Assembly: GCF_001563265.1 (NCBI RefSeq)
Contig: NZ_CP005083.1
Span: forward strand, 1,305,001 to 1,369,000
Reading direction: 5' to 3'
Source of the DNA: Sphingobium sp. TKS
GTDB lineage: Bacteria; Pseudomonadota; Alphaproteobacteria; Sphingomonadales; Sphingomonadaceae
Length of the DNA: 64,000 nt
Shown here: positions 1-64,000 of the stretch, one piece after another
Position numbering within the stretch: the stretch's first letter is position 1
Layout of the letters: each line of letters opens with the position of its first letter
Translations under genes and position numbers: made by a program
Notes under the pieces: model-generated
What the model saw: only the letters and a program-made list of their open reading frames with translations
What the model was told of the DNA's origin: nothing
Databases searched by the model: none

Positions 1-230
1 TGTCGGACTTTTCAAAGAAGGGAACGGGATAGGTCGGTTGGAGCGGAATAGGACAGGATAAAATCGCTCTCTGGTGGAGAAATAGGATGTTTTTGGGAAT
101 GGGCTGTGGCGGTTGAGTCACGCATGACCGTTTGCCAGTCATCCAGGCTCAGGGCCGGATGGACTAAGGATAGACTGGAAGCGACCATTCATGGCCATTC
201 GCTTCTTACGCTGCGCCGCCCGAAAGCGGC
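1..230. other. No gene recognised
   Basis: I see no supported gene here. Short open frames exist on the plus strand, but they lack a ribosome binding site and have no recognisable protein content. The stretch probably contains the 3' region downstream of the minus-strand membrane protein that follows, plus unexplained intergenic DNA. Confidence 0.4.
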
Positions 231-536
231 CTATCGGCTAGTAAATCGACGCCGGAGTTTCCCAGCGACTAAAACGGCCAGGACGGCAGGTAATCCGCCG
301 ACAAGACAGCCTATTGCAACCCAGAGTGCGAGCATGACAAGCATAACAGCGAACATGCCTAGATGCTCCCACGCCGACATTCTCCATGGCTGCATGAAGA
401 TCACGCCCAATACGTAGGAGAGCAAAAACGGTGAGCGGAAGCCGGGGCTGGGTTTTGACAGGATGCTTGCGCCAACAATCCACACGGCCGTAATGACCGC
501 AGCGAGCGGAGTCAGCAGGAAGCCGGAGAAATCCAT
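231..536 (-). CDS. Small hypothetical membrane protein (101 aa)
   Basis: The frame gives a 101-residue, very hydrophobic protein with about three membrane-spanning segments (roughly residues 8-26, 37-52 and 58-92) and a basic C-terminus ending in KLRRRFTSR, which would lie in the cytoplasm by the positive-inside rule. I do not recognise a family. No good Shine-Dalgarno sequence precedes the ATG. It stands alone, separated from the next gene by an imperfect inverted repeat. It is called a gene because its hydrophobic pattern is regular and no competing frame looks better. It could still be a chance frame. Confidence 0.45.
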   Translation of the reverse strand: MDFSGFLLTPLAAVITAVWIVGASILSKPSPGFRSPFLLSYVLGVIFMQPWRMSAWEHLGMFAVMLVMLALWVAIGCLVGGLPAVLAVLVAGKLRRRFTSR

Positions 537-605
537 GGCCGTATTCTAGCGTCAGCTTTCTCTACTTTCCAGCATGTAAGCCGCCAGTCCGCTTTCCACC
601 CTTTT

Positions 606-685
606 CCGTCATGCCAGCGAAAGCAGGCATTTAGGGAGGCGATGCGCGACATGGCCTGAGACCCCAGCTTCTGCTGGGGTGACGG
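606..685. repeat. Imperfect inverted repeat (REP-like)
   Basis: The arms are 606-630 and 661-685 and match at about 18 of 25 positions. The core CGTCATnCCAGCGAAAGC resembles the left arm of the perfect repeat at 52593-52673, so the two appear to be members of one dispersed family, this one decayed. It lies between the hypothetical membrane protein and the arsC-like gene, where it could also act as a transcription terminator. Confidence 0.6.
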
Positions 686-700
686 CGTAGGGGGCGGGTC

Positions 701-1048
701 TTAAAGGACTTCGCTCACGCGGTCCGGAGGGCGGGCGATGACGGCGCCTTTGTCCGTGATAACGATGGCGCGTTCCATCAGGATCGGGTGCGTCGCCATA
801 GCGTCCAGCACGGCCTTGTCATCCGTCACGTTGAGGCCGATTTCCTTCACCACCGTCTCGCCCTTGCGGACCGCTTCCGAAGGGCGGACGCCCGCCTTAT
901 TCAGCACCGTTTCGATTTCGGCTCGGCTGGGCGGGGTCTTGAGATATTCGACGATCTCCACCTCAACCCCCGGTGTGGCTTCGAGGATCGCGAGCGCTTG
1001 CCGCGACTTCGAGCAACGGGGGTTGTGCCAGATGGTCGCTTTCGTCAC
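701..1048 (-). CDS. arsC: ArsC/YffB-type arsenate reductase family protein
   Basis: This is a 115-residue thioredoxin-fold protein of the ArsC family, which reduces arsenate using glutathione/glutaredoxin. Residues near the N-terminus read [10 protein letters not shown], containing the catalytic Cys of the family's NPxCSxS motif. Further on, the conserved segments EYLKTPP and [12 protein letters not shown] match the arsenate-binding part of the fold. The GTG start at 1048 overlaps the accC stop (GTGA), and this was preferred over an ATG 12 codons upstream that would lie inside accC and push the active-site Cys away from its usual position. It is therefore translationally coupled to accC. No arsenite pump or ArsR is nearby, so a role in arsenic resistance is inferred from family only. 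Confidence 0.85.
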
Positions 1049-2397
1049 GCCTGTTCGTCCTTCGCCAACCACTCTTCCAGCCACTTGATCGTATAGTCGC
1101 CGTTGAGGAAGTCCGGGTCGGTCAGCAGTTTCTGGTGGAGCGGGATCGTGGTCTTCATGCCCTCGATCACATATTCCTCCAGCGCGCGCTTCAGGCGCAT
1201 GATGCAGCCTTCGCGGGTTCGGCCGTAGACGATCAGCTTGCCGATCATGCTGTCATAATAGGGCGGCACCTTATAGCCCTGATACAGGCCGCTATCGACG
1301 CGGACGTGCATGCCGCCCGGCACATGATAGCTGGTGACGGTGCCCGGCGACGGCGCGAAGGTGCGGGGGTCTTCGGCGTTGATGCGGCATTCGATGGCGT
1401 GGCCGGTGAAGACCAGATCCTGCTGCTCGACCGAGAGCGGCTTGCCTTCCGCGACGCGGATCTGTTCGCGGACCAGGTCGACGCCGGTGATCATCTCCGT
1501 CACGGGATGCTCGACCTGAAGGCGGGTGTTCATCTCGATGAAGTAGAATTCGCCGTCTTCCCACAGGAATTCGATCGTGCCCGCGCCGCGATAGCCCATG
1601 TCGGCCATCGCCTTGCGCACGACTTCGCCCATCTTGTCGCGCTCGGCAGTGGAGAGGACGGGGGAGGGGGCTTCCTCCAGCACCTTCTGGTGGCGGCGCT
1701 GGAGCGAGCAGTCGCGCTCGCCCAGGTGGATGGCGTTGCCGTTGCCGTCACCGAAGACCTGGAATTCGATATGCCGGGGGTTGCCCAGATATTTTTCCAT
1801 ATAGACGGTATCGTCGCCGAAGGCGGCCTTCGCCTCCGAACCTGCCTGCTTCATGGATGTTTCGAGCAAATCTTCGCTCGGCACGACCTTCATGCCGCGC
1901 CCGCCACCGCCCGAAGCGGCTTTGATGAGCACCGGATAGCCGATCTTGGCGGCGACCGCTTTCGCTTCCTCGACGCTTTCGAGCGCGCCGTCGGAGCCGG
2001 GGACCAGCGGCAGGCCGAGCGCGCCTGCGGTGCGCTTCGCCTCCACCTTGTCGCCCATGATGCGGATATGTTCGGGCTTGGGACCGACGAAGGCGATGTT
2101 GTGCGCCTCCACGATCTCCGCGAACTGGGCATTTTCCGACAGGAAGCCATAGCCGGGATGGATCGCGTCCGCGCCGGAGATTTCGGCGGCGGAGATGATC
2201 GCGGCGATGTTGAGATAGCTGTCCTTGGCCGCGGGCGGGCCGATGCAGATCGCTTCGTCGGCAAGGCGCACATGCATGGCGTCGGCGTCGGCGGTGGAAT
2301 GCACCGCCACCGTCTTGATGCCCATTTCATGGCAGGCGCGGTGGATGCGAAGCGCGATTTCGCCCCGGTTCGCGATCAGCAGCTTTTCAATGGCCAT
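1045..2397 (-). CDS. accC: Acetyl-CoA carboxylase, biotin carboxylase subunit
   Basis: AccC carboxylates the biotin carried by AccB using ATP and bicarbonate, the first half-reaction of malonyl-CoA synthesis. At 450 residues it has the usual length. It shows the biotin-carboxylase N-domain ([10 protein letters not shown] at 6-15), [10 protein letters not shown] at 80-89, the ATP-grasp Lys117 and Lys159, the glycine-rich loop GGGGRGM at 163-169, and the catalytic [10 protein letters not shown] segment. It lies 13 nt downstream of accB and overlaps the start of the arsC-like gene, so aroQ-accB-accC-arsC are probably co-transcribed. The alpha subunit accA lies about 44 kb away; accD was not seen in the window. 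Confidence 0.97.
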
Positions 2398-2410
2398 AGG
2401 TTGCGCGGCC

Positions 2411-2875
2411 TTATTCGATGACGATCAGCGGCTGGTCATATTCGACCGGCTGGCCGTTATCGACCAGCACGGCCTTGACCGTGCCGGCGGTCGGTGCGGT
2501 GATCGCGTTCATGACCTTCATCGCTTCGACGATGACGACGGTGTCGCCCGCCTTCACGGTCGAGCCGACAGGCGCGAAGGGCGCGGCGCCCGGTTCGGCG
2601 GCGAGATAGGCGGTGCCGACGATGGGCGAGCGGACGGCATTGGTGGCCGTTTCGGCCGGGGCTGCTGCCGGAGCGGCGGCGGCTGGTGCGGCGGCGGCAA
2701 GCGGAGCGGGCGCATAGGCGACGGCAGCGCTGCTGACCGTCCGGGCGACGCGGATCTTGCGGTCGCCGTCTTCCACCTCGATTTCCGTCAGGTTGGTGTC
2801 ATCGAGAAGGGCGGCGAGATCGCGCACCAGTTGTACATCCACCTGCATTGCGCCCTTTTCAGCCTTGTCGTTCAT
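2411..2875 (-). CDS. accB: Acetyl-CoA carboxylase, biotin carboxyl carrier protein
   Basis: AccB is the biotin carrier of acetyl-CoA carboxylase. The 154-residue protein has an N-terminal helical region, an Ala/Pro-rich flexible linker at about residues 50-78, and a C-terminal biotinyl domain. The biotinylation motif VEAMKVM places the modified lysine at Lys120. It is immediately upstream of accC, as in most proteobacteria, and 83 nt downstream of aroQ. The first residues before [11 protein letters not shown] are not conserved in the family, so a start at that Met (codon 10) is possible. Confidence 0.97.
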
Positions 2876-2958
2876 TTTCAGTCCCTGGACCGTGAATTTC
2901 GTTTCTGATGCCCGCGCCTATGCGCATTTGCGCCGGAGCGCAACTTATGTGCGTCGAG

Positions 2959-3399
2959 TTACAGTTCGAGGGCGGCTTCGAGCGCGAGCATGTAGGACAT
3001 GGCGCCGAAGCCCGCGATGGTCCCTTTCGCCGCCATGCCGACATAGCTTTTGTGGCGGAAGGGCTCGCGCGCATGGGGGTTTGACAGATGGATTTCGATC
3101 ACCGGCACGGTGATGCCCTTGATCGCGTCGTGCAGCGCGATCGACGTGTGGGTCAGGCCGCCGGGATTGAGGAGGACGGCATGGGCGCCCTCCGCATGCG
3201 CCTCCTGCAACCAGTCGATCAGATGGCCTTCATGGTTGGACTGGCGGAAGTCGATCTCGACATGGGCGCGGCCCGCGGCGTCCTCCATCCGTTCGGCAAT
3301 GTCGTCCAGCGTGTCGTAACCGTAGATTTCCGGCTCGCGCGTGCCCAGCATGTTGAGGTTGGGACCGTTCAGGACATAGATTTTGCGCGTTTCGGCCAT
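2959..3399 (-). CDS. aroQ: 3-dehydroquinate dehydratase, type II
   Basis: AroQ converts 3-dehydroquinate to 3-dehydroshikimate in the shikimate pathway. The 146-residue protein has the type II signature [17 protein letters not shown] (residues 11-27) with the catalytic Tyr26, the flexible-lid Arg21, the segment RQSNHEG and the later HLSNPHARE containing the active-site His. The ATG at 3399 was chosen because it precedes the conserved strand [10 protein letters not shown] by only six residues; the frame continues open upstream, but without family-like sequence. It leads the aroQ-accB-accC operon and diverges from thiSG. Confidence 0.95.
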
Positions 3400-3510
3400 G
3401 ACGGTCCCCCTTATGGTTGCGAGCGGGGCATGGACGCCCCTATATGCGCGCTGATCTTTAGCCCTTCGTGTCGCGCCAAGTCGAGACACCTTGTTTGACA
3501 GGACAGAGCA

Positions 3511-4518
3511 TTGAGCGTCGACGGAACCATCTCCATCCATATCAATGGCGAGCATCGCCGCGTGCGCGCCGGATTGACGCTGGCGGAGCTGGCGAGCGAA
3601 CTGGGCTTCGTGCCGGAAAAGGTCGCGGTGGAGCGCAATCTGGAGGTGGTGCCGCGCTCGACGCTGGCGCAGGTGCGCGTCGAGGATGGCGACGAGCTGG
3701 AGATCGTGCACTTCGTTGGGGGTGGCGACCATCCGGTCGCGGCGGTGGATGAGGATAGCTGGACCGTCGCGGGCCAGACCTTCCGGTCGCGGCTGATCGT
3801 CGGCACCGGCAAGTACAAGAATTTCGAGCAGAATGCGGCGGCGGTCGCGGCTTCGGGGGCGGAGATCGTCACCGTGGCGGTGCGGCGCGTCAATGTGTCG
3901 GACCCGAACGCGCCGATGCTGACCGACTTCATCGATCCGAAGAAGATTACTTATCTGCCCAATACGGCGGGTTGCTATACGGGCGAAGAGGCGATCCGCA
4001 CGCTGCGTCTGGCGCGCGAGGCGGGCGGTTGGGATCTGGTGAAGCTGGAGGTGCTGGGCGAGGCGCGCACGCTCTATCCCGACATGGTGGAGACGCTGCG
4101 GGCGACCGAGATTCTGGCCAAGGAAGGCTTCAAGCCGATGGTCTATTGCGTCGACGATCCGATTGCGGCCAAGCGGCTGGAGGATGTGGGCGCGGTGGCG
4201 ATCATGCCGCTGGGCGCGCCGATCGGGTCGGGTCTGGGCATCCAGAATCGCGTGACCATCCGGCTGATCGTCGAGGGCACCACGCTGCCGGTGCTGGTCG
4301 ATGCGGGCGTGGGGACCGCTTCGGAAGCGGCGCAGGCAATGGAACTGGGTTGCACCGGCGTCCTCATGAACACGGCGATTGCCGAGGCGAAGAACCCTGT
4401 GCTGATGGCCGCCGCGATGAAGGCGGGGGTCGAGGCCGGGCGCATGGCCTATCGCGCCGGGCGCATGGGCAAGCGGATGTATGCCGATCCGTCGAGTCCG
4501 TTGGCTGGGTTGATCTGA
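3511..4518 (+). CDS. thiG: Fused sulfur carrier ThiS / thiazole synthase ThiG
   Basis: The protein joins a ThiS ubiquitin-like sulfur carrier (about residues 1-72) to a ThiG thiazole synthase TIM barrel (about 85-335). ThiG makes the thiazole phosphate of thiamine from deoxyxylulose phosphate, dehydroglycine and the sulfur carried by ThiS. The ThiS part ends in the typical VHFVGGG, but the glycines at 70-72 are followed by a linker instead of a free C-terminus. The ThiG part has IVGTGKY, the imine-forming Lys in DLVKLEVLG, and the phosphate-binding PIGSGLGI and [10 protein letters not shown] segments. The start is TTG at 3511. No TPP riboswitch was found upstream. Other thi genes are absent from the window. 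Confidence 0.93.
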
Positions 4519-4550
4519 CCGGCATCCGTTCGAAACGAACGGATGCCGGT
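4518..4550. terminator. Hairpin at the thiG stop codon
   Basis: A perfect 15-bp stem with a 3-nt AAA loop (arms 4518-4532 and 4536-4550) begins on the last base of the thiG stop codon. There is no T-tract after it, so it may stabilise the mRNA 3' end, end transcription with help, or be an intergenic repeat. Confidence 0.55.
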
Positions 4551-4552
4551 GA

Positions 4553-4636
4553 AGCGCGTTCCGTCTTGTCGAACTCGCTCCGGGCGTGACGGCGGAGGAA
4601 GTCGCCGCTAAGACAAGCGCGCATTATCTGGCTTAA
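4553..4636 (+). pseudogene. Remnant of a CoA-transferase subunit B C-terminus
   Basis: Reading 4553-4636 in one frame gives about 27 codons encoding [20 protein letters not shown] followed by SAHYLA and a TAA stop. This resembles the C-terminal tail of 3-oxoacid (succinyl-CoA:acetoacetate) CoA-transferase beta subunits, whose tails typically read L-x-E-x-A-P-G-V-T-x-E-E-V-x-A-K-T. Nothing of the rest of such a gene is visible: the frame is cut off at the hairpin that follows thiG. I infer a decayed or deleted scoB-like gene. The alternative is a chance frame, which the family-like run of residues makes less likely. Confidence 0.45.
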
Positions 4637-4645
4637 GGAAGCGCG

Positions 4646-5086
4646 ATGAGCCTCGACGGCACTTATGACGAGGGCAATGTCTTTGCCCTGATCCTGCAGG
4701 GGAAAATCCCTTCGACCAAGCTTTATGAGGATGAGCATAGCTATGCCTTCCTCGACATCCAGCCGCAGTCGAAGGGGCATAGCCTGGTCATTTCCAAATG
4801 GTCCAAGGCGCGCAACATCCTCGACGTCGAGGATGAGGCGCTGGCGCAGGTGATGGCGACGGTGAAGAAGGTCGCCAATGCCACCCGCAAGGCGCTGGAC
4901 CCCGACGGCATCCATGTCGCGCAGTTCAACGGCGCGCCCGCCGGGCAGACCGTATTCCATCTGCACTTCCATATCGTGCCGCGCTGGGAGGGGCAGTCGC
5001 GCAACTTCGTCGCGCATGCGCAGGGCGATTTTGCCGATCCGGCGGCGTTGCAGAAGCTGGCCGAAGAGATTCGCGCCCAGTTCTGA
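4646..5086 (+). CDS. HIT family nucleotide-binding protein
   Basis: This 146-residue protein belongs to the histidine-triad (HINT-like) hydrolases, which split nucleoside phosphoramidates and related adducts such as AMP-lysine. The catalytic triad HLHFHIVP has His105, His107 and His109, and the N-terminal F-x-x-I-x-x-G-x-I-P-S segment (residues 13-23) is also typical. The ATG at 4646 is preceded by AAGGAA at a good distance. It follows the CoA-transferase remnant and precedes the capsule-type glycosyltransferase by 30 nt. The cellular substrate cannot be told from sequence. Confidence 0.93.
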   Translation: MSLDGTYDEGNVFALILQGKIPSTKLYEDEHSYAFLDIQPQSKGHSLVISKWSKARNILDVEDEALAQVMATVKKVANATRKALDPDGIHVAQFNGAPAGQTVFHLHFHIVPRWEGQSRNFVAHAQGDFADPAALQKLAEEIRAQF

Positions 5087-5116
5087 TGCGCCAAACCCCT
5101 GTAAAAGCGCTCTGAC

Positions 5117-6415
5117 ATGGCGCTCAAGCCCTTCAAGGCTCCCGGTGCGCGGTTGGCGCTGCGTTCCAAGCGGGAAAGCCGGCGCTTTGCCGGCGGTGAA
5201 CGGCCGGCCGAGATCATCCTCGACATTTCGCGGCTGCTCTCGCGCAGTTTCCATGCCGCGCCGACCGGGATCGACCGGGTCGAATATATCTATGCCCGCG
5301 AATTGCTGGAGCGGATGCCGGATCGGCTGGCCTTTGCCGCCGTGCATCCGGCGGGCGGCTATTATGGGCGGTTGAAGGACGCGGCCGTGCGCCAGTTCCT
5401 GGCGTTCACGGCGGCGCGCTGGCGCAACAAGGGGCCGGTGGATGAAAAGGAGAGCAAGGCCGCCGTCATCCGCCATCTGATCGCGCTGCGGCCCCGCCCG
5501 GTGCCGGTGGCGGCGGGGCCGCGCATCTATTTGCAGGTGTCGCCGCATCATCTGGACGATGGGGAGCAAGTGGGCGCAATCCTGCGGGCGGAGGGCGCGA
5601 AATTCGTGACGCTGGTGCACGATGTGATCCCGCTCACCCATCCCGAATTCGCCCGGCCTCAGGGCGCGGAGGAGCATTTGAAGCGAGTGCGGACGATCGA
5701 CCGCTATGCAGATGGCATCATCGGCAACAGTCAGGCGACGATCGACGCGCTGGCGCCGCATCTGACGCGGGGGCTGGACGGGCGGGTGATCCGGGTGGCG
5801 CATTTCGGGGCCGATGCGCCGGACATGGTGGTGGAGGGTAGCCATGCCGTGCCGGATCGGCCCTATTTCGTCTATATCTCGACCATCGAGCCGCGAAAGA
5901 ACCATCTGCTGCTGCTGAACATCTGGCGGCGGCTGGTGGAAAGGCTGGGCGACCAGGCGCCGGTGCTGGTGCTGATCGGACGGCGCGGCTGGGAGAATGA
6001 GAATGTCGTGGATATGCTGGAGCGTGCCGAAATCCTGCGCGGCCATGTGATCGAGGCGGGGAGCGTGCCCGACAATGCAATGAACGCGCTGGTCGCAGGG
6101 GCGAGGGCGATGCTGATGCCCTCCTTCGAGGAAGGCTATGGCATGCCGGTGATCGAGACCCTGTCGGCGGGCGTGCCGGTGATTTGCAGCGACATCGTCG
6201 CGCATCGGGAGGTTGGCGGCGATGCGCCGGATTATCTCGATCCGCTGGATGGCCTGGGCTGGCTGAGGGCCATCGAGGCTTACGGCAAGCCGGATTCACC
6301 CGAGCGGGCGGCGCAACTGGCGCGGATCGCGGGCTGGCGGCCGCCGACATGGGAAGCCTATTTCGACACTGTAACCGATATGTTGCAGGAGATGACGGCT
6401 TCGGCCTTCGCTTGA
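5117..6415 (+). CDS. Glycosyltransferase family 4 (GT-B), surface polysaccharide
   Basis: A 432-residue GT-B glycosyltransferase. The N-half includes the donor/acceptor segment PTGIDRVEYIYA, often seen in capsule and exopolysaccharide GT4 enzymes. The C-half has VYISTIEPRKNHLLLL and the retaining-enzyme signature FEEGYGMPVIETLSAGVPVICSD in separated pieces, with the E-x7-E glutamates that hold the nucleotide sugar. It has no signal peptide and probably works at the inner face of the membrane. It sits directly upstream of the KpsC/KpsS pair, which suggests a role in assembling a capsule or its linker. The sugar specificity is unknown. Confidence 0.88.
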   Translation: MALKPFKAPGARLALRSKRESRRFAGGERPAEIILDISRLLSRSFHAAPTGIDRVEYIYARELLERMPDRLAFAAVHPAGGYYGRLKDAAVRQFLAFTAARWRNKGPVDEKESKAAVIRHLIALRPRPVPVAAGPRIYLQVSPHHLDDGEQVGAILRAEGAKFVTLVHDVIPLTHPEFARPQGAEEHLKRVRTIDRYADGIIGNSQATIDALAPHLTRGLDGRVIRVAHFGADAPDMVVEGSHAVPDRPYFVYISTIEPRKNHLLLLNIWRRLVERLGDQAPVLVLIGRRGWENENVVDMLERAEILRGHVIEAGSVPDNAMNALVAGARAMLMPSFEEGYGMPVIETLSAGVPVICSDIVAHREVGGDAPDYLDPLDGLGWLRAIEAYGKPDSPERAAQLARIAGWRPPTWEAYFDTVTDMLQEMTASAFA

Positions 6416-6523
6416 CGTCTTCCCGTCGGGCGAGCAAGAAGCTGATGTGATTGCGTTTTTTGGCGGCTGAAAGCATCGCTCCATGCGCGCAGGGACTGGA
6501 CGGGGCAGGGGACGGCTTTTCAC

Positions 6524-8158
6524 GTGAACGCGCCAGCTTTTCTGCGCTCTCCATCCTTTCCGGGAATCAAGTCCGCGACCGCCGCGATCAGCCATCCACG
6601 GCAGATCGGGGATGCGCCTGTCGCGGTGGCCGACGCCGTGCTGGAGGCCATGGCCGAGGCGCGGGTGGGCGGCGCTTTCTGGGGCCACAGGCCGGAAGGG
6701 ATCAGGCTGGTGGCGCGGGCGGGAATAGCCGTGCCGCAAGAAGCGCTGGAAGGTCTTTCCCTGCAGGAAATCGGCCTGGTTGGCGGCGGTCGGCACGGGA
6801 ATGGCGTTGCGGGGCGTGATCTGCCGTGGCCCGTCGACCTTTGGACGGTGATTGCCGGCGCGCGATCGGTGCATGCGGCGGCGGATGATGAACTGGCGAT
6901 CATCGCCGGTTTGCTGGGCGTGCCGGTCTATGGGGCAGATCAGCGGCCGGTCGCGGCGGTGGTGTTGCGGGAGGCGGCCCGGTCGGCCGTGGCGGCGGCG
7001 CGCTATCGCGATTGTTTCAGCGGAGAGCCGGTCGATGCCCTGCATGCCGTGGCGCAGCTTGCCGATTGGCGGCGGCATCTGGACGGCAATCACGGCATTG
7101 CGGCGGCCAGCGGCATGGCCTTCTGGAAGCGGGAGGCGATCCGTCATTTCCTCTGGGATGGGGTTCGCTCGCCCCCTTTCCTGTCGGCGGAAAAGGGCGT
7201 GCGGCGGGCGATCAGGCAAGGCGGCGCGCTGGCGGTCTGGCCCTCCCGCGTGCCGTCCGCCGCGTTGGACGAAGCGCGACGGCAGGGCGTGACCGTCGCC
7301 AAGGTCGAGGACGGCTTTCTGCGCTCGAAGGGGCTGGGCGCGGCGCTGCATCCGCCGGGGTCGGTGGTGGTCGACCGGTCGGGCATCTATTATGATGCGC
7401 GCTTTCCCAGCGACATGGAAAAGCTGCTGGCGACCCAGGGCTTTACCCCGGCGCTGGAGCGGCGGGCGGCGCGCCTGCGGGCCATGATCCGGGCTTCGGG
7501 CGTCACCAAATATGGCAAGGATATGGGCCAGATGATCGATCTGCCCCGGGGCCGCCGGACGATATTGGCCGTGGGGCAGGTCGAGGATGATCTGTCGGTC
7601 GAATATGGCGGCGCGGGCGTGACGGGCAATCTGGACCTGTTGCAGCGGGTGCGCGCCGCCGAGCCGGATGCCTTCATCGTTTATCGCCCCCATCCCGATG
7701 TGCAGGCGGGGCTGCGCAAGGGCCATCTGAGCGACGCCACGGTGCTCGCCCTGGCCGACGCCATCGACACCGGATCGCCGCTGATGGCGCTGGTGCAGGC
7801 GGTGGACGAGGTGCATGTGCTCTCCTCCCTCACCGGGTTCGAGGCGCTGATGCGCGACCGGCCGGTCACGGTCCATGGCATGCCTTTTTATGCGGGCTGG
7901 GGGCTGACCCGCGATCTTGCCGCGCCCAATGGACGGCGCGGGCGTCGACTCACCCTGGATCAGCTTGTCGCGGGCGCCTTGATTCTCTATCCACGGTATC
8001 TGGACCCGGTCACTCGCCTGCCTTGCGGACCTGAAATCATGGTGGAGCGTTTGGCAAGCGGGGCGCCGTCGCCCATGTCATGGCTAATCCGACTGCGCAC
8101 TTTACAGGGGAAGTTGCAGAGATTTATGACCTTGTCCGCCGAGTATTTTCATGGTTGA
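6524..8158 (+). CDS. kpsC: KpsC-like capsule polysaccharide Kdo transferase (short form)
   Basis: The protein resembles KpsC/LipA, which with KpsS builds the beta-Kdo linker on phosphatidylglycerol that anchors group 2 capsules. The central and C-terminal part is clear: KVEDGFLRSKGLGA, then VYRPHPDV, then SSLTGFEALMRDRPVTVHG and PFYAGWGLT, which are hallmarks of the KpsC transferase module. At 544 residues it is shorter than the roughly 670-residue two-module enzyme; the N-terminal ~200 residues seem to be a reduced first module. The start is GTG at 6524 with GGGGA upstream at a rather long distance. Its end overlaps the start of the KpsS-like gene by 8 nt, so the two are translationally coupled. 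Confidence 0.87.
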   Translation: MNAPAFLRSPSFPGIKSATAAISHPRQIGDAPVAVADAVLEAMAEARVGGAFWGHRPEGIRLVARAGIAVPQEALEGLSLQEIGLVGGGRHGNGVAGRDLPWPVDLWTVIAGARSVHAAADDELAIIAGLLGVPVYGADQRPVAAVVLREAARSAVAAARYRDCFSGEPVDALHAVAQLADWRRHLDGNHGIAAASGMAFWKREAIRHFLWDGVRSPPFLSAEKGVRRAIRQGGALAVWPSRVPSAALDEARRQGVTVAKVEDGFLRSKGLGAALHPPGSVVVDRSGIYYDARFPSDMEKLLATQGFTPALERRAARLRAMIRASGVTKYGKDMGQMIDLPRGRRTILAVGQVEDDLSVEYGGAGVTGNLDLLQRVRAAEPDAFIVYRPHPDVQAGLRKGHLSDATVLALADAIDTGSPLMALVQAVDEVHVLSSLTGFEALMRDRPVTVHGMPFYAGWGLTRDLAAPNGRRGRRLTLDQLVAGALILYPRYLDPVTRLPCGPEIMVERLASGAPSPMSWLIRLRTLQGKLQRFMTLSAEYFHG

Positions 8159-9434
8159 CGCGTCCGCCAAAACCTTCCTGTTTCTTCAGGGACCGCATGG
8201 CCCCTATTTCGCGATGCTGGCCGATGCGCTGCGGGTGCGGGGGCACCGGGCGCTGCGGATCAACATCAATGGTGGCGACAAGGTCGACTGGCCGGGCGAG
8301 GGCGCGACCGACTATCGGGGAACCTTCCGCAACTGGCCGCTCTTCTTCGACGATCATATCGTCAACCATGGCGTGACCGACCTGATCCTCTATGGCGACT
8401 GCCGGCCCTATCATGCCTCCGCGCACAAGATGGCGCAGCTGCGCAACCTGCGCGTCCATGTGGTGGAGGAAGGCTATATCCGTCCCGATTTCCTGACGCT
8501 GCAGGAAGATGGGGTGAACGGCAATTCGACCCTGCCGCTCGATCCCGAATGGTTTCTGGAGCAGGCGAAGACCCTGCCGCCCGAGGAGAACGGGCTGGAG
8601 CCGCAAATCCCCTCCACCTTCCGCCAGCGCGCCTTCAACACCGGGCGCAACGGCGTGGCGTCGGCGCTGATGCGGCCGGCCTTTCCCTTCTATCGGACGC
8701 ATCGGCCCAACAGCTTCCTCTGGGAAACGGTGGGCTGGTTCAAGAAGCTGAACCTGCGTCAGAACGAGCGCCGCAAGTCGCGGGAGGAATGGGCGAAGGT
8801 CAAGGACCGGCCCTATTTCACTTTGCCGCTGCAACTGGATTCCGATTATCAGATCCGTGTCCATTCGCCCTTCGGCACGATGCGGGCGGCGCTGCGTTTC
8901 GTGATCAAGAGCTTTGCCGCCCACGCTCCGGCCAATACCGCGCTGGTGGTGAAGCGCCATCCGCTCGATCCGGGGCTGGTGGCCTGGGGGCGGCTGACGC
9001 GGCGGCTGGCGGCGCAATATGGCATCAGCGACCGCGTCCTCTACCTGGCGGACTGGGACATTGCCGAAGTGGTCGGCCAATCGCTGGGCGTGGTGACGGT
9101 CAACAGCACGGTGGGGACGCTGGCGCTGAATGAGGGCAAGCCCGTCGTCGTGCTGGGCCATGCGGTCTACAAGGTGCCGGGCGTGGTGCACAAACGGTCG
9201 CTGGACGAATTCTGGTCCGCGCCGGGCGCGCCCGACATGGCGCTCTATTCGGCCTTCCGCCGGGTCCTGATCGATCGTTGTCTGATCCGGGGCGGATTGC
9301 TGAGCGAGGAAGGGCTGCGCCTGCTGGTCGAGAATGCGGTCGAGCGGTTGACCCGCAGACCGCCGGCGCAGGCGCCCGTCCGGCGAGGGCCGGTGGTCCA
9401 TGATCTGAACAGCGCCCGCACTGCTGTTCGTTAG
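8151..9434 (+). CDS. kpsS: KpsS-like capsule polysaccharide Kdo transferase
   Basis: A 427-residue KpsS-family protein. Recognisable segments are FLQGPHGPYF (about residues 10-19), the VVEEGYIRPD motif shared with KpsC, VKRHPLDPG, and the C-terminal NSTVGTLAL..GKPVVVLG that binds the CMP-Kdo donor. KpsS adds the first Kdo to lyso-phosphatidylglycerol and KpsC extends it; this is family knowledge. The start overlaps kpsC by 8 nt and the next gene begins one base after its stop, so kpsC, kpsS and the kinase-like gene form a tight unit. The ABC exporter genes kpsMTED are not in the window. Confidence 0.9.
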   Translation: MVDASAKTFLFLQGPHGPYFAMLADALRVRGHRALRININGGDKVDWPGEGATDYRGTFRNWPLFFDDHIVNHGVTDLILYGDCRPYHASAHKMAQLRNLRVHVVEEGYIRPDFLTLQEDGVNGNSTLPLDPEWFLEQAKTLPPEENGLEPQIPSTFRQRAFNTGRNGVASALMRPAFPFYRTHRPNSFLWETVGWFKKLNLRQNERRKSREEWAKVKDRPYFTLPLQLDSDYQIRVHSPFGTMRAALRFVIKSFAAHAPANTALVVKRHPLDPGLVAWGRLTRRLAAQYGISDRVLYLADWDIAEVVGQSLGVVTVNSTVGTLALNEGKPVVVLGHAVYKVPGVVHKRSLDEFWSAPGAPDMALYSAFRRVLIDRCLIRGGLLSEEGLRLLVENAVERLTRRPPAQAPVRRGPVVHDLNSARTAVR

Positions 9435-9435
9435 C

Positions 9436-10275
9436 ATGGCGGGGACGCCGCCGACGCTTTCCGGGATAGTGGAGGATAATCTGGCGACCCTGGCGTCGGG
9501 CGCCAGCGCGCGGGTTTGCCGCGTCGGGGAGCGCTTTGTCGTCAAGATCTTCCACGCTGCCGTGTCGGAGGAGATGATCGACCGTGAATTCGCCGCTGCG
9601 ACGCTGGCGGCGGATTGCGGCATCGCCGTCGCCCGGCCGGTCGAGTCCTTGCGGTTGAGGGCGGGGCGGGCGATCCTCTATCCGGAGATTGAGGGGCCGA
9701 CGATGATGCGCCAACTGCGCGTGCGTCCGCTGCGCAGCGGCGCGATGCTGCGCGACATGGCGGCATTCCATCGGCGGATTCACGACTGCCCGGCGCCGGG
9801 GTTGCGCTCGCTGCGGGACGTGTTGCGGACGGACATCGTCTACGGACCTGCGGATGCGGCCTTGCAGCAGGCGGCGCTTCGCCTGCTGGATGGGCTGCCC
9901 GATGGCGACCGGCTGTTGCATGGCGATTTTCACGTCAAGAATATCCTGATGACGGACAGCGGGGCGGTCGCGATCGACTGGTCGAAGGCGGCGCAGGGGG
10001 CGGTCACGCCGGATATAGTGCGCACGGAAATGCTGATGCGCTTTGGCGAGGGGCCGCAGGATTGGCTGACCAACAGGGCGCGGGACTGGGCGGCGCGATG
10101 CTATGCGGATCATTATCGTCGCCTTGCGCCCGGTCATTTTGCCCAGGTGGCGGAGTGGCGGGCCGTGGTTGGGCTGGCCTGGCTGCGCGCGCGGGCGTCG
10201 GTGCGGCGGAAGGCTTTTCTGGCCTATCTCAATCGTGCGTTGGCGGAGGTGGGCTTGCCGCTCATAGCGGAATGA
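9436..10275 (+). CDS. APH/choline-kinase-fold phosphotransferase
   Basis: This 279-residue protein has the aminoglycoside/choline-kinase catalytic core: the loop LLHGDFHVKNILM with catalytic Asp and Asn, followed by AIDWSKAAQG, whose Asp is the metal ligand (DFG equivalent). The N-half has KIFHAAVSEEMIDREF, with the ATP-binding Lys and a nearby Glu. The start lies one base after the kpsS stop, so it is co-expressed with the capsule genes and may phosphorylate a sugar or lipid-linked intermediate. That role is inference; antibiotic resistance is unlikely in this setting. The gene ends tail-to-tail, 14 bp inside modC. Confidence 0.82.
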   Translation: MAGTPPTLSGIVEDNLATLASGASARVCRVGERFVVKIFHAAVSEEMIDREFAAATLAADCGIAVARPVESLRLRAGRAILYPEIEGPTMMRQLRVRPLRSGAMLRDMAAFHRRIHDCPAPGLRSLRDVLRTDIVYGPADAALQQAALRLLDGLPDGDRLLHGDFHVKNILMTDSGAVAIDWSKAAQGAVTPDIVRTEMLMRFGEGPQDWLTNRARDWAARCYADHYRRLAPGHFAQVAEWRAVVGLAWLRARASVRRKAFLAYLNRALAEVGLPLIAE

Positions 10276-10870
10276 TGTGATCGGCCAGCCGTTCGACTTC
10301 CGCACGGTCGTGGCTGACATAGAGCATCGGCATGGCAAGGTCGTGCTTCATCCGCTCGATGACGGTCAGGATTTCCTCGCGCCTGGCCGGGTCGAGCGAG
10401 GAAAGCGGTTCGTCCAGCAGCAGGAAACTGGGGCCGGACAGTAGTGCCCGCCCGATCGCGACGCGTTGCGCTTCGCCGCCTGAAAGCGTGGCGGGCCAGC
10501 GATCGAGCAAATGGCCGATGCCCAGGAAATCGAGTACCGCCTCGAAGGGCAAGGGCGCATCGCCATGCCGACCGTAGAGCAGGTTGGCGCGCACCCGCAT
10601 ATGCGGGAAGAGGCGTCCGTCCTGGAAGACATAGCCTGCCCGGCGTTGGGGCGCCGGAACATTGATGGCGGCGCTGCTGTCGAACAGCGTTTCACCTGCG
10701 ACTGCTATCCGGCCGCGATCCGGCGTGATGATGCCCGCGACCATGTTGAGGATGCTGGTCTTGCCCGCGCCGGATGGACCAAAGAGCGCGACGAGGCCTG
10801 CGCCCGCATGGGCATGCAGGGCGATGTGGCGTTCACCGATGCGGTGGTCGATCTCGATATCAAAGGACAT
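10262..10870 (-). CDS. modC: Molybdate ABC transporter ATP-binding protein, short form
   Basis: ModC powers molybdate import. Residues 31-38 form the Walker A loop GPSGAGKT, followed by the Q-loop FQDGRLFPHM, the signature LSGGEAQRVAIGRALL and Walker B LLLDEPLSSLD, ending with the H-loop SHD. The protein stops at 202 residues, right after the nucleotide-binding domain, so the C-terminal TOBE/Mop domain that binds molybdate in typical 350-residue ModC is missing. The ATG at 10870 is preferred because its product begins with the first beta strand. It overlaps modB by 11 nt and is coupled to it. Confidence 0.9.
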   Translation of the reverse strand: MSFDIEIDHRIGERHIALHAHAGAGLVALFGPSGAGKTSILNMVAGIITPDRGRIAVAGETLFDSSAAINVPAPQRRAGYVFQDGRLFPHMRVRANLLYGRHGDAPLPFEAVLDFLGIGHLLDRWPATLSGGEAQRVAIGRALLSGPSFLLLDEPLSSLDPARREEILTVIERMKHDLAMPMLYVSHDRAEVERLADHIIPL

Positions 10871-11558
10871 GGTTGGTCCTTCCGCCGCCAGCCCGGCGGG
10901 CGAGCGCTTCGGAGGCGACCAGCGCGGCCAGCGACAGCAGGATCGAGATGACGGCAAGGCGCGTCACCGCCGTTTCCGCGCCGGGCATTTGCAGGGCGGA
11001 ATAGATGGCGATGGGCAAGGTGCGGGTTTCGCCGGGGACATCGGACACGAAGGTGATCGTCGCGCCGAATTCCCCGATGGAACGGGCAAAGCCGAGCACC
11101 AGTCCGGCCAGCACGCCCGGCAGCGCCAGGGGCAGGGAAATGGTGAAGAAGACGCGCCGCCGCTTGGCTCCCAGGGTCTGGGCGGCCTGCTCCAGCCGCC
11201 GGTCGATGCCCTCGATCGATAGCCGCATGGCGCGCACCATCAGCGGCATCGCCATGATCGCGGAGGCGAGCGCGGCGCCGGTCCAGCGGAACATGAAGCT
11301 GACGCCCAGCGCCTGTTCGAACAGCCTGCCCAGCGGCCCGTTGGCGCCGAACAGCAGCAGCAGCAGCCATCCGGTCACGACCGGCGGCACGACGAGCGGC
11401 AGGTGCACGAGGGCGTCGACGAGCAGCTTGCCGGGAAAGCGCGACCGGGCGAGCAGCCAGGCCAGCGCGAAAGAGACCGGCAGCATCAGCCCGACCGCGA
11501 CCAGGCTGACCCGGAGCGATAGAGTAACAATGCCCCATTCTTCGGGAGAGAGGATCAT
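10860..11558 (-). CDS. modB: Molybdate ABC transporter permease
   Basis: ModB forms the inner-membrane channel for molybdate. The 232-residue protein has about five to six transmembrane segments and the EAA coupling motif (EQAAQTLGAKRRRVFFTISLP) that docks on ModC. The loop GFARSIGEFGATI is highly typical of ModB/CysT permeases. The ATG at 11558 has AGAGGG upstream. It is transcribed with modC, but the substrate-binding gene modA lies beyond a gene on the opposite strand, so modB-modC must have their own promoter in the 11559-11668 gap. Confidence 0.95.
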   Translation of the reverse strand: MILSPEEWGIVTLSLRVSLVAVGLMLPVSFALAWLLARSRFPGKLLVDALVHLPLVVPPVVTGWLLLLLFGANGPLGRLFEQALGVSFMFRWTGAALASAIMAMPLMVRAMRLSIEGIDRRLEQAAQTLGAKRRRVFFTISLPLALPGVLAGLVLGFARSIGEFGATITFVSDVPGETRTLPIAIYSALQMPGAETAVTRLAVISILLSLAALVASEALARRAGGGRTNHVL

Positions 11559-11668
11559 GCCGCCCTCTTTCTAGCAGGATAGTGGAAAATACCAGCCTTC
11601 GTCATGGGCATTGCATCGTTCCGGCTCACAGGGCAAATCCGCAGCCTGTCCCTTCTGGAGCTTCCCGC

Positions 11669-12415
11669 ATGAAATCCTTGATCGCCTTCGACCTCGATGG
11701 AACCCTTGCCGAGAGCAAGCAGCCGCTGGGCGAGGCGATGGGGGAAGCGTTGGCACGACTGCTGGAGGTCGCGCATGTCGCGGTGATCTCCGGCGGCGAC
11801 TGGCCGCAGTTCGACAAGCAGGTGGCGAGCCGACTGCCGGAACGGGCCGATCGTTCGCGCCTGTGGCTGATGCCGACGACCGGGACGAAGCTCTATACCC
11901 ATGGCGAGGGCGGTTGGCGCCCGGTCTATGCCGAATTGTTCGATGAGGCGCAGAAACAGGCGATCCTGGCGGCGTTCGACGCTTCGCTGGAAGCGACGGG
12001 CTTCGTGCCGGAACAGGTGTGGGGTGAGCGGATCGAGGATCGCGGCAGCCAGATCACCTTTTCCGCCCTTGGCCAGCAGGCGCCGATCCACGCCAAGGAG
12101 GTGTGGGATCCCGATTTCGCCAAGCGCAGGGTGATTCAGGCGGATTTGCGAGATCGCTTGCCGGGCCTGTCGATCAACATGGGCGGGGCGACCTCCATCG
12201 ACATCACGCGGGAGGGGGTGGACAAGGCCTATGGTCTGAAGAAGCTGCGCGACGCGAGCGGGATCGCGCTGGACGCGATGATGTTCATTGGGGATGCGAT
12301 CTTCCCCGGCGGCAATGATTATCCGGCGAAGCAACTGGGGCTGGATACGGTGCGGGTGCGCGATCCGCAGGAGACGCTGGCGGTGATCGACGCGATTGTG
12401 GCCTGTCAGAGGTGA
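11669..12415 (+). CDS. HAD-IIB family hydrolase (phosphomannomutase-like)
   Basis: A 248-residue haloacid-dehalogenase phosphatase. Motif I is FDLDGT with nucleophile Asp8 and Asp10; motif II is VISGGDW; the C-terminal GDAIFPGGND carries the metal-binding acidic residues. The type IIB cap lies between about residues 85 and 180. The family includes eukaryote-type phosphomannomutase and mannosyl-3-phosphoglycerate phosphatase, and bacterial members are often annotated as phosphomannomutase; I cannot assign a substrate. The ATG at 11669 is preceded by GGAG at a good distance. It sits on the plus strand inside the otherwise minus-strand mod locus. Confidence 0.85.
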   Translation: MKSLIAFDLDGTLAESKQPLGEAMGEALARLLEVAHVAVISGGDWPQFDKQVASRLPERADRSRLWLMPTTGTKLYTHGEGGWRPVYAELFDEAQKQAILAAFDASLEATGFVPEQVWGERIEDRGSQITFSALGQQAPIHAKEVWDPDFAKRRVIQADLRDRLPGLSINMGGATSIDITREGVDKAYGLKKLRDASGIALDAMMFIGDAIFPGGNDYPAKQLGLDTVRVRDPQETLAVIDAIVACQR

Positions 12416-12446
12416 TTTTCCCTCCCGGTTACGGGGAGAGAAAATC
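12414..12446. terminator. Bidirectional terminator between HAD gene and modA
   Basis: Arms 12414-12427 and 12432-12446 pair around a GTTA loop, with T-rich and A-rich flanks on the two sides of the stem, so it can end transcription from both convergent genes. It overlaps the stop codons of both neighbours. Confidence 0.75.
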
Positions 12447-13218
12447 AAGGCCGGCTGAAACCGTAGCGGGCGAAGATGCTCTGTCCGGACCGCGACAGCA
12501 GGAAGCGGCGAAAAGCTTCGGCCTGCGGGTTCCGGCTCGCGCTCAGCCGGGCGATGGGATAGCGGATCGGCGCATGGCTGCCTGCCGGGAAAGCGCCGAC
12601 CACGACCACGTCCTTCGATGCGCGGGCGTCCGTCGCATAGACGATGCCCAGCCGCGCCTCGCCGCGTTCCACCAGGGTCAGGGCCGAGCGGACATTGTCG
12701 CCCAGCGCCAGACGGTTCGCGACGCTGGGCCAGACGCCCAGCGCGGTGAGCGCCGCCTTTCCATATTTGCCCGCGGGCACGCTGTCGGGATTGGCCATGG
12801 CGAGCCGGGAATCGCCCAGCGCTCTGGCGATCGGCATGCCGCGCGCGATGCGCAGCCGCAGCGGCGCCCGCGCCGGGGCGACCAGCACCAGCCGGTTGCC
12901 CGCCATGTCGGCCCGGGTGCCGCGCTGGAGCAAGCCCCCCCTTTCGACATCGTCCATCCAGTCTTCATCCGCGGACACGAACAGGTCGGCCGGGGCGCCG
13001 CTCCTGATCTGGCGGGCGAGGGCGGATGAGGCGGCGAAGGACAGGACAGGCCGGGCATGGCGCTGCGCCGCCCAGGCATCGGCGGCGGTGTTCATCGCCT
13101 CCTGCATGCTGGCGGCGGCCAGCACCAGCGGACCGCGCTGCTGCGCCATGGCCGGGGCAAGCAGTATATGAAAGAATATAGCGACGAACGTAGCGGCGCG
13201 GAGAATCACTTTCGGCAT
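12445..13218 (-). CDS. modA: Molybdate ABC transporter substrate-binding protein
   Basis: ModA is the periplasmic molybdate receptor. The 257-residue precursor begins with a signal peptide that likely ends after AMA (about residue 25). The mature part starts LVLAAASMQEAM and continues with FAASSALARQI and GAPADLFVSADEDWMD, the oxyanion-binding loops of the family; the later GDNVRSALTLVERGEARLGIVYATDA region supplies the second lobe. It is divergent from the molybdopterin protein and separated from modB/modC by a convergent HAD gene, so it has its own promoter. Confidence 0.94.
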   Translation of the reverse strand: MPKVILRAATFVAIFFHILLAPAMAQQRGPLVLAAASMQEAMNTAADAWAAQRHARPVLSFAASSALARQIRSGAPADLFVSADEDWMDDVERGGLLQRGTRADMAGNRLVLVAPARAPLRLRIARGMPIARALGDSRLAMANPDSVPAGKYGKAALTALGVWPSVANRLALGDNVRSALTLVERGEARLGIVYATDARASKDVVVVGAFPAGSHAPIRYPIARLSASRNPQAEAFRRFLLSRSGQSIFARYGFSRP

Positions 13219-13323
13219 GGCTTTGCTTCTGCCAGCTTCGCGCCCTTTTGTCTTGGTCCGCCATCGGTTAAGCGGAGTTTATGACGTTTCGTCCGACCCC
13301 GCCGGTCCAGGCCTGATCGCATC

Positions 13324-14991
13324 GTGGCGGTCGTTCGTTCGCTTTGCGGCCAATGCGGCGTGGGATGCGGCATCCGGGCCGTGACCGGCGAGGGGCGCGA
13401 GGCTCGCATCGAAGGCGATCCCGTGCATCCGGCCAATAGCGGCCTGCTCTGCACCCGCAGCGAGGCGCTGAAGGACATGCTCGCTTTGGACGGCCGATTG
13501 CTGCGGCCGATGGTGGATGGCCGTGCGGTCGGATGGGATCGGGCCATCGATCAGGCCACGCGCCGGCTTGCTAGCGTCATCGCCCGTCATGGCCCCGACA
13601 GCGTGGCGATGCATGTGCCGGGCGGCCTGCTGACCGAGGATTATTATGTCGCCAACAAGCTGATGAAGGGCTTCATCGGCTCCGCCCATATCGATGCGCC
13701 TGCCAGCGCGGCGGGCGGCATGGCGGCGGCGCAACGTGCCGCCTTTGGCGAAGATGTGATGCCCGCCGCCTATGAGGATCTGGCGCAGGCGGACATGCTG
13801 CTGTTGGTGGGGGAAGCGACTGCGCGCCGTCATCCGGTGCTGCATGAGCGGATTGCCGAGGCGCGGGCGGAACAGGGTGCGCGCCTTGTCCTGATCGCGC
13901 GCACGGACGAGGGGCAGGAGGTCGAGGCCGATGAGCGCCTGACAGTCGCGCCGGGCAGCGAGGCGGCGCTGCTGAGCGGGTTGCTGCTGCATTGCTATGA
14001 TCATGGCGTGCTGGACCGGGATTTTCTGAATCGGAACCTGCTCGTGCCGCCGGACTTTTGGGTGGGCCTGCGCCGGGGGCATGATCTCTGGTCGGTGGCG
14101 CGGGCCTGCGAGTTGGCGCCGGGGGAAGTGCGCGGATTTTATGAGCGGGTGGCGGCCATGCCCCGGCTGGTGACGCTGTTCAGCCCGCGTGGCGCGGGGG
14201 AGGCAGGGCGGCGCCTGTCGGCCGCCATTCTCAATTTCCATCTGGCAACCGGGCGGATCGGCAAGCCGGGCGCGGCACCCTTTGCGGTGACGGATGCCGC
14301 CAATGGCATGGGCGCGCGCGAAGTCGGATGCCGGGCCGGTGAACTGGCCGCGCACCGGGACTTTTCGATCGAGGCCTTGGCGCAGGTCGGCCGCTTCTGG
14401 GGCGCGGCCGCGCTGGCGGACAGGCCGGGATTGTCAGGCGCCGCGCTAGCCGACGCGATCGAGACGGGACGCATCAAGGCGTTGCTGATGCCGGGCGGCT
14501 TGCCGTCGGCTTCGCATCCGATCCGTGGCCTGCTGGAGCAGGTGCCGCTCATCATCCTGACCACGCCGTGGAACGAGCCGGAAGTGGAGACGCTGCGCAT
14601 GATCGCGCTTCCTGCCCCGGTATGGATCGAAAAGGACGGGACGTTGACCGGCGCCGACCGGCTGATCAGCCGGCAGCGGTGGCTATTCCCGTTGCCTGGA
14701 GAGGCGAAGCCCGACTGGTGGATCATGACCCGGATCGCCCAGGCCATGGGCTGGCGCGATGCCTTTCATTATGAACGGCCCGCGGAAATCTATCGCGAGC
14801 ATGTGCGGCTGACCGCCTATCGCAATGAGGGGGCGCGGCTGCTGAACCTCAAACGGCATGCGCCCATTTCCAACCCCGCTTATGATGAACTGACGCCGTG
14901 GCGTTGGGGAGAAGTGCCGTTTGATGAAGGGCGCTTTCCCACGCCGGATGGGAAAGCGCGGTTGGTCGCCTTCTGGGATCAGGATTCCTGA
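13324..14991 (+). CDS. NasA-like molybdopterin oxidoreductase, short and atypical
   Basis: The protein matches the N-terminal two thirds of assimilatory nitrate reductase/formate dehydrogenase-type molybdopterin enzymes. The [4Fe-4S] ligands CGQCGVGC (Cys8, Cys11, Cys15) and a fourth in LLCTRS are present, as is LLTEDYYVANKLMKGFIG. Two deviations stand out. The segment normally containing the Mo-ligand Cys (NIDTNxRLCM) reads HIDAPASAAGGM, with no Cys. The conserved Lys after the fourth cluster Cys is Arg. At 555 residues it ends at TPDGKARLV, just where the C-terminal dinucleotide-binding domain would begin. The start is GTG at 13324. It is divergent from modA. Function is uncertain; it may not be a nitrate reductase. 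Confidence 0.8.
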   Translation: MAVVRSLCGQCGVGCGIRAVTGEGREARIEGDPVHPANSGLLCTRSEALKDMLALDGRLLRPMVDGRAVGWDRAIDQATRRLASVIARHGPDSVAMHVPGGLLTEDYYVANKLMKGFIGSAHIDAPASAAGGMAAAQRAAFGEDVMPAAYEDLAQADMLLLVGEATARRHPVLHERIAEARAEQGARLVLIARTDEGQEVEADERLTVAPGSEAALLSGLLLHCYDHGVLDRDFLNRNLLVPPDFWVGLRRGHDLWSVARACELAPGEVRGFYERVAAMPRLVTLFSPRGAGEAGRRLSAAILNFHLATGRIGKPGAAPFAVTDAANGMGAREVGCRAGELAAHRDFSIEALAQVGRFWGAAALADRPGLSGAALADAIETGRIKALLMPGGLPSASHPIRGLLEQVPLIILTTPWNEPEVETLRMIALPAPVWIEKDGTLTGADRLISRQRWLFPLPGEAKPDWWIMTRIAQAMGWRDAFHYERPAEIYREHVRLTAYRNEGARLLNLKRHAPISNPAYDELTPWRWGEVPFDEGRFPTPDGKARLVAFWDQDS

Positions 14992-16154
14992 CCGGCGATC
15001 GTGCGCAGATGCTCCAGCAGCGCGTCGCCATTGGCGGCCCAGGTGAAGCGCAGCGCAGTTTCGCGCACCGCTTCCCGTTCGGGCGGGTTGACCAATATGT
15101 CGCTGATGGCGGCGGCCAGGGCTTCGGGTTGGCGGGCGACGATCTGCCCCGCTTCGGGCCGGTCGAGCAGTTCGCGCGCGCCGCCGACGTCGCTGATCAC
15201 GATCGGCGTGCCGCAGGCCAGCGCCTCCACCCAGGCATTGGCCAGGCCTTCGGACGAGGATGGCAGCGCCATGACGTCGGCGGCGGCATAGATGCGCGGC
15301 AGCCGGTCATGCGGCACGGACCCCAGGAAGCCGATGCGCCGGTCGACGCCCAGTTCCTCCGCCTGTTTCTCCAGTGCGCGGCGATATTGCCCCTGACCCG
15401 CGAACAGCAGCGTGACGCCCGGCAGTTGCGGTAGCGCCTGCACCAGCAATTCCTGCCCCTTGCGCGGAATGAGCGCGCCGACGCACAGCACCACCGGCCC
15501 TTCGAAGCCCAGGCTTTCCTTCGCCGCCGCCTGGTCGGTCAGTTCGAATCGGTCCAGGTCGACGCCGGTATAATGGACGCGGATCTTGTCTGCATCGATG
15601 CCCATGCGCGCCATCGACCGGCGCATCGCGTCGGACACGGAGAGCAGCCCGGCGGCGTCTTCGGCTGCGCGCTGCACCATTTTCCGCGTGCCCCGGCGCA
15701 TGCCCCAATAATGGATGTCGGCGCCGCGAGCCTTTACCGAATAGGGAATGCCCAGCGCGCGGGAAAGCCGCTGCGCCACCGGGCCGTCGGGGAAGAAGAA
15801 GCTGGCGTCGATGACGTCGAAAGGCTGCTGCGCATGCAGGCGCCTGACCAGCGGCAGGATGGCGCGGGTCATGCTGTGGACGTTGAAGCGCCCGCCGAAT
15901 TTGGGAATGATCGGAAAGACCGGGCGATGGACGGTCAGATCCTTCCACCGTTCCTTGGCGGGCAAGGCGCGCAGGGCGGCATATCGCTTCGCCTTCGACA
16001 GCGGCCAGGGCGGGATGCCCAGCGGCGCGACGACCGTGACCTGGACGCCGTCCCGGCTCGCCAGTTCCCGTGCCTGCCGTTCCACGAAGACGCCGAAATT
16101 GGGACGGCTCATGTCCGGGAACAGGGTCGACAGCATCAGGACGTTCAGCGTCAT
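14979..16154 (-). CDS. Glycosyltransferase family 4
   Basis: A 391-residue GT-B retaining glycosyltransferase. The N-terminal domain begins MTLNVLMLSTLFPDMSRP, and NFGVFVERQA is a typical acceptor-side segment of exopolysaccharide GT4 enzymes. The C-terminal domain has VLCVGALIPRKGQELLVQAL and SSSEGLANAWVEALACGTP with the E-x7-E pair. There is no signal peptide. Its 3' end overlaps the convergent molybdopterin gene by 13 nt. It probably contributes to exopolysaccharide, but no polymerase or flippase is next to it, so the product is unknown. Confidence 0.9.
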   Translation of the reverse strand: MTLNVLMLSTLFPDMSRPNFGVFVERQARELASRDGVQVTVVAPLGIPPWPLSKAKRYAALRALPAKERWKDLTVHRPVFPIIPKFGGRFNVHSMTRAILPLVRRLHAQQPFDVIDASFFFPDGPVAQRLSRALGIPYSVKARGADIHYWGMRRGTRKMVQRAAEDAAGLLSVSDAMRRSMARMGIDADKIRVHYTGVDLDRFELTDQAAAKESLGFEGPVVLCVGALIPRKGQELLVQALPQLPGVTLLFAGQGQYRRALEKQAEELGVDRRIGFLGSVPHDRLPRIYAAADVMALPSSSEGLANAWVEALACGTPIVISDVGGARELLDRPEAGQIVARQPEALAAAISDILVNPPEREAVRETALRFTWAANGDALLEHLRTIAGQES

Positions 16155-16224
16155 CGCATCTTCCTAACGGGTAGCTTCGCGTCAACCATGGTCAGGGCAG
16201 GGTTAAGGATGAAATCGCCTTTGT

Positions 16225-16788
16225 CTACAGTCGTCTCACCAGTTGGACGGCCACGGCGCCCCAAGGTGGGTCACTTATCACCTGCTGGCGCGTACCGCTG
16301 CCCAAAGGAAGGATGTGCAGCCGGTCGTCCTCGCGCCCGATCAGCCGTCCGAACAGAAAGCGTCCGGCATGGCGCGGCAGCAGCAGGTCGCGGTTGAGCA
16401 CGCTGGAAAATTCGTCGGGCAGGATGCGGCGGCACCAGATTTCATCACCGCTGCGGTAATCCCCGATGCTGCCCGATACTTGAACGCCGACCATCGCATC
16501 GACGGGCGCTGGAGGGGGAAGGGAGAGCGGCCGGGTCGGCGCGCGGGCGCCCTCCGGCCCCAGCAGCGCGGCGACCGGCACGACATTCTGGCCGGGCAGG
16601 GCGACCAGTTCGGAAGAGGCGACGCCCAATGCCTTGGCGATGCGGTTCAGCCAGTTGACCGATACGGTTCGGGTGCCGGTTTCCAGCCGGCCGATGGTCT
16701 GGGCGGTGGTCGGGGGAACGCATAACGCGCCGACCTGCTCCAACGTCAGTCCCTTGGCTTTGCGTACCTCCCGGATGCGGGTGATCAT
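16225..16788 (-). CDS. XRE family regulator with S24-like C-terminal domain
   Basis: The 187-residue protein has an N-terminal lambda-repressor-type helix-turn-helix (about residues 1-60; KGLTLEQVGALC as helix 2 and TTAQTIGRLETG as recognition region). A proline-rich linker follows, then a C-terminal beta-rich region with SGDEIWCRRI and RFLFGRLI, resembling the peptidase S24/LexA-like sensor fold but without an obvious Ser-Lys dyad. Its target is unknown. It is divergent from the DUF6456 gene, so that promoter region is a plausible autoregulatory site. Confidence 0.82.
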   Translation of the reverse strand: MITRIREVRKAKGLTLEQVGALCVPPTTAQTIGRLETGTRTVSVNWLNRIAKALGVASSELVALPGQNVVPVAALLGPEGARAPTRPLSLPPPAPVDAMVGVQVSGSIGDYRSGDEIWCRRILPDEFSSVLNRDLLLPRHAGRFLFGRLIGREDDRLHILPLGSGTRQQVISDPPWGAVAVQLVRRL

Positions 16789-16887
16789 ATCTCGTCCTAT
16801 TTTTTACCTATTTGGTTTTTATGCTTTCCTACAAACTGATGGGCGTGGCAAGTCCCCTTGCATCCAGTTCCAGTAGGGAGACGCGCC

Positions 16888-17343
16888 ATGGCGATGCAAT
16901 TTGTCGAACAGATCATAGAGGATCCCTTCGGTCGGGCGCAGAAGGTGGCGGTCAATCTGCACGAATCGCCGCTCGCCTGGCTGCATGCGCGGGGGCATTT
17001 GAGCGAGCGGCATTATCTCGCCGGGGACAGGCTGCGCGCGGATTGGGAAAAGGCGGGGCTGGGGCCGCGAATCACCATGCGCTGGGATGCGGCGCCGGGG
17101 CAGCGGCAGGGCAGAGGGGCGGGGACGGTCGAGCCGGGCCTTGCGCAACTGTCTGCGCGGGAACGGTTCGACGGCGCGATCCGCGCGGCGGGGCCGGGAC
17201 TGGCCGATGTGCTGTGGCGCGTCGTTTGCGCGGGCGAAGGGCTGGTCGCGGCGGAAAAGGCGCTGGGCTGGCCGAGCCGCGCGGGCAAACTGGTGCTGAC
17301 GCTGGCGCTGGATCGAGTGGCGGGGTGGTATCGGGTGGGGTAG
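16888..17343 (+). CDS. DUF6456 domain protein
   Basis: A 151-residue soluble protein that fits the alphaproteobacterial DUF6456 family: N-terminal SPLAWLHARGHLSERHYLAGDRLRADWEKAGL in separated conserved pieces, then a C-terminal helix bundle with GPGLADVLWRVVCAGEGLVAAEKALGWP and the final LKLVLTLALDRVA-like stretch. This C-terminal part resembles a helix-turn-helix with the spacing seen in replication- or transcription-associated proteins, but no function is established. The ATG at 16888 has GTAGGGAG upstream; an in-frame upstream Met would lack a binding site. It faces the XRE regulator. Confidence 0.78.
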   Translation: MAMQFVEQIIEDPFGRAQKVAVNLHESPLAWLHARGHLSERHYLAGDRLRADWEKAGLGPRITMRWDAAPGQRQGRGAGTVEPGLAQLSARERFDGAIRAAGPGLADVLWRVVCAGEGLVAAEKALGWPSRAGKLVLTLALDRVAGWYRVG

Positions 17344-17385
17344 GTGAGGCGGGTTTTGGCCGTTCCACACCTATAACTGCTGCTC

Positions 17386-17832
17386 TCAGGCCAGTTCCAC
17401 CTTCAACTCCGATGCCTCCGCTCCGATCACCCTGACCCTTGTTCCGACCGGGGCGTCGGGACCACGGCAGGACCAGACGCTGTCCCCCACCTTCACCCGC
17501 CCATGCCCATTGTCGATCGGTTCGACGACGGTGACGATCTCTCCCACCAGTCGCGCCGTGCGGTCGTTGAGCAGCGGATCCTGCGAATCCACCGGATTGG
17601 CGGTGTACCAGCGCCGCCCGCCCCATACCGACACCAGGCAAAGGCCCGCGAAAAGCAGCAACTGGAGAGGCACGGAGATCGGGAAGGCGAGGGCCGCAAG
17701 GCCCGTCACGGCGGCGGCCAGCGCGACCCAGATCAGGAACACGCCGGGTATCAGAACCTCGGCCACGCCGAGCAGCGCGGCGAAGACCAGCCAGCCCCAA
17801 TGATCGTCCAGCATGGCGAGCCAGTCGGTCAT
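17386..17832 (-). CDS. NfeD family membrane protein
   Basis: A 148-residue NfeD-like protein: two to three transmembrane helices in residues 12-80 (LIPGVFLIWVALAAAVTG is characteristic), then a C-terminal OB-fold domain (about 85-148) with VGEIVTVVEPIDNGHGRVKVGDSVW. Such proteins pair with SPFH/stomatin proteins to organise membrane microdomains. Here its ATG overlaps the SPFH stop codon (ATGA), so the two are translationally coupled. It is convergent with the DUF6456 gene. Confidence 0.92.
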   Translation of the reverse strand: MTDWLAMLDDHWGWLVFAALLGVAEVLIPGVFLIWVALAAAVTGLAALAFPISVPLQLLLFAGLCLVSVWGGRRWYTANPVDSQDPLLNDRTARLVGEIVTVVEPIDNGHGRVKVGDSVWSCRGPDAPVGTRVRVIGAEASELKVELA

Positions 17833-18800
17833 GCCTGCCCCTGCCCGAACGGGCCGCGGCGCGGCGGCGCGGCAGGGGGTGGAGGCGGCGTGATTTCCCC
17901 CAATGCCTCCTTCGCCAGCGCGCCGATGCCGCCCAAAGTGCCGATCAATTGGGTCGCCTCGACCGGGAAAAGGATCGTCTTGGCATTAGGCGAAGTGGCG
18001 AACTGGCTCACCGCCTCGACATATTTCTGGGCGATGAAATAGTTGATCGCCTGCGCATTGCCATTCGCGATGGCGTCGGACACCATCTGCGTCGCCTTGG
18101 CTTCTGCCTCCGCCTCGCGTTCGCGGGCTTCGGCATCGCGGAAGGCGGCTTCGCGGCGGCCTTCCGCCTCCAATATCTGGCTCTGCTTCTGGCCTTCGGC
18201 CTTCAGGATTTCCGAGGCGCGCAGGCCTTCCGATTCCAGAATGAGGGCGCGCTTCTCACGCTCGGCCTTCATCTGGCGGCCCATGGCGTTGACGATGTCG
18301 GCGGGCGGGCGGATGTCCTTGAGTTCGACGCGGGTGATCTTGATGCCCCAGGCATTGGTGGCATGATCGACCACCGACAGCAGGCGGGCGTTGATCTCGT
18401 CGCGCTTGGAGAGGGTTTCGTCGAGGTCCATCGACCCCATCACCGTGCGAAGGTTGGTGGTGGCGAGCTGCATGATCGCGACATAGAGTTCCGACACCTC
18501 ATAGGCCGCCTTGGCCGCGTCCAGCACCTGGAAGAACACGACGCCGTCGACCGAGACCATCGCATTGTCCTTGGTGATGATCTCCTGCCCCGGAATGTCG
18601 ACCACCTGTTCCATCATGTTGATCTTCCGCCCCACCGCATAGAAGAAGGCGGGATAGAAATTGAGGCCGGGGCGCGCGACTTCCGTGAAGCGGCCGAAGC
18701 GTTCGATGGTATATTGATAGCCTTGGCGCACGACCTTGACGCTCACCGCCAGATAAAACAGCACCAGGAATGTCACCGTCAGTGCGAATGTCGTCAGCAT
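17829..18800 (-). CDS. SPFH/Band 7 (stomatin-like, QmcA) protein
   Basis: A 323-residue stomatin/prohibitin homologue. A single N-terminal transmembrane segment (about residues 4-24) anchors it, followed by the Band 7 domain (VKVVRQGYQYTIERFGRF to about residue 190) and a long charged coiled coil rich in Glu/Ala (about 180-240), then a Pro-rich tail. These proteins oligomerise in the membrane and influence FtsH-type proteases and lipid domains. It forms a two-gene operon with the NfeD partner. Confidence 0.93.
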   Translation of the reverse strand: MLTTFALTVTFLVLFYLAVSVKVVRQGYQYTIERFGRFTEVARPGLNFYPAFFYAVGRKINMMEQVVDIPGQEIITKDNAMVSVDGVVFFQVLDAAKAAYEVSELYVAIMQLATTNLRTVMGSMDLDETLSKRDEINARLLSVVDHATNAWGIKITRVELKDIRPPADIVNAMGRQMKAEREKRALILESEGLRASEILKAEGQKQSQILEAEGRREAAFRDAEAREREAEAEAKATQMVSDAIANGNAQAINYFIAQKYVEAVSQFATSPNAKTILFPVEATQLIGTLGGIGALAKEALGEITPPPPPAAPPRRGPFGQGQA

Positions 18801-18880
18801 CGCTGCTTCCCCCCTGAAATCCGCTTGGACTATGACGTGAAATCATGAATGGGAAAAGGCAAAGTGATAGGAGTTTCATC

Positions 18881-19696
18881 ATGTTGTTGCGCCACGCCCG
18901 ATCGCTGCTGTTCCTGCCCGCGTCGAACCCCCGCGCCATCGCCAAGGCGCGGACCCTGCCCTGCGACATGGTGATCCTGGATCTGGAGGATGCGGTGCCC
19001 GACGATCGCAAGGAAGAGGCGCTGGCCAATGCGGTCGAAGCCGTGGCGGAGGGCTTTGGCGGGCGTCTCTGCGCGGTGCGCATCAATGTCGAGGGCGCGC
19101 CGTCGCATGGGCGGGAGATGGTGGCGCTCAAGGCGTCCGCCGCCGACTATGTCGTGCTGCCCAAGGTGGAAAATCCCCGCCAGGTGAAGGATGTGTTCAG
19201 CGTCTGCCAGAAGCCGGTGATCGCGATGATCGAAAGCGCCGCCGGCGTCGTTGCGGCGCAGGCGATCGCGGCGGCGGAGGGCTGCGAGGGGCTGTTCATG
19301 GGGAATAACGACCTGCGTCAGGATCTGGGAATTCCGCCGTCGGCGGGACGGGACGGTCTGGCGCTGTCGCTGCAATCGGTCATCCTGGCGGCGCGCGCGG
19401 CCCGGATCGCGGCGTTCGACGGGGTGTTCAACCGGCTGGACGATGAGACCGGATTCGAAAGCGAATGCGCGGCGGGGCATATTCTGGGCTTCGATGGCAA
19501 GACGCTGATTCATCCCAGCCAGGTGCCGGTCGCCAATCAGGTATTCGGTCCCGATCCCCAGGCGGTGGCGGATGCGCGGCGGCTGATAGAGGCGGCGACT
19601 GGCGGCGCCGAGCGTTTCGAGGGCCGCATGATCGAGAGCATGCATGTCGAGGAAGCCAAGGCGCTGATCGCTCGCGCCGAGGCGGTGGTGGCGTAG
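18881..19696 (+). CDS. CitE-like HpcH/HpaI aldolase (CoA ester lyase)
   Basis: A 271-residue TIM-barrel enzyme of the citrate lyase beta-subunit family. Conserved pieces are RSLLFLPASNPRAIAKA near the N-terminus, DMVILDLEDAV with the Mg-binding acidic residues, VLPKVENPRQV, MIESAAGV with the metal-ligand Glu, and GKTLIHPSQVPVAN near the end. Relatives cleave citramalyl-, malyl- or beta-methylmalyl-CoA; which one applies here is unknown. The ATG at 18881 has ATAGGAG upstream and removes a 12-residue unconserved extension. It is divergent from the SPFH gene. Confidence 0.9.
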   Translation: MLLRHARSLLFLPASNPRAIAKARTLPCDMVILDLEDAVPDDRKEEALANAVEAVAEGFGGRLCAVRINVEGAPSHGREMVALKASAADYVVLPKVENPRQVKDVFSVCQKPVIAMIESAAGVVAAQAIAAAEGCEGLFMGNNDLRQDLGIPPSAGRDGLALSLQSVILAARAARIAAFDGVFNRLDDETGFESECAAGHILGFDGKTLIHPSQVPVANQVFGPDPQAVADARRLIEAATGGAERFEGRMIESMHVEEAKALIARAEAVVA

Positions 19697-19889
19697 CCGC
19701 GCCGCCGGACGATGAAAATATCCGGATGGATAATAGCCTTTTGAGGCGTCGGGATAGGGGAAAGGACGCAATTCCGCGATGTTTCCGGATGCGTCATAAA
19801 TGTCACTGTCAACAAATAATTAATGGCATTTTTATGGCAAAATGTTAATGTTCGATCTGCGGGGTCCAGCCGATTCTGCGAGGTCCATC

Positions 19890-20654
19890 ATGTCTAGGTT
19901 GAGGATGGCGGCGGGTGCCGCCAGTTGTTTCGTTGCGCTCTTTTTGGGTGGTGCTGCGTCTGCGGGGGAGGCACAGTGCTGGCAGCCTTATGAAGTGGAA
20001 GCGGCACGAGTCAGGGATTTACAGATCATGTTGATGCTGGGATCGCTGAAGTGCCGGTCGACGAATAGTGAAATAACGGCGAAATACGATAAGTTTAATG
20101 AGAGAATGGGAAACGCCGATAAATATAATAGTGCGTTGAAGCTGCGCTTCATGCGAGAAAATGGCATAGCTGACGGGCAGCGTGCTTATGATGATTTTAT
20201 AACCAGGCTGGCCAATAGTCATACCGATGGCGTCCAATCCGCGGGTTTCTGCCAAATGGCCGATACGCTGCTGACCTTGGCGACCAATGCCGGTGAGAAT
20301 GAACTTCCGATGCTGGCTCGGAATTTCTCGGACAAACCGGCGGGGGTTGGCGATGTCTGTGAATTGAAGACCGCTGTGGCGGCGGCTCCGGCCGTGGTTG
20401 CTGCGGATGCAGTGAAAGCGGCGGCGCCGGTCAATGATCCGGTGACACCGACAGCGGTAGCGGCTGAGACGGCAGCGCCGCCGCCGGTCACGCCACAATC
20501 CGCTGCGGCGGCGCTGGAGGCGGCTGCGGTCGCGCTTCAGTCGGCTGCGGCGAGCCTCAAGACCCAGTCCGGTGCACCGGCCAGCGCGGCGACAAAGGAT
20601 GCCGCGTCGGACGCCCAGCCGACGCTGGTGGCGGTGGCGAAACCAGTAAGCTGA
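19890..20654 (+). CDS. Secreted hypothetical protein with Ala/Pro-rich tail
   Basis: A 254-residue protein with a Sec signal peptide (MSRLRMAAGAASCFVALFLG, probable cleavage after ASA at about residue 25). The middle (about 30-160) contains four cysteines (in QCWQ, LKCRS, GFCQM and DVCEL) suited to two periplasmic disulfides. The last third is low-complexity Ala/Pro/Val/Thr. I recognise no characterised family. The middle of the gene and the region upstream use unusually AT-rich codons (runs such as GATAAATATAATAGT) compared with neighbours, hinting at transfer or different selection. The start at 19890 is chosen for its proper signal peptide. Confidence 0.75.
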   Translation: MSRLRMAAGAASCFVALFLGGAASAGEAQCWQPYEVEAARVRDLQIMLMLGSLKCRSTNSEITAKYDKFNERMGNADKYNSALKLRFMRENGIADGQRAYDDFITRLANSHTDGVQSAGFCQMADTLLTLATNAGENELPMLARNFSDKPAGVGDVCELKTAVAAAPAVVAADAVKAAAPVNDPVTPTAVAAETAAPPPVTPQSAAAALEAAAVALQSAAASLKTQSGAPASAATKDAASDAQPTLVAVAKPVS

Positions 20655-20901
20655 GAGTTGGAGAGGTGCCGCGTTATTGGGGGAGCGCGGCATGGGGGTA
20701 ATCAGACCCCGGAGCGCTTTTTAGTCCCCGCTGCGTTCCCTTGGACTCCAACTCCGGCTTGCCGGTCTGGATAAGGTAGCGAGTCTTGCGCTGCGCGGCA
20801 TTGATCGGGCGTGGGTCGTACGTTCTGCGGTTGGTCGACATCAACGATGGCGGCCGGATTCATTCTCATCCGTGGCCAGGACAGTTTTTCCTGCCTGAAG
20901 C
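20655..20901. other. Intergenic stretch, no supported gene
   Basis: A 7-bp hairpin (20667-20673 with 20686-20692) follows the secreted-protein gene and may help end its transcript. Open frames on both strands cross the rest but have neither binding sites nor family-like content, so I call no gene. Confidence 0.4.
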
Positions 20902-21504
20902 TCAGCGCTTTTCATATTTCCAGTTGCGGCCCTTGCCCTCCGCGATCCATTCCACCGCTTGGGTGATGCGCTTGTCGCGCGTCGCGTCGGTCCGGGCATC
21001 ATTGATCCATTCGCAATAGTCCCGGGTCTTGCCGGGCGGGAACTTTGCCCAGATGGCGGCCGCAGCCGGATTGGCGTCGATGGCGGCGGCGAAGTCGGGA
21101 TGCAGCGGGAGCGGCGCACGCGGCGCCTTCAGGCTGCTGCGCGGCTTGTCGCCCGCGTCGATCAACGCCATGGCCTTGGCCAGCAAAGCGGCGATGTCCG
21201 CGTCGGCGGGCAGGTCGCTCAGGCTTGCGATCCGGCCGAACTGGCCCATGGCTTCTTCGCTGGCGCTCTCCCGCTCCACCTTGTCATGCCAGAAGCCGAA
21301 GGCGACATGGCGCTGGAAGCCGGCCATGTTGCAGAGATTCCGATCCCGATAGGTGAAGAAGGGCATGCCCCATTTCACCGCCTCCACAATATCGGGGGAG
21401 GCGGCGTGGATCAGGGCGCGCAAATGGGTGAGGATAGGCCGGGCGAAATCGGCCTGCTTCGCGATATAGGCGTCGATGCGGGGATCGCCCGCCATCGCCT
21501 TCAC
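20902..21504 (-). CDS. DUF1801/YdeI (OmdA) family protein
   Basis: A 200-residue protein with an N-terminal DUF1801 fold (about 5-110; WGMPFFTYRDRNLCNMAGF is typical) and a C-terminal bacteriocin-protection/OmdA-like helical part (PPGKTRDYCEWINDARTDATRDKRI). Family members are annotated YdeI or YdhG; their biochemical role is not established. The ATG overlaps the ubiG stop codon (ATGA), so it is translated after ubiG. An alternative start is the Met at codon 4. Confidence 0.85.
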   Translation of the reverse strand: MKAMAGDPRIDAYIAKQADFARPILTHLRALIHAASPDIVEAVKWGMPFFTYRDRNLCNMAGFQRHVAFGFWHDKVERESASEEAMGQFGRIASLSDLPADADIAALLAKAMALIDAGDKPRSSLKAPRAPLPLHPDFAAAIDANPAAAAIWAKFPPGKTRDYCEWINDARTDATRDKRITQAVEWIAEGKGRNWKYEKR

Positions 21505-22238
21505 CTTTGCCGGTGGCGGGCGGTCAGCAGATAGTTGATCGCCTTGTTGGACGAGAGGATGAAGCCCTTGGCGGGCGTGAAGCTGAGGCCGGTGCTGTCG
21601 GTGACTTCCAGGCCGGCGTCCTCCAGCAGCTTCGTCAGTTCGTCGGGGTTCAGGAATTTGTGCCAGTCATGGGTGCCCTTGGGGATGCCGCCGATGCTTT
21701 CGCCAATGGTGATCATGGCGATGCGGGAGAGCGGCGTGCGATTGGGGGTCGAGAGGATCAGCAGGCCGTCCGGCGCCAGCCTTTCCGCCAGCGCGGCGAT
21801 GAAGGCCGCGGGGTCCGTGACATGTTCGATCACTTCCATCGATGTGACGAGATCGAAGCCGGTTTCCTCCAACTGCTCCACCGGGGTTGCACGATAGTCG
21901 ATGGCAAGGCCTTGCCCCTCGGCATGGCTGCGCGCCACGGCGATATTCTCCTCCGCAGCATCGAGCGCCGTCAGCTTCGCGCCCATGCGCGCCAGCGGTT
22001 CGGAGAGCAGCCCCGCGCCGCAGCCGACGTCCAGTACTCGTCGGCCCGTAAGGGGGTGAAAGCTATGGCAATGCCCCGGCCAGTGCCTGTCGATGGCGTC
22101 GCGGATATAGCGCAGGCGCACGGGGTTGAGTTTGTGCAGCATGGCGCTGCTGCCCTTGGGATCCCACCAGTCGGCGGCCATGCTGCCGAAATGCGCGGCT
22201 TCGCGGGGATCGATGGTGCTGGAAACGGTGTTCGCCAT
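21501..22238 (-). CDS. ubiG: Bifunctional ubiquinone O-methyltransferase UbiG
   Basis: UbiG carries out both O-methylations in ubiquinone synthesis, using S-adenosylmethionine. The 245-residue enzyme has FGSMAADWWDPKGSSAMLHKLNPVRL at the N-terminus (a UbiG-specific stretch, given here in full only as landmarks FGSMAADWWD and LHKLNPVRL), SAM motif I VLDVGCGAGLLSEPLARMG, and later GTHDWHKFLNPDEL. It is cytoplasmic and membrane-associated in the family. It is followed by the DUF1801 gene with overlapping start/stop and is divergent from lysC. Confidence 0.96.
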   Translation of the reverse strand: MANTVSSTIDPREAAHFGSMAADWWDPKGSSAMLHKLNPVRLRYIRDAIDRHWPGHCHSFHPLTGRRVLDVGCGAGLLSEPLARMGAKLTALDAAEENIAVARSHAEGQGLAIDYRATPVEQLEETGFDLVTSMEVIEHVTDPAAFIAALAERLAPDGLLILSTPNRTPLSRIAMITIGESIGGIPKGTHDWHKFLNPDELTKLLEDAGLEVTDSTGLSFTPAKGFILSSNKAINYLLTARHRQR

Positions 22239-22397
22239 GGCTCCCTGCTATCAGCGTCCGCACGTCCGCGCCACCTGTGCTTTGCCGGGGCGGGGGGTGG
22301 GAGGTTGCCATATTCGCCGCTGCTGCTAATAGGAGCGCCGTTTTTGTACCCATATTGGGCATTTTCTTTCTTTTCAGCAGGCGGGTTCGACAAGCAA

Positions 22398-23663
22398 ATG
22401 GCGCGCATCGTGATGAAATTCGGCGGCACCTCCATGGCGGGGATGGAGCGAATTCGCAACGTGGCCGCGCGAGTCAAACATGTCGTCGAACAGGGTCATG
22501 AAGTCGCCGTCGTCGTCTCCGCCATGGCGGGCGACACGGACCGGCTGGTCGGATTCTGCAAGGAAGCCTCGCCGCTCTACGATCCGGCGGAATATGACGT
22601 GGTGGTCGCCAGCGGCGAGCAGGTGACGAGCGGCCTGCTCGCCATGACGCTGAAGGCGATGGGCGTGGATGCGCGGAGCTGGCTCGGCTGGCAACTGCCC
22701 ATCCGCACCAACGAAGCGCATTCCAAGGCACGCATCGGAGAGATCGACACGAACGACCTGCTCGCTTCCATGCGATCGGGCACGGTCGCGGTGATTCCCG
22801 GCTTCCAGGGCATGATGGAGGATGGCCGCATCTCGACTCTGGGCCGTGGCGGGTCGGATACGTCTGCGGTCGCGGTGGCGGCGGCGCTGAAGGCGGATCG
22901 CTGCGACATCTATACGGACGTGGACGGCGTCTACACCACCGATCCCCGCATCGTGGCGCGGGCGCGCAAGCTGGACCTCGTCACCTATGAGGAAATGCTG
23001 GAGCTGGCCTCGGTCGGGGCCAAGGTGCTCCAGACCCGTTCGGTCGGCCTCGCCATGAAGGAAGGCGTGGTCGTGCAGGTGCTTTCCTCCTTCGATGATC
23101 CCACCCAGGATGACCTCCCCGGCACGCTGATCGTCAGCGAAGAGGAACTGGAAGCCAAGCTCAAGGAAGACAAGATGGAACGTCAGCTCATCACCGGCAT
23201 CGCCCATGACAAGAATGAGGCGAAGATCACCCTGACCCGCGTGCCGGATCGTCCGGGCGCCGTGGCGCACATCTTCGGGCCGCTGGCCGATGCCGCGATC
23301 AACGTCGACATGATCATCCAGAATGTCGGCCGCGACAAGGGCGAGACCGATGTGACCTTCACCGTGCCCGGCGCGGACCTGGCGCGGGCGCTGGACGTGC
23401 TGGAGAGCCAGAAGGACGTGATCGGCTTCAACCGGGTGATCCCCGATACGAAGGTGGCGAAGGTGTCGGTCGTCGGCGTGGGCATGAAGAGCCATGCGGG
23501 CGTGGCTTCGGCGATGTTCCAGGCGCTGGCCGATCGCGGGATCAACATCCTCGCCATCTCGACCAGCGAGATCAAGGTGTCGGTGCTGATCGACGAGGAT
23601 GAGACCGAACTGGCGGTGCGCGTGCTGCATACCGCTTATGGGCTGGACGCGCCGGTCGCTTGA
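22398..23663 (+). CDS. lysC: Aspartate kinase
   Basis: LysC phosphorylates aspartate, the first step to lysine, threonine, methionine and diaminopimelate. The 421-residue protein has the substrate motif KFGGTSM (residues 7-13), the kinase segments VVVSAMAGDTDRLV, GRGGSDTSAVAVAAAL and YTDVDGVYTTDPRIV, and two C-terminal ACT domains (about 265-420; for example VPDRPGAVAHIFGPLA and ALADRGINILAISTSEIKVSVLI) that bind feedback inhibitors. The ATG at 22398 begins right before the conserved first strand. No clear binding site precedes it, and no lysine riboswitch was recognised. Confidence 0.96.
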   Translation: MARIVMKFGGTSMAGMERIRNVAARVKHVVEQGHEVAVVVSAMAGDTDRLVGFCKEASPLYDPAEYDVVVASGEQVTSGLLAMTLKAMGVDARSWLGWQLPIRTNEAHSKARIGEIDTNDLLASMRSGTVAVIPGFQGMMEDGRISTLGRGGSDTSAVAVAAALKADRCDIYTDVDGVYTTDPRIVARARKLDLVTYEEMLELASVGAKVLQTRSVGLAMKEGVVVQVLSSFDDPTQDDLPGTLIVSEEELEAKLKEDKMERQLITGIAHDKNEAKITLTRVPDRPGAVAHIFGPLADAAINVDMIIQNVGRDKGETDVTFTVPGADLARALDVLESQKDVIGFNRVIPDTKVAKVSVVGVGMKSHAGVASAMFQALADRGINILAISTSEIKVSVLIDEDETELAVRVLHTAYGLDAPVA

Positions 23664-23670
23664 TTTATCG

Positions 23671-23783
23671 GCCCCTCCCCTTCGGGGGTGGGGCTGTGCC
23701 CCACAAAGCAGCGTGTGGGGAGAACCCCCACCCCAACCCTTCAAACGAGTCACGTGCCTCGTTTGAACCTGAAGGGGAGGGGC
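23671..23783. repeat. Nested intergenic inverted repeat
   Basis: A 13-bp perfect outer pair GCCCCTCCCCTTC / GAAGGGGAGGGGC (23671-23683 and 23771-23783) encloses smaller hairpins, including a perfect 9-bp stem TCAAACGAG / CTCGTTTGA near 23742-23767. It starts 7 nt after the lysC stop. It could work as a terminator or mRNA-stabilising structure, and has the look of a dispersed palindromic element. Confidence 0.7.
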
Positions 23784-23806
23784 TATTTGATTCTAGAGGC
23801 TTGCAC

Positions 23807-24817
23807 ATGACGAACGCCAAACTCGCTTCCCTGATGGCCCGCGGCACCGAATTTCTGGGCTGCGACGTCGCGATCATGTGCGGGGCGATGAGCTGGGTTT
23901 CGGAGCGGCATCTGGTGGCGGCCATCTCCAATGCGGGTGGCTTTGGCGTGATCGCCTGCGGTGCGATGACGCCTGACCTGCTCGACAAGGAAATTGCGGC
24001 GACCAAGGCGCTGACGTCCAAGCCCTTCGGCGTGAACCTCATCACCATGCACCCGCAATTGTTCGAACTGATCGATGTCTGCGCGAAGCATGAGGTCGGA
24101 CATGTTGTCCTGGCAGGCGGCCTGCCGCCCAAGGGCAGCATCGAAGCCATCAAGCAAAAGGGCGCCAAGCTGATCTGTTTCGCCCCCGCATTGGCGCTGG
24201 CGAAGAAGCTGGCACGGTCGGGCGTCGATGCGCTGGTGATCGAGGGAATGGAAGCAGGCGGCCATATCGGGCCCGTCTCGACCAGCGTGCTGGCGCAGGA
24301 AATCCTGCCCGAAATGGCGGCGCAGCTTCCGGTGTTCGTCGCGGGCGGAATCGGGCGCGGCGAGTTGATCGCCGGCTATCTGGAAATGGGCGCGGCAGGC
24401 GTGCAGCTTGGCACCCGCTTTGCCTGCGCGACCGAGAGCATCGCGCATCCCAATTTCAAGAAGGCGTTCTTTCGCGCTTCGGCACGCGATGCGATCGCCA
24501 GCGTGCAGATCGATCCGCGACTGCCGGTCATTCCCGTCCGCGCGCTCAAAAATGCCGGGACCGAGGCCTTTACCGCCAAGCAGCGCGAGGTTGCCAATCT
24601 GCTGGACAGTGGTGCGGTCGACATGGGCGAGGCGCAGCTTCAGATCGAACATTATTGGGCGGGCGCGCTGCGCCGCGCGGTGATCGATGGCGATGTCGAA
24701 GGTGGATCGCTGATGGCCGGGCAGTCGGTCGGCATGGTGTCCAAGGAAGAGTCGGTGACCGATATCATCGCCCAGTTGATGGACGAAGCGGCGGTGGCGC
24801 TGGAACGGCGCGGATAG
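23807..24817 (+). CDS. NAD(P)H-dependent flavin oxidoreductase / nitronate monooxygenase-like
   Basis: A 336-residue FMN TIM-barrel protein of the 2-nitropropane dioxygenase/FabK superfamily. Family segments seen are AGGFGVIACGAM, KPFGVNLI, HVVLAGGLPP, EGMEAGGHIGPVST with the flavin-site His, PVFVAGGIGRGE and GAAGVQLGTRFACATES. Members oxidise nitronates or act as enoyl reductases; the true substrate is not clear. The ATG at 23807 follows AGAGG at a good distance. The stop codon TAG lies inside the terminal inverted repeat of the MITE-like element that follows. Confidence 0.9.
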   Translation: MTNAKLASLMARGTEFLGCDVAIMCGAMSWVSERHLVAAISNAGGFGVIACGAMTPDLLDKEIAATKALTSKPFGVNLITMHPQLFELIDVCAKHEVGHVVLAGGLPPKGSIEAIKQKGAKLICFAPALALAKKLARSGVDALVIEGMEAGGHIGPVSTSVLAQEILPEMAAQLPVFVAGGIGRGELIAGYLEMGAAGVQLGTRFACATESIAHPNFKKAFFRASARDAIASVQIDPRLPVIPVRALKNAGTEAFTAKQREVANLLDSGAVDMGEAQLQIEHYWAGALRRAVIDGDVEGGSLMAGQSVGMVSKEESVTDIIAQLMDEAAVALERRG

Positions 24818-24960
24818 GGCCAATCGACATTCAGATGATGACGTGCTGAAAATGGTGGTTTTTCGTGACCCGGAGCGCAGCGTACTAAAAGTACGTGAGC
24901 ACCGGAAGCACGGAAAAGGGCCATTTGCAGGCCGTCAGGGCTGAATGTCGATTGGCCCTA
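24815..24960. mobile_element. MITE-like element with perfect 20-bp terminal inverted repeats
   Basis: The 146-bp stretch is bounded by TAGGGCCAATCGACATTCAG (24815-24834) and its exact reverse complement (24941-24960). The outermost bases are TA on both sides, which fits an 18-bp inverted repeat flanked by a TA target duplication, as produced by IS630/Tc1-mariner-type transposases. The interior is also palindromic around CGTACTAAAAGTACG, so the whole element can fold into one long hairpin. It encodes nothing. The TAG of the upstream gene is formed by its left end. Confidence 0.65.
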
Positions 24961-25112
24961 GGGTTGTTCATGCCGACCCTGTTCTTGTGCAGGGAAGCGG
25001 CGGGATGAAATGAATCCCTTGCCGGATGGGCCGGGTTCCGTTCCGGTCGTCAGGAACGCATGGCTTTGCCATGAGTTTGTTCTGTCCGGATAATGACCAG
25101 AGGGATGTAAGG

Positions 25113-25952
25113 GTGCCGCTGCGTACCGTCGTTCGCCGTTTTCATGAGCTTGCATCTGTCACGGCGCTCGCGCTGATCGCAGGCTGTTCCACGCCCGAGA
25201 AGGCGCCGCCGCCCACGCCGCCGCCCCCGGTGGTGCCGACGATCAAGCCTCTGCCGCCCATGGGCGCGGTCGAGGAGATGAGCATTCCGGAAGTGGGCGG
25301 TGATGGCAAATATCTGACGCCCAATCGCGGAGTGACGGCCAATACCGCACTCTGGCATGTGCGCATGGCGCTGAACGTCGCGGCGCTCTCCTGCCATGGC
25401 GTCTACGAACCGGCGCGCATCCAGTATAATCAGATATTGCATGTGCATGAGGCAGCGCTGCGGGAGGCGAATGCGGCCGTCGACCGCAATTATCTGGTTG
25501 CTTACGGCACGGGCGGGCTCAAGGCGCGGGAGTTGCTGAATACCGTCGTTTATAATTTCTTCGCTCTGCCGCCGGTGACGAAAAGCTTCTGCCCTGTCGC
25601 GATCGAGGTGGGGGCGAAGGTGCTGGCGATGCCGTCGAACCAGTTGCTGGCCTATGCGCCAGAGGCGCTCACGGCGCTCGAAAAGCCGTTCCAGGATTTC
25701 TACGCGGCCTATGCCGATTATCTGCGGCGCCTGGCCGAGTGGCAGTCGCGCTTCGGCGGCACGGTGACGGTGGTGGTGTCGCCCACGCCGCTGCCGCCGC
25801 CGCCAACGCCGCCCAAGGAAGTGGCGTCCGGTTTCGTTCCCGCCTCCCCGGTGACGCCGCCTTCGGCCATGGCGCGGGGCGCGCCGGTACGGGTCGAGGT
25901 GCCGACCTTTCCGCTGACGCCGATGCGGGAAACCTTCATTCCCGTGCAATAG
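25113..25952 (+). CDS. Hypothetical lipoprotein
   Basis: A 279-residue predicted lipoprotein. The N-terminus VPLRTVVRRFHELASVTALALIAGC gives a basic start, a hydrophobic core and the lipobox LIAGC; the lipidated Cys is at about residue 25. A Pro-rich stretch follows, then a folded region (about 60-215) with NTALWHVRMALNVAALSCHGVYE and PARIQYNQILHVHEAALREAN, and a Pro/Thr/Val-rich tail. It resembles uncharacterised sphingomonad envelope proteins; the function is unknown. The GTG at 25113 is preferred because it gives a correct signal sequence; an ATG 29 codons upstream would bury it. Confidence 0.75.
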   Translation: MPLRTVVRRFHELASVTALALIAGCSTPEKAPPPTPPPPVVPTIKPLPPMGAVEEMSIPEVGGDGKYLTPNRGVTANTALWHVRMALNVAALSCHGVYEPARIQYNQILHVHEAALREANAAVDRNYLVAYGTGGLKARELLNTVVYNFFALPPVTKSFCPVAIEVGAKVLAMPSNQLLAYAPEALTALEKPFQDFYAAYADYLRRLAEWQSRFGGTVTVVVSPTPLPPPPTPPKEVASGFVPASPVTPPSAMARGAPVRVEVPTFPLTPMRETFIPVQ

Positions 25953-26053
25953 AGCATCGTGCGGAAAAGTGGGAACCGGTTTGCCGCTTAAAGCGATGCA
26001 ACCACAAGGAATTAGAGCGCGCGCCCTGCGTCTGATTGAGCGCAGCGCGCTCT
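25951..26053. repeat. Alphaproteobacterial palindromic intergenic element
   Basis: The sequence begins AGAGCATCGTGCGGAAAAGT inside the stop codon of the lipoprotein gene. It contains GCATCG ... CGATGC and GCGG ... CCGC pairs, then a second hairpin AGAGCGCGC (26014-26022) with GCGCGCTCT (26045-26053). This layout resembles the GGAAAAGTGnG...CCGGTTT intergenic repeats known from rhizobia and relatives (recalled from general knowledge; not searched). Confidence 0.6.
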
Positions 26054-26123
26054 CATTATCTTTTGTTTTCCGCATTCTGCGAGCCATCGGCTGTTCCAGC
26101 CGATTTCAGAATGCTTTAGCCCG

Positions 26124-26558
26124 TCAGTCGCGCGCGTCGAAGCGGTGGCGGGATTCCTCTACCGTATCCAGATTGCGCTCCGCCCAGACCCAGACGCCGC
26201 AAAAGGCGGCGCTGAGACTGTTGCCCAATGGGGTCAGGGCATAGTCGACGCGAGGCGGCACCACCGGATGGACCGTGCGGGTGAGGAGGCCGTCGCGTTC
26301 CATCTGGCGCAGCGTCTGGGTCAGCATCTTCTGGCTGATGCCCTCCACCTGCTGCGCAATGCGGGTGAAGCGTAGCGTGCCCTTTTCCTCCAGCAGTTCG
26401 AGGACCAGCAGCGTCCATTTGTCAGCGATGCGGCCGATCAGATCGTTCACCAGCCGCTCGATTCGCGGGTCGAGCGGCGCTTCGGGATTGGTGTCGATGA
26501 AGCTTTCCGCTTCAGCGATCTGATCGGGAGCGAAGCGTTTTTCCAACGGATTTGCCAT
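26124..26558 (-). CDS. HxlR family winged-helix regulator
   Basis: A 144-residue DNA-binding protein with the HxlR winged helix-turn-helix: DKWTLLVLELLEEKGTLRFTRIAQQVEGIS followed in the recognition region by QKMLTQTLRQMERDGLLTRTVHP and the wing VPPRVDYALTPLG (given as landmarks). HxlR proteins often sense electrophiles or redox stress and repress a neighbouring gene. It has an extra 40-residue N-terminal stretch, and no Cys in the usual sensing position near the N-terminus. It is divergent from the SDR gene, its probable target. Confidence 0.9.
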   Translation of the reverse strand: MANPLEKRFAPDQIAEAESFIDTNPEAPLDPRIERLVNDLIGRIADKWTLLVLELLEEKGTLRFTRIAQQVEGISQKMLTQTLRQMERDGLLTRTVHPVVPPRVDYALTPLGNSLSAAFCGVWVWAERNLDTVEESRHRFDARD

Positions 26559-26660
26559 TTCTCACCTTCGAGTATGTATGACACTTCGCGGTGCCTTCTT
26601 TCCAAAAGAGAGTGTAGCCCTAAATTGCCGTTCACACCATGGCTTCACAGGAGATGACCC

Positions 26661-27401
26661 ATGCAGAAGAGCGGCAACACCATCCTCATCACCGGCGGCG
26701 GTTCGGGTATCGGCGCGGCGCTGGCGCATGAATTCCATGCGGCGGGCAATCAGGTCATCATCGCGGGGCGGCGGCAGGCGGCGCTGGATGCCGTGGTCGC
26801 GGAGCATCCGGGCATGGCGGCCCTGACCGTCGATATGGAAAATCCCGAAGCGATCGCAACCTTTGCCGGGAAGGTGGTTTCGGATTTCCCGGCGCTCAAT
26901 GTCGTGATCCATAATGCCGGGATGATGACAGTGGAGAATCGGATCGACCTTGCCGTTGCAGAGGCCACCATCGTGACCAATTTGCTGGGGCCGATCCGGC
27001 TGACCCATGCTTTGCTGCCGCATTTGCTGGCGCAGCCCGCCGCAACGCTGATGACGGTGACGTCGGGACTGGCCTTTGTCCCGCTGGCGGCGACGCCGAC
27101 CTATAGCGCGACCAAGGCGGCGCTCCATAGCTGGTCGCTGTCGATGCGCGAACAGCTCAAGGGCACCAGTGTAGAGGTGATCGAACTGGCCCCGCCGGGC
27201 GTGCAGACCGACCTGATGCCGGGCCATGCGGAAAATCCGCAGATGATGCCTCTGGATGCGTATATCGCGGAGGTCATGGGCCTGCTGGGGCAGGAGCCTG
27301 CCTTGGAGGAAATCTGCGTCGAGCGGGTAAAGTTCCTGCGTGATGCGGAGCGGCGCGGCGAGTTTGCGCAGGTGTTCGGGATTTTGAACGCGGGGCATTG
27401 A
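26661..27401 (+). CDS. Short-chain dehydrogenase/reductase (DltE-like)
   Basis: A 246-residue Rossmann-fold oxidoreductase. The NAD(P)-binding motif TGGGSGIGAA is near residues 11-20, NAGMM marks the active-site strand, and the catalytic Ser and the YSATK motif (Tyr-x3-Lys) follow, with PPGVQTDL after. Members with this pattern (DltE type, misnamed) have varied substrates, often NADPH-dependent carbonyl reduction. A good site GGAGATG precedes the ATG. Divergent HxlR regulation is inferred from position. Confidence 0.9.
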   Translation: MQKSGNTILITGGGSGIGAALAHEFHAAGNQVIIAGRRQAALDAVVAEHPGMAALTVDMENPEAIATFAGKVVSDFPALNVVIHNAGMMTVENRIDLAVAEATIVTNLLGPIRLTHALLPHLLAQPAATLMTVTSGLAFVPLAATPTYSATKAALHSWSLSMREQLKGTSVEVIELAPPGVQTDLMPGHAENPQMMPLDAYIAEVMGLLGQEPALEEICVERVKFLRDAERRGEFAQVFGILNAGH

Positions 27402-27444
27402 GCGGAGAATGTCTACGCCGTCCTGATCCTGGGTGGGTTGGTCC

Positions 27445-28116
27445 TCAAGAAGCTGGCGTGACCGTCGAAGGCGCTTTGGTGGGCAAGGGGAAGAGGCGGA
27501 CGAAGCGCCTTGCCAACGCCTTGTCTCCCTCCACCTGAAGCGCATCCGCGACATCCTCAAAAGTGAGATCGCCATAGATCACGGCGGCCAGCGCATTGCG
27601 GTCGCCGGACAGGATCGCGTCCGCACCGGCTGCTTCGCCGCGCTCGGCCGTGAAATCGTCGTTCTTCAGGATCAGGCGGAACTCCTCCTCCCCGAAGCGC
27701 AGGCCGATGGTGGCGTTCAAATCACCGATGCGGCCGCGGTCGATCATGGTGCGCAGCGACAGGATCACCGACACGTTGCTCATGGGCATGCCCGGTTGCA
27801 TCGTGGGCGAGCGGGAGGCCCAGCGGCCCAGCACCTGGAACAATATTTCCGACTCGCGGCCCCATTGCGTCAGCTCATAGATCTGGCTGGCGGCGGGCGG
27901 GGGCAGGCGGCGGCGGATGAGGATGCTGGTGGCCTCCAGCTCCTCCAGCCTTTGCGTCAGCACATTGGCGCTGATTCCGGGCAGGCTGGCGCGCAGATCG
28001 GTGAAGCGCTTGGGGCCGAGCATCAATTCCCGCATGATGAGGAGAGCCCATCGGTCCCCGATCAGGTCCAGCGCATGGGCCGTCGCGCAGCCATCCTGAT
28101 ATGCCCGTTTTTTCAA
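27445..28116 (-). CDS. HxlR-type regulator fused to an SCP2-like domain
   Basis: The 223-residue protein has an N-terminal HxlR winged helix (about 1-95: GCATAHALDLIGDRWALLIMREL, with a Cys at residue 10 in the position often used for electrophile sensing; GISANVLTQRLEELEATS as recognition helix) and a C-terminal SCP2/sterol-carrier-like region (about 125-205). The start appears to be TTG at 28116. It faces the five-gene VOC/DUF1428/AHSA1 operon across a 125-bp gap containing a palindrome, so it probably represses that operon and itself. Confidence 0.86.
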   Translation of the reverse strand: MKKRAYQDGCATAHALDLIGDRWALLIMRELMLGPKRFTDLRASLPGISANVLTQRLEELEATSILIRRRLPPPAASQIYELTQWGRESEILFQVLGRWASRSPTMQPGMPMSNVSVILSLRTMIDRGRIGDLNATIGLRFGEEEFRLILKNDDFTAERGEAAGADAILSGDRNALAAVIYGDLTFEDVADALQVEGDKALARRFVRLFPLPTKAPSTVTPAS

Positions 28117-28140
28117 TCGCCTGCGCCTCTAGTTATTTTT

Positions 28141-28158
28141 TATAACTTATAAGTTGTA
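28141..28158. promoter_or_regulatory. Candidate HxlR operator palindrome
   Basis: AACTTATAAGTT (28144-28155) is a perfect 12-bp palindrome, extended to TAtAACTTATAAGTTgTA with one mismatched pair. It lies in an AT-rich island between the regulator and the divergent operon, a likely place for both promoters. Binding by the adjacent HxlR protein is inferred. Confidence 0.5.
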
Positions 28159-28241
28159 TAAGATAATTTGCGAGTGCATGAAGTTCAAGCCAGTGAGTCG
28201 CATCGACGACCCTGCAACAGATAATCGCGAGGAGATGTGTG

Positions 28242-28682
28242 ATGTCGAACGCCCCCGCTCCGAAGATGATTTTCGTGAATCTGCCGGTGACGGACCTGCC
28301 TGCCTCGATCGCCTTCTATGAGGCGGTGGGCGCGATCCGGAACAATGATTTTGCCGATGACAGCGCGCAGATGTTGAGCTTTTCGGAAAGCATCCATGTC
28401 ATGCTGCTGACGCATGAGCGGTTCACGAGCTTCACGCCGCGCAAGATTCCCGATGCGCATGAAACCGCGCAGGTGCTGTTGGCGTTGAGCGAAGCGAGCC
28501 GGGCGGATGTCGATGCGACGGCGGACAAGGCGCTGGCGGCGGGCGGAACGGAGCCCAATCCGCGGCAGGACCATGGTTTCATGTATGGCCGCAACTTTGC
28601 CGATCTGGACGGCCATATCTGGGAAGTGGCATGGATGGATATGGAAGCGGCGCTGGCGGCCAACAAGGAAGCGGCCGCCTGA
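28242..28682 (+). CDS. VOC family protein (glyoxalase/extradiol fold)
   Basis: A 146-residue vicinal-oxygen-chelate protein: MIFVNLPVTDLPASIAFYEAVGA at the N-terminus forms the first betaalphabeta module, and FADLDGHIWEVAWMD with the metal-position Glu ends the second. Relatives range from glyoxalase I to antibiotic-binding proteins; the ligand is unknown. A GAGGAG site precedes ATG 28242, which was preferred to the GTG one codon earlier. First gene of the HxlR-controlled cluster. Confidence 0.9.
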   Translation: MSNAPAPKMIFVNLPVTDLPASIAFYEAVGAIRNNDFADDSAQMLSFSESIHVMLLTHERFTSFTPRKIPDAHETAQVLLALSEASRADVDATADKALAAGGTEPNPRQDHGFMYGRNFADLDGHIWEVAWMDMEAALAANKEAAA

Positions 28683-28709
28683 ACTCTGCCTTTTCTGAGG
28701 AGAGATGCG

Positions 28710-29072
28710 ATGAGCTATATGGACGGTTTCGTGATCCCGGTGCCCAAAGGGAACAAGGAGCGGTATAGGGAAGTGGCGGCCTATGCTGCGCCGATCTTCA
28801 TCGAACATGGCGCGCTGCGGATCGTCGAGTGCTGGGCGAACGACATCAAGCCCGGCAAGGTCAACGACTTCCGTACCGCCGTCATTGCGGAGGAGGATGA
28901 GGAGGTCGTCTTTTCCTGGATCGAATGGCCCGACAAGGAGACGCGTGACGCGGGCGCGGAGAAAGTCATGAACGACCCGCGGATGCAGCCCAAGGAAGGG
29001 GAGGACATGCCCTTTTCCGGCGCGCGGTTGATCTATGGCGGGTTTGAGGTGCTGCTGGACGCTAAGGCTTGA
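28710..29072 (+). CDS. DUF1428 family protein
   Basis: A 120-residue soluble protein of the DUF1428 family (YbaA-like). Landmarks are MSYMDGFVIPVP, ALRIVECWANDI, VVFSWIEWPDKETRD and the C-terminal MPFSGARLIYGGFEVLL. The fold is a ferredoxin-like alpha/beta barrel; the function is unknown. A good site GAGGAGAG precedes the ATG. It lies 27 nt after the VOC gene and 10 nt before the next. Confidence 0.9.
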   Translation: MSYMDGFVIPVPKGNKERYREVAAYAAPIFIEHGALRIVECWANDIKPGKVNDFRTAVIAEEDEEVVFSWIEWPDKETRDAGAEKVMNDPRMQPKEGEDMPFSGARLIYGGFEVLLDAKA

Positions 29073-29082
29073 GGAGGCTGGG

Positions 29083-29877
29083 ATGACCGATCTGAACGGC
29101 AAATTCTTCTGGTATGAACTCATGACCAGCGATCCCCAGGCGGCGATCGCCTTTTATGGCGGCATCGTCGGCTGGACCGCGCAGGCCTTTGGCGGTGGTC
29201 ATGACTATCAGGTGATTTCGGGCAGTGCAGGGCCGATGGGCGGGATCATGGCGATCCCGGCGGAAGCCAGGGACTGCGGCATGTCGCCCTGGTGGGGCGG
29301 CTATGTCGGCTCTGCCGATGTGGACGCCGATGCGAAGCGGCTGACCGAGGCTGGCGGAACCGTGAAGCGGGCGCCGGAGGATATTCCGGGTGTCGGGCGT
29401 TTCGCGGTGATGGCCGATCCGGGCGGAGCCGTGTTCATGCTGCTCAAGGGGTCCAGTCCCGACGGGATGGACGCGCCGTCCCCCATGGCGAACGGGCATG
29501 TCGGCTGGCATGAGCTGTATAGCGGCGATTTCGACGCCGATCTGGCCTTCTACACGGGCCAGTTCGGATGGGCGAAGGGCGAGGCCATGGATATGGGCGA
29601 GATGGGCAACTATCAGCTTGTCTCCCAGACCGGCGGTACCGACTTCCAGAGCATGACCGGCGGCATCATGCCGCGTCCCAAGGAAGTGCCCGTTCCGGCG
29701 TGGCTTTTCTATTTTGTCGTGCCGGATATCGACGCCGCGAAGGAGAAGGTGAAGGCTGGCGGCGGCACCGTGCTGAATGGGCCGATGGAGGTGCCGGGCG
29801 GCGCCTGGATCATCCAGGCAACCGATCCGCAGGGCGCGATGTTCGCGCTGGTGGGCATGCGCTCGGCCGAGGGATAG
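29083..29877 (+). CDS. Two-domain VOC family protein
   Basis: A 264-residue protein made of two VOC modules. The first (about 5-120) starts GKFFWYELMTSDPQAAIAFY and the second (about 138-262) starts VGWHELYSGDFDADLAFYTGQFGW, so the duplication is visible. Such bi-modular VOC proteins are often annotated as glyoxalase or hydroxylase. The substrate is unknown. The ATG at 29083 has GAGGAGG upstream. It is the third gene of the cluster. Confidence 0.9.
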   Translation: MTDLNGKFFWYELMTSDPQAAIAFYGGIVGWTAQAFGGGHDYQVISGSAGPMGGIMAIPAEARDCGMSPWWGGYVGSADVDADAKRLTEAGGTVKRAPEDIPGVGRFAVMADPGGAVFMLLKGSSPDGMDAPSPMANGHVGWHELYSGDFDADLAFYTGQFGWAKGEAMDMGEMGNYQLVSQTGGTDFQSMTGGIMPRPKEVPVPAWLFYFVVPDIDAAKEKVKAGGGTVLNGPMEVPGGAWIIQATDPQGAMFALVGMRSAEG

Positions 29878-29888
29878 GGAGAGGAACC

Positions 29889-30380
29889 ATGTCAAAAATT
29901 TCACCCTGCCTGTGGTATAACGGGCAGGCGGAGGAGGCTGCGCGCTTCTACGTCTCGATCTTCGGCGGGTCGGTGGATTTCATCAGCCGCTATCCCGATG
30001 ACAATCCCAGCCCCAGCCCGTTCAAGGGCGGGGATGTGCTGCTGGTCGAATTCACCCTGTTCGGGGACAGCTATCAGGCGCTCAACGGCGGGCCGAAGTT
30101 CGGCTTTACCGAGGCGGTGTCGCTGTCCGTCGCCTGCAAGGATCAGGCGGAGATCGATCGTTATTTCGACGCCTTGACCGCCGATGGCGGTTCGCCGGGG
30201 CCATGCGGCTGGCTGAAGGACAAATATGGCCTGTCCTGGCAGTTGGTGACCCAGGAGGTCATGGACCTCTACAAGACCGGCGACAGGCCGGGCATCCAGC
30301 GGATGATGACGGAGATGATGACCATGCAGAAGCTGGATACCGCCCGGATGAAGGCGGCTTTCGAAGGGAAATTGCCATGA
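29889..30380 (+). CDS. PhnB-type VOC protein (3-demethylubiquinone methyltransferase-like domain)
   Basis: A 163-residue single-chain VOC protein of the PhnB/YjdN type: ISPCLWYNGQAEEAARFYVSIFGG, then LNGGPKFGFTEAVSLSVACKDQAEIDRYFDAL, and DKYGLSWQLVTQ near the end (landmarks). Despite the old domain name it is not a methyltransferase. A site GAGGAA precedes the ATG. Its stop overlaps the next start (ATGA), so the two are co-translated. Confidence 0.9.
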   Translation: MSKISPCLWYNGQAEEAARFYVSIFGGSVDFISRYPDDNPSPSPFKGGDVLLVEFTLFGDSYQALNGGPKFGFTEAVSLSVACKDQAEIDRYFDALTADGGSPGPCGWLKDKYGLSWQLVTQEVMDLYKTGDRPGIQRMMTEMMTMQKLDTARMKAAFEGKLP

Positions 30381-30844
30381 GCGTGGCGGAGTTCGAACTG
30401 TCGGTGACTTGCCATATCGCCGCCCCGCGCGGGATCGTATGGAAAGTGTGGACGGACCTGAAGGATGAATGGTTCTGCCCCAAGCCGTGGCGCGCCGAGG
30501 TGATAGAGGAGGATCTGCGGCCCGGCGGGCGAAGCGCGGTGCGCATGTTCGGTCCCGATGGCGAGGATACGGGGCCGATGGAAGGGATCATCCTGGAGGT
30601 GGTGCCGCAGGAGAAGGTCGTGACGACCGATGCCTATGCTTCGGGATGGATTCCGCAAACGCCCTTCATGACGGCGATCTGGAGCTTTGCCGATGAGGGG
30701 GAAGGGACGCGCTTTACCGCGACCGCGCGCCATTGGGATGCCGAGGCGCTGGAGAAGCACAAGGAAATGGGATTTCATCCGGGCTGGGACCAGATGGTGG
30801 CGCAGTTCAAGGCGTTGTGCGAGATATCTGCCGCCAGTGCCTGA
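30377..30844 (+). CDS. SRPBCC/AHSA1 family protein
   Basis: A 155-residue START-like protein (activator of Hsp90 ATPase homologue 1-like). It begins VTCHIAAPRGIVWKVWTDL, and shows LRPGGRSAVRMFGPDGEDT and a C-terminal helix containing HPGWDQMVAQFKALCE, all typical. These proteins bind hydrophobic ligands in a deep pocket. It is the last gene of the HxlR/VOC cluster and overlaps the previous stop by 4 nt. Confidence 0.9.
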   Translation: MSVAEFELSVTCHIAAPRGIVWKVWTDLKDEWFCPKPWRAEVIEEDLRPGGRSAVRMFGPDGEDTGPMEGIILEVVPQEKVVTTDAYASGWIPQTPFMTAIWSFADEGEGTRFTATARHWDAEALEKHKEMGFHPGWDQMVAQFKALCEISAASA

Positions 30845-30855
30845 AACGAAATGAC

Positions 30856-30892
30856 TAAAAAAAGGGCGTCCGATATGCTGGACGCCCTTTCC
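30856..30892. terminator. Bidirectional terminator
   Basis: Stem AAAGGGCGTCC / GGACGCCCTTT (30861-30871 and 30880-30890) with an 8-nt loop, an A-run on the left and T-run on the right. It serves the plus-strand VOC operon and the minus-strand aminotransferase gene. Confidence 0.85.
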
Positions 30893-30912
30893 TGTTTAGC
30901 GCAGCGGGCCGA

Positions 30913-32082
30913 TCAGGCCTTGTAAACCTTCTCCACGGCGGCGCAGAACTTGGCCATGTCGTCCGCCGACCCGACGGTGACGCGTGAGACGGTGGGCCAG
31001 ATCGGCCAGGCGCGGCCGATCTGCACCTTTTCCGGCGTGGCCAGGAGGGCGGTCTGAATCTCCTTGGCGGTCTTGGTCTTCCAGTTCACCATGAACATAT
31101 TGGCCTGGCTGCCGGGGTGCACTTCGATCCCCTTCTTGGTGAGCCAGGCAATGGTTTCTTCACGGTTTGCGATCATCTCTGCGCGGCGGGCCTTGATGAG
31201 CCCGGCTTCGGGATAGACCGCATTGCCGCAGGCCATGGCCGTGATCGACAGGCCGCCCGCCGTGGGTCCGAACAGGCCGATGCGCTTCTGGATTTCCGGG
31301 TCCGCGAAGGTAAGCCCCAGGCGCACGCCCGCCATGCCGAACAGCTTCGAGAAGGTCCGCATGACGATCAGATCCTTGCGGCCCGCCACCAGCTTCGCCG
31401 CGCTCTGCGCTTCGGAGAAGTGGATATAGGCTTCGTCGACCAGCAGGATCGAATCTGTGGGTTTGTTGGCGAGCAGCCATTCGATGTCGGCCAGCGGCGT
31501 CACGGTGCCGGTCGGATTATTGGGCGAGCAGATATAGTAGAGGCCCGCATTGGGGTTGGCGGCCAGCATCGCCTTGACGTCATGGCCCTTGCCGATGGCC
31601 TGCGGCGCCTTGGCAATGGGCGCCTTCAGATAATCGGCTGTGCGCCATGCGGATTCGAAGGTCGGATCGGCGGTGACGAGACCCTTGGTGGGCGAGCAGA
31701 AAGCCGCGACCGTGCTGACCAGCGGACCGCCCGAACCCGGCCAGAGCATGACGTGCGATTCCGGAATGCCCTCCACCTTGGCGACGGTGGCGATCAGGTC
31801 GCCCTTGTAATTGTCCGGGTCGTACCAGTTGCCGACCGCAGCGGCCTTGGCGGCGGCCTGGACGCCCGGTTCGAAGGGGCCGGTCCAGCATTCGTTGGAG
31901 CCGATGCGGACCGCGCCCTTGATGCCGCGAGCGGCCTGCTGCTGCGCGAAGGCAGGCTGGATCAGCAGGTTGCCGGCTGCTGCCCCAGCCGCCATCAGGG
32001 CGGAAATCTTGCCGATCGTGCGGCGGGAATAGCCCCGTTCGATCAGGTCTTCGCGGGCGTGTTTTTCCAACATCATGGTCAT
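30913..32082 (-). CDS. Tat-exported histidinol-phosphate aminotransferase-like PLP enzyme (copy A)
   Basis: A 389-residue fold-type I aminotransferase of the HisC-like family: substrate/cofactor segments IGSNECWTGPF, ICSPNNPTGT, LLVDEAYIHF and the Schiff-base lysine in TFSKLFGMAGVRLG. Unusually, the N-terminus carries a twin-arginine signal: a charged stretch, SRRTIGK, a hydrophobic core ISALMAAGAAAG and an AFA cleavage site before QQQ. It should therefore be folded with PLP in the cytoplasm and exported. ATG 32082 has AAGGGGA upstream. A terminator separates it from its paralogue, so it has its own promoter. Substrate unknown. Confidence 0.87.
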   Translation of the reverse strand: MTMMLEKHAREDLIERGYSRRTIGKISALMAAGAAAGNLLIQPAFAQQQAARGIKGAVRIGSNECWTGPFEPGVQAAAKAAAVGNWYDPDNYKGDLIATVAKVEGIPESHVMLWPGSGGPLVSTVAAFCSPTKGLVTADPTFESAWRTADYLKAPIAKAPQAIGKGHDVKAMLAANPNAGLYYICSPNNPTGTVTPLADIEWLLANKPTDSILLVDEAYIHFSEAQSAAKLVAGRKDLIVMRTFSKLFGMAGVRLGLTFADPEIQKRIGLFGPTAGGLSITAMACGNAVYPEAGLIKARRAEMIANREETIAWLTKKGIEVHPGSQANMFMVNWKTKTAKEIQTALLATPEKVQIGRAWPIWPTVSRVTVGSADDMAKFCAAVEKVYKA

Positions 32083-32140
32083 GTCGTCTGTTCCCCTTGT
32101 TGTTCCACAACTGCGCATATTCCACGGGGAGAAACGAAAA

Positions 32141-32169
32141 GGGCGGCGCATTTCCACAATGCGCCGCCC
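32141..32169 (-). terminator. Rho-independent terminator between the two aminotransferases
   Basis: A perfect 12-bp stem (32141-32152 with 32158-32169) with a 5-nt loop. On the minus strand the stem is followed by TTTTCGTTT, so it ends the transcript of copy B before copy A. Confidence 0.85.
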
Positions 32170-32256
32170 CGGATTCTTGAAATTTTATGCGTTACCGAGC
32201 GTTCAGAAGTCGCCTGGACAGCGACGGCTCGCGGAATGCGGCAAAAAGCTAACCGA

Positions 32257-33414
32257 TCAGGCCTTCCAGACCTTGTCGATGGCATCGCAGAAGGCCTTCA
32301 TTTCTTCCGCGGAGCCGACCGACACGCGGGACACATTGGGCCAGATCGGCCAGTTGCGCCCGATCTGCACCTTTTCGGCCAGGATCGCGGCCTGCATGTC
32401 CTTGGCGGGCTTGCCCCAATCGACCATGAACATATTGGCCTGGCTGCCGGGAATGACCTTGATCCCCTTCTTCTTGAGATGGGTGATGGCCATTTCGCGG
32501 GCGGCGACCATTTCGGCGCGGCGTTGCTTGATCAGATCGGCCTGGGCCACCGACACCGTGCCGCAGGCGACGGCGGTCATCGGCAGCATCGCCGTCACCT
32601 GTCCCCCGTCATAGCGCATCATCTTTTCCATGATCGCGGGGCTGGAGAAGGTGAGGCCCAGCCGCATGCCCGCCATGCCGAACAATTTGGAGAAGGTGCG
32701 CAGGATGAGGACATCATCGCGGGTCGCGGCCATCTTCGCCGCGTTCGGGCCGTCAAACCAGTGGATATAGGCTTCATCGACGACCAGGATCGCGTCCTTG
32801 GGCTTGTTGTCGGCCAGCCACTGGATATCGGCCAGCGGCGTCATGGTGCCGGTCGGGTTGTTGGGCGAGCAGATATAATAGACGCCCGCCTTGGGATCGG
32901 CCGCCAGCATCGCCTTCACGTCATGGGCATAATCCTTGGTGAGCGGCACCTTCGTCACCTTCGCGCCCAGCCAGTCGCCCGTGCGCCAGATCGCTTCATA
33001 GGCGGGGTTGCCGGTGACGATGCCCCGCGTGGGCGAGGCATAGGCGACGGCGACGCGGCTCAGCGGGTCGCTGGAGCCGGGCCAGGCGGTGATGCGGTCC
33101 GCCGGGATGCCTTCGACGGCGGCGACTGCGGCGAACAGCTTGGCATGTTCGTCATTGGGTTCGTAGCGATTGCCCTCCTGCACCAGATTGAACGCGGCTT
33201 GCGCGGCGACCGGGAAAGGGCCGGTCCAGCATTCATTGGCGCCGATGCGGACGGCGCCCTCGACCGGCTTGGCGGCTTGCTGCGCCATGGCGCCGGTGAC
33301 GCGCAGGGCGGCGGCGCCCGCACCCAGCAAGGCCGCGACCTTGCCCATCTGGCGGCGTGAATAGCCCCGGTCGATCAGATCCTGTTCGAACGCCTTATTG
33401 TCGATTTCTGCCAT
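32257..33414 (-). CDS. Tat-exported histidinol-phosphate aminotransferase-like PLP enzyme (copy B)
   Basis: A 385-residue paralogue of the adjacent copy, sharing landmarks IGANECWTGPF, ICSPNNPTGTMTPLADI, VVDEAYIHWFDG and TFSKLFGMAGMRLG with its PLP lysine. It too starts with a twin-arginine signal: DRGYSRRQMGK, a hydrophobic core VAALLGAGAAAL and an AMA cleavage site before QQA. The two N-termini share the RGYSRR core, so the export signal was present before duplication. ATG 33414 has GGGAGA upstream. It is divergent from ptsP. No amino-acid biosynthesis genes are nearby; an extracytoplasmic role is inferred. Confidence 0.87.
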   Translation of the reverse strand: MAEIDNKAFEQDLIDRGYSRRQMGKVAALLGAGAAALRVTGAMAQQAAKPVEGAVRIGANECWTGPFPVAAQAAFNLVQEGNRYEPNDEHAKLFAAVAAVEGIPADRITAWPGSSDPLSRVAVAYASPTRGIVTGNPAYEAIWRTGDWLGAKVTKVPLTKDYAHDVKAMLAADPKAGVYYICSPNNPTGTMTPLADIQWLADNKPKDAILVVDEAYIHWFDGPNAAKMAATRDDVLILRTFSKLFGMAGMRLGLTFSSPAIMEKMMRYDGGQVTAMLPMTAVACGTVSVAQADLIKQRRAEMVAAREMAITHLKKKGIKVIPGSQANMFMVDWGKPAKDMQAAILAEKVQIGRNWPIWPNVSRVSVGSAEEMKAFCDAIDKVWKA

Positions 33415-33564
33415 ATGCTCGTCTCCCTGACTCGCTGACTTTTGGGATTTTACGGCTGTAAACGAAATCGCGGTCCATTTCCGCCATGCATAAGGCGGAA
33501 AATCCGCCGAAGCCGCACATATTCGCCTTGGAAAGCGGACGCGCGATCTGTTAGCGCTTGGCAC

Positions 33565-35841
33565 ATGCCCAGCACGCCCGCCGCCGCCGCCCGCCAGATC
33601 CTCATCCGCCTGCAGGAAGTCATGGCCGCGCGCACCAGTGCGCAGGCGAAGCTCAACAAGGTGGTCGAGATCATCGGGAAGTCGCTGTCGAGCGAGGTCT
33701 GCTCCATCTATCTGGTGCGCGAAGGGGTGCTGGAGCTGTTCGCGACGCGGGGATTGAAGCAGGAAGCCGTCCACGTCACCCGCATGGCGATGGGCGAAGG
33801 CCTGGTCGGCATGATCGCCACCAATGTCGAGACGCTCAACCTGGACGAAGCGGCATCGCATCCCGACTACAGCTATCGCCCGGAAACGGGGGAGGAACTG
33901 TTCCACAGCTTCGCGGGCGTGCCGATCGTGCGGCGGGAGCGGGCGATCGGCGTGCTTTGCGTCCAGCATGTCGAGCCGCGCCGTTATGAAGAGGTGGAGA
34001 TCGAGGCGCTCCAGACCGTGGCGATGGTGTTGTCCGAACTGATCGCCAATGCCGAACTGGCCGATGACGGCCCGGCGGATTCGCGGGTGCAGGATACGGG
34101 CACGTCGATCCTGCATGGGCTGCAACTGGTGATGGGCATGGCGCGGGGTCATGCGGTGTTCCACCAGCCGCGCGTGCATATCGAACATACCGTCGCGGAG
34201 GATACGGAAGCCGAACGCCAGCGCGTCATTTCCGCTTTCACCAAGATGCGCGAACAGATCGACCGGATGACCGGCACGGCCGAGTTCGGCACGGAGGGTG
34301 AGCATCAGGAGGTGCTCGAAACCTACAAGATGTTCGCCTATGATGAAGGCTGGGCGCGGCGGATCAACGAGGCGATCGACAGCGGCCTGACCGCCGAGGC
34401 GGCGATCGAGCGCGTGCAGCAGCGCACCCGCATGCGCATGCGGCAGATCGACGACCCGCTGCTCCAGGACCGGATGCACGATCTGGAGGATATGGCGAAC
34501 CGGCTGCTGCGCATCGTGTCGGGGCAGTTGGGGACGGCGGCGCAACTCGGTCTGCGGCAGGACGCCATCCTCATCGCGCGCAATCTGGGGCCGGCGGAAC
34601 TGCTGGAATATGACCGGCGGCGGCTGAAGGGCGTGATCCTGGAGGAAGGGTCGCTGACCGCCCATGTCACCATCGTCGCGCGGGCCATGGGCGTGCCGGT
34701 GCTGGGGCGCGTGCGGGATGTTCGTCACCTGCTGAATGAAGGCGACCTGATCCTGATGGATGTGGCCGACAACAATCTGCTGATCCGTCCGACGCCCGAC
34801 ATGGAAGAGGCGTTCGAGAACAAGCTGCATGTGACGCAAAAGCGCCGGGCCGAATTCGTCGCGATGCGCGACCTTCCGTCCGTCACCACCGACGGGCAGC
34901 GGATCGAGCTGATGGTCAATGCGGGGCTGCGGGAGGATGCGCAGGCGCTGGACATTGTCGGCGCGGACGGCATCGGCCTGTTCCGTACCGAGTTCCAGTT
35001 CCTCGTGTCCGCGACCCTGCCGCAGCGGGAAAAGCAGCAGCGGCTCTATCGCGATGTGCTGGACGCGGCGGGGGACAGGCCCGTGATCTTCCGTACGGTC
35101 GACATCGGCGGCGACAAGGCGCTGCCCTATATGCAGCGCGACGATGACGAGGAGTTGGAGGACAATCCCGCCATGGGCTGGCGCGCCTTGCGGCTGGCGC
35201 TGGACCGGGACGGGCTGATGAAGGCGCAGGCCCGCGCCCTGCTGGAGGCCGCGGCGGGCAAGATATTGTACGTGATGTTCCCGATGGTGTCCGAACCCTG
35301 GGAATATGATCAGGCACGGGCGTTGGTCGAGCATCAGCGCGAATGGCTGGTGGCGCAGAAGAAGAAACTGCCGGTCGCGATCCGCTATGGCGCGATGCTG
35401 GAGGTGCCGGCTCTGGCCGAGGTGTTGGATTTGCTGCTGCCCAAGCTGGATTTCCTCTCCATCGGCACCAACGACCTGACGCAGTTCCTGTTCGCTGCCG
35501 ACCGCGCGCATCCGCGCCTGGCGGAGCGCTATGACTGGCTCAGCATCGCCATATTGCGCTTCCTCGACCGCGTGGTGCGCGCCTGCGAGGCCTATGAGGT
35601 GCCGGTCGGCGTTTGCGGCGAAATGGGCGGGCGCACGCTGGAGGCGATGGCGCTGATCGGCCTGGGCGTACGGCGCCTGTCGATCACCCCCGCCTCGGTC
35701 GGGCCGGTCAAGGCGATGATCCGGACGCTCGACGCGGCGGAACTGTGCAAAGTCATGCGCGACCTGCTGGACAAGGGCGTTACGGATATTCGTTCGGCCC
35801 TGGTCGACTGGGCCAGCGAACATGCTATTGAATTGAATTAA
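33565..35841 (+). CDS. ptsP: Phosphoenolpyruvate-protein phosphotransferase PtsP (EI-Ntr)
   Basis: PtsP moves phosphate from PEP to NPr in the nitrogen-related PTS. The 758-residue protein has an N-terminal GAF domain (about 20-160), the phospho-histidine domain with SLTAHVTIVARA containing the active His, and the PEP-binding TIM barrel with GADGIGLFRTEF, FRTVDIGGDKALPY and GTNDLTQFLFAADR, ending near PVGVCGEMGG. The start at 33565 precedes the first conserved helix. It probably senses nitrogen through GAF-bound glutamine, which is family knowledge. Confidence 0.95.
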   Translation: MPSTPAAAARQILIRLQEVMAARTSAQAKLNKVVEIIGKSLSSEVCSIYLVREGVLELFATRGLKQEAVHVTRMAMGEGLVGMIATNVETLNLDEAASHPDYSYRPETGEELFHSFAGVPIVRRERAIGVLCVQHVEPRRYEEVEIEALQTVAMVLSELIANAELADDGPADSRVQDTGTSILHGLQLVMGMARGHAVFHQPRVHIEHTVAEDTEAERQRVISAFTKMREQIDRMTGTAEFGTEGEHQEVLETYKMFAYDEGWARRINEAIDSGLTAEAAIERVQQRTRMRMRQIDDPLLQDRMHDLEDMANRLLRIVSGQLGTAAQLGLRQDAILIARNLGPAELLEYDRRRLKGVILEEGSLTAHVTIVARAMGVPVLGRVRDVRHLLNEGDLILMDVADNNLLIRPTPDMEEAFENKLHVTQKRRAEFVAMRDLPSVTTDGQRIELMVNAGLREDAQALDIVGADGIGLFRTEFQFLVSATLPQREKQQRLYRDVLDAAGDRPVIFRTVDIGGDKALPYMQRDDDEELEDNPAMGWRALRLALDRDGLMKAQARALLEAAAGKILYVMFPMVSEPWEYDQARALVEHQREWLVAQKKKLPVAIRYGAMLEVPALAEVLDLLLPKLDFLSIGTNDLTQFLFAADRAHPRLAERYDWLSIAILRFLDRVVRACEAYEVPVGVCGEMGGRTLEAMALIGLGVRRLSITPASVGPVKAMIRTLDAAELCKVMRDLLDKGVTDIRSALVDWASEHAIELN

Positions 35842-35955
35842 GGTGCAGACCCAATGGGATTGCGGCGGCGTATCCGGCCCGATCGGTCCGACGCGGCGTT
35901 GACAATCCCTGTCCCGCAATGAGACAAGGCCGGCCTTCAAAAGTCACGGAGCAGC

Positions 35956-36885
35956 ATGGCAGAAGAAGCTGAACAGGAACCCGGCGTCGCGGCGTCGGAA
36001 CAGCAGCCCAACACTCCGGGGGCGCGTTTGCGTGCCGCGCGGGAGGCGCAGGGGCTGTCGATACAGGATGTCGCCACCCGTACGCGCATCGCCCAACGGC
36101 AGTTGGAGGCGATCGAGCGTGACGATTATGCCGCCCTGCCCGGCATTCCCTATGCGGTGGGCTTTGCCCGCGCCTATGCCCGCGCCATCGATGTGGACGA
36201 GGTGGCGATCGCCGCGGATGTGCGCAATGCCGTGCATAATTCCGAACTGGGCAGTAACCGTTATGAAGCGTTCGAACCGGCCGATCCGGCACGTGTGCCC
36301 TCGCGCGCTTTGGCCTGGACGGCGGCGGCCATCGTCGTGATCCTGGTGGCGGGCTTTGCCGTGTGGCGTACGCAGGTGATGACCCCGCCGACGGGGGAAC
36401 AGATTGCCGCGCAGCAGGCGGCGCCAGCTCCCGTCACGGCGAAACCGGCGGCGGGCGCGCGTCCTGCCGCGCCGGTGGCGCAGACGGTCGTGTTCACTGC
36501 CAATGACGATGTATGGCTGCGCATCTATGATGAGGCGGGCGAGCGGCTGAAGGACGGGCTGATGAAGAAGGGGGAAAACTTCACTCTTCCCGCCAATGCC
36601 CGCAATCCGATGATCCTGACCGGGCGGCCGCAGGCGTTGACCGTGACGGTCGGGGGCAAGCAGATCGCGCCGCTGGGGCCGCCGGATCGCACAATTGCCG
36701 ACGTGCCGGTCAATGCCGAGGCGCTGCTGGCCCGCGCGGCCCCTGCTGCGGCGGCGGGCGCAGGGCAGGTGGGGACCGCTCCAGCCCCGGCTGCCACCGC
36801 GCCGATTTCCACTGTCCCGGTTTCCAGTGGGCCGGTTACGCCTGCGCCTGCCGCCCCAGCTCCAGCACCCGCCGCAGCCGATTGA
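35956..36885 (+). CDS. RodZ-like helix-turn-helix membrane protein
   Basis: The 309-residue protein has an N-terminal RodZ-type helix-turn-helix (about 20-95: LRAAREAQGLSIQDVATRTRI and LPGIPYAVGFARAYARAIDVD), one transmembrane helix (about 115-140), and a periplasmic DUF4115 domain (VFTANDDVWLRIYDEAGERL), followed by an Ala/Pro-rich tail. RodZ links MreB to the cell-wall machinery and maintains rod shape; the same role is likely but not proven. A GGAG site precedes the ATG. It lies upstream of cpoB. Confidence 0.88.
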   Translation: MAEEAEQEPGVAASEQQPNTPGARLRAAREAQGLSIQDVATRTRIAQRQLEAIERDDYAALPGIPYAVGFARAYARAIDVDEVAIAADVRNAVHNSELGSNRYEAFEPADPARVPSRALAWTAAAIVVILVAGFAVWRTQVMTPPTGEQIAAQQAAPAPVTAKPAAGARPAAPVAQTVVFTANDDVWLRIYDEAGERLKDGLMKKGENFTLPANARNPMILTGRPQALTVTVGGKQIAPLGPPDRTIADVPVNAEALLARAAPAAAAGAGQVGTAPAPAATAPISTVPVSSGPVTPAPAAPAPAPAAAD

Positions 36886-36985
36886 TCCGTTCAGGGGCGA
36901 TTCAGCGGAATTTGGCGCAAAGTCGCGCTTTACCGGGCGGATTATCGCCCTATGGTTAAGACCGAATTTCAAGTCGGGGATCATC

Positions 36986-37879
36986 ATGCGTAACGCTTTT
37001 TTCGCGACGGCAGCACTGGCGCTGATCGCGCTCGCGCCGCCGGTCGCGGCCCAGAATGTCAGCGTCGATGTGCGGGTCGACCGGCTGGAAAAGGAAATGC
37101 GCGCGGTGCAGCGCAAGGTGTTTCCCGCCGGCGCGCCGCTGGAGGCGGAGATCACCCGCCCGGCCGCGCCTGCGGTGATGCCGGGGTCGCCATCCTTGAC
37201 GCCGGTTGCTGACCTGACGGCGCGGGTCAATGCACTGGAATCGCAGCTTGCCTCCATCACCGGGCAAGTCGAGGAAAACAGCTTCAAATTGAAGCAGCTG
37301 GAAGAGGCCTTCAACCGCTACAAGGCGGAACAGGCCGCGCCCGCCGTGGTGCCGCCGCCCGCCATTGGTCCCTCGGCATCCGTCGCGCCGGCGCCCGCCC
37401 GGCCTGCCGCGCCCCGCCCCGCCGCCAATGGCGCGAGCGAGGAGCGCAAGGCCGCCGTCGCCGCGATCGAGCGGCCGTCGACGGGCAATGAGGCGGATGA
37501 CGCCTATACCTATGGTTTCCGCCTGTGGGGCGCGAAATTCTATCCCGAGGCGCAGGCGCAGCTCAAGGCGACCGTCGACAAATATGGCAGTAGTCCGGTC
37601 GCCAGCAAGGCCGCGAACCTGCTGGGCCGCGCCTATCTGGACGATGGCAAGCCAGCGCTGGCCTCGGTCGCTTTCTATGAAAATTACCAGAAGCGGCCCA
37701 AGGGCGACCGTGCGGCCGACAGCTTGGCCTATCTGGGCGAAGCGCTGATCCAGCTCAAGAAGCCCGCCGATGCCTGCAAAGTCTATGCGGAGCTGGAGCA
37801 GGTCTATGGGGGGAGCTTGTCGAACGGCCTGCGCGGCATGATGGACCAGGGCCGGACCAGGGCCAAGTGCACCGCCTGA
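36986..37879 (+). CDS. cpoB: Cell division coordinator CpoB (YbgF-like)
   Basis: A 297-residue periplasmic protein: signal peptide ending at about VAA-Q (residue 22), a coiled coil (about 25-110: DRLEKEMRAVQRK and LEEAFNRYKAEQ), a Pro/Ala linker, and a C-terminal TPR region (about 165-290) with YGFRLWGAKFYPEAQAQLKATV and AANLLGRAYLDDGKPALASVAFYENY (landmarks). CpoB connects peptidoglycan synthesis with the Tol-Pal system during division. The tol-pal genes themselves are not in the window. It is followed by tilS after 7 nt. Confidence 0.9.
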   Translation: MRNAFFATAALALIALAPPVAAQNVSVDVRVDRLEKEMRAVQRKVFPAGAPLEAEITRPAAPAVMPGSPSLTPVADLTARVNALESQLASITGQVEENSFKLKQLEEAFNRYKAEQAAPAVVPPPAIGPSASVAPAPARPAAPRPAANGASEERKAAVAAIERPSTGNEADDAYTYGFRLWGAKFYPEAQAQLKATVDKYGSSPVASKAANLLGRAYLDDGKPALASVAFYENYQKRPKGDRAADSLAYLGEALIQLKKPADACKVYAELEQVYGGSLSNGLRGMMDQGRTRAKCTA

Positions 37880-37886
37880 AGCCCGC

Positions 37887-38831
37887 ATGGCTGAGGGCGA
37901 TCTTGTAGCGGAACTGAGCCGTGCGGTCGGCGCGCTGGTGGAGGATTTCGGCGGCGCCCGCTTCGGCGTAGCGGTTTCCGGCGGGCCGGACAGCATGGCT
38001 TTGCTCGACCTGGCGGCGCGGGCCTTTCCGGGTCGGGTCGAGGCGGCGACCGTCGATCATGGCTTGCGCGACGCTTCTGCCGCCGAGGCCGCCATGGTGG
38101 CGGACTGGTGCGGCCAGGCCGGGATTGCGCATGCGACACTGCATCCGGACGGCGCGGTCCGGGGCAATGTGCAAAGCTGGGCGCGGGCGCAGCGCTATGC
38201 GTTGCTGGAACGGTGGCGGGTCGAGCGCGGGCTGGACTGGCTGCTGACGGCGCATCATGCCGACGACCAGTTGGAAACGCTGCTGATGCGGCTCAACCGT
38301 GGCGCTGGCGTCGGCGGATTGGCGGGCGTGCGGGCGCGGCAGGGGGCGGTGCTCCGGCCCTTGCTGGGGGTGCGCAAGGCGGACCTGCTTGCCTATGCGC
38401 TGGAGCGCACCCTGCCGCATGTCGATGATCCCTCGAACAGCGATCAGCGCTTCGATAGGGTTGCCTTGCGGTCGGCGCTGAGCGGGGTGGACTGGATCGA
38501 CGTGGCCGCGGCGGGGCGCAGCGCGGCGGCGCTGGCGGAGGCGGAGGAAGCGCTGGAGTGGATGGTCGACGGCCTTGAGGCGCGCCATGTCCTGCCGGAC
38601 GGGGATGGGCTGGCGCTGGACCGGACGGACTTGCCGCGTGAACTGCTGCGCCGGTTGCTCCTGCGGATGGTGGAGCGGTTGCAGCCGGACGCGGTGCCGC
38701 CGCGTGGGGAGGCGATCGACAGGTTGATCGCGGCGGCGCGCCGGGGCGAGAAGATGAGCATCGGCCGACTCATTTTGAAGGGCGGGGACCGCTGGACCCT
38801 GAAAGTCGCGCCGCAGCGCCGGTGGCAGTGA
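37887..38831 (+). CDS. tilS: tRNA(Ile)-lysidine synthase
   Basis: TilS converts C34 of tRNA-Ile2 to lysidine, changing its specificity from Met to Ile. The 314-residue protein has the PP-loop SGGPDSMALLDLA, the conserved TVDHGLRD and the HHADDQLETLLMRLNRG stretch needed for ATP and tRNA binding. It is of the short type lacking the long C-terminal domains of the E. coli enzyme, as usual in this group. It begins 7 nt after cpoB and is probably co-transcribed. Confidence 0.94.
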   Translation: MAEGDLVAELSRAVGALVEDFGGARFGVAVSGGPDSMALLDLAARAFPGRVEAATVDHGLRDASAAEAAMVADWCGQAGIAHATLHPDGAVRGNVQSWARAQRYALLERWRVERGLDWLLTAHHADDQLETLLMRLNRGAGVGGLAGVRARQGAVLRPLLGVRKADLLAYALERTLPHVDDPSNSDQRFDRVALRSALSGVDWIDVAAAGRSAAALAEAEEALEWMVDGLEARHVLPDGDGLALDRTDLPRELLRRLLLRMVERLQPDAVPPRGEAIDRLIAAARRGEKMSIGRLILKGGDRWTLKVAPQRRWQ

Positions 38832-38964
38832 CGGATCGTTACGGAAAGGTTCCACGGTCTGGCGCGGGACTCCCACAATCCGTCGATTTGAGGGCGCGCA
38901 ATGACCTTTCCTTAACGCCTATGCTGGTTAATGAAGCTGAGTTGAGCGTGGGAATTTTCGATTC

Positions 38965-39156
38965 ATGTTTGAATTTGCGGCAGTGACCTATGGCCTGCTG
39001 GCCAGTGTCATTCTTTCGGCGGCGCAGCGCAATCACAGGATGGAAAGACCCCATCCGCCGATGCTGCTTTATACGGGCTATATGCTTTGTGGTCTGTCGG
39101 CGGGGGTCGCGGTGATCCTGGCCTATATCGCCCTGTCGCAATTTGTCGGCGGCTGA
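38965..39156 (+). CDS. Small two-helix membrane protein
   Basis: A 63-residue protein with two transmembrane helices (about 4-19 and 34-58) linked by the basic segment QRNHRMERPHPP. I recognise no family. It sits between tilS and ftsH, 75 nt before ftsH; whether it contributes to FtsH function is unknown. The upstream binding site is weak. The pattern of two clean helices with a charged loop supports a real gene. Confidence 0.6.
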   Translation: MFEFAAVTYGLLASVILSAAQRNHRMERPHPPMLLYTGYMLCGLSAGVAVILAYIALSQFVGG

Positions 39157-39231
39157 ACGGCGGCTGCGCATGCGGCTCTGCTTGCGATTTTGCTGCGGCA
39201 CCCTATCTTGCCGGGTGAAAGAGAGTGCTGA

Positions 39232-41181
39232 ATGAACGACGAGAAGGACCCGCAGGGTAACCCCTGGATCAAGAGCGCGATGATTTGGGCAGGGGTGATT
39301 GTCGCCCTGCTGCTCTTCGTCTCGATGTTCGACAGCCGCACGGCCTCCAGCGCCGGGACGGGCATCGCCTATTCGGAATTCCGCGCCAAGGTGCAGGAAG
39401 GGCAGGTCAAGGACGTTGCGGTCGCCACCGACCGGATCACCGGCACGCTGTCGAGTGGACAGAAGTTCAGCACCGTTCCGGTGAACGATCCGGGCCTCAC
39501 GGGCCTGCTGGACGACTATAATGTCAAATATTCCGGCCAGGCGGAGGAGCAGCCGAGCTTCTGGATGATCCTGATCTACCAGTCGTTGCCGTTCCTGCTG
39601 ATCCTGGGCATCGCTTTCTTCGTGCTGCGCCAGATGCAGAAGGGTGGCGGCGCGGGCGGCGCCATGGGCTTTGGCAAGTCGAAGGCCAAGCTGCTGACCG
39701 AAAAGCATGGGAAGGTGACCTTTGATGACGTCGCGGGCATCGATGAGGCCCGCGAGGAATTGCAGGAAATCGTCGAATTTCTGAAGGATCCGACCAAATT
39801 CGCGCGGCTGGGCGGCAAGATTCCCAAGGGCGCATTGCTGGTCGGCTCGCCTGGTACCGGCAAGACGCTGCTGGCCCGCGCCATTGCGGGTGAGGCGGGC
39901 GTGCCTTTCTTTACCATTTCGGGTTCGGACTTCGTCGAGATGTTCGTCGGTGTCGGCGCCTCTCGTGTCCGTGACATGTTCGAGCAGGCGAAGAAGAATG
40001 CGCCCTGCATCGTTTTCATCGACGAAATCGACGCCGTGGGCCGCCATCGCGGCGCGGGGTTGGGCAACGGCAATGACGAGCGCGAGCAGACGCTGAACCA
40101 GCTTCTGGTCGAGATGGACGGCTTTGAGGCGAATGAGGGCATCATCATCGTCGCGGCGACAAACCGCCCCGACGTGCTGGACCCCGCTTTGCTGCGTCCG
40201 GGCCGTTTCGACCGTCAGGTCGTGGTGCCGCGCCCGGATATCGAGGGTCGCGAGAAGATTCTGGCCGTCCACATGAAGAAGGTGCCGTTGGCGCCGGACG
40301 TCAATCCGCGCACCATTGCGCGGGGTACGCCCGGTTTCTCGGGTGCCGATCTGGCGAACCTCGTCAATGAGGCGGCGCTGATGGCTGCCCGTCGGGGCAA
40401 GCGTCTGGTCGCCATGGACGAGTTCGAGGCGGCCAAGGACAAGGTCATGATGGGCAGCGAGCGCCGCTCCATGGTCATGACCGACGACGAGAAGAAGATG
40501 ACCGCCTATCATGAGGCGGGCCATGCCATCGTCGCGGTCCATGAACCGGCGTCCGATCCGATTCACAAGGCGACGATCATCCCGCGCGGTCGTGCCCTGG
40601 GCATGGTGATGCGTCTGCCGGAGCGGGACAGCTATAGCTATCATCGCGACAAGATGCACGCGAACATGGCCGTCGCCATGGGTGGCCGCGTGGCCGAGGA
40701 GATCATCTTCGGCTATGACAAGGTGTCGTCGGGCGCTTCGGGCGACATCCAGTACGCCACCAAGCTGGCGCGCGACATGGTCACGCAATGGGGCATGTCG
40801 GACAAGCTGGGGCCGCTGCAATATGAGGAGCAGCAGGGCGAGACCTTCCTGGGCTATTCGCAGAGCCAGCGCGTCCATATGTCGGACGAGACGGCGAAGC
40901 TGATCGACAAGGAAATTCGCGGGCTGGTCGAACAGGGCTATGCAAGGGCGCAGGAAGTGTTGACGGGCCATGAGGACCAGTTGCACCTGCTCGCCAACGC
41001 GATGCTGGAATATGAGACGCTGAGCGGCGAGGAGATCAAGACGCTGCTCGACAAGGGTGAGATCACCCGCGACGACGGCACGACGATCAAGCCTTCGGTG
41101 ATCCCGGCGGCGGGGTCTTCCATCCCGAAGACCCGGCGTCGCAAGGGGCCTTTTGGCGACCCTTCGCCTGCAGGGGCTTAA
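39232..41181 (+). CDS. ftsH: ATP-dependent zinc metalloprotease FtsH
   Basis: FtsH is the membrane-anchored AAA+ protease for quality control of membrane proteins and of short-lived regulators. The 649-residue protein has two N-terminal transmembrane helices (about 13-33 and 105-125), an AAA+ module with Walker A GSPGTGKT, Walker [11 protein letters not shown] and the second region of homology [19 protein letters not shown], and the zinc-protease motif HEAGH at about residue 427. The C-terminus is rich in basic residues. A plain ATG start at 39232 has GAAAGAGAG upstream. Confidence 0.97.
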
Positions 41182-41202
41182 GGTCGGATCAGCGAGATGC
41201 AG

Positions 41203-41236
41203 GAGGGCGCGGCCAGTTGGCGGCGCCCTTTTGTGT
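41203..41236 (+). terminator. Rho-independent terminator after ftsH
   Basis: GGGCGC (41205-41210) pairs with GCGCCC (41223-41228), with an inner GCC/GGC pair and a 4-nt AGTT loop, followed by TTTTGTGTT. Confidence 0.75.
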
Positions 41237-41352
41237 TGGATCGTACGATGATCGCGATTGTTCGGTTTTTGGCCAATTGCAGACCCTTCCTCTCCCAGTG
41301 GGACAGGGGGTAACGTCCGCATCCGCCCTTGGCAGATATTCCCGCCTTGGCG

Positions 41353-42462
41353 TTAAGCCGCCGCCCGATCCTCGTCCATGAATGCGGCGACATCATCAAG
41401 CGCCACATCCTTCGACAGGAAGGTCTTGCCGATTCCCCGCGCCAGCAGGAATGGCAGGGTGCCCGCCGCCATCTTCTTGTCGTGCAGCATATGCGCGACC
41501 AGCGCCGCGCCGTCCGCCGTGACATGCGCGCTGGCGAGATGATAAGGCAAACCCACGGCTTTCAGATGCGCCGTCACCCGTTCCGCATCTTCGGTCGTGC
41601 ACAGCCCGAGCCGCGCCGAATAGCGGAAGGCCAGCGCCATCCCCGCAGCGACTCCCTCGCCATGAAGCAGGGTTTCGGAAAAGCCGGTATCCGCCTCCAG
41701 CGCATGGCCGAAAGTATGCCCCAGATTCAGCAACGCCCGGCGCCCGGAGGTTTCCCGCTCATCCTCGCCCACGATCTTCGCCTTGGCGGCGACGCTGCGC
41801 TCGATCGCATATTCGCGCGCCTCGGCATTACCGGCGAGCAGCTTATCTCCCTCCGTCTCGCACCAGGCGAAGAAGTCGGGGTCGTCGATCAGGCCATATT
41901 TCACGACCTCGGCGTAGCCCGCCCGCGTTTCGCGCACCGGCAGCGTATCCAGCGTCGACGGATCGATCAGAACCAGCGCAGGCTGGTAGAAGCTGCCGAT
42001 CAGATTCTTGCCTGCCCGCGCATTGATCGCGGTCTTGCCGCCGACCGAACTGTCGACCTGCGCCAGCAGCGTCGTCGGCACCTGGATGAAATGGCAGCCG
42101 CGCTTCAGGATCGAGGCGGCAAAGCCCACCAGATCGCCGATCACGCCGCCGCCCAGCGCCACCACATGGTCGCCGCGCTCGATCTCCAGCGCCAGCAGCG
42201 CGTCGAGCAATTCCTCCAGATGACGCCAGCTCTTGGTCTGCTCGCCCGGCGGCAGGATGATCGGCTCTACCGCGACATGGGCGGCGCGCAGGCTGGCCTC
42301 CAGCCGGGGCAATTGCGCCTTGGCGACATGCGCGTCGGTGACGACCACCAGCCTGCCTTTCCGCGCATAGCCCGCCAGATGCGAGCCCGCCTGGTCCAGC
42401 GCGCCCTGTTCGATCACGATATCGTAACTGCGCGCATCGAGCGCGACGCGGACTATTGCCAT
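41353..42462 (-). CDS. aroB: 3-dehydroquinate synthase
   Basis: AroB makes 3-dehydroquinate from DAHP using NAD and a divalent metal. The 369-residue protein shows the nucleotide/metal segments LPPGEQTKSW, ALGGGVIGDLVGFAASILKRG, PTTLLAQVDSSVGGKTAIN and the zinc-ligand region LNLGHTFGHALE. Its start overlaps the end of aroK by 10 nt, so aroK-aroB form a coupled pair on the minus strand, convergent with ftsH. Confidence 0.96.
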   Translation of the reverse strand: MAIVRVALDARSYDIVIEQGALDQAGSHLAGYARKGRLVVVTDAHVAKAQLPRLEASLRAAHVAVEPIILPPGEQTKSWRHLEELLDALLALEIERGDHVVALGGGVIGDLVGFAASILKRGCHFIQVPTTLLAQVDSSVGGKTAINARAGKNLIGSFYQPALVLIDPSTLDTLPVRETRAGYAEVVKYGLIDDPDFFAWCETEGDKLLAGNAEAREYAIERSVAAKAKIVGEDERETSGRRALLNLGHTFGHALEADTGFSETLLHGEGVAAGMALAFRYSARLGLCTTEDAERVTAHLKAVGLPYHLASAHVTADGAALVAHMLHDKKMAAGTLPFLLARGIGKTFLSKDVALDDVAAFMDEDRAAA

Positions 42463-43001
42463 TGGGAAAGCTGCTCCATGATGCTGTCGACCGCCACATC
42501 ATGCGGCGCGGCGGCGCTTTTCACATGAATGGGGCAGAGCGCGTAAACCGGATTGCGGATGGCGGCGAGTTCGGTCAGCACCGCGCGCGGATCCTTGCCC
42601 TTCAGCAGCGGCCGTCCCTCGCGGCGCGACACCCGATCGACCAGCGTATCGATATCGGCATTGAGCCAGATCGCCAGCGCATGCTCCAGGATCAGCGTCC
42701 GCGTCTCTTCCTGCATGAAGGCGCCGCCGCCGGTCGCGATCACCTTGGGCGCGCCGTCCATCAGCCGGGCGATCACCCGCCGCTCGCCGTCGCGGAAATA
42801 AGCCTCGCCATAGCGTTCGAACATTTCGGTGATCGTCATGCCGGCGGCCTTTTCGATCTCCTCGTCCGCATCGACGAAGCCGACGCCAAGCCGCGCCGCC
42901 AGCCGCCGCCCGACGGTCGATTTGCCGACGCCCATCATGCCCACCAGGACGATGGGGCCGCGCTTCGCACGCGCCGCTGCGGATTTGCTGTTTCGCTGCA
43001 T
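42453..43001 (-). CDS. aroK: Shikimate kinase
   Basis: AroK phosphorylates shikimate. The 182-residue protein has the P-loop GMMGVGKST, the shikimate-binding FVDADEEIE and RDGERRVI segments, GGGAF, and the LID arginine region REGRPLLKG. ATG 43001 is chosen because it gives the normal length; a longer open frame begins 15 codons upstream without family similarity. It is followed by aroB with overlap and faces the small membrane protein gene at 43083. Confidence 0.95.
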   Translation of the reverse strand: MQRNSKSAAARAKRGPIVLVGMMGVGKSTVGRRLAARLGVGFVDADEEIEKAAGMTITEMFERYGEAYFRDGERRVIARLMDGAPKVIATGGGAFMQEETRTLILEHALAIWLNADIDTLVDRVSRREGRPLLKGKDPRAVLTELAAIRNPVYALCPIHVKSAAAPHDVAVDSIMEQLSQWQ

Positions 43002-43082
43002 GGCGAGCGGGGCTATACATCCCCGCGCCGACAAGGCAAATCGCAACTTTCCTTAAGCTTTGGCCCGGCCAGAACAGGACTC

Positions 43083-43274
43083 ATGAAGCGCAACCGTTCC
43101 TACAGCAGTTTTGAAGGTAGCTCGCGCCGTCGTCGCGGCCTTTCCCTGCCAATCATTCCGATCATCGCGGTCATCGTGCTGGTCGCGATTCTTGCCTTGC
43201 TCTGGTCACGCGGCGGCGAAAAGCCGCAAGCCCGCGTGGAAAAGGTCATTCCCGCCGAAAAGCTGGGCCAGTAA
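43083..43274 (+). CDS. Small single-helix membrane protein
   Basis: A 63-residue protein: basic, Ser/Arg-rich N-terminus (MKRNRSYSSFEGSSRRRRG), one transmembrane helix (about 23-42), and a short charged C-terminal tail. It lies 5 nt before the next gene and appears to be in an operon with it and xerD. I recognise no family. The tight spacing and the clear N-in topology support it as real. Confidence 0.65.
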   Translation: MKRNRSYSSFEGSSRRRRGLSLPIIPIIAVIVLVAILALLWSRGGEKPQARVEKVIPAEKLGQ

Positions 43275-43279
43275 GCGGC

Positions 43280-45091
43280 ATGCGGCATCGGCGGGTGAAC
43301 GCGAAATGGGCGCTGGGGACGCTTGCGCTCGCGCTGGCGCTGCCGGTGGTGGCGCAGGAGACGCCCGAATCCCTGCTGCCGCCCGGCTTTGGCGACGCAC
43401 CCGAAGCGCCACCGTCAGGGACTCAGCGTCCCGCGCCCGCCACGCCTGCGCCGTCGGCCAGCCCTTCGCCTGCCACGCCGATCCTGCCGCCCAGCTTCGC
43501 CGTCTCGGATGAGGCGGGGGATAACGCCGCCGAGGCAGGGTTATCCGAAGAAGAAATCGCCGCGCAAAAGGCGAAATATGACCTTCCCGAAAATGCGCAT
43601 CGCTCGCTTGACCGGGTAGGCCCGCTGACGCCCGAGCGATTGGGTCTGGAACCCAAGGCTTTCGGCGCGCAGTCCGGCCAGTTCCTCGCGACGCTGATGA
43701 AGGAAACGCGCGCGCCGATCACTTCGCGCTGGGCCTCCATCCTGTTGCGGCGCGCGCTGCTGACCGCGACCGATACGCCCAAGGACATCAACGGCGCTGA
43801 CTGGGTGGCCGAGCGCGCCTGGCTGTTGCTGCGCATGGGGGAGGCGGACAGCGCGCGCCTGTTGGTGCAGAGCGTCGATTCCGATCAGTTCACGCCGCGC
43901 CTCTATGCCATCGCCATGCAGACCTATCTGGCGACGGCCGATCCGGCGGGCCTGTGTCCGTTGTCGGCGGGGGCGCTGCGGTTCAGCAAGGAGCCGGGCT
44001 GGGACATGACCCGCGCCATCTGTCCGGCGCTGTCGGGGGATCAGGGATCGGCCAGCGGCGCGCTCAACCAGGCGCAGCGGCGCGGCGTGGTGCGCGGCAT
44101 CGATTATCGCCTGGCGGAGAAGGTCGTCGGAACCGGCTTCAACGCCCGCCGATCGGTCAAGATCGAATGGGATGCGGTCGACCGGCTGACCGCCTGGCGC
44201 TTTGGCCTGGCGACGGCGCTCAATGTCGAAATTCCTGACGATCTCTATGGCACGGTCGGCTCGCATGTTCGCGCCTGGGAAGCGCGCGCGCCCGCGCTGT
44301 CGGCTGTCCGCCGTCTGCCCGGTGCGGAAGTGGCGGCGCGGCTGGGGGTTTTTTCCAACAAGGCGCTGGTCGGGTTCTACAGCCAGTTGCAGGCCGACGG
44401 TGACGTGCCCGCCAATGCGGCCGACCGGATCGATGCGCTGCGCACCGCTTATGCGGGGGCGGGCACCGAAGATCGGTTGCAAGCGATGCGGACGCTTTGG
44501 CAGGATGAGGCGCGGCCGGATTTCGTCGGCCTGATCGCGACGGCGCGGGCTGCCGCGGCGCTGCCCGTTTCGGAATTGGGTGCCCGCGATGCGGCCAATC
44601 TGGTCGCGGCGATGTTCACGGCGGGCTATGATCGCAGCGCTGTCCGCTGGGCACGGCTTGCGGCCCAGGCGGATGGCGACGGCGCGGGCGATCTCTGGGC
44701 CTTGCTCGCTGTCGGCGCGCCGAGTGCCGTGGTGGAGATCGGCTCGGGCCGCGTTTCGTCCTTCGCCAAGGCTGCCGATCCGCGCAAGACACAGATGCTG
44801 ATCGCTGCGCTGGTGGGGCTTTCCCGGCTCAATGCGCAGGACGGCGCGTCGCTGGCGCAGGATAATGGCTTTAACCTGGGCATCACCAGCCGCTGGACGC
44901 GCGCCATCGACGCGGCTGCCGGGCGGGGCGAGAAGGCCAGTGTCGCGCTGCTGGCGGCGGTCGGCATGCAGACGGCCGACTGGAACCGGCTGCCGCCCTT
45001 CCACCTCTACCATATCGTCGCCGCGCTGCATCGCGTCGGGCTCGATCCCGAAGCGCGGATGATCGCGGCGGAGGCGATGACGCGGCTCTAA
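43280..45091 (+). CDS. Secreted hypothetical protein, helical repeats
   Basis: A 603-residue exported protein: signal peptide (cleavage around VVA-Q at residue 25), a Pro-rich low-complexity segment (about 40-70), then a largely alpha-helical body (about 80-600) that looks like tandem helical hairpins, for example WVAERAWLLLRMGEADSARLLVQSV and GLCPLSAGALRFSKE. I recognise no characterised family. The stop codon TAA shares a base with the xerD start (TAATG), so it is coupled to xerD. A periplasmic scaffolding or binding role is possible but unproven. Confidence 0.75.
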   Translation: MRHRRVNAKWALGTLALALALPVVAQETPESLLPPGFGDAPEAPPSGTQRPAPATPAPSASPSPATPILPPSFAVSDEAGDNAAEAGLSEEEIAAQKAKYDLPENAHRSLDRVGPLTPERLGLEPKAFGAQSGQFLATLMKETRAPITSRWASILLRRALLTATDTPKDINGADWVAERAWLLLRMGEADSARLLVQSVDSDQFTPRLYAIAMQTYLATADPAGLCPLSAGALRFSKEPGWDMTRAICPALSGDQGSASGALNQAQRRGVVRGIDYRLAEKVVGTGFNARRSVKIEWDAVDRLTAWRFGLATALNVEIPDDLYGTVGSHVRAWEARAPALSAVRRLPGAEVAARLGVFSNKALVGFYSQLQADGDVPANAADRIDALRTAYAGAGTEDRLQAMRTLWQDEARPDFVGLIATARAAAALPVSELGARDAANLVAAMFTAGYDRSAVRWARLAAQADGDGAGDLWALLAVGAPSAVVEIGSGRVSSFAKAADPRKTQMLIAALVGLSRLNAQDGASLAQDNGFNLGITSRWTRAIDAAAGRGEKASVALLAAVGMQTADWNRLPPFHLYHIVAALHRVGLDPEARMIAAEAMTRL

Positions 45092-46008
45092 TGGGCGAGG
45101 ATGCCGCGCTTATCGACCGCTTTTTGGAGATGATGGCGGCCGAACGGGGCGCTTCCCGCAATACGCTGCTGGCCTATCGGGCCGATCTGCTGGGCGCGGG
45201 GGAGATCGTGGGTGGTCTCGCCCACGCTACCAAAGACGGCATAGCGGAATTGGCGACGGCATGGGCCGAACTGGCGGCGTCTTCGGTGGCGCGAAAATCT
45301 TCGGCCCTGCGCGCTTTTTACGCCTTTCTGGAGGAGGAGGGGCTGCGGGCCGACAATCCCTCGGCCGCGCTGCCGCGTCCTGTAACCCGCCGGCCCTTGC
45401 CCAAGATTCTCTCGGCGCAGGAGGTCGATTCGCTGTTCACGCTGATCTCCGGGAAGCTGGATGTCGAGCATCCCTCGCCGCTCGACCTGCGCCTGTCCGC
45501 ATTGATCGAACTGCTTTACGGATCGGGCCTGCGCGCCACCGAACTGGTGTCGCTGCCGCGACGGGCGCTGGCATCCGATCGGCCCTTCCTGATCCTGAAG
45601 GGCAAGGGCGCGCGCGAGCGACTTGTGCCGATTTCGGATCGCGCCCGCGCCGCCGTGGCGGCCTGGTTGCACCATGTGCCCGCCGACAGCCCCTGGCTGT
45701 TCCCCTCCGGCAAAAGCCATGTCAGCCGGATTCGCCTCTATCAGATGGTGAAGGCGCTGGCCGCCGCCGCCGGAATCGCGCCAGAGCGGGTCAGCCCGCA
45801 TGTGCTGCGCCACGCCTTCGCCACCCATTTGCTGGAAGGCGGTGCGGACTTGCGCGCGTTGCAGTCCATGCTGGGCCATGCCGACATCGGCACCACGCAA
45901 ATCTATACCCATGTCGACAGCCGCCGCTTGGTCGAACTGGTTAACAGCCGCCATCCGCTGGCTTCCATAACGCATCGGCGCGTTGACGGCGACGTGTCTC
46001 CGCCCTAA
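45091..46008 (+). CDS. xerD: Tyrosine recombinase XerD
   Basis: XerD with XerC resolves chromosome dimers at dif. The 305-residue protein has an N-terminal SAM-like DNA-binding domain (about 1-95) and a C-terminal catalytic domain with the Arg in GSGLRATEL, Lys in LKGKGARER, the [15 protein letters not shown] motif (His and Arg), [15 protein letters not shown] with the nucleophilic Tyr. XerC cannot be fully excluded, but the sequence HxLRHxFATHLL and the single-copy setting next to accA fit XerD. It overlaps the previous gene by one base. Confidence 0.9.
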
Positions 46009-46019
46009 CGCCATGCGCC

Positions 46020-46964
46020 ATGGTTAGTTTTCTCGAATTCGAAAAGCCCATTGCGGAGCTGGAAGCGCGGATCATCGAACTGCGCGCGACCGCCAATGCC
46101 GGCGACATCGACATCAGCGGCGAGATCGACAAGCTGGAGCAGCGCGCCTCCAGGATGCTGGTCGACACCTATGCGAAACTGTCGCCCTGGCAGAAGACGC
46201 AGGTGGCGCGCCATCCCGACCGCCCGCATTTCAAGGATTATGTCGCGGGCATGTTCGACAATTTCATGCCGCTGGCCGGGGATCGCGCCTTTTCGGACGA
46301 TCAGGCGATCATTGGTGGGTTCGCCACGCTGGGCGAACGGCGCTTGGTCGTGATCGGCCATGAAAAGGGCGACGATACGGCCAGTCGCGTCCGCCATAAT
46401 TTCGGCATGGCGAAGCCGGAGGGTTATCGCAAGGCGATCCGCCTGATGCAGCTCGCTGATCGCTTCGATCTGCCGGTGGTGACTTTGGTGGACACGTCGG
46501 GCGCTTTCCCCGGTGTGCAGGCCGAGGAGCGCGGCCAGGCCGAGGCCATTGCCCGCTCGACCGAACAATGTCTGGCGCTGGGCGTGCCGATGGTGGCGGC
46601 CGTGGTGGGCGAGGGCGGATCGGGCGGCGCGGTGGCGCTGGCGGCGGCCAATCGCGTGCTGATGTTCGAACATGCGGTCTATTCGGTGATTTCGCCCGAA
46701 GGGTGCGCCTCGATCCTCTGGCGTACGGCGGAAAAGGCCAGCGATGCCGCCACGGCGATGCAGGTGACGGCGCAACATCTGAAATCGCTGGGCGTCATCG
46801 ACCGCATCGTAGCGGAGCCGATCGGCGGCGCTCATCGCGAGCCGGTGCAGGCGATCGCCAATCTGGGCGCGGCCATCGGCCAGGAACTGGATTCGCTCTC
46901 CGGCATGAGCGCCGATGCGCTGCGCACTGACCGCGCCGACAAATACCTGGCCATCGGGGTCTGA
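46020..46964 (+). CDS. accA: Acetyl-CoA carboxylase carboxyltransferase alpha subunit
   Basis: AccA, with AccD, transfers CO2 from carboxybiotin to acetyl-CoA. The 314-residue protein has [15 protein letters not shown] at the start, then [38 protein letters not shown], and the oxyanion-hole glycine loop [12 protein letters not shown]. Length and order match the family. It lies 11 nt after xerD. Confidence 0.96.
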
Positions 46965-47042
46965 TCGCTTAGCCTCTATTTTGGGGAACCTGCGCCTGCT
47001 ATCCCTCGTTACGCCATGGTAACAGGGGAGGCAGGAGGTACC

Positions 47043-48521
47043 GTGAAGCAGTTATCGTCTCTGGCTTATGCGGGGTTAGGCGTCATTGCCTTGGCCGCCG
47101 CGCCGTCGGTGTTTAGCCAGCAGCGGGCGATTCGGACGGTTTCGTCGATCAGCCCGCAGGAAAAGGAAGCCGGCGCCAAGCAACATCCCCAATTGCTGAA
47201 TGAATTTGGCGGCGCCTATGCCGGGCCGCAGGCGAAATATGTCGAGGGCGTGGGCCGTCGCATCGCGGTCCAGTCCGGCCTGTCTAACGCGCAGGGGGAC
47301 TTTACTGTCACCCTGCTCAATTCGCCGGTGAACAACGCCTTCGCCATCCCCGGCGGCTATGTCTATGTCACGCGTCAACTCATGGCGCTGATGAATGACG
47401 AAGCCGAGCTTGCCGGGGTGCTTGGCCATGAAATCGGCCATGTCGCGGCCCAGCATGGCCAGCGGCGGCAGCAGACCGCGCAACGCAATGCCATTGGCGG
47501 CACACTGCTTCAGGTGTTGACGGGCGCGCTGCTAGGTGATTCGGCGCTGACCGGCTTGCTGCAAAAGGGGATCGGTCAGGGCAGCCAATTGCTGACGCTC
47601 AAATTCTCGCGCAGTCAGGAATATGAGGCGGACGATCTGGGCATCCGCTATCTCGCTTCGGGCGGCTATGATCCCAAGGCTCTGTCGACCATGCTGGCTT
47701 CGCTGGCGGCGCAGAGCAGCCTGGACGCCAAGGTTGCGGGAAGCGCCCACTCGATGCCCGAATGGGCGAGCACCCATCCCGATCCAGCCTCGCGCGTCGG
47801 TCGCGCCGCCCGCAATGCCGCTGCCAGCGGGTCGGCCAGCACCGTGCGCAACCGGGATGCGTTTCTGAATGCATTGGACGGCGTGCTGTACGGCGACGAT
47901 CCGAAACAGGGGGTGATAGAGGGCAGCCGCTTCCGTCATCCCGATCTGCGGCTGAGCTTCATGGCGCCTTCGGGCTTCGGCATGGAAAATGGCGCGAGCG
48001 CCGTCACGGTCGCGGGATCGGGTGGGCAGGCGCAGTTCAGCGCTGCGCCCTATAGCGGCGACCTGTCCGCCTATATCGATTCGGTGTTCGCCAAGCTGGG
48101 CGGCGGCAATGGCGGCGTTCCACCCGGCGAGGTCCGCCGCACGACCGTCAACGGGCTCCCTGCGGCATGGCGGACGGTTCGGGCCAGCACCCAGTCGACG
48201 CAGGTCGATGCGACCGTCTTCGCTTATGATTTTGGTGGCGGGAAGGCCTATCACTTCCTGTTGCTGACGGCGGCGGGACAGGGAATCGGTCCCTTTTCGA
48301 CCATGGTCCAGTCGGTGCAGCGCCTTTCGGCGCAGGATGCGGCGGCGATCAAGCCTCGCCAAGTCCATGTCGTCACCGTCAAGGCTGGCGACACCGTCCA
48401 GTCCCTGGCCAAGCGCATGGCTTATACGGATTACGCGCTGGACCGTTTCCTGACGATCAATGGCTTGACGGCCAATAGCGTGTTGCGACCGGGCCAGCGG
48501 GTAAAGATCGTCACCTGGTAA
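47043..48521 (+). CDS. Secreted M48 metallopeptidase with C-terminal LysM-like domain
   Basis: A 492-residue exported zinc protease. The signal peptide covers about residues 1-26. The catalytic motif HEIGHVAAQHG (about residues 127-137) and the downstream EYEADDLGIRYLA Glu ligand are typical of M48 (BepA-like) enzymes; the last 50 residues (VKAGDTVQSLAKRM...RPGQRVKI) form a LysM-like peptidoglycan-binding domain. BepA-type proteases handle outer-membrane protein assembly. The GTG at 47043 has the strong site AGGAGGT, better than the upstream ATG-like alternative at 47016. Confidence 0.92.
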   Translation: MKQLSSLAYAGLGVIALAAAPSVFSQQRAIRTVSSISPQEKEAGAKQHPQLLNEFGGAYAGPQAKYVEGVGRRIAVQSGLSNAQGDFTVTLLNSPVNNAFAIPGGYVYVTRQLMALMNDEAELAGVLGHEIGHVAAQHGQRRQQTAQRNAIGGTLLQVLTGALLGDSALTGLLQKGIGQGSQLLTLKFSRSQEYEADDLGIRYLASGGYDPKALSTMLASLAAQSSLDAKVAGSAHSMPEWASTHPDPASRVGRAARNAAASGSASTVRNRDAFLNALDGVLYGDDPKQGVIEGSRFRHPDLRLSFMAPSGFGMENGASAVTVAGSGGQAQFSAAPYSGDLSAYIDSVFAKLGGGNGGVPPGEVRRTTVNGLPAAWRTVRASTQSTQVDATVFAYDFGGGKAYHFLLLTAAGQGIGPFSTMVQSVQRLSAQDAAAIKPRQVHVVTVKAGDTVQSLAKRMAYTDYALDRFLTINGLTANSVLRPGQRVKIVTW

Positions 48522-48536
48522 GAGCGGCGCGCAACA

Positions 48537-48570
48537 AAAAGGGCGACGGAATTGCTTCCGCCGCCCTTTT
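48537..48570. terminator. Bidirectional terminator
   Basis: AAAAGGGCGACGGAA (48537-48551) pairs with TTCCGCCGCCCTTTT (48556-48570) with one mismatch and a TTGC loop. It serves the plus-strand M48 gene and the minus-strand pilin. Confidence 0.85.
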
Positions 48571-48588
48571 GCATCAATGCGTTCGAGC

Positions 48589-48750
48589 TTACTTCAGGTT
48601 GCCCGAGACATTGTTGAAGGTGTTGCCGAGCTTGCCGCCCAGGCTGGTCATGGCGCCGATGGCGGCAACAGCGATGAGAGCAGCGATCAGGCCATATTCA
48701 ATGGCGGTCGCGCCCTTTTCGTTCTTCAGCATCTTGCGGATGAACTGCAT
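48589..48750 (-). CDS. Flp family type IVb pilin
   Basis: A 53-residue pilin precursor: MQFIRKMLKNEKG leader, prepilin-peptidase cleavage expected between Gly and Ala of G-ATAIEYGLI, then the hydrophobic helix AALIAVAAIGAMTSLGG. The Glu at mature position +5 and the Tyr after it are the Flp hallmark. A strong AAGGAGA site precedes the ATG. Flp pili mediate tight adherence, but no cpa/tad assembly genes are in the window; they are presumably elsewhere. Confidence 0.9.
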   Translation of the reverse strand: MQFIRKMLKNEKGATAIEYGLIAALIAVAAIGAMTSLGGKLGNTFNNVSGNLK

Positions 48751-48888
48751 TGGAAGTCTCCTTGCCTCAAGTTACACGTTTAACTACCCGGCCGCCCCCC
48801 GCTTGAAATGAAGGTCAGCTTCGACTGGTGTAGAGGGGGTGGGTTGATAAAGATTTAATGAGCCGAAAAGGGTGTCAGATATTGATGG

Positions 48889-49086
48889 TTAATGCGCCAG
48901 AACTTCGGTCGCGACATTGTTCCACATGCCGATGGTCTTGTTGGCGACGTTCGACATGGCGCCGATGATGGCTAGGCAGATGAGGGCGAGGATCAGTCCA
49001 TATTCCACCGCCGTCGCGCCGCGCTGGCAGTAGATCAGCTTCCAAAAGCTGAAATTTTTAAACAATGCGCGCATGCCACACCCCAT
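48889..49086 (-). CDS. Second Flp family pilin-like protein
   Basis: A 65-residue pilin-like protein with a longer leader: CQRGATAVEYGLILALICLAIIGAMSNVANKTIG in pieces shows the cleavage Gly-Ala, Glu at +5, and a hydrophobic helix. It differs from the first copy mainly in the leader and the C-terminus. The start is uncertain between ATG 49086 and ATG 49074. Both pilins are on the minus strand, 138 bp apart, and probably form a separate transcript. Confidence 0.82.
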   Translation of the reverse strand: MGCGMRALFKNFSFWKLIYCQRGATAVEYGLILALICLAIIGAMSNVANKTIGMWNNVATEVLAH

Positions 49087-49152
49087 TTACACACAGCCCA
49101 GAATGCCCTTGTAAAAGTGGCAGAGTTAACAAACCCCTCAAGCCGGACCATT

Positions 49153-49560
49153 ATGACGATAATTTCTCCTCTTTTGGTGGTCGCCGCCGCTTTGGTCGAC
49201 GCGGATGGCCGCGTTCTTTTGCAGCAACGCCCGCCGGGAAAGCCGATGGCGCATCTCTGGGAGTTTCCCGGCGGCAAGGTGGAAGCGGGGGAAGCGCCCG
49301 AAACCGCACTGATCCGGGAGCTGGAGGAGGAATTGGGCATCCGCACCCATGCGAGCTGCCTCGCGCCCGCGACCTTTGCGAGCGAGCCGCTGGGCGACCG
49401 CCATCTGCTGCTGTTGCTCTATGTCTGCCGCAAATGGCAGGGCATGGCCGAAGCGCGGCATGCGACCGCGCTCCAGTGGGTCAGGCCCGCGCAAATGTAT
49501 GCGCTGGACATGCCGCCAGCGGATTTGCCGCTGATCGGTTTGCTCGATTCGCTGATCTGA
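49153..49560 (+). CDS. mutT: NUDIX hydrolase, MutT-like (8-oxo-dGTP diphosphatase)
   Basis: A 135-residue NUDIX enzyme. The NUDIX box is GGKVEAGEAPETALIRELEEELGI, given here by its anchors GGKVEAGE and RELEEELGI, with the metal-binding Glu residues. The N-terminal VVAAALVDADGRVLLQQRPPGKPMAHLWEFPGG segment matches MutT, which removes mutagenic 8-oxo-dGTP. ATG 49153 gives the normal MutT length; a GTG at 49117 is a possible but less likely start. Confidence 0.88.
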   Translation: MTIISPLLVVAAALVDADGRVLLQQRPPGKPMAHLWEFPGGKVEAGEAPETALIRELEEELGIRTHASCLAPATFASEPLGDRHLLLLLYVCRKWQGMAEARHATALQWVRPAQMYALDMPPADLPLIGLLDSLI

Positions 49561-49564
49561 GGGG

Positions 49565-49605
49565 AAAGGGCGGGGCGGCGCGCCGGATGGGCCAGCCCCG
49601 CTCTT
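49565..49605. terminator. Bidirectional terminator between mutT and bfr
   Basis: AAGGGCGGGGC and GCCCCGCTCTT pair with one mismatch, with A/T-rich outer flanks, in the 53-nt gap between two convergent genes. Confidence 0.6.
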
Positions 49606-49613
49606 GCGAGGGC

Positions 49614-50093
49614 TTATTCCTCGGCGGCCTTGCTCTGTAGCTGGACGTAGTTCTGGATACCCATGCGATCGATCATCTCGAACTGGGTTTCCAGCGTGTC
49701 GACATGCTCTTCCTCACTTTCGAGGATGTACTGAAACAGATCGCGGCTCACATAGTCGCGGATCGATTCGCAGTAGGCGATCGCATCCTTCAGCACCGGC
49801 AACGCTTCATATTCCAGTTCGAGGTCGGCCTTTAGGATTTCTTCCACCGTCTCACCGATCTTCAGGCGGCCAAGCAACTGGAAATTGGGCAGGCCGTCGA
49901 GGAACAGGATGCGCTCCGCCAGCTTGTCGGCGTGCTTCATCTCGTCGATCGATTCCTCATATTCGAACTTGGCCAGCTTCTCGATGCCCCAATGGTTCAG
50001 CATGCGATAGTGGAGGAAATATTGGTTGATCGCGGTCAGCTCATTTTTGAGAACCTCGTTCAAATATTCGATGACCTTGGCGTCGCCCTTCAT
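49614..50093 (-). CDS. bfr: Bacterioferritin
   Basis: Bfr stores iron in a haem-bearing 24-mer. The 159-residue protein has the ferroxidase residues in [15 protein letters not shown] and [17 protein letters not shown], whose Met in DEMKHAD is the haem ligand of the E. coli protein. [11 protein letters not shown] completes the diiron site. A GGAGAAG site precedes the ATG. The Bfd ferredoxin that releases iron from Bfr is encoded just upstream on the same strand. Confidence 0.96.
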
Positions 50094-50241
50094 GGCGTTC
50101 TTCTCCGGCTGTAAGGAAGTGCCGGGATGATAGGCGTTTCGCTTCCGTTTGTTAATCGGGAAAGCCTTGGAAATCCGCCATTTCCCGATGCGCTATTGCG
50201 TCGAGTTCGCGGCTGTCAGATGCGTTTGATTCGCAGTGGCT

Positions 50242-50412
50242 TCAAATGGAGGCGCGTTCCGCCGCGATGATCGTGCGGGCGAAGGGCACGCACTGACCGC
50301 ATTTGGGCCGCCGGCCAAGGCGGGCATAAGCGCTGCATGGGGTTGCGCAACCTTCGCGGGCCACTTCCTTGAGGTCCTTTTCTCGAATGGCATTGCAGAC
50401 ACAGACAACCAT
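50242..50412 (-). CDS. bfd: Bacterioferritin-associated ferredoxin
   Basis: A 56-residue [2Fe-2S] ferredoxin: MVVCVCNAI with the first two Cys (C-x-C), and KCGQC with the other two, matching the Bfd/NifU-like fold that donates electrons for iron release from bacterioferritin. The C-terminal extra cysteines (GCATPCS) are not cluster ligands in E. coli Bfd. A strong AGGAG site precedes the ATG. It sits 148 nt upstream of bfr on the same strand. Confidence 0.92.
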   Translation of the reverse strand: MVVCVCNAIREKDLKEVAREGCATPCSAYARLGRRPKCGQCVPFARTIIAAERASI

Positions 50413-50440
50413 GCAAATCTCCTGGGATCGGAGATAGCGC

Positions 50441-50462
50441 AGATGATAATAGGTCGCAATAG
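50441..50462 (-). promoter_or_regulatory. Possible Fur-type site upstream of bfd
   Basis: The AT-rich AGATGATAATAGGTCGCAAT lies about 30 nt upstream of the bfd start and contains one GATAAT-like half site. Iron regulation of bfd is expected from the family, but the match is only partial. Confidence 0.25.
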
Positions 50463-50466
50463 GAAT

Positions 50467-51711
50467 TCAGTCGCTGTTGCGAATCTTTTGCGTTTTGCCG
50501 TGCGCGAGGCTGCGCCACAGCCATTCTGCCGGTCCCAGCGCGAATCGGCGCTGCCAGAGCGGCGACCAGATCAGCATGAGCGCCCATGCGGCGATGACCA
50601 ACGGCGGCAGCAATCGGTGCGGCACATGGCCGAACAGCCCGAACCCCCAGCCATAGAAGATCGCGCACATGATAAGGCTGCTGCCCAGATAATTGCTGAG
50701 CGCCAGGCGACCGACGGCGGCGATCCGCGCCGTGAAGGGTGCGTCGCGATGGCGCGTGAACAGCCACAGGATCAAGGCGGCCCATCCCACTGCCAGCGGG
50801 ATGCGGAAGGGGAAAGACCAGGCCAGAACCGACCCCAGCGTCGCGAGCGGCGCGAACCGGCTCGAAATGATCCACGCCGCGAGCGCCGCCATGGGGATCA
50901 GTCCGATCAGGAAACAATGCCGCGCGGTCCGCCAATATTGCTCCGCCTGCCAGCGGGCGGTCAGGAAGCCGCCCTTCAGCATCGCCATGCCCAGCAGCAT
51001 GAACCCCAGCGTATCGAATGTGACGAAGGGCAGCGTCGTCAGCCATTGGCCGCCGAACAGGGCGATATGATGCAGGACGATCCCGGCATAGCCGCCGCGA
51101 TAGGTCATATATTCGCTTCGGATCGCGGGATGCGCGGGGTTGGAAAGCGAACCGATGAAATTGGCGAAACCCGCGCTGACGCTGGCTGCCGCGTCGGGTG
51201 CCCCGGCGGCATGGCCCCAAGCATATAGCGTGCCGATAAAGGCCACGCAGACCAGGAAATGCACCAGGAAGAAGAGAAAAGCCCATTTGACGAGCGCCAA
51301 AGGCTCCTTGCGCACGAACAACAGCGCGGCGAGGCCAACCAGCGCATAGATCATCAATATGTCGCCCCACCACAGCAGCAGATAATGGGCGAGGCCGAAG
51401 ACGAACAGCCAGGCGGCGCGGATGATCTGCGCCCGTCGTCCGTCACGCCCAGCCATTTCCTCCTTGTCGATCAGCAGCAGCATCGACGCGCCGAACAGCA
51501 TGGAGAATAATGCCCGCATCTTGCCGTCGATGGCCAGGAAACCGACCGTCCAGAAGGCGATGTCTCCCGTGGAGAGCGGCCCTGCCGCGGCCGGGCTGAA
51601 ATAGGCTTGCTCCGGCAGGGCGAAGGCCGCGATGTTCATCCAGAGGATTCCCATGACCGCGCAACCGCGCAGCACGTCCATGGCGGGAATCCGGGAGGAA
51701 AAGGCAGTCAT
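50467..51711 (-). CDS. DUF418 multi-spanning membrane protein
   Basis: A 414-residue inner-membrane protein with about 10-11 helices. Landmarks of the DUF418 family are MDVLRGCAVMGILWMNI at the N-terminus, LFSMLFGASMLLL, and the C-terminal half with LGRLALSNYLGSSLIMCAIFYGWG (given as anchors). Relatives include YeiB; no biochemical activity is established. It lies upstream of bfd on the same strand, though a functional link is not implied. Confidence 0.9.
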   Translation of the reverse strand: MTAFSSRIPAMDVLRGCAVMGILWMNIAAFALPEQAYFSPAAAGPLSTGDIAFWTVGFLAIDGKMRALFSMLFGASMLLLIDKEEMAGRDGRRAQIIRAAWLFVFGLAHYLLLWWGDILMIYALVGLAALLFVRKEPLALVKWAFLFFLVHFLVCVAFIGTLYAWGHAAGAPDAAASVSAGFANFIGSLSNPAHPAIRSEYMTYRGGYAGIVLHHIALFGGQWLTTLPFVTFDTLGFMLLGMAMLKGGFLTARWQAEQYWRTARHCFLIGLIPMAALAAWIISSRFAPLATLGSVLAWSFPFRIPLAVGWAALILWLFTRHRDAPFTARIAAVGRLALSNYLGSSLIMCAIFYGWGFGLFGHVPHRLLPPLVIAAWALMLIWSPLWQRRFALGPAEWLWRSLAHGKTQKIRNSD

Positions 51712-51773
51712 CGGTCAGGGCCGTCCTTGAAGAGGCTGGAAAAGAGAGTGTGGCTCTGTCAATGCGACTAGCC

Positions 51774-52541
51774 ATGAATGGTCGGCGCAAGCAACGAATA
51801 AGCGACGCTTTCGGCGCGGCGGCGGGGCGTTATGACGATCATGCCGGGCCGCAGCGGTTGGCCGCCGCGCTGGTGGCTGATCTCGCGCAGCGGCAAAGGC
51901 CCGATGGCGTCGGGCGGATATTGGAGATCGGCTGCGGCACCGGTTTCCTGACGCGCGACATCCAGGCGCGCTGGCCGGGCGCGGAACTGGTGGTGACGGA
52001 CCTGTCGCCTGACATGCTGGCGCGAGCGGCGACGGGAGGGCTGGTCGCGGGCACATTCCTGACGATGGACGGAGAAGCGCCGATTTTCGAAGGGGAATGG
52101 TTCGACCTGATTCTTTCCAGCCTGGCCTTTCAATGGTTCGATGATCTGGAGGGCGCCATTGCCCGGCTGGCAGGATTGTTACGGCCGGGTGGCAGCCTCA
52201 TCTTTTCGACCATGGGGCAGGGCAGCTTCGCCCGCTGGCGCATGGCGCATCAGGCCAGCGCGGTGAGTGCCGGCATCCCTGATTATCCTTCGCTCGAAAC
52301 CCTGCGGTCGATGCTGGCGCGTTTTGAGGACGCCTTTGCTTTTGACGAGGATTATGCCCTGGCCTGTGGCGGGGCGAAGGGGCTGATCGCCCATCTCAAG
52401 GGCATCGGGGCGGTGGTGCCGAGCGAAGGGCGCAAGCCGTTGGCACCCAGGGATTTGCGTCGGGTGATGGCGGCCTTTGATGAGGGCGGTGGCGATGATG
52501 TCTATCAGGTGCTGTTCGGTCGCGTAACGCGGGCTTGTTAG
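51774..52541 (+). CDS. BioC-like SAM-dependent methyltransferase
   Basis: A 255-residue class I methyltransferase. The N-terminal RISDAFGAAAGRYDDHAGPQRLAA matches BioC, which starts pimeloyl synthesis for biotin by methylating malonyl-ACP. Motif I is ILEIGCGTGFLTRDI, and ILSSLAFQWFDDLEGAIARLAGLLRPGG continues the BioC pattern (as landmarks). ATG 51774 is chosen because the conserved start follows it at once. No other bio genes are nearby, so the specific role is likely but not certain. Confidence 0.82.
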   Translation: MNGRRKQRISDAFGAAAGRYDDHAGPQRLAAALVADLAQRQRPDGVGRILEIGCGTGFLTRDIQARWPGAELVVTDLSPDMLARAATGGLVAGTFLTMDGEAPIFEGEWFDLILSSLAFQWFDDLEGAIARLAGLLRPGGSLIFSTMGQGSFARWRMAHQASAVSAGIPDYPSLETLRSMLARFEDAFAFDEDYALACGGAKGLIAHLKGIGAVVPSEGRKPLAPRDLRRVMAAFDEGGGDDVYQVLFGRVTRAC

Positions 52542-52592
52542 ATGCGTGGGTTTTAATGGCTGCAAATGGTCAATTGTGGACGTTGAAAATAT

Positions 52593-52673
52593 CGTCATCC
52601 CAGCGAAAGCTGGGATCTCAGGCGAGAGCGCACGGCCTAGCCTCACGAGATCCCAGCTTTCGCTGGGATGACG
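52593..52673. repeat. Perfect 27-bp inverted repeat (REP-like)
   Basis: CGTCATCCCAGCGAAAGCTG (52593 onward, arm to 52619) pairs perfectly with its complement (52647-52673), and inner AGGC/GCCT bases extend the stem. It lies between two convergent genes, so it may end both transcripts. The core matches the decayed copy at 606-685. Confidence 0.8.
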
Positions 52674-52698
52674 GAAAATGAAGGTCCGCCTTCCACCC

Positions 52699-53871
52699 TT
52701 ATTCGCTGTAAACGATCCGAACCTTGTCCGCCGCTTCCGCTGCAATGGCCCGCGCCTTGCCAGCATCCTCGGCCCGGGCCAAAGCCACGCCCATGCGGCG
52801 ATAGGGACGCGTCGTCGGCTTGCCGAAGATGCGCAGATCGATTTCCCCGCCGGGCGTGGAGAGCGCTTCAGCCAGTCCTTCGAACCGGAAGTCGCCCGAC
52901 TCCCGGTCCGCCAATATGACCGCCGAAGCAGCGGCCCCAAGCAGCGTCACTTCCGGCACCGGCAGGCCCAGGATCGCGCGGGCGTGCAGGTCGAATTCAC
53001 TCATATTCTGCGAGATCAGCGTCACCATGCCGGTATCATGTGGACGCGGCGACAGTTCGGAGAAGATGACGTCCTCTCCCTTCACGAAGAATTCCACGCC
53101 GAAAATGCCATAGCCGCCCAGATTGTCGACGACCTTGCGCGCCATATCCTGCGCGGCGGCAAGCGCGGCGTTCGACATGGGCGTGGGCTGCCAGCTTTCC
53201 TGATAGTCGCCGCGTTCCTGCCGGTGGCCGATGGGCGGGCAGAAGCTGACGCCTTCCCGGCTGCGCACGGTCAGCAGAGTGATCTCATAGTCGAAGGCGA
53301 TGAACTCCTCGACGATCACCCGGCTGCGGTCGCCGCGCATATTGGCGACGGCGTAATTCCATGCCGCTTCCAACTCGTCGGCGGTGCGGACAGTGCTCTG
53401 CCCCTTGCCGGAGGAGGACATGACCGGCTTGATGACGCAGGGCAGGCCGGTATGTTCGGCGCCTGCCAGCACTTCCTCCAGCGTTTCGGCATAGCGATAG
53501 CGAGAGGTGCGCAGGCCGAGTTCCACCGCCGCGACTTCGCGGATGCGGTCGCGGTTCATCGTCATGATGGTGGCGCGGGCGGAGGGGACGATGGTGGTGA
53601 CGCCGCGCGCCTCGAATTCGGCCAGCACCTCGGTACGGATCGCCTCGATTTCCGGGACGACGAAGTCGGGCTGATGCTTTTCGATCGCCTTTGCCAGCAG
53701 ATCGGCGTCGAGCATCGAGAAAACCTCGAACCCGTCTGCCACCTGCATGGCGGGCGCGCCTGCATAGCTGTCGCAGGCGATGACCTGCGCGCCGAGCCTT
53801 TTGGCGGAGATCACGAACTCGCGGCCCAGTTCGCCTGAGCCGAGGAGGAGAATCTTCGCGGTAAAGGCCAT
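52699..53871 (-). CDS. purT: Formate-dependent phosphoribosylglycinamide formyltransferase
   Basis: PurT makes formyl-GAR from GAR, formate and ATP, bypassing the folate-dependent enzyme in purine synthesis. The 390-residue ATP-grasp enzyme shows LLLGSGELGREFVI at the start, CVIKPVMSSSGKGQS (ATP-grasp loop), VVEEFIAFDYEITLLTVR, and SELSPRPHDTGMVTLISQ as landmarks. ATG 53871 gives the usual length; upstream codons run into the palindrome. It is followed on the same strand by nothing; purL lies upstream after the repeat. Confidence 0.95.
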   Translation of the reverse strand: MAFTAKILLLGSGELGREFVISAKRLGAQVIACDSYAGAPAMQVADGFEVFSMLDADLLAKAIEKHQPDFVVPEIEAIRTEVLAEFEARGVTTIVPSARATIMTMNRDRIREVAAVELGLRTSRYRYAETLEEVLAGAEHTGLPCVIKPVMSSSGKGQSTVRTADELEAAWNYAVANMRGDRSRVIVEEFIAFDYEITLLTVRSREGVSFCPPIGHRQERGDYQESWQPTPMSNAALAAAQDMARKVVDNLGGYGIFGVEFFVKGEDVIFSELSPRPHDTGMVTLISQNMSEFDLHARAILGLPVPEVTLLGAAASAVILADRESGDFRFEGLAEALSTPGGEIDLRIFGKPTTRPYRRMGVALARAEDAGKARAIAAEAADKVRIVYSE

Positions 53872-53910
53872 CGGGACATTCCTCACAAAAAGACGGGCGA
53901 CAAAATAACC

Positions 53911-53980
53911 ACGTGCTCCTGCGCAGGCAGGAGCCCAGCTCAAACCTCTCAACTGGGCTCCTGCCTGCGCAGGAGCACGT
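53911..53980. repeat. Perfect 28-bp inverted repeat between purL and purT
   Basis: Arms 53911-53938 and 53953-53980 are exact complements around a 14-nt loop. On the minus strand it lies between the end of purL and the start of purT, so it can act as a terminator or mRNA processing site. It ends about 10 nt before the purL stop. Confidence 0.85.
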
Positions 53981-53990
53981 CGCGCTTCGT

Positions 53991-56168
53991 TTAAAGCTCC
54001 GCGTCCATCAGCGCCGGGAAGAAACCTTCATGTGCGCCGCGCAGGTCGGTCAGTGCCACGCCCGCGACCTTGTCGCCGCCGGTGGTGCCGATCTTCACGG
54101 CGCCAGGAATCCCGACACCCTGTGGCGCGGCGACGATGTAGCGGCCCTGATCCTCGCCAAAGGCGCTCGCAGTGGTCAGCGCCATGCTGAGGTCCGCGCC
54201 GATGCCGCCAGCCAATGCCATTTCGGTCACGGCCACCAGCAGGCCGCCATCGGAAATGTCATGCACCGCATTGACCTTGCCTTCCGCGACCAGCGCACGA
54301 GTGGTTTCGGCGTTAGCGCGCTCGGCGGCCAGATCGACCTTGGGCGCGTCCCCCGCTTCCCGGCCCGCAATCTCGCGCAGCCAGATCGTCTGGCCCAGAT
54401 GCGTGCCTTCGCCACCGATCAGCCAGATCGCGTCGCCTTCATTCTTGAAGGCCACGGTCGCCATCACGTCGACATTCTGGAGCAGGCCGATGCCGCCGAT
54501 CGCTGGGGTCGGCAGGATAGCCGAACCGCCGCCGGTCGCCTTGGACTCGTTGTAAAGCGACACGTTGCCCGACACGATCGGGAAGTCGAGCGCGCGGCAG
54601 GCGTCGCCCATGCCTTCGAGGCAGCCGGTCAACTGCGCCATGATCTCCGGCCGCTGCGGATTGGCGAAGTTCAAACAGTTGGTGACGGCAAGCGGCGTCG
54701 CGCCGACCGCGCTGATGTTGCGATAGCATTCCGCGATCGCCTGCTTGCCGCCCTCATAGGGGTCGGCATAGCAATAGCGCGGGGTGCAGTCGGTGCTGAT
54801 CGCAATGCCCTTTTGCGAGCCATGGACGCGGACCACCGCCGCGTCGCCGCCGGGACGTTGCACTGTGTCGGCGCCGACCATATGGTCATATTGCTCCCAG
54901 ATCCAGCGACGCGACGCGATGTCGGGCGAACCCATCAGCTTGACGAGGTCCGCGCCAATATCCCCGCTTTCCGCGATCTCGCCCAAGGGCTTGACGCCCG
55001 ACCAGAGCTTATATTCGTCCTTCGGCATCGCCGGACGGTCATAGAGCGGCGCATCGTCGGCCAGCGGCGCGAGCGGAATGTCGCAGACCGTCTCGCCCTT
55101 GTGGACCAGCACCATGCGGCCGGTGTCGGTCACATGGCCGATCACCGCGAAATCCAACTCCCACTTGCGGAAGATCGCTTCGGCAAAAGCTTCCTTGCCC
55201 GGCTGGAGCACCATGAGCATGCGCTCCTGGCTTTCCGACAGCATCATTTCATAGGCCGTCATGCCGGTTTCGCGCTGCGGCACCATGTCCATGTCGAGCT
55301 GGATGCCGACGCCGCCCTTGGACGCCATTTCCACCGAGGAGGAGGTGAGGCCAGCCGCGCCCATATCCTGGATCGCGACGATCGCGTCCGATGCCATCAA
55401 CTCGAGGCAGGCTTCGATCAGCAGCTTTTCGGTGAAGGGGTCGCCCACCTGCACGGTCGGGCGCTTCTCTTCCGAATCCTCGCCAAAGTCCGCCGACGCC
55501 ATGGTCGCGCCATGAATGCCGTCGCGGCCGGTCTTGGAGCCGACATAGACGATCGGATTGCCGACGCCCGAGGCCGCGCTGTAGAAAATCTTGTCCGTAT
55601 CCGCGACGCCCACGGTCATCGCGTTGACCAGGATATTGCCGTCATAGGCGGGGTGGAAATTCACCTCGCCGCCCACGGTCGGGACGCCCACGCAATTGCC
55701 GTAGCCGCCAATGCCGTGCACCACGCCGCTGATGAGATGCTTCATCTTCGGATGATCGGGGCGGCCGAAGCGCAGCGCGTTCATGTTCGCCACCGGCCGC
55801 GCGCCCATGGTGAACACGTCGCGCAATATGCCGCCCACGCCCGTCGCCGCGCCCTGATAGGGTTCGATGTAAGACGGGTGGTTGTGGCTCTCCATCTTGA
55901 AGATCGCGGCCTGCCCGTCACCGATGTCGACGACGCCCGCATTTTCGCCCGGACCGCAAATGACCTGCGGCCCTTCGGTCGGCAGCTTCTTCAGATGGAT
56001 GCGCGAGGATTTGTAGGAGCAATGCTCCGACCACATCACCGAGAAGATGCCGAGTTCGGTGAGATTCGGCTCCCGGCCGAGCGCGTGCAGGACGCGATCA
56101 TATTCTTCGGGAGAAAGCCCATGTTCGGCGACGACCTGGGGCGTGATCTGGGGTGCGGTGCTGGACAT
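53991..56168 (-). CDS. purL: Phosphoribosylformylglycinamidine synthase subunit PurL
   Basis: PurL converts FGAR to FGAM, with PurQ and PurS in this small-type system. The 725-residue protein has [14 protein letters not shown] (the ATP/phosphate site His), [36 protein letters not shown] phosphate loop as [10 protein letters not shown], and the C-terminal half with [21 protein letters not shown] 56168 begins the family-like sequence; the upstream open frame is not conserved. purQ and purS are not in the window. Confidence 0.97.
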
Positions 56169-56273
56169 GTGCGCGCCTTTAGCGGGGGAGCGCCCGATAG
56201 ACAATGCTGACGCTCGCGCACGGGCGAAAACATGATAGCTTTCGCAGGTCGGACGACAAAAGGGGAGTTGCCC

Positions 56274-56702
56274 ATGGAATGGATGCTGTTGCCGCTGCGC
56301 CGCTACGCCAAATTCTCCGGCCGTGCGCGGCCCAAGGAATATTGGATGTTCGTCCTGTTCCTGCTGCTCTGCTATGTCGGGGTCGCGATCGTCGAGGGGC
56401 TTCTTGGCCTGAGGACGACCGATCATTGGTTCCAGCGCGGTCCCTGGTGGGCCAGTGCAGGCTACAGCACGCGGGGCGGGCCGCTCACCGGCCTGTTCAC
56501 GCTGGTGATGCTGATTCCCAATATCGCCGTGTCCGTCCGCCGGTTGCACGATACGGATCGCAGCGGCTGGTGGCTGCTGATCGTCTTTTTCCCGATCATC
56601 GGCAGCATCGTCCTGCTCATCTTCTTCATCATGAGCGGCACGCGTGGGACCAATCGTTTCGGCCCCGATCCGGTCGAGGTGGGGGAGCCGGAATTGCGTT
56701 GA
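56274..56702 (+). CDS. DUF805 membrane protein
   Basis: A 142-residue inner-membrane protein of the DUF805 family: a N-terminal amphipathic start [18 protein letters not shown], about four transmembrane helices, and the family signature [16 protein letters not shown] in the middle. The C-terminal [14 protein letters not shown] is also typical. Its function is unknown. AGGGGAG precedes the ATG. It is divergent from purL. Confidence 0.9.
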
Positions 56703-56735
56703 GGCTCGATGCACGTCGTTCAAGAAACAAGGGAT

Positions 56736-56772
56736 AAGAAAAAGGCCGGCCTCCACGGGGGAGGGCCGGCCC
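56736..56772 (-). terminator. Terminator of the MliC-like lipoprotein gene
   Basis: A GC-rich stem (GGCCGGCC with GGCCGGCC, arms interrupted by a small bulge) around a short loop, followed on the minus strand by TTTTTCTTATC. Confidence 0.75.
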
Positions 56773-56794
56773 GGATGTGCAGGATAGTAAGAAA

Positions 56795-57175
56795 TCAGGC
56801 CTTGCAGCTAACCGCGCTCTTGCCCGGCAGGGTGGCGGTGATCTGCTTGCCCGAACCCTCGACCTTGTAGCCCGCGCCTTCGAAGGGCTTGCCGGCTTCG
56901 GCGGCGGTCAGCTTGGTCGGCGCGCCGTCCTTTTCGGTGCGCAGATTGGCCGTCTTGTCGTCGCTCATGAAGTCGACGAAGATCAGGCTGTTGTCCTTAC
57001 ACCGATACTGGCGGCTTTCCTTCACCATCGGCGGCAGCTCGACGGGAGCGGCATTGGCGAGCTTTTCGGCCATGGGGTCGGCGGGGCCGCCCACGACTTC
57101 GGGTTCGTCATTCTTGTTGCAGGCCGACAGCAGCGCCAGCGCCGCCACGGAGATCAGGGGGAGATAATATTTCAT
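56795..57175 (-). CDS. Lipoprotein with MliC-like lysozyme-inhibitor domain
   Basis: A 126-residue precursor with the lipobox LLSAC (lipidated Cys at about residue 19). The C-terminal part (about 55-126) reads [19 protein letters not shown], then [22 protein letters not shown], similar to the MliC beta-barrel that inhibits C-type lysozymes, with two cysteines placed as the family disulfide. The fold assignment is moderate. Start ATG 57175 gives a proper signal peptide. It is divergent from xseB and convergent with the DUF805 gene. Confidence 0.7.
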
Positions 57176-57343
57176 AGCGGTCCTTCTATGTGCATTAGCT
57201 ACGCCAAGCGTCAACGCAAAACTGCCATAAGTCCGCCAGCCACTGGCGTGACGTCATGACGTTTTCATGACGGGAAGACCGGAATCGGCGGCGATGGCCC
57301 ATGTGGGCTTGACCGGGCGGGCGGGGGCCGCCAATGCAGGGAA

Positions 57344-57604
57344 ATGGCGCAAGACAGCAATATACAGCAGGGCGATCCATCGCAAATGTCGTTCGAGGAT
57401 GCGTTGCGCGCACTCGAATCGATCGTCCGGCGGCTGGAGAGCGGGGACGTGCCGCTCGACGAATCGATTTCGCTTTATTCGCAGGGCGAGTTATTGCGGA
57501 AGCGCTGCATGGAACGGCTCCAGGCGGCCGAGGCGCGCATCGCCAAGCTGACTCTCGACGCCGACGGCGCCGTGACGGGCGCGCAGCCCTTCGGCACGGA
57601 CTGA
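57344..57604 (+). CDS. xseB: Exodeoxyribonuclease VII small subunit
   Basis: XseB is the small subunit of exonuclease VII, which degrades single-stranded DNA. The 86-residue helical protein has SFEDALRALESIVRRLESGDVPLDESISLY (family core, as anchors SFEDALRALE and LESGDVPLDES) and LQAAEARIAKL. It lies upstream of ispA, as in many proteobacteria; the large subunit xseA is not in the window. Confidence 0.93.
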   Translation: MAQDSNIQQGDPSQMSFEDALRALESIVRRLESGDVPLDESISLYSQGELLRKRCMERLQAAEARIAKLTLDADGAVTGAQPFGTD

Positions 57605-57630
57605 GCGTGCAGAATGCGGGAGAGGCGGCC

Positions 57631-58539
57631 ATGAGCGGAGCCGGCGCCGCCCCATCCCTGGTAGCCAGCCGCGCGGCCGCCATTGCGGTGGAAGTCGACC
57701 GTCTGTTCGATGTGTTGCTGACGGTCCCCGACGATCCGCGCCGCCGCCTCTATGAAGCGATGCGCCATGCCGCCATGGGCGGTGGCAAGCGGCTGCGCCC
57801 GCTGCTGGTGCAGGCGGCCAGCGACCTGTTCAACATCTCACGCGATTCGGCCCTGAGGGTCGGCGTCGCGGTCGAATGCATCCATGTCTATTCGCTGGTG
57901 CATGACGATCTGCCCGCGATGGACGATGATGACATGCGCCGGGGCAAGCCGACCGTCCACAAGGCGTTTGACGAGGCGACGGCGATCCTGGCGGGCGACT
58001 GCCTGCATGACCTGGCCTTCGAAGTGCTGGCGGATGAGGAAACCCATCCCGACCCCTTCGTCCGGGTCGAGCTGGTGAGGGCGCTGGCCATTGCGAGCGG
58101 CACCAGCGGCATGGCAGGCGGGCAGATGATGGACCTGGAGGCGGAGAAGGCGAGCTTCGACCTGCCCACCGTCAGCCGGCTCCAGCAATTGAAGACCGGC
58201 GCGCTGATCGGCTTCTGCGTGGACGCGGCGGCGATCATGGCGCGTATCCCGCCCGAGGCGCGTACGCGCCTGCACGGCTATGCGCGGGATATCGGCCTGG
58301 CCTTCCAGATTGCCGACGACCTGCTCGATGTGGAGGGCGACGCCGATCTCGCCGGCAAGGCGCTGGGCAAGGATGCGGCGGCGGGCAAGGAAACCTTCGT
58401 CTCGCTGCTGGGCGTGGACCGGGCGCGGGAGCAGGCCCGCCTGCTCGTGGAACAGGCCAAGGCGCATCTGCATGGGCACGGCCCGGAGGCCGACCTGCTG
58501 CGCGCCATTGCGGATTATATCGTGGAAAGGGATCGCTAG
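57631..58539 (+). CDS. ispA: Farnesyl/geranyl diphosphate synthase
   Basis: IspA makes farnesyl diphosphate from IPP and DMAPP for quinones and carotenoids. The 302-residue all-alpha protein has GGGKRLRPLL, the first Asp-rich motif VHDDLPAMDDDDMRRGKPT, GMAGGQMMDLEAE, and the second Asp-rich motif FQIADDLLDVEGD. ATG 57631 has GGAGAGG upstream. It sits between xseB and coaD. Confidence 0.95.
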   Translation: MSGAGAAPSLVASRAAAIAVEVDRLFDVLLTVPDDPRRRLYEAMRHAAMGGGKRLRPLLVQAASDLFNISRDSALRVGVAVECIHVYSLVHDDLPAMDDDDMRRGKPTVHKAFDEATAILAGDCLHDLAFEVLADEETHPDPFVRVELVRALAIASGTSGMAGGQMMDLEAEKASFDLPTVSRLQQLKTGALIGFCVDAAAIMARIPPEARTRLHGYARDIGLAFQIADDLLDVEGDADLAGKALGKDAAAGKETFVSLLGVDRAREQARLLVEQAKAHLHGHGPEADLLRAIADYIVERDR

Positions 58540-58543
58540 GGGC

Positions 58544-59053
58544 ATGAGCAAGCAGAGGGTGGGGGTCTATCCCGGCACATTCGATCCGATCACTCTGGGT
58601 CATATGGACATCATCCGGCGCGGCGCGAAGCTGGTCGACAAGCTGGTGATCGGCGTCACGACCAACATCTCCAAATCGCCCATGTTCTCCGACGAGGAGC
58701 GGCTGGACATGGTCCGCCGCGAATGCGCCGGGATCGACACGGAAATCGTCGTCACCGGCTTCAACTCGTTGTTGATGGACTTTGCCGAATCGCAGGGGGC
58801 CAGCGTCATCATCAGGGGTCTGCGCGCCGTCGCGGACTTCGAATATGAATATCAGATGGCGGGGATGAACCAGCAGATCAACGGCCGGGTCGAGACGGTT
58901 TTCCTGATGGCGGACGTTTCGCTCCAGCCGATCGCCTCGCGTCTGGTCAAGGAAATCGCGCTTTACGGCGGGCCGATCCACAAATTCGTCAGCCCCGCCG
59001 TGCGCGATGATGTGGTCGAGCGGGTGGCGGCTTTGGGCCTCAAGGGGCAGTAA
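58544..59053 (+). CDS. coaD: Phosphopantetheine adenylyltransferase
   Basis: CoaD makes dephospho-CoA from phosphopantetheine and ATP. The 169-residue protein has the nucleotidyltransferase motif GTFDPITLGHMDII (with the T/HxGH signature), IIRGLRAVADFEYEYQMAGMN, and the LQPIASRLVKEIALYGG segment binding ATP; all are standard. The ATG follows the ispA stop by 4 nt, so they are co-transcribed. Confidence 0.96.
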   Translation: MSKQRVGVYPGTFDPITLGHMDIIRRGAKLVDKLVIGVTTNISKSPMFSDEERLDMVRRECAGIDTEIVVTGFNSLLMDFAESQGASVIIRGLRAVADFEYEYQMAGMNQQINGRVETVFLMADVSLQPIASRLVKEIALYGGPIHKFVSPAVRDDVVERVAALGLKGQ

Positions 59054-59161
59054 CGGCTTCGATAAAGGCTCCACTCAGCCTTCGTTCAGTTGCCAATCGC
59101 CAAGAGGACGCTATCAGAGGCAGCTTGGCATCTGGCTAGAAATATGAGGAAAGCTTCATTC

Positions 59162-59929
59162 ATGCGGTTCACGTCGGCGCTCAAGACCGTGGCGATCGGT
59201 TTCGCTCTCTATGCATCGAGCGGCGCGGCCCTGGCCCAGGGTGGCGGCGGACGCAATGCCGAGGAAGTGAAGAAGGAAGAGGCCGCCGTCCGTGCGGAGC
59301 AGGCCGCCAAGCGGCTTGGCCTCGATCCGGCCTCCAAGCTGCCGCCCGCGACGGTGCCGGTGGACCCGCAGAATGTCTGGGATCTCGATCTGTCGAGCGG
59401 CGGCCGCGTACGCATCCAGCTCCGCCCCGACATCGCGCCCACTCATGTCGAGCGGATCAAGGAACTGACGCGTCAGGGCTTCTACAACGGCCTCAAATTC
59501 CATCGCGTCATCCCCGGCTTCATGGCGCAGGGCGGCGATCCCAAGGGTGACGGCACGGGCGGTTCGACGCTTCCCGACCTGAAGGCGGAATTCAACCCGA
59601 TGCCGCACCTGCGCGGCACTGTCTCCATGGCCCGTGCCCAGAGCGATGACAGCGCGAACAGCCAGTTTTTCATCGTTTCCCTGCCGCGCATGCAGCTCGA
59701 CAAGAAATATACGGTCTTCGGCCGCGTGATCGAGGGCATGCAATATGTCGACGCGATCCATCAGGGCGAGCCGCCCGCCGATCCGACCCTCATCCTCCAG
59801 GCGTCGATCGAAAGCGACGGCAAGCCGCCGGTGACCGCGCTGCCGACGCCGCCCGCGCCGGCGCCCTCGATCATCGCGCCGCCTGCGAAGGCGCCCGCGA
59901 AGAAGCCGGTTGCGTCGAAGAAGAAGTAA
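59162..59929 (+). CDS. Periplasmic cyclophilin-type peptidyl-prolyl isomerase
   Basis: A 255-residue exported cyclophilin: signal peptide ending at about AALA-Q (residue 26), a short charged helix (EEVKKEEAAVRAEQAAKRLG), then the cyclophilin domain (about 70-205) with FYNGLKFHRVIPGFMAQGGDPKGDGTGG and SMARAQSDDSANSQFFI (anchors FHRVIPGFMAQGG and NSQFFI), and a Lys/Pro/Ala-rich tail. It helps fold outer-membrane or secreted proteins. ATG 59162 has GAGGAAA upstream. queA follows after 27 nt. Confidence 0.92.
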   Translation: MRFTSALKTVAIGFALYASSGAALAQGGGGRNAEEVKKEEAAVRAEQAAKRLGLDPASKLPPATVPVDPQNVWDLDLSSGGRVRIQLRPDIAPTHVERIKELTRQGFYNGLKFHRVIPGFMAQGGDPKGDGTGGSTLPDLKAEFNPMPHLRGTVSMARAQSDDSANSQFFIVSLPRMQLDKKYTVFGRVIEGMQYVDAIHQGEPPADPTLILQASIESDGKPPVTALPTPPAPAPSIIAPPAKAPAKKPVASKKK

Positions 59930-59956
59930 GGCGCCCCGTTTGCGGGGGCAAAAGCC

Positions 59957-60985
59957 ATGCGCGTAGACCTGTTCGATTTCGACCTGCCGCCCGAAAGCAT
60001 CGCGCTCCGGCCCGCTTCTCCTCGCGATTCGGCGCGGCTGTTGCTGGTGTCCGGCGATGCGCCTTTCGAGGACCGGATCGTGCGCGACCTGCCGGGTCTG
60101 CTGCGCGCGGGCGATGTGCTGGTGTTCAACGATACCAAGGTCATCCCGGCCCAATTGGAGGGTGTGCGGGGCGAGGCGAGGATTGGCGCGACGCTTCACA
60201 AGCGCCTTGGCCTGCGCCAATGGCAGGCCTTTCTGCGCAATGCCAAGCGGGTGCGCGACGGCGACCGGATCGATTTCGGCGCGGGCGTCACGGCCATATC
60301 CGGACCGCGTGACGAGGATGGCGGCGTCATGCTGAGCTTCGAGGGCGAGGAGCCGGTGGAAGTGCTGCTGGAACGGGCGGGGCGGATGCCTCTGCCGCCC
60401 TATATCGCCAGCAAGCGCCCGACCGACGAACGGGACCGCAGCGACTATCAGACCATGTTCGCGCGGGAAGACGGTGCGGTGGCCGCGCCCACGGCGGCGC
60501 TGCATTTCACGCCGGAGCTGATGGCGGCGCTGGAAGCGGCGGGCGTGGGGACGGAAACGCTGACACTGCATGTCGGTGCGGGAACCTTCCTGCCGGTCAA
60601 GGCGGACGACACTGACGACCACCGCATGCATGCCGAATGGGGGCGGATCGACCAGGCGACGGCGGATCGGTTGAATGCGGTGCGGCGGGCGGGTGGACGA
60701 CTGATCGCGGTCGGCACCACCAGCCTGCGCCTGCTGGAAAGTGCGGCGGGAGCGGATGGCATCATCCGTCCCTTTGCCGACGAGACGCGGATTTTTATCA
60801 CGCCGGGCTATCGCTTCCGGGCGGTCGATGGGCTGATGACCAATTTCCATCTGCCCAAATCGACGCTGTTCATGCTGGTCAGCGCGCTGATGGGGCGGGA
60901 GCGGATGCGGGCGGCCTATGACCACGCGATTGCGCGGGGGTATCGCTTCTACAGCTACGGGGATTCCTCGCTCCTACTACCTTGA
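59957..60985 (+). CDS. queA: tRNA preQ1(34) S-adenosylmethionine ribosyltransferase-isomerase
   Basis: QueA adds the ribosyl moiety of SAM to preQ1 in tRNA to form epoxyqueuosine. The 342-residue protein has [27 protein letters not shown] at the start, [14 protein letters not shown], and the [28 protein letters not shown] and [18 protein letters not shown] segments, all family landmarks. It follows the cyclophilin gene; the downstream gene is convergent. Confidence 0.96.
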
Positions 60986-61052
60986 GGGGCTATATTGGGG
61001 GAGAGCGGATCTCACGTTATTATCAACGTCTGCTTCGGGCCATTTTCCCGTC

Positions 61053-61913
61053 TTACGCCTTTAACGCTGTCTCCAACGCCTTCAGCACCGGCGTTCCCTG
61101 AAGCGCCGCCGCCCGCGGGCCATAGAGAAACCCCACCCGCCGCCGCTCGCTGAAATCCTTGAGAGCCACCCGCGCCATTCCCGGCCAGCGATAGCTGTCG
61201 GGCATGACCGTGATGCCCAGTCCCGAGGCGACCATCTGCATCACCCGCTCGTCATTGGTCGAGCGGAAGGCGAAATGGGGGCGGACGCCGCGATCGACGA
61301 AATAGCGGCTGGTGGCCGAAAGCGCTTCGCAATGGCGGCGGACGATCATGGTTTCCGCCGCCAGTTCCTCTGCCGCAACCATCTCTCGCCCCGCCAGCCG
61401 GTGGTTGTCGGACATGGCGATGCCATAGCCTTCCTCTATGATCGCCTGCGGGACGAAGCGGTCCACGCCCGGCCGGATCAGAGTGAGTGCCACGTCGATC
61501 CGCTCCGCATCCAATCGCCCCAGCAATTCGCGCTCACTGCCTGGGATGAACTCGATCCGGCCCCGTTCGGCGGGCGCGCAGCTTGCGATCGCGCGGGCCA
61601 CCGCATCTCCCGATATGCTCAGCAGCACGCCGATGCGCAGCACGGGCGCCTGCTCCGCTTGCTCTCCTGTCAGTTCGGCCAGGTTGAACTCACGCTCGAT
61701 CCGCCGGGCATGGGTCAGCAACCGCGCCCCGGCCTCGGTCAGTTCGACCCGCTGGTTGCTGCGCAGGAAAAGCGGCGCGCCCACGGCCTGTTCCAGCTTG
61801 GCGATGCCGACCGACAGCGTGGGTTGCGATACCAGGCAATGCGCGGCGGCGCGGGAGAAATTGCCTTGGTCGACCACAGCCAGGAAATAGCGCAGCAAAT
61901 AACGTTCTATCAT
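61053..61913 (-). CDS. LysR family transcriptional regulator
   Basis: A 286-residue LysR-type protein with an N-terminal winged helix (about 1-60: RYLLRYFLAVVDQGNFSRAAAHCLVSQPTLSVGIAKLE, of which FSRAAAHCLVSQPTLSVGI is the recognition region) and a C-terminal effector-binding domain (about 90-286). It faces the isovaleryl-CoA dehydrogenase gene with an 86-bp intergenic gap and probably regulates that catabolic operon. The effector cannot be told from the sequence. Confidence 0.92.
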   Translation of the reverse strand: MIERYLLRYFLAVVDQGNFSRAAAHCLVSQPTLSVGIAKLEQAVGAPLFLRSNQRVELTEAGARLLTHARRIEREFNLAELTGEQAEQAPVLRIGVLLSISGDAVARAIASCAPAERGRIEFIPGSERELLGRLDAERIDVALTLIRPGVDRFVPQAIIEEGYGIAMSDNHRLAGREMVAAEELAAETMIVRRHCEALSATSRYFVDRGVRPHFAFRSTNDERVMQMVASGLGITVMPDSYRWPGMARVALKDFSERRRVGFLYGPRAAALQGTPVLKALETALKA

Positions 61914-61999
61914 AGATATAAACTATACACTCTGCCGCGCCGTTTCAATTTTTCTTGAAGCTCGTTGAACGATAGGATGCGCGCCAAGGAGAGCCTGCC

Positions 62000-63145
62000 A
62001 TGACCGATTTCGATTTCGCTCCGGGCGAAAATGCGGAGATGATCCGCGAAACGACGGCGCGCTTCGCCGCTGACCGCATCGCTCCGCTGGCGGCGGAGAT
62101 CGACGCCAAGGATTGGTTCCCGCGCGATCTGTGGCCGGAAATGGGCGCTTTGGGTCTGCATGGCATCACCGTGGATGAAGCTGACGGCGGCCTTGGCCTC
62201 GGCTATCTCGAACATGTGGTTGCGCAGGAAGAGGTGGCGCGGGCGTCCGCCTCCATAGGTCTCAGCTATGGCGCGCATTCCAATCTTTGCGTCAATCAGA
62301 TTCGCCGTTGGGCCACGCCGGAGCAGAAGGCGCGCTATCTGCCCAAGCTGATTTCCGGCGAGCATGTCGGATCGCTCGCCATGTCGGAAGCGGGGGCGGG
62401 GTCCGACGTCGTCTCGATGAAGCTGCGCGCCGAAAAGCGCGGCGACCGCTATGTCCTCAACGGCACGAAATTCTGGATCACCAACGCCACCTATGCCGAC
62501 ACGCTGGTCGTCTATGCCAAGACCGGCGAGGGCAGCCGGGGCATCACCGCTTTCCTGATCGAGAAGGATTTTGCCGGCTTCTCCATCGGCCAGAAGATCG
62601 ACAAGGTCGGCATGCGCGGTTCCCCCACCGCCGAGCTGGTCTTCGACGATTGCGAGGTGCCGGAAGAAAATGTGATGGGGCCGCTCAATGGCGGCGTCGG
62701 CGTGCTGATGTCGGGCCTCGACTATGAGCGGGCGGTGCTGTCGGGCATCCAGCTTGGCATCATGCAGGCCTGTCTCGACGTGGTGCTGCCCTATGTGCGG
62801 GAGCGCAAGCAGTTCGGCCAGCCGATCGGCGCCTTTCAGCTCATGCAGGCCAAGGTCGCGGACATGTATGTCGCGCTCAATTCGGCGCGGGCCTATGTCT
62901 ATGCGGTGGCGCGGGCCTGCGACATGGGCAAGACCACCCGTTTCGACGCCGCGGGCGCGATCCTGCTGGCGAGCGAAAATGCGATGAAGGTTTCGCTGGA
63001 GGCGGTGCAGGCGCTGGGCGGGGCGGGCTATACCAAGGACTGGCCGGTCGAGCGCTATATGCGCGACGCCAAGCTGCTCGACATCGGCGCGGGGACCAAT
63101 GAAATCCGCCGCATGTTGATCGGCCGCGAACTGATCGGGGTTTAA
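62000..63145 (+). CDS. liuA: Isovaleryl-CoA dehydrogenase
   Basis: An FAD acyl-CoA dehydrogenase that oxidises isovaleryl-CoA in leucine breakdown. The 381-residue protein has [17 protein letters not shown], the FAD/substrate segments [14 protein letters not shown] and [11 protein letters not shown], and the catalytic Glu in [12 protein letters not shown], whose position in this loop is the isovaleryl-CoA dehydrogenase type rather than the usual ACAD site. It is followed by the carboxylase beta gene, which supports the assignment. Confidence 0.92.
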
Positions 63146-63480
63146 GTGCGTCCCACGAACAGGAAGCCGACGGCGGCCATGATGCAGAGGAAGGCGGCCA
63201 GGTGGCGCCAGTGCAGTGGCTCGCCCAGCACCGTCACCATGAAGCCGCCGAAGATCAGCAGCGCGATGGCTTCCTGCGCGATCTTGAGCTGGCCCGCGCT
63301 CCAGCCGCTGGCAAAGCCGATGCGGTTGGCGGGCACGGCGAAGCAATATTCGACGAAGGCGATGCCCCAGCTGATCAGGATGACCGTGAAAAGGGGTTTA
63401 TTCATGCCCCCCTTCAGGTGCCAATACCAGGCGGTGGTCATGAACAGGTTGGAAATGGTGAGGAGCAGGATGGTCGGCAT
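63142..63480 (-). CDS. DMT/DUF486 family membrane protein
   Basis: A 112-residue protein with four transmembrane helices, typical of the DUF486 small-multidrug-resistance-like family: [35 protein letters not shown] and [22 protein letters not shown]. The function is unknown. It overlaps the isovaleryl-CoA dehydrogenase stop by 4 nt on the opposite strand and lies between that gene and the carboxylase gene. Confidence 0.9.
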
Positions 63481-63525
63481 GGATGGCCTGGGATATGTAA
63501 CCGCAAGGCAGGGGAACGCAAGGGC

Positions 63526-64000
63526 ATGAGTGCGCCGGTTCTCGACACAAAGCTGTCGGCGGAGAGCGAGGCTTTCCGCGCCAACGCCGCGCATAACCGG
63601 GTCTTAAGGGATGAACTGCACGCCAAGGTCGCGCAGGCGGCGCTTGGCGGCAGCGAGGCGGCGCGGGCCAAGCATGTGGCGCGGGGCAAGCTGCTCCCCC
63701 GCGACCGGGTGGAGCGGCTGCTCGATCCGGGCAGTCCGTTTCTGGAGGTGGGACAGCTTACCGCCAACGACATGTATCATGGCGAAGTGCCCGGCGCTGG
63801 CATGATCGCGGGCATCGGGCGAGTGTCGGGGCGGCAGGTGATGATCGTCTGCAACGATGCGACGGTGAAGGGCGGCACCTATTATCCGCTGACCGTGAAG
63901 AAGCATCTGCGCGCACAGGAAATCGCGCTGGAGAACCGGCTCCCTTGCGTCTATCTGGTCGACAGCGGCGGCGCGAACCTGCCCAATCAGGCGGAGGTCT
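63526..64000 (+). CDS. liuB: Methylcrotonoyl-CoA carboxylase beta subunit (5' part, runs off the window)
   Basis: The first 158 codons of a carboxyltransferase subunit. It starts [20 protein letters not shown], and [61 protein letters not shown] and [12 protein letters not shown] are characteristic of methylcrotonyl-CoA carboxylase beta. The enzyme carboxylates 3-methylcrotonyl-CoA in leucine catabolism, downstream of the preceding dehydrogenase. ATG 63526 has AAGGGC in front; the gene continues beyond base 64000. Confidence 0.93.

Follow-up and report, generated by a model that had tools for sequence, protein, structure and literature searches.

Tat-signal tandem aminotransferases of Sphingobium are co-inherited with a distant TauE/SafE permease

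Two tandem genes in a 64,000-nucleotide stretch of DNA from Sphingobium sp. TKS (hereafter, the window) encode predicted transaminases with twin-arginine (Tat) export signals, and the genomic partner of these enzymes is a TauE/SafE permease, an association that is new here. The co-occurrence of the enzymes and the permease points to periplasmic amino-acid chemistry. As our main reading, to which we assign a probability of about 0.6, we propose periplasmic transamination by a Tat-exported pair of the PtaA family, which would work together with a permease that carries an alpha-keto acid.

Both genes are intact reading frames on the minus strand, at 30913–33414 of the window. The upstream copy, P0002 (32257–33414), encodes 385 amino acids and the downstream copy, P0001 (30913–32082), encodes 389; their products showed 57% identity across 391 columns of a pairwise alignment. 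A profile search identified the class I/II aminotransferase domain PF00155 in P0001 and P0002 with E values of 3.6e-32 and 1.9e-40, respectively. The HisC-like PLP lysine that the earlier note on this DNA had reported in both copies was confirmed within the motif TFSKLFGMAG: it is K243 in P0002 (codon at 32686–32688, minus strand), an invariant column in an alignment of 44 sequences (alignment A2), and K246 in P0001 (codon at 31345–31347, minus strand), as judged from the sequence and the same alignment. The presence of both PF00155 and the Schiff-base lysine assigned the two copies to the fold type I PLP aminotransferases, with which the structure match agreed; P0001 and P0002 are predicted transaminases. 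Among the direct neighbours of the pair, nothing relevant to its function was found. Flanking genes were called by a simple script that sometimes picked the wrong frame or strand; the neighbours named below were verified by protein searches against references or family models, and the SRPBCC, VOC, and HxlR genes flanking the window's pair were labelled by eye only.

Judged by motif, both N-termini show a twin arginine, an uncharged core, and an AxA site, all conserved in orthologues, as in Tat substrates. The signal of P0002 (residues 1–44; 33283–33414, minus strand) contains DRGYSRRQMGK, an uncharged core, and GAMA followed by QQ, and that of P0001 (residues 1–46; 31945–32082, minus strand) contains ERGYSRRTIGK, an uncharged core, and PAFA followed by QQQ. 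The charged N-terminus, hydrophobic core, and A-x-A site before Gln that had been described for both copies were therefore confirmed in the sequence. A TatC gene is also present in the window's genome. Together with the signals, it supports the earlier proposal of extracytoplasmic PLP aminotransferases, and we infer that both enzymes leave the cytoplasm via Tat, as predicted from their N-termini.

The signal was not restricted to the pair. When the proteins were screened automatically for RR with 12 uncharged residues behind it, the signal was called in 174 of the 178 family reading frames collected from fetched loci, corresponding to 161 of 165 distinct proteins. The four misses were accounted for, as two proteins (L063 and L072) show the motif on reading and the other two (L100 and L113) start at contig ends, so that no signal could be visible in them. 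No orthologue truly lacking an N-terminal extension, an outcome that would have spoken against export, was thus seen among these proteins. The scan for the named loci matched two peptide patterns of the catalytic domain and hence did not select for the signal; the loci bearing it include Caulobacter, Xanthomonas, Pseudomonas, Acetobacteraceae, sphingomonads, and Acidobacteria as well as one planctomycete and one myxobacterial assembly. Because the signal is kept across the family proteins, it is a property of the family and not of the window's pair. The export signal was not gained just before the pair arose: it occurs throughout the family, from Proteobacteria to Acidobacteria.

P0001 and P0002 scored 502.5 and 510.9 bits, above the cut-off of 444 bits, on the curated model NF006580 (PRK09105), whose name, "pyridoxal phosphate-dependent aminotransferase", is silent on substrate and on export. 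On the PtaA equivalog model NF051461, they scored 296.5 and 315.1 bits, about 200 bits short of its cut-off of 500 bits. A Pseudomonas poae protein, 39% identical to P0002, passed NF006580 and reached 672.5 bits on the PtaA model. PvdN, which the earlier note had named as an example of a periplasmic PLP enzyme, has a class V aminotransferase fold, whereas the window's two enzymes are class I/II: no match to the class V domain PF00266 was listed for P0001, and that in P0002 (21.3 bits) fell under the cut-off of 21.5 bits and far under PF00155 (139.6 bits). By sequence, the characterised family member nearest to the pair is PtaA, which lies within the same NCBIfam subfamily, and not PvdN.

Passages of the review "The biosynthesis of pyoverdines" (PMC6206403) name PvdN and PtaA as periplasmic PLP enzymes and treat PvdN separately. 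They describe PvdN as exported via Tat with its PLP, a route that the pair would share, and as making the succinamide side chain, in which it differs from the pair's nearest relative. PtaA, likewise Tat-exported with its PLP according to these passages, converts the glutamate form of pyoverdine to the alpha-ketoglutarate form. PtaA and the pair have the NF006580 subfamily, Tat signal, PLP lysine, and HisC-like sequence in common. Unlike PtaA, the window's enzymes fall below the PtaA cut-off, are an old pair co-inherited with a TauE/SafE permease, and reside in a genome without an NRPS condensation domain. Most likely, the pair resembles PtaA in its predicted chemistry and export without taking part in pyoverdine maturation.

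The association with the permease was examined in 61 genomes of the genus, in 45 of which the enzyme family was detected (protein search, E 1e-80). The permease (E 1e-60) was present in 44 of the 45 enzyme-positive genomes and in none of the 16 enzyme-negative ones. The sole exception, G152, may be an assembly gap, because alanine dehydrogenase, the usual neighbour of the permease, was also not found there. When mapped onto a tree built from ptsP for 59 genomes, enzyme changes fall on four branches and permease changes on five, with four branches in common. One of the common branches sets off a deep clade of 11 genomes with neither enzymes nor permease, and the other three are losses within the positive group. 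G103 (ptsP in two pieces) and G123 (60% complete, no ptsP found) were left out of the tree; both carry the enzyme and the permease. When changes were placed at random with weights by branch length, four coincidences occurred in 0 of 200,000 trials and three or more in approximately 1 of 10,000. A more conservative test, the sign test on independent pairs, gave the same direction in 4/4 with p = 0.125, four pairs being too few to reach 0.05.

The losses were also visible at the two loci. For five of the 16 enzyme-negative genomes (G121, G107, G134, G131, and G157), the empty sites were inspected: all five retain the genes that flank the enzyme locus (an SRPBCC-like gene and ptsP) but have lost the enzyme genes, and they likewise retain those that flank the permease locus (alanine dehydrogenase and a cardiolipin-synthase-like gene) but have lost the permease. 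The other 11 enzyme-negative genomes, which are more distant, yielded no SRPBCC flank. In the window's genome, the permease (G000:C1:994764–995570) lies approximately 340 kb from the pair, and linkage therefore does not explain the co-inheritance. Alanine dehydrogenase was considered as a co-inherited partner and rejected, as it is present in 55/61 genomes, including all five of the loss genomes.

By profile match, the permease belongs to PF01925, the sulfite exporter TauE/SafE family; no solved structure resembled it by sequence at E values up to 1. In 12 fetched loci, a TauE/SafE permease adjoins Tat-signal HisC-like enzymes. It lies directly beside a PRK09105-family member in eight loci (L118, L131, L134, L150, L155, L158, L159, and L161), with a TonB receptor nearby in four of them and an Lrp-like regulator in two. 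Among 99 family genomes, eight permeases were at least 58% identical to that of L118, and six of the eight adjoin a Tat-signal HisC-like enzyme, three of PRK09105 and three of another family about 30% alike to it (L179, L180, and L181). A Sphingobium locus (L192) also places the permease beside a Tat-signal HisC-like enzyme of this second family (~30% alike). The permease has no adjacent enzyme in the window's genome (L177) and in G008 (L182). In Sphingobium, its commonest neighbour is alanine dehydrogenase (above the curated cut-off; 15/21 loci), an Lrp-like regulator scoring below the Lrp cut-off is near it in 6/20 loci, and it adjoins homogentisate 1,2-dioxygenase in L199 (677.8 bits; cut-off, 510.75). 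A search of a plasmid collection gave no match for the enzyme (E 1e-70) or the permease (E 1e-60).

In the mechanism that we propose, the PRK09105 transaminases would exit the cytoplasm folded and PLP-loaded through Tat. In the periplasm, their transamination substrates would be alpha-amino acids in free form or molecules bearing a free alpha-amino acid head. The inner-membrane permease would carry an alpha-keto acid, either the acceptor outward or the product inward, and, in the genus, the alanine dehydrogenase beside the permease may feed or drain that keto acid. The presence of alanine dehydrogenase, the Lrp-like regulator, and homogentisate 1,2-dioxygenase near the permease argues for a keto acid as the transported species, whereas the retention of alanine dehydrogenase where the permease is lost argues against it, as does the handling of sulfite or sulfonates by known members of the permease family. 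Against a coupling of enzymes and permease, the two are unlinked in the window's genome and the promoter-like box described below is not common to them.

A more specific form of the proposal is a shuttle in which the permease would export a keto acid such as pyruvate as the amino acceptor, the exported transaminases would turn over periplasmic amino acids, alanine would return, and alanine dehydrogenase would release ammonium. We regard this full cycle as tentative and rather doubtful. If true, it would constitute a complete periplasmic transamination cycle and give the TauE/SafE permease family a keto-acid role. It would also explain how the amino form of the cofactor is converted back to PLP outside the cytoplasm; according to the review passages, some means of regenerating PLP in the periplasm must exist, and the route is left open there (PMC6206403).

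Several other explanations were weighed against keto-acid-coupled transamination. The sequence of the pair resembles HisC, so that the genes might encode an ordinary HisC with an incidental N-terminal extension. The fold and PF00155 are those of HisC, the best solved relatives (3LY1, 4WBT, and 1FG3) bear its name, and JGI records call several close relatives "histidinol-phosphate aminotransferase". HisC, however, is not known to carry an export signal, and the pair has one that is kept across distant groups; P0001 and P0002 also missed the cut-off of the hisC model TIGR01141 (168.5 and 196.7 bits vs 276.55), and the family is absent from 16/61 genomes of the genus. This explanation has almost no probability. 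Siderophore tailoring, in which a peptide siderophore would be modified at a glutamate-like side chain in the periplasm, as by PtaA in pyoverdine, is favoured by the subfamily common to the pair and PtaA and by the Tat export of the latter (PMC6206403, in part), but the missed PtaA equivalog cut-off argues against it, as does the occurrence of PtaA in species that make no pyoverdine (same passages of PMC6206403). A profile search of the window's whole genome also gave no NRPS condensation domain, a result that covers the NRPS route and for which 4/14 control genomes were positive. The earlier remark that no siderophore genes are nearby therefore holds for NRPS siderophore genes, and pyoverdine tailoring is very unlikely in this genome because the condensation domain is absent. 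We consider siderophore tailoring of the PtaA kind highly improbable. The name of the permease family suggests instead a role in sulfur metabolism, with cysteate or cysteine sulfinate transaminated in the periplasm and sulfite or sulfonate moved by the permease, and known TauE/SafE proteins do handle sulfite and sulfonates. Its most frequent neighbour in the genus is nevertheless alanine dehydrogenase, and homogentisate 1,2-dioxygenase adjoins it in L199, which makes a sulfur role quite unlikely.

The remaining alternative concerns gene clusters in which the transaminase would act with a Tat-signal L-amino-acid oxidase, the imine deaminase RidA, and cytochrome c in periplasmic amino-acid deamination. 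In such a system, the transaminase would gather amino groups released by the oxidase, which would regenerate the acceptor keto acid. The oxidase, an FAD enzyme with a Tat signal whose closest relative of solved structure is 2JAE (295.8 bits), adjoins a family member in seven of the named loci, which are the best 80 matches to a Caulobacter-like query (L061, L063, L081, L083, L086, L116, and L131); these seven show four different gene arrangements, with a secreted RidA, cytochrome c, or an M19 dipeptidase. In a third clade of Sphingobium, such a cluster has the order TonB receptor, RidA, oxidase, cytochrome c, transaminase, class V aminotransferase, and RidA (L138), and the class V aminotransferase occurred in 7/9 fetched loci of this clade. 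The window's genome itself has the oxidase, RidA, and gamma-glutamyltransferase in one cluster (L137). Parts of two published studies describe a lao-cccA-ridA cluster in Gluconacetobacter (PMC5053998) and RidA with FAD amine oxidases (BMC Genomics 2015; PMC4433059). The cluster of Gluconacetobacter diazotrophicus resembles the present case in that a predicted Tat-exported enzyme carries out amino-acid chemistry and that similar genes adjoin other PRK09105-family members in several lineages; it differs in that its enzyme is an oxidase, not a transaminase, and that, within the genus, such genes show neither linkage nor co-inheritance with the window's pair. In a phylum sample of 398 genomes, the oxidase was found in 4/14 enzyme-positive genomes vs 23/384 others (Fisher p = 0.011, ignoring kinship), counts that are lower bounds with four enzyme or three oxidase candidates scored per genome, over a background of at least 31 oxidase matches; the two genes were adjacent in none of the four genomes with both. 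The co-inheritance expected from the clusters was absent within the genus, where the oxidase occurred in 12/45 enzyme-positive vs 5/16 enzyme-negative genomes at 50% identity or more, and in 14/45 vs 5/16 at E 1e-60. For the window's pair, we therefore regard a partnership with the oxidase as unlikely.

In a literature search that reached few subscription journals, no paper on the sphingomonad pair or on a transaminase–TauE link was found, and the coupling of Tat-signal transaminases to a TauE/SafE permease is new relative to the literature searched. Few PLP enzymes are known in the periplasm, the review passages naming PvdN and PtaA (PMC6206403); here, a whole multi-phylum family bears the export signal. 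The gain and loss of the Sphingobium enzymes and the distant permease on the same branches makes the origin or fate of the keto acid testable.

The two copies appear to have diverged early. In a quick tree of 128 rows, single copies from Sphingopyxis and Sphingomonas fell into the clade of P0002 (SH-aLRT 96), and the clade of P0001 (SH-aLRT 99) held an Erythrobacteraceae copy among others; each clade includes single-copy genes from other sphingomonad genera. The split is most simply explained if it predates Sphingobium. The tandem pair lies on one contig in 34 of the 61 genus genomes, a count that excludes G117, whose copies are on different contigs, and the gene retained in the five single-copy genomes fetched, at the same site next to ptsP, is in every case of the P0001 type. 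When 30 and 31 rows of the two orthologue groups, besides the window's own sequences, were compared, the columns fixed differently included R83 to W86, adjacent to an invariant tyrosine, and D116 to G119 and R120 to S123, which follow the GS motif; the groups also differ by a shortened YDGGQ loop. From an alignment to Escherichia coli HisC, we take these columns to be near the cofactor and substrate region, and P0001 and P0002 probably differ in substrate.

The terminator that had been noted between the genes was located as a hairpin with a 13-pair stem followed by TTTCGTTT (32140–32170, minus strand; stem 32170–32140). It is the longest of four terminator-like matches within 30800–33650, a number not above that in shuffled sequence (mean 2.7, sd 1.9). 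A hairpin recurs between the genes in 26 of 30 tandem-locus rows, which correspond to 25 of 29 distinct loci, two rows being the window locus itself; three loci (L021–L023) have a stem of only seven pairs. No sigma-70-type promoter was found. By pattern match only, a promoter-like box, GCGGAAATG...TTTCGTTT, lies 5' of P0002 (33460–33484, minus strand) and a similar one lies 5' of P0001 (32132–32155, minus strand), overlapping the 3' arm of the hairpin. Their common pattern, GGAAA[CT]-N11..13-CGT[CT], has a shorter spacing than promoters of the general stress sigma factor EcfG, for which reason the box was not assigned to EcfG. Upstream of the TauE/SafE permease, the box was present in none of the 29 permease loci examined. 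It was present in 22/32 rows on the P0002 side and in 29/31 on the P0001 side, and the whole window contained five matches on both strands, two of which are those of the pair.

Within the tandem pair, at window 32132-32170, the terminator hairpin of the upstream aminotransferase gene P0002 was overlapped by a promoter-like box of P0001. The sequence of the hairpin's loop and 3' arm was strongly conserved, and the hairpin may be a terminator that also serves as a promoter, or a regulated attenuator. Upstream of the gene for the TauE/SafE permease, the proposed partner of the enzymes, a conserved stretch (CCGCCGAAGAGAGGCATGG and variants) was observed at many Sphingobium loci (L177 of strain TKS itself, L185-L190, L195-L198, L200-L202, and others); this stretch is possibly regulatory.

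Family members of the third Sphingobium clade, distinct from the P0001 and P0002 types, were located in operon-like clusters at nine loci (L116, L138, L139, and L141-L146), where they were accompanied by a TonB receptor and one or two RidA genes. Seven of these loci carried a cysteine desulfurase-like class V aminotransferase with a Tat signal, and three carried the Tat-signal FAD L-amino-acid oxidase. Several additional family copies, in G110, G113, G125, G126, and G147, contained one in-frame stop codon and are probably decaying.

Strain TKS encodes one more Tat-signal HisC-like aminotransferase, P0123 (L178:8124-9236; G000:C1 about 2212200), which scored below the PRK09105 cut-off; a TonB-dependent-receptor-like gene immediately precedes it. 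Elsewhere in this genome, the L137 cluster (G000:C2:388500-408000) comprises a TonB-receptor-like gene, a Tat-signal gamma-glutamyltransferase, PD40/amidohydrolase, a secreted RidA, and a Tat-signal L-amino-acid oxidase, and looks like a system for periplasmic degradation of amino acids or gamma-glutamyl compounds.
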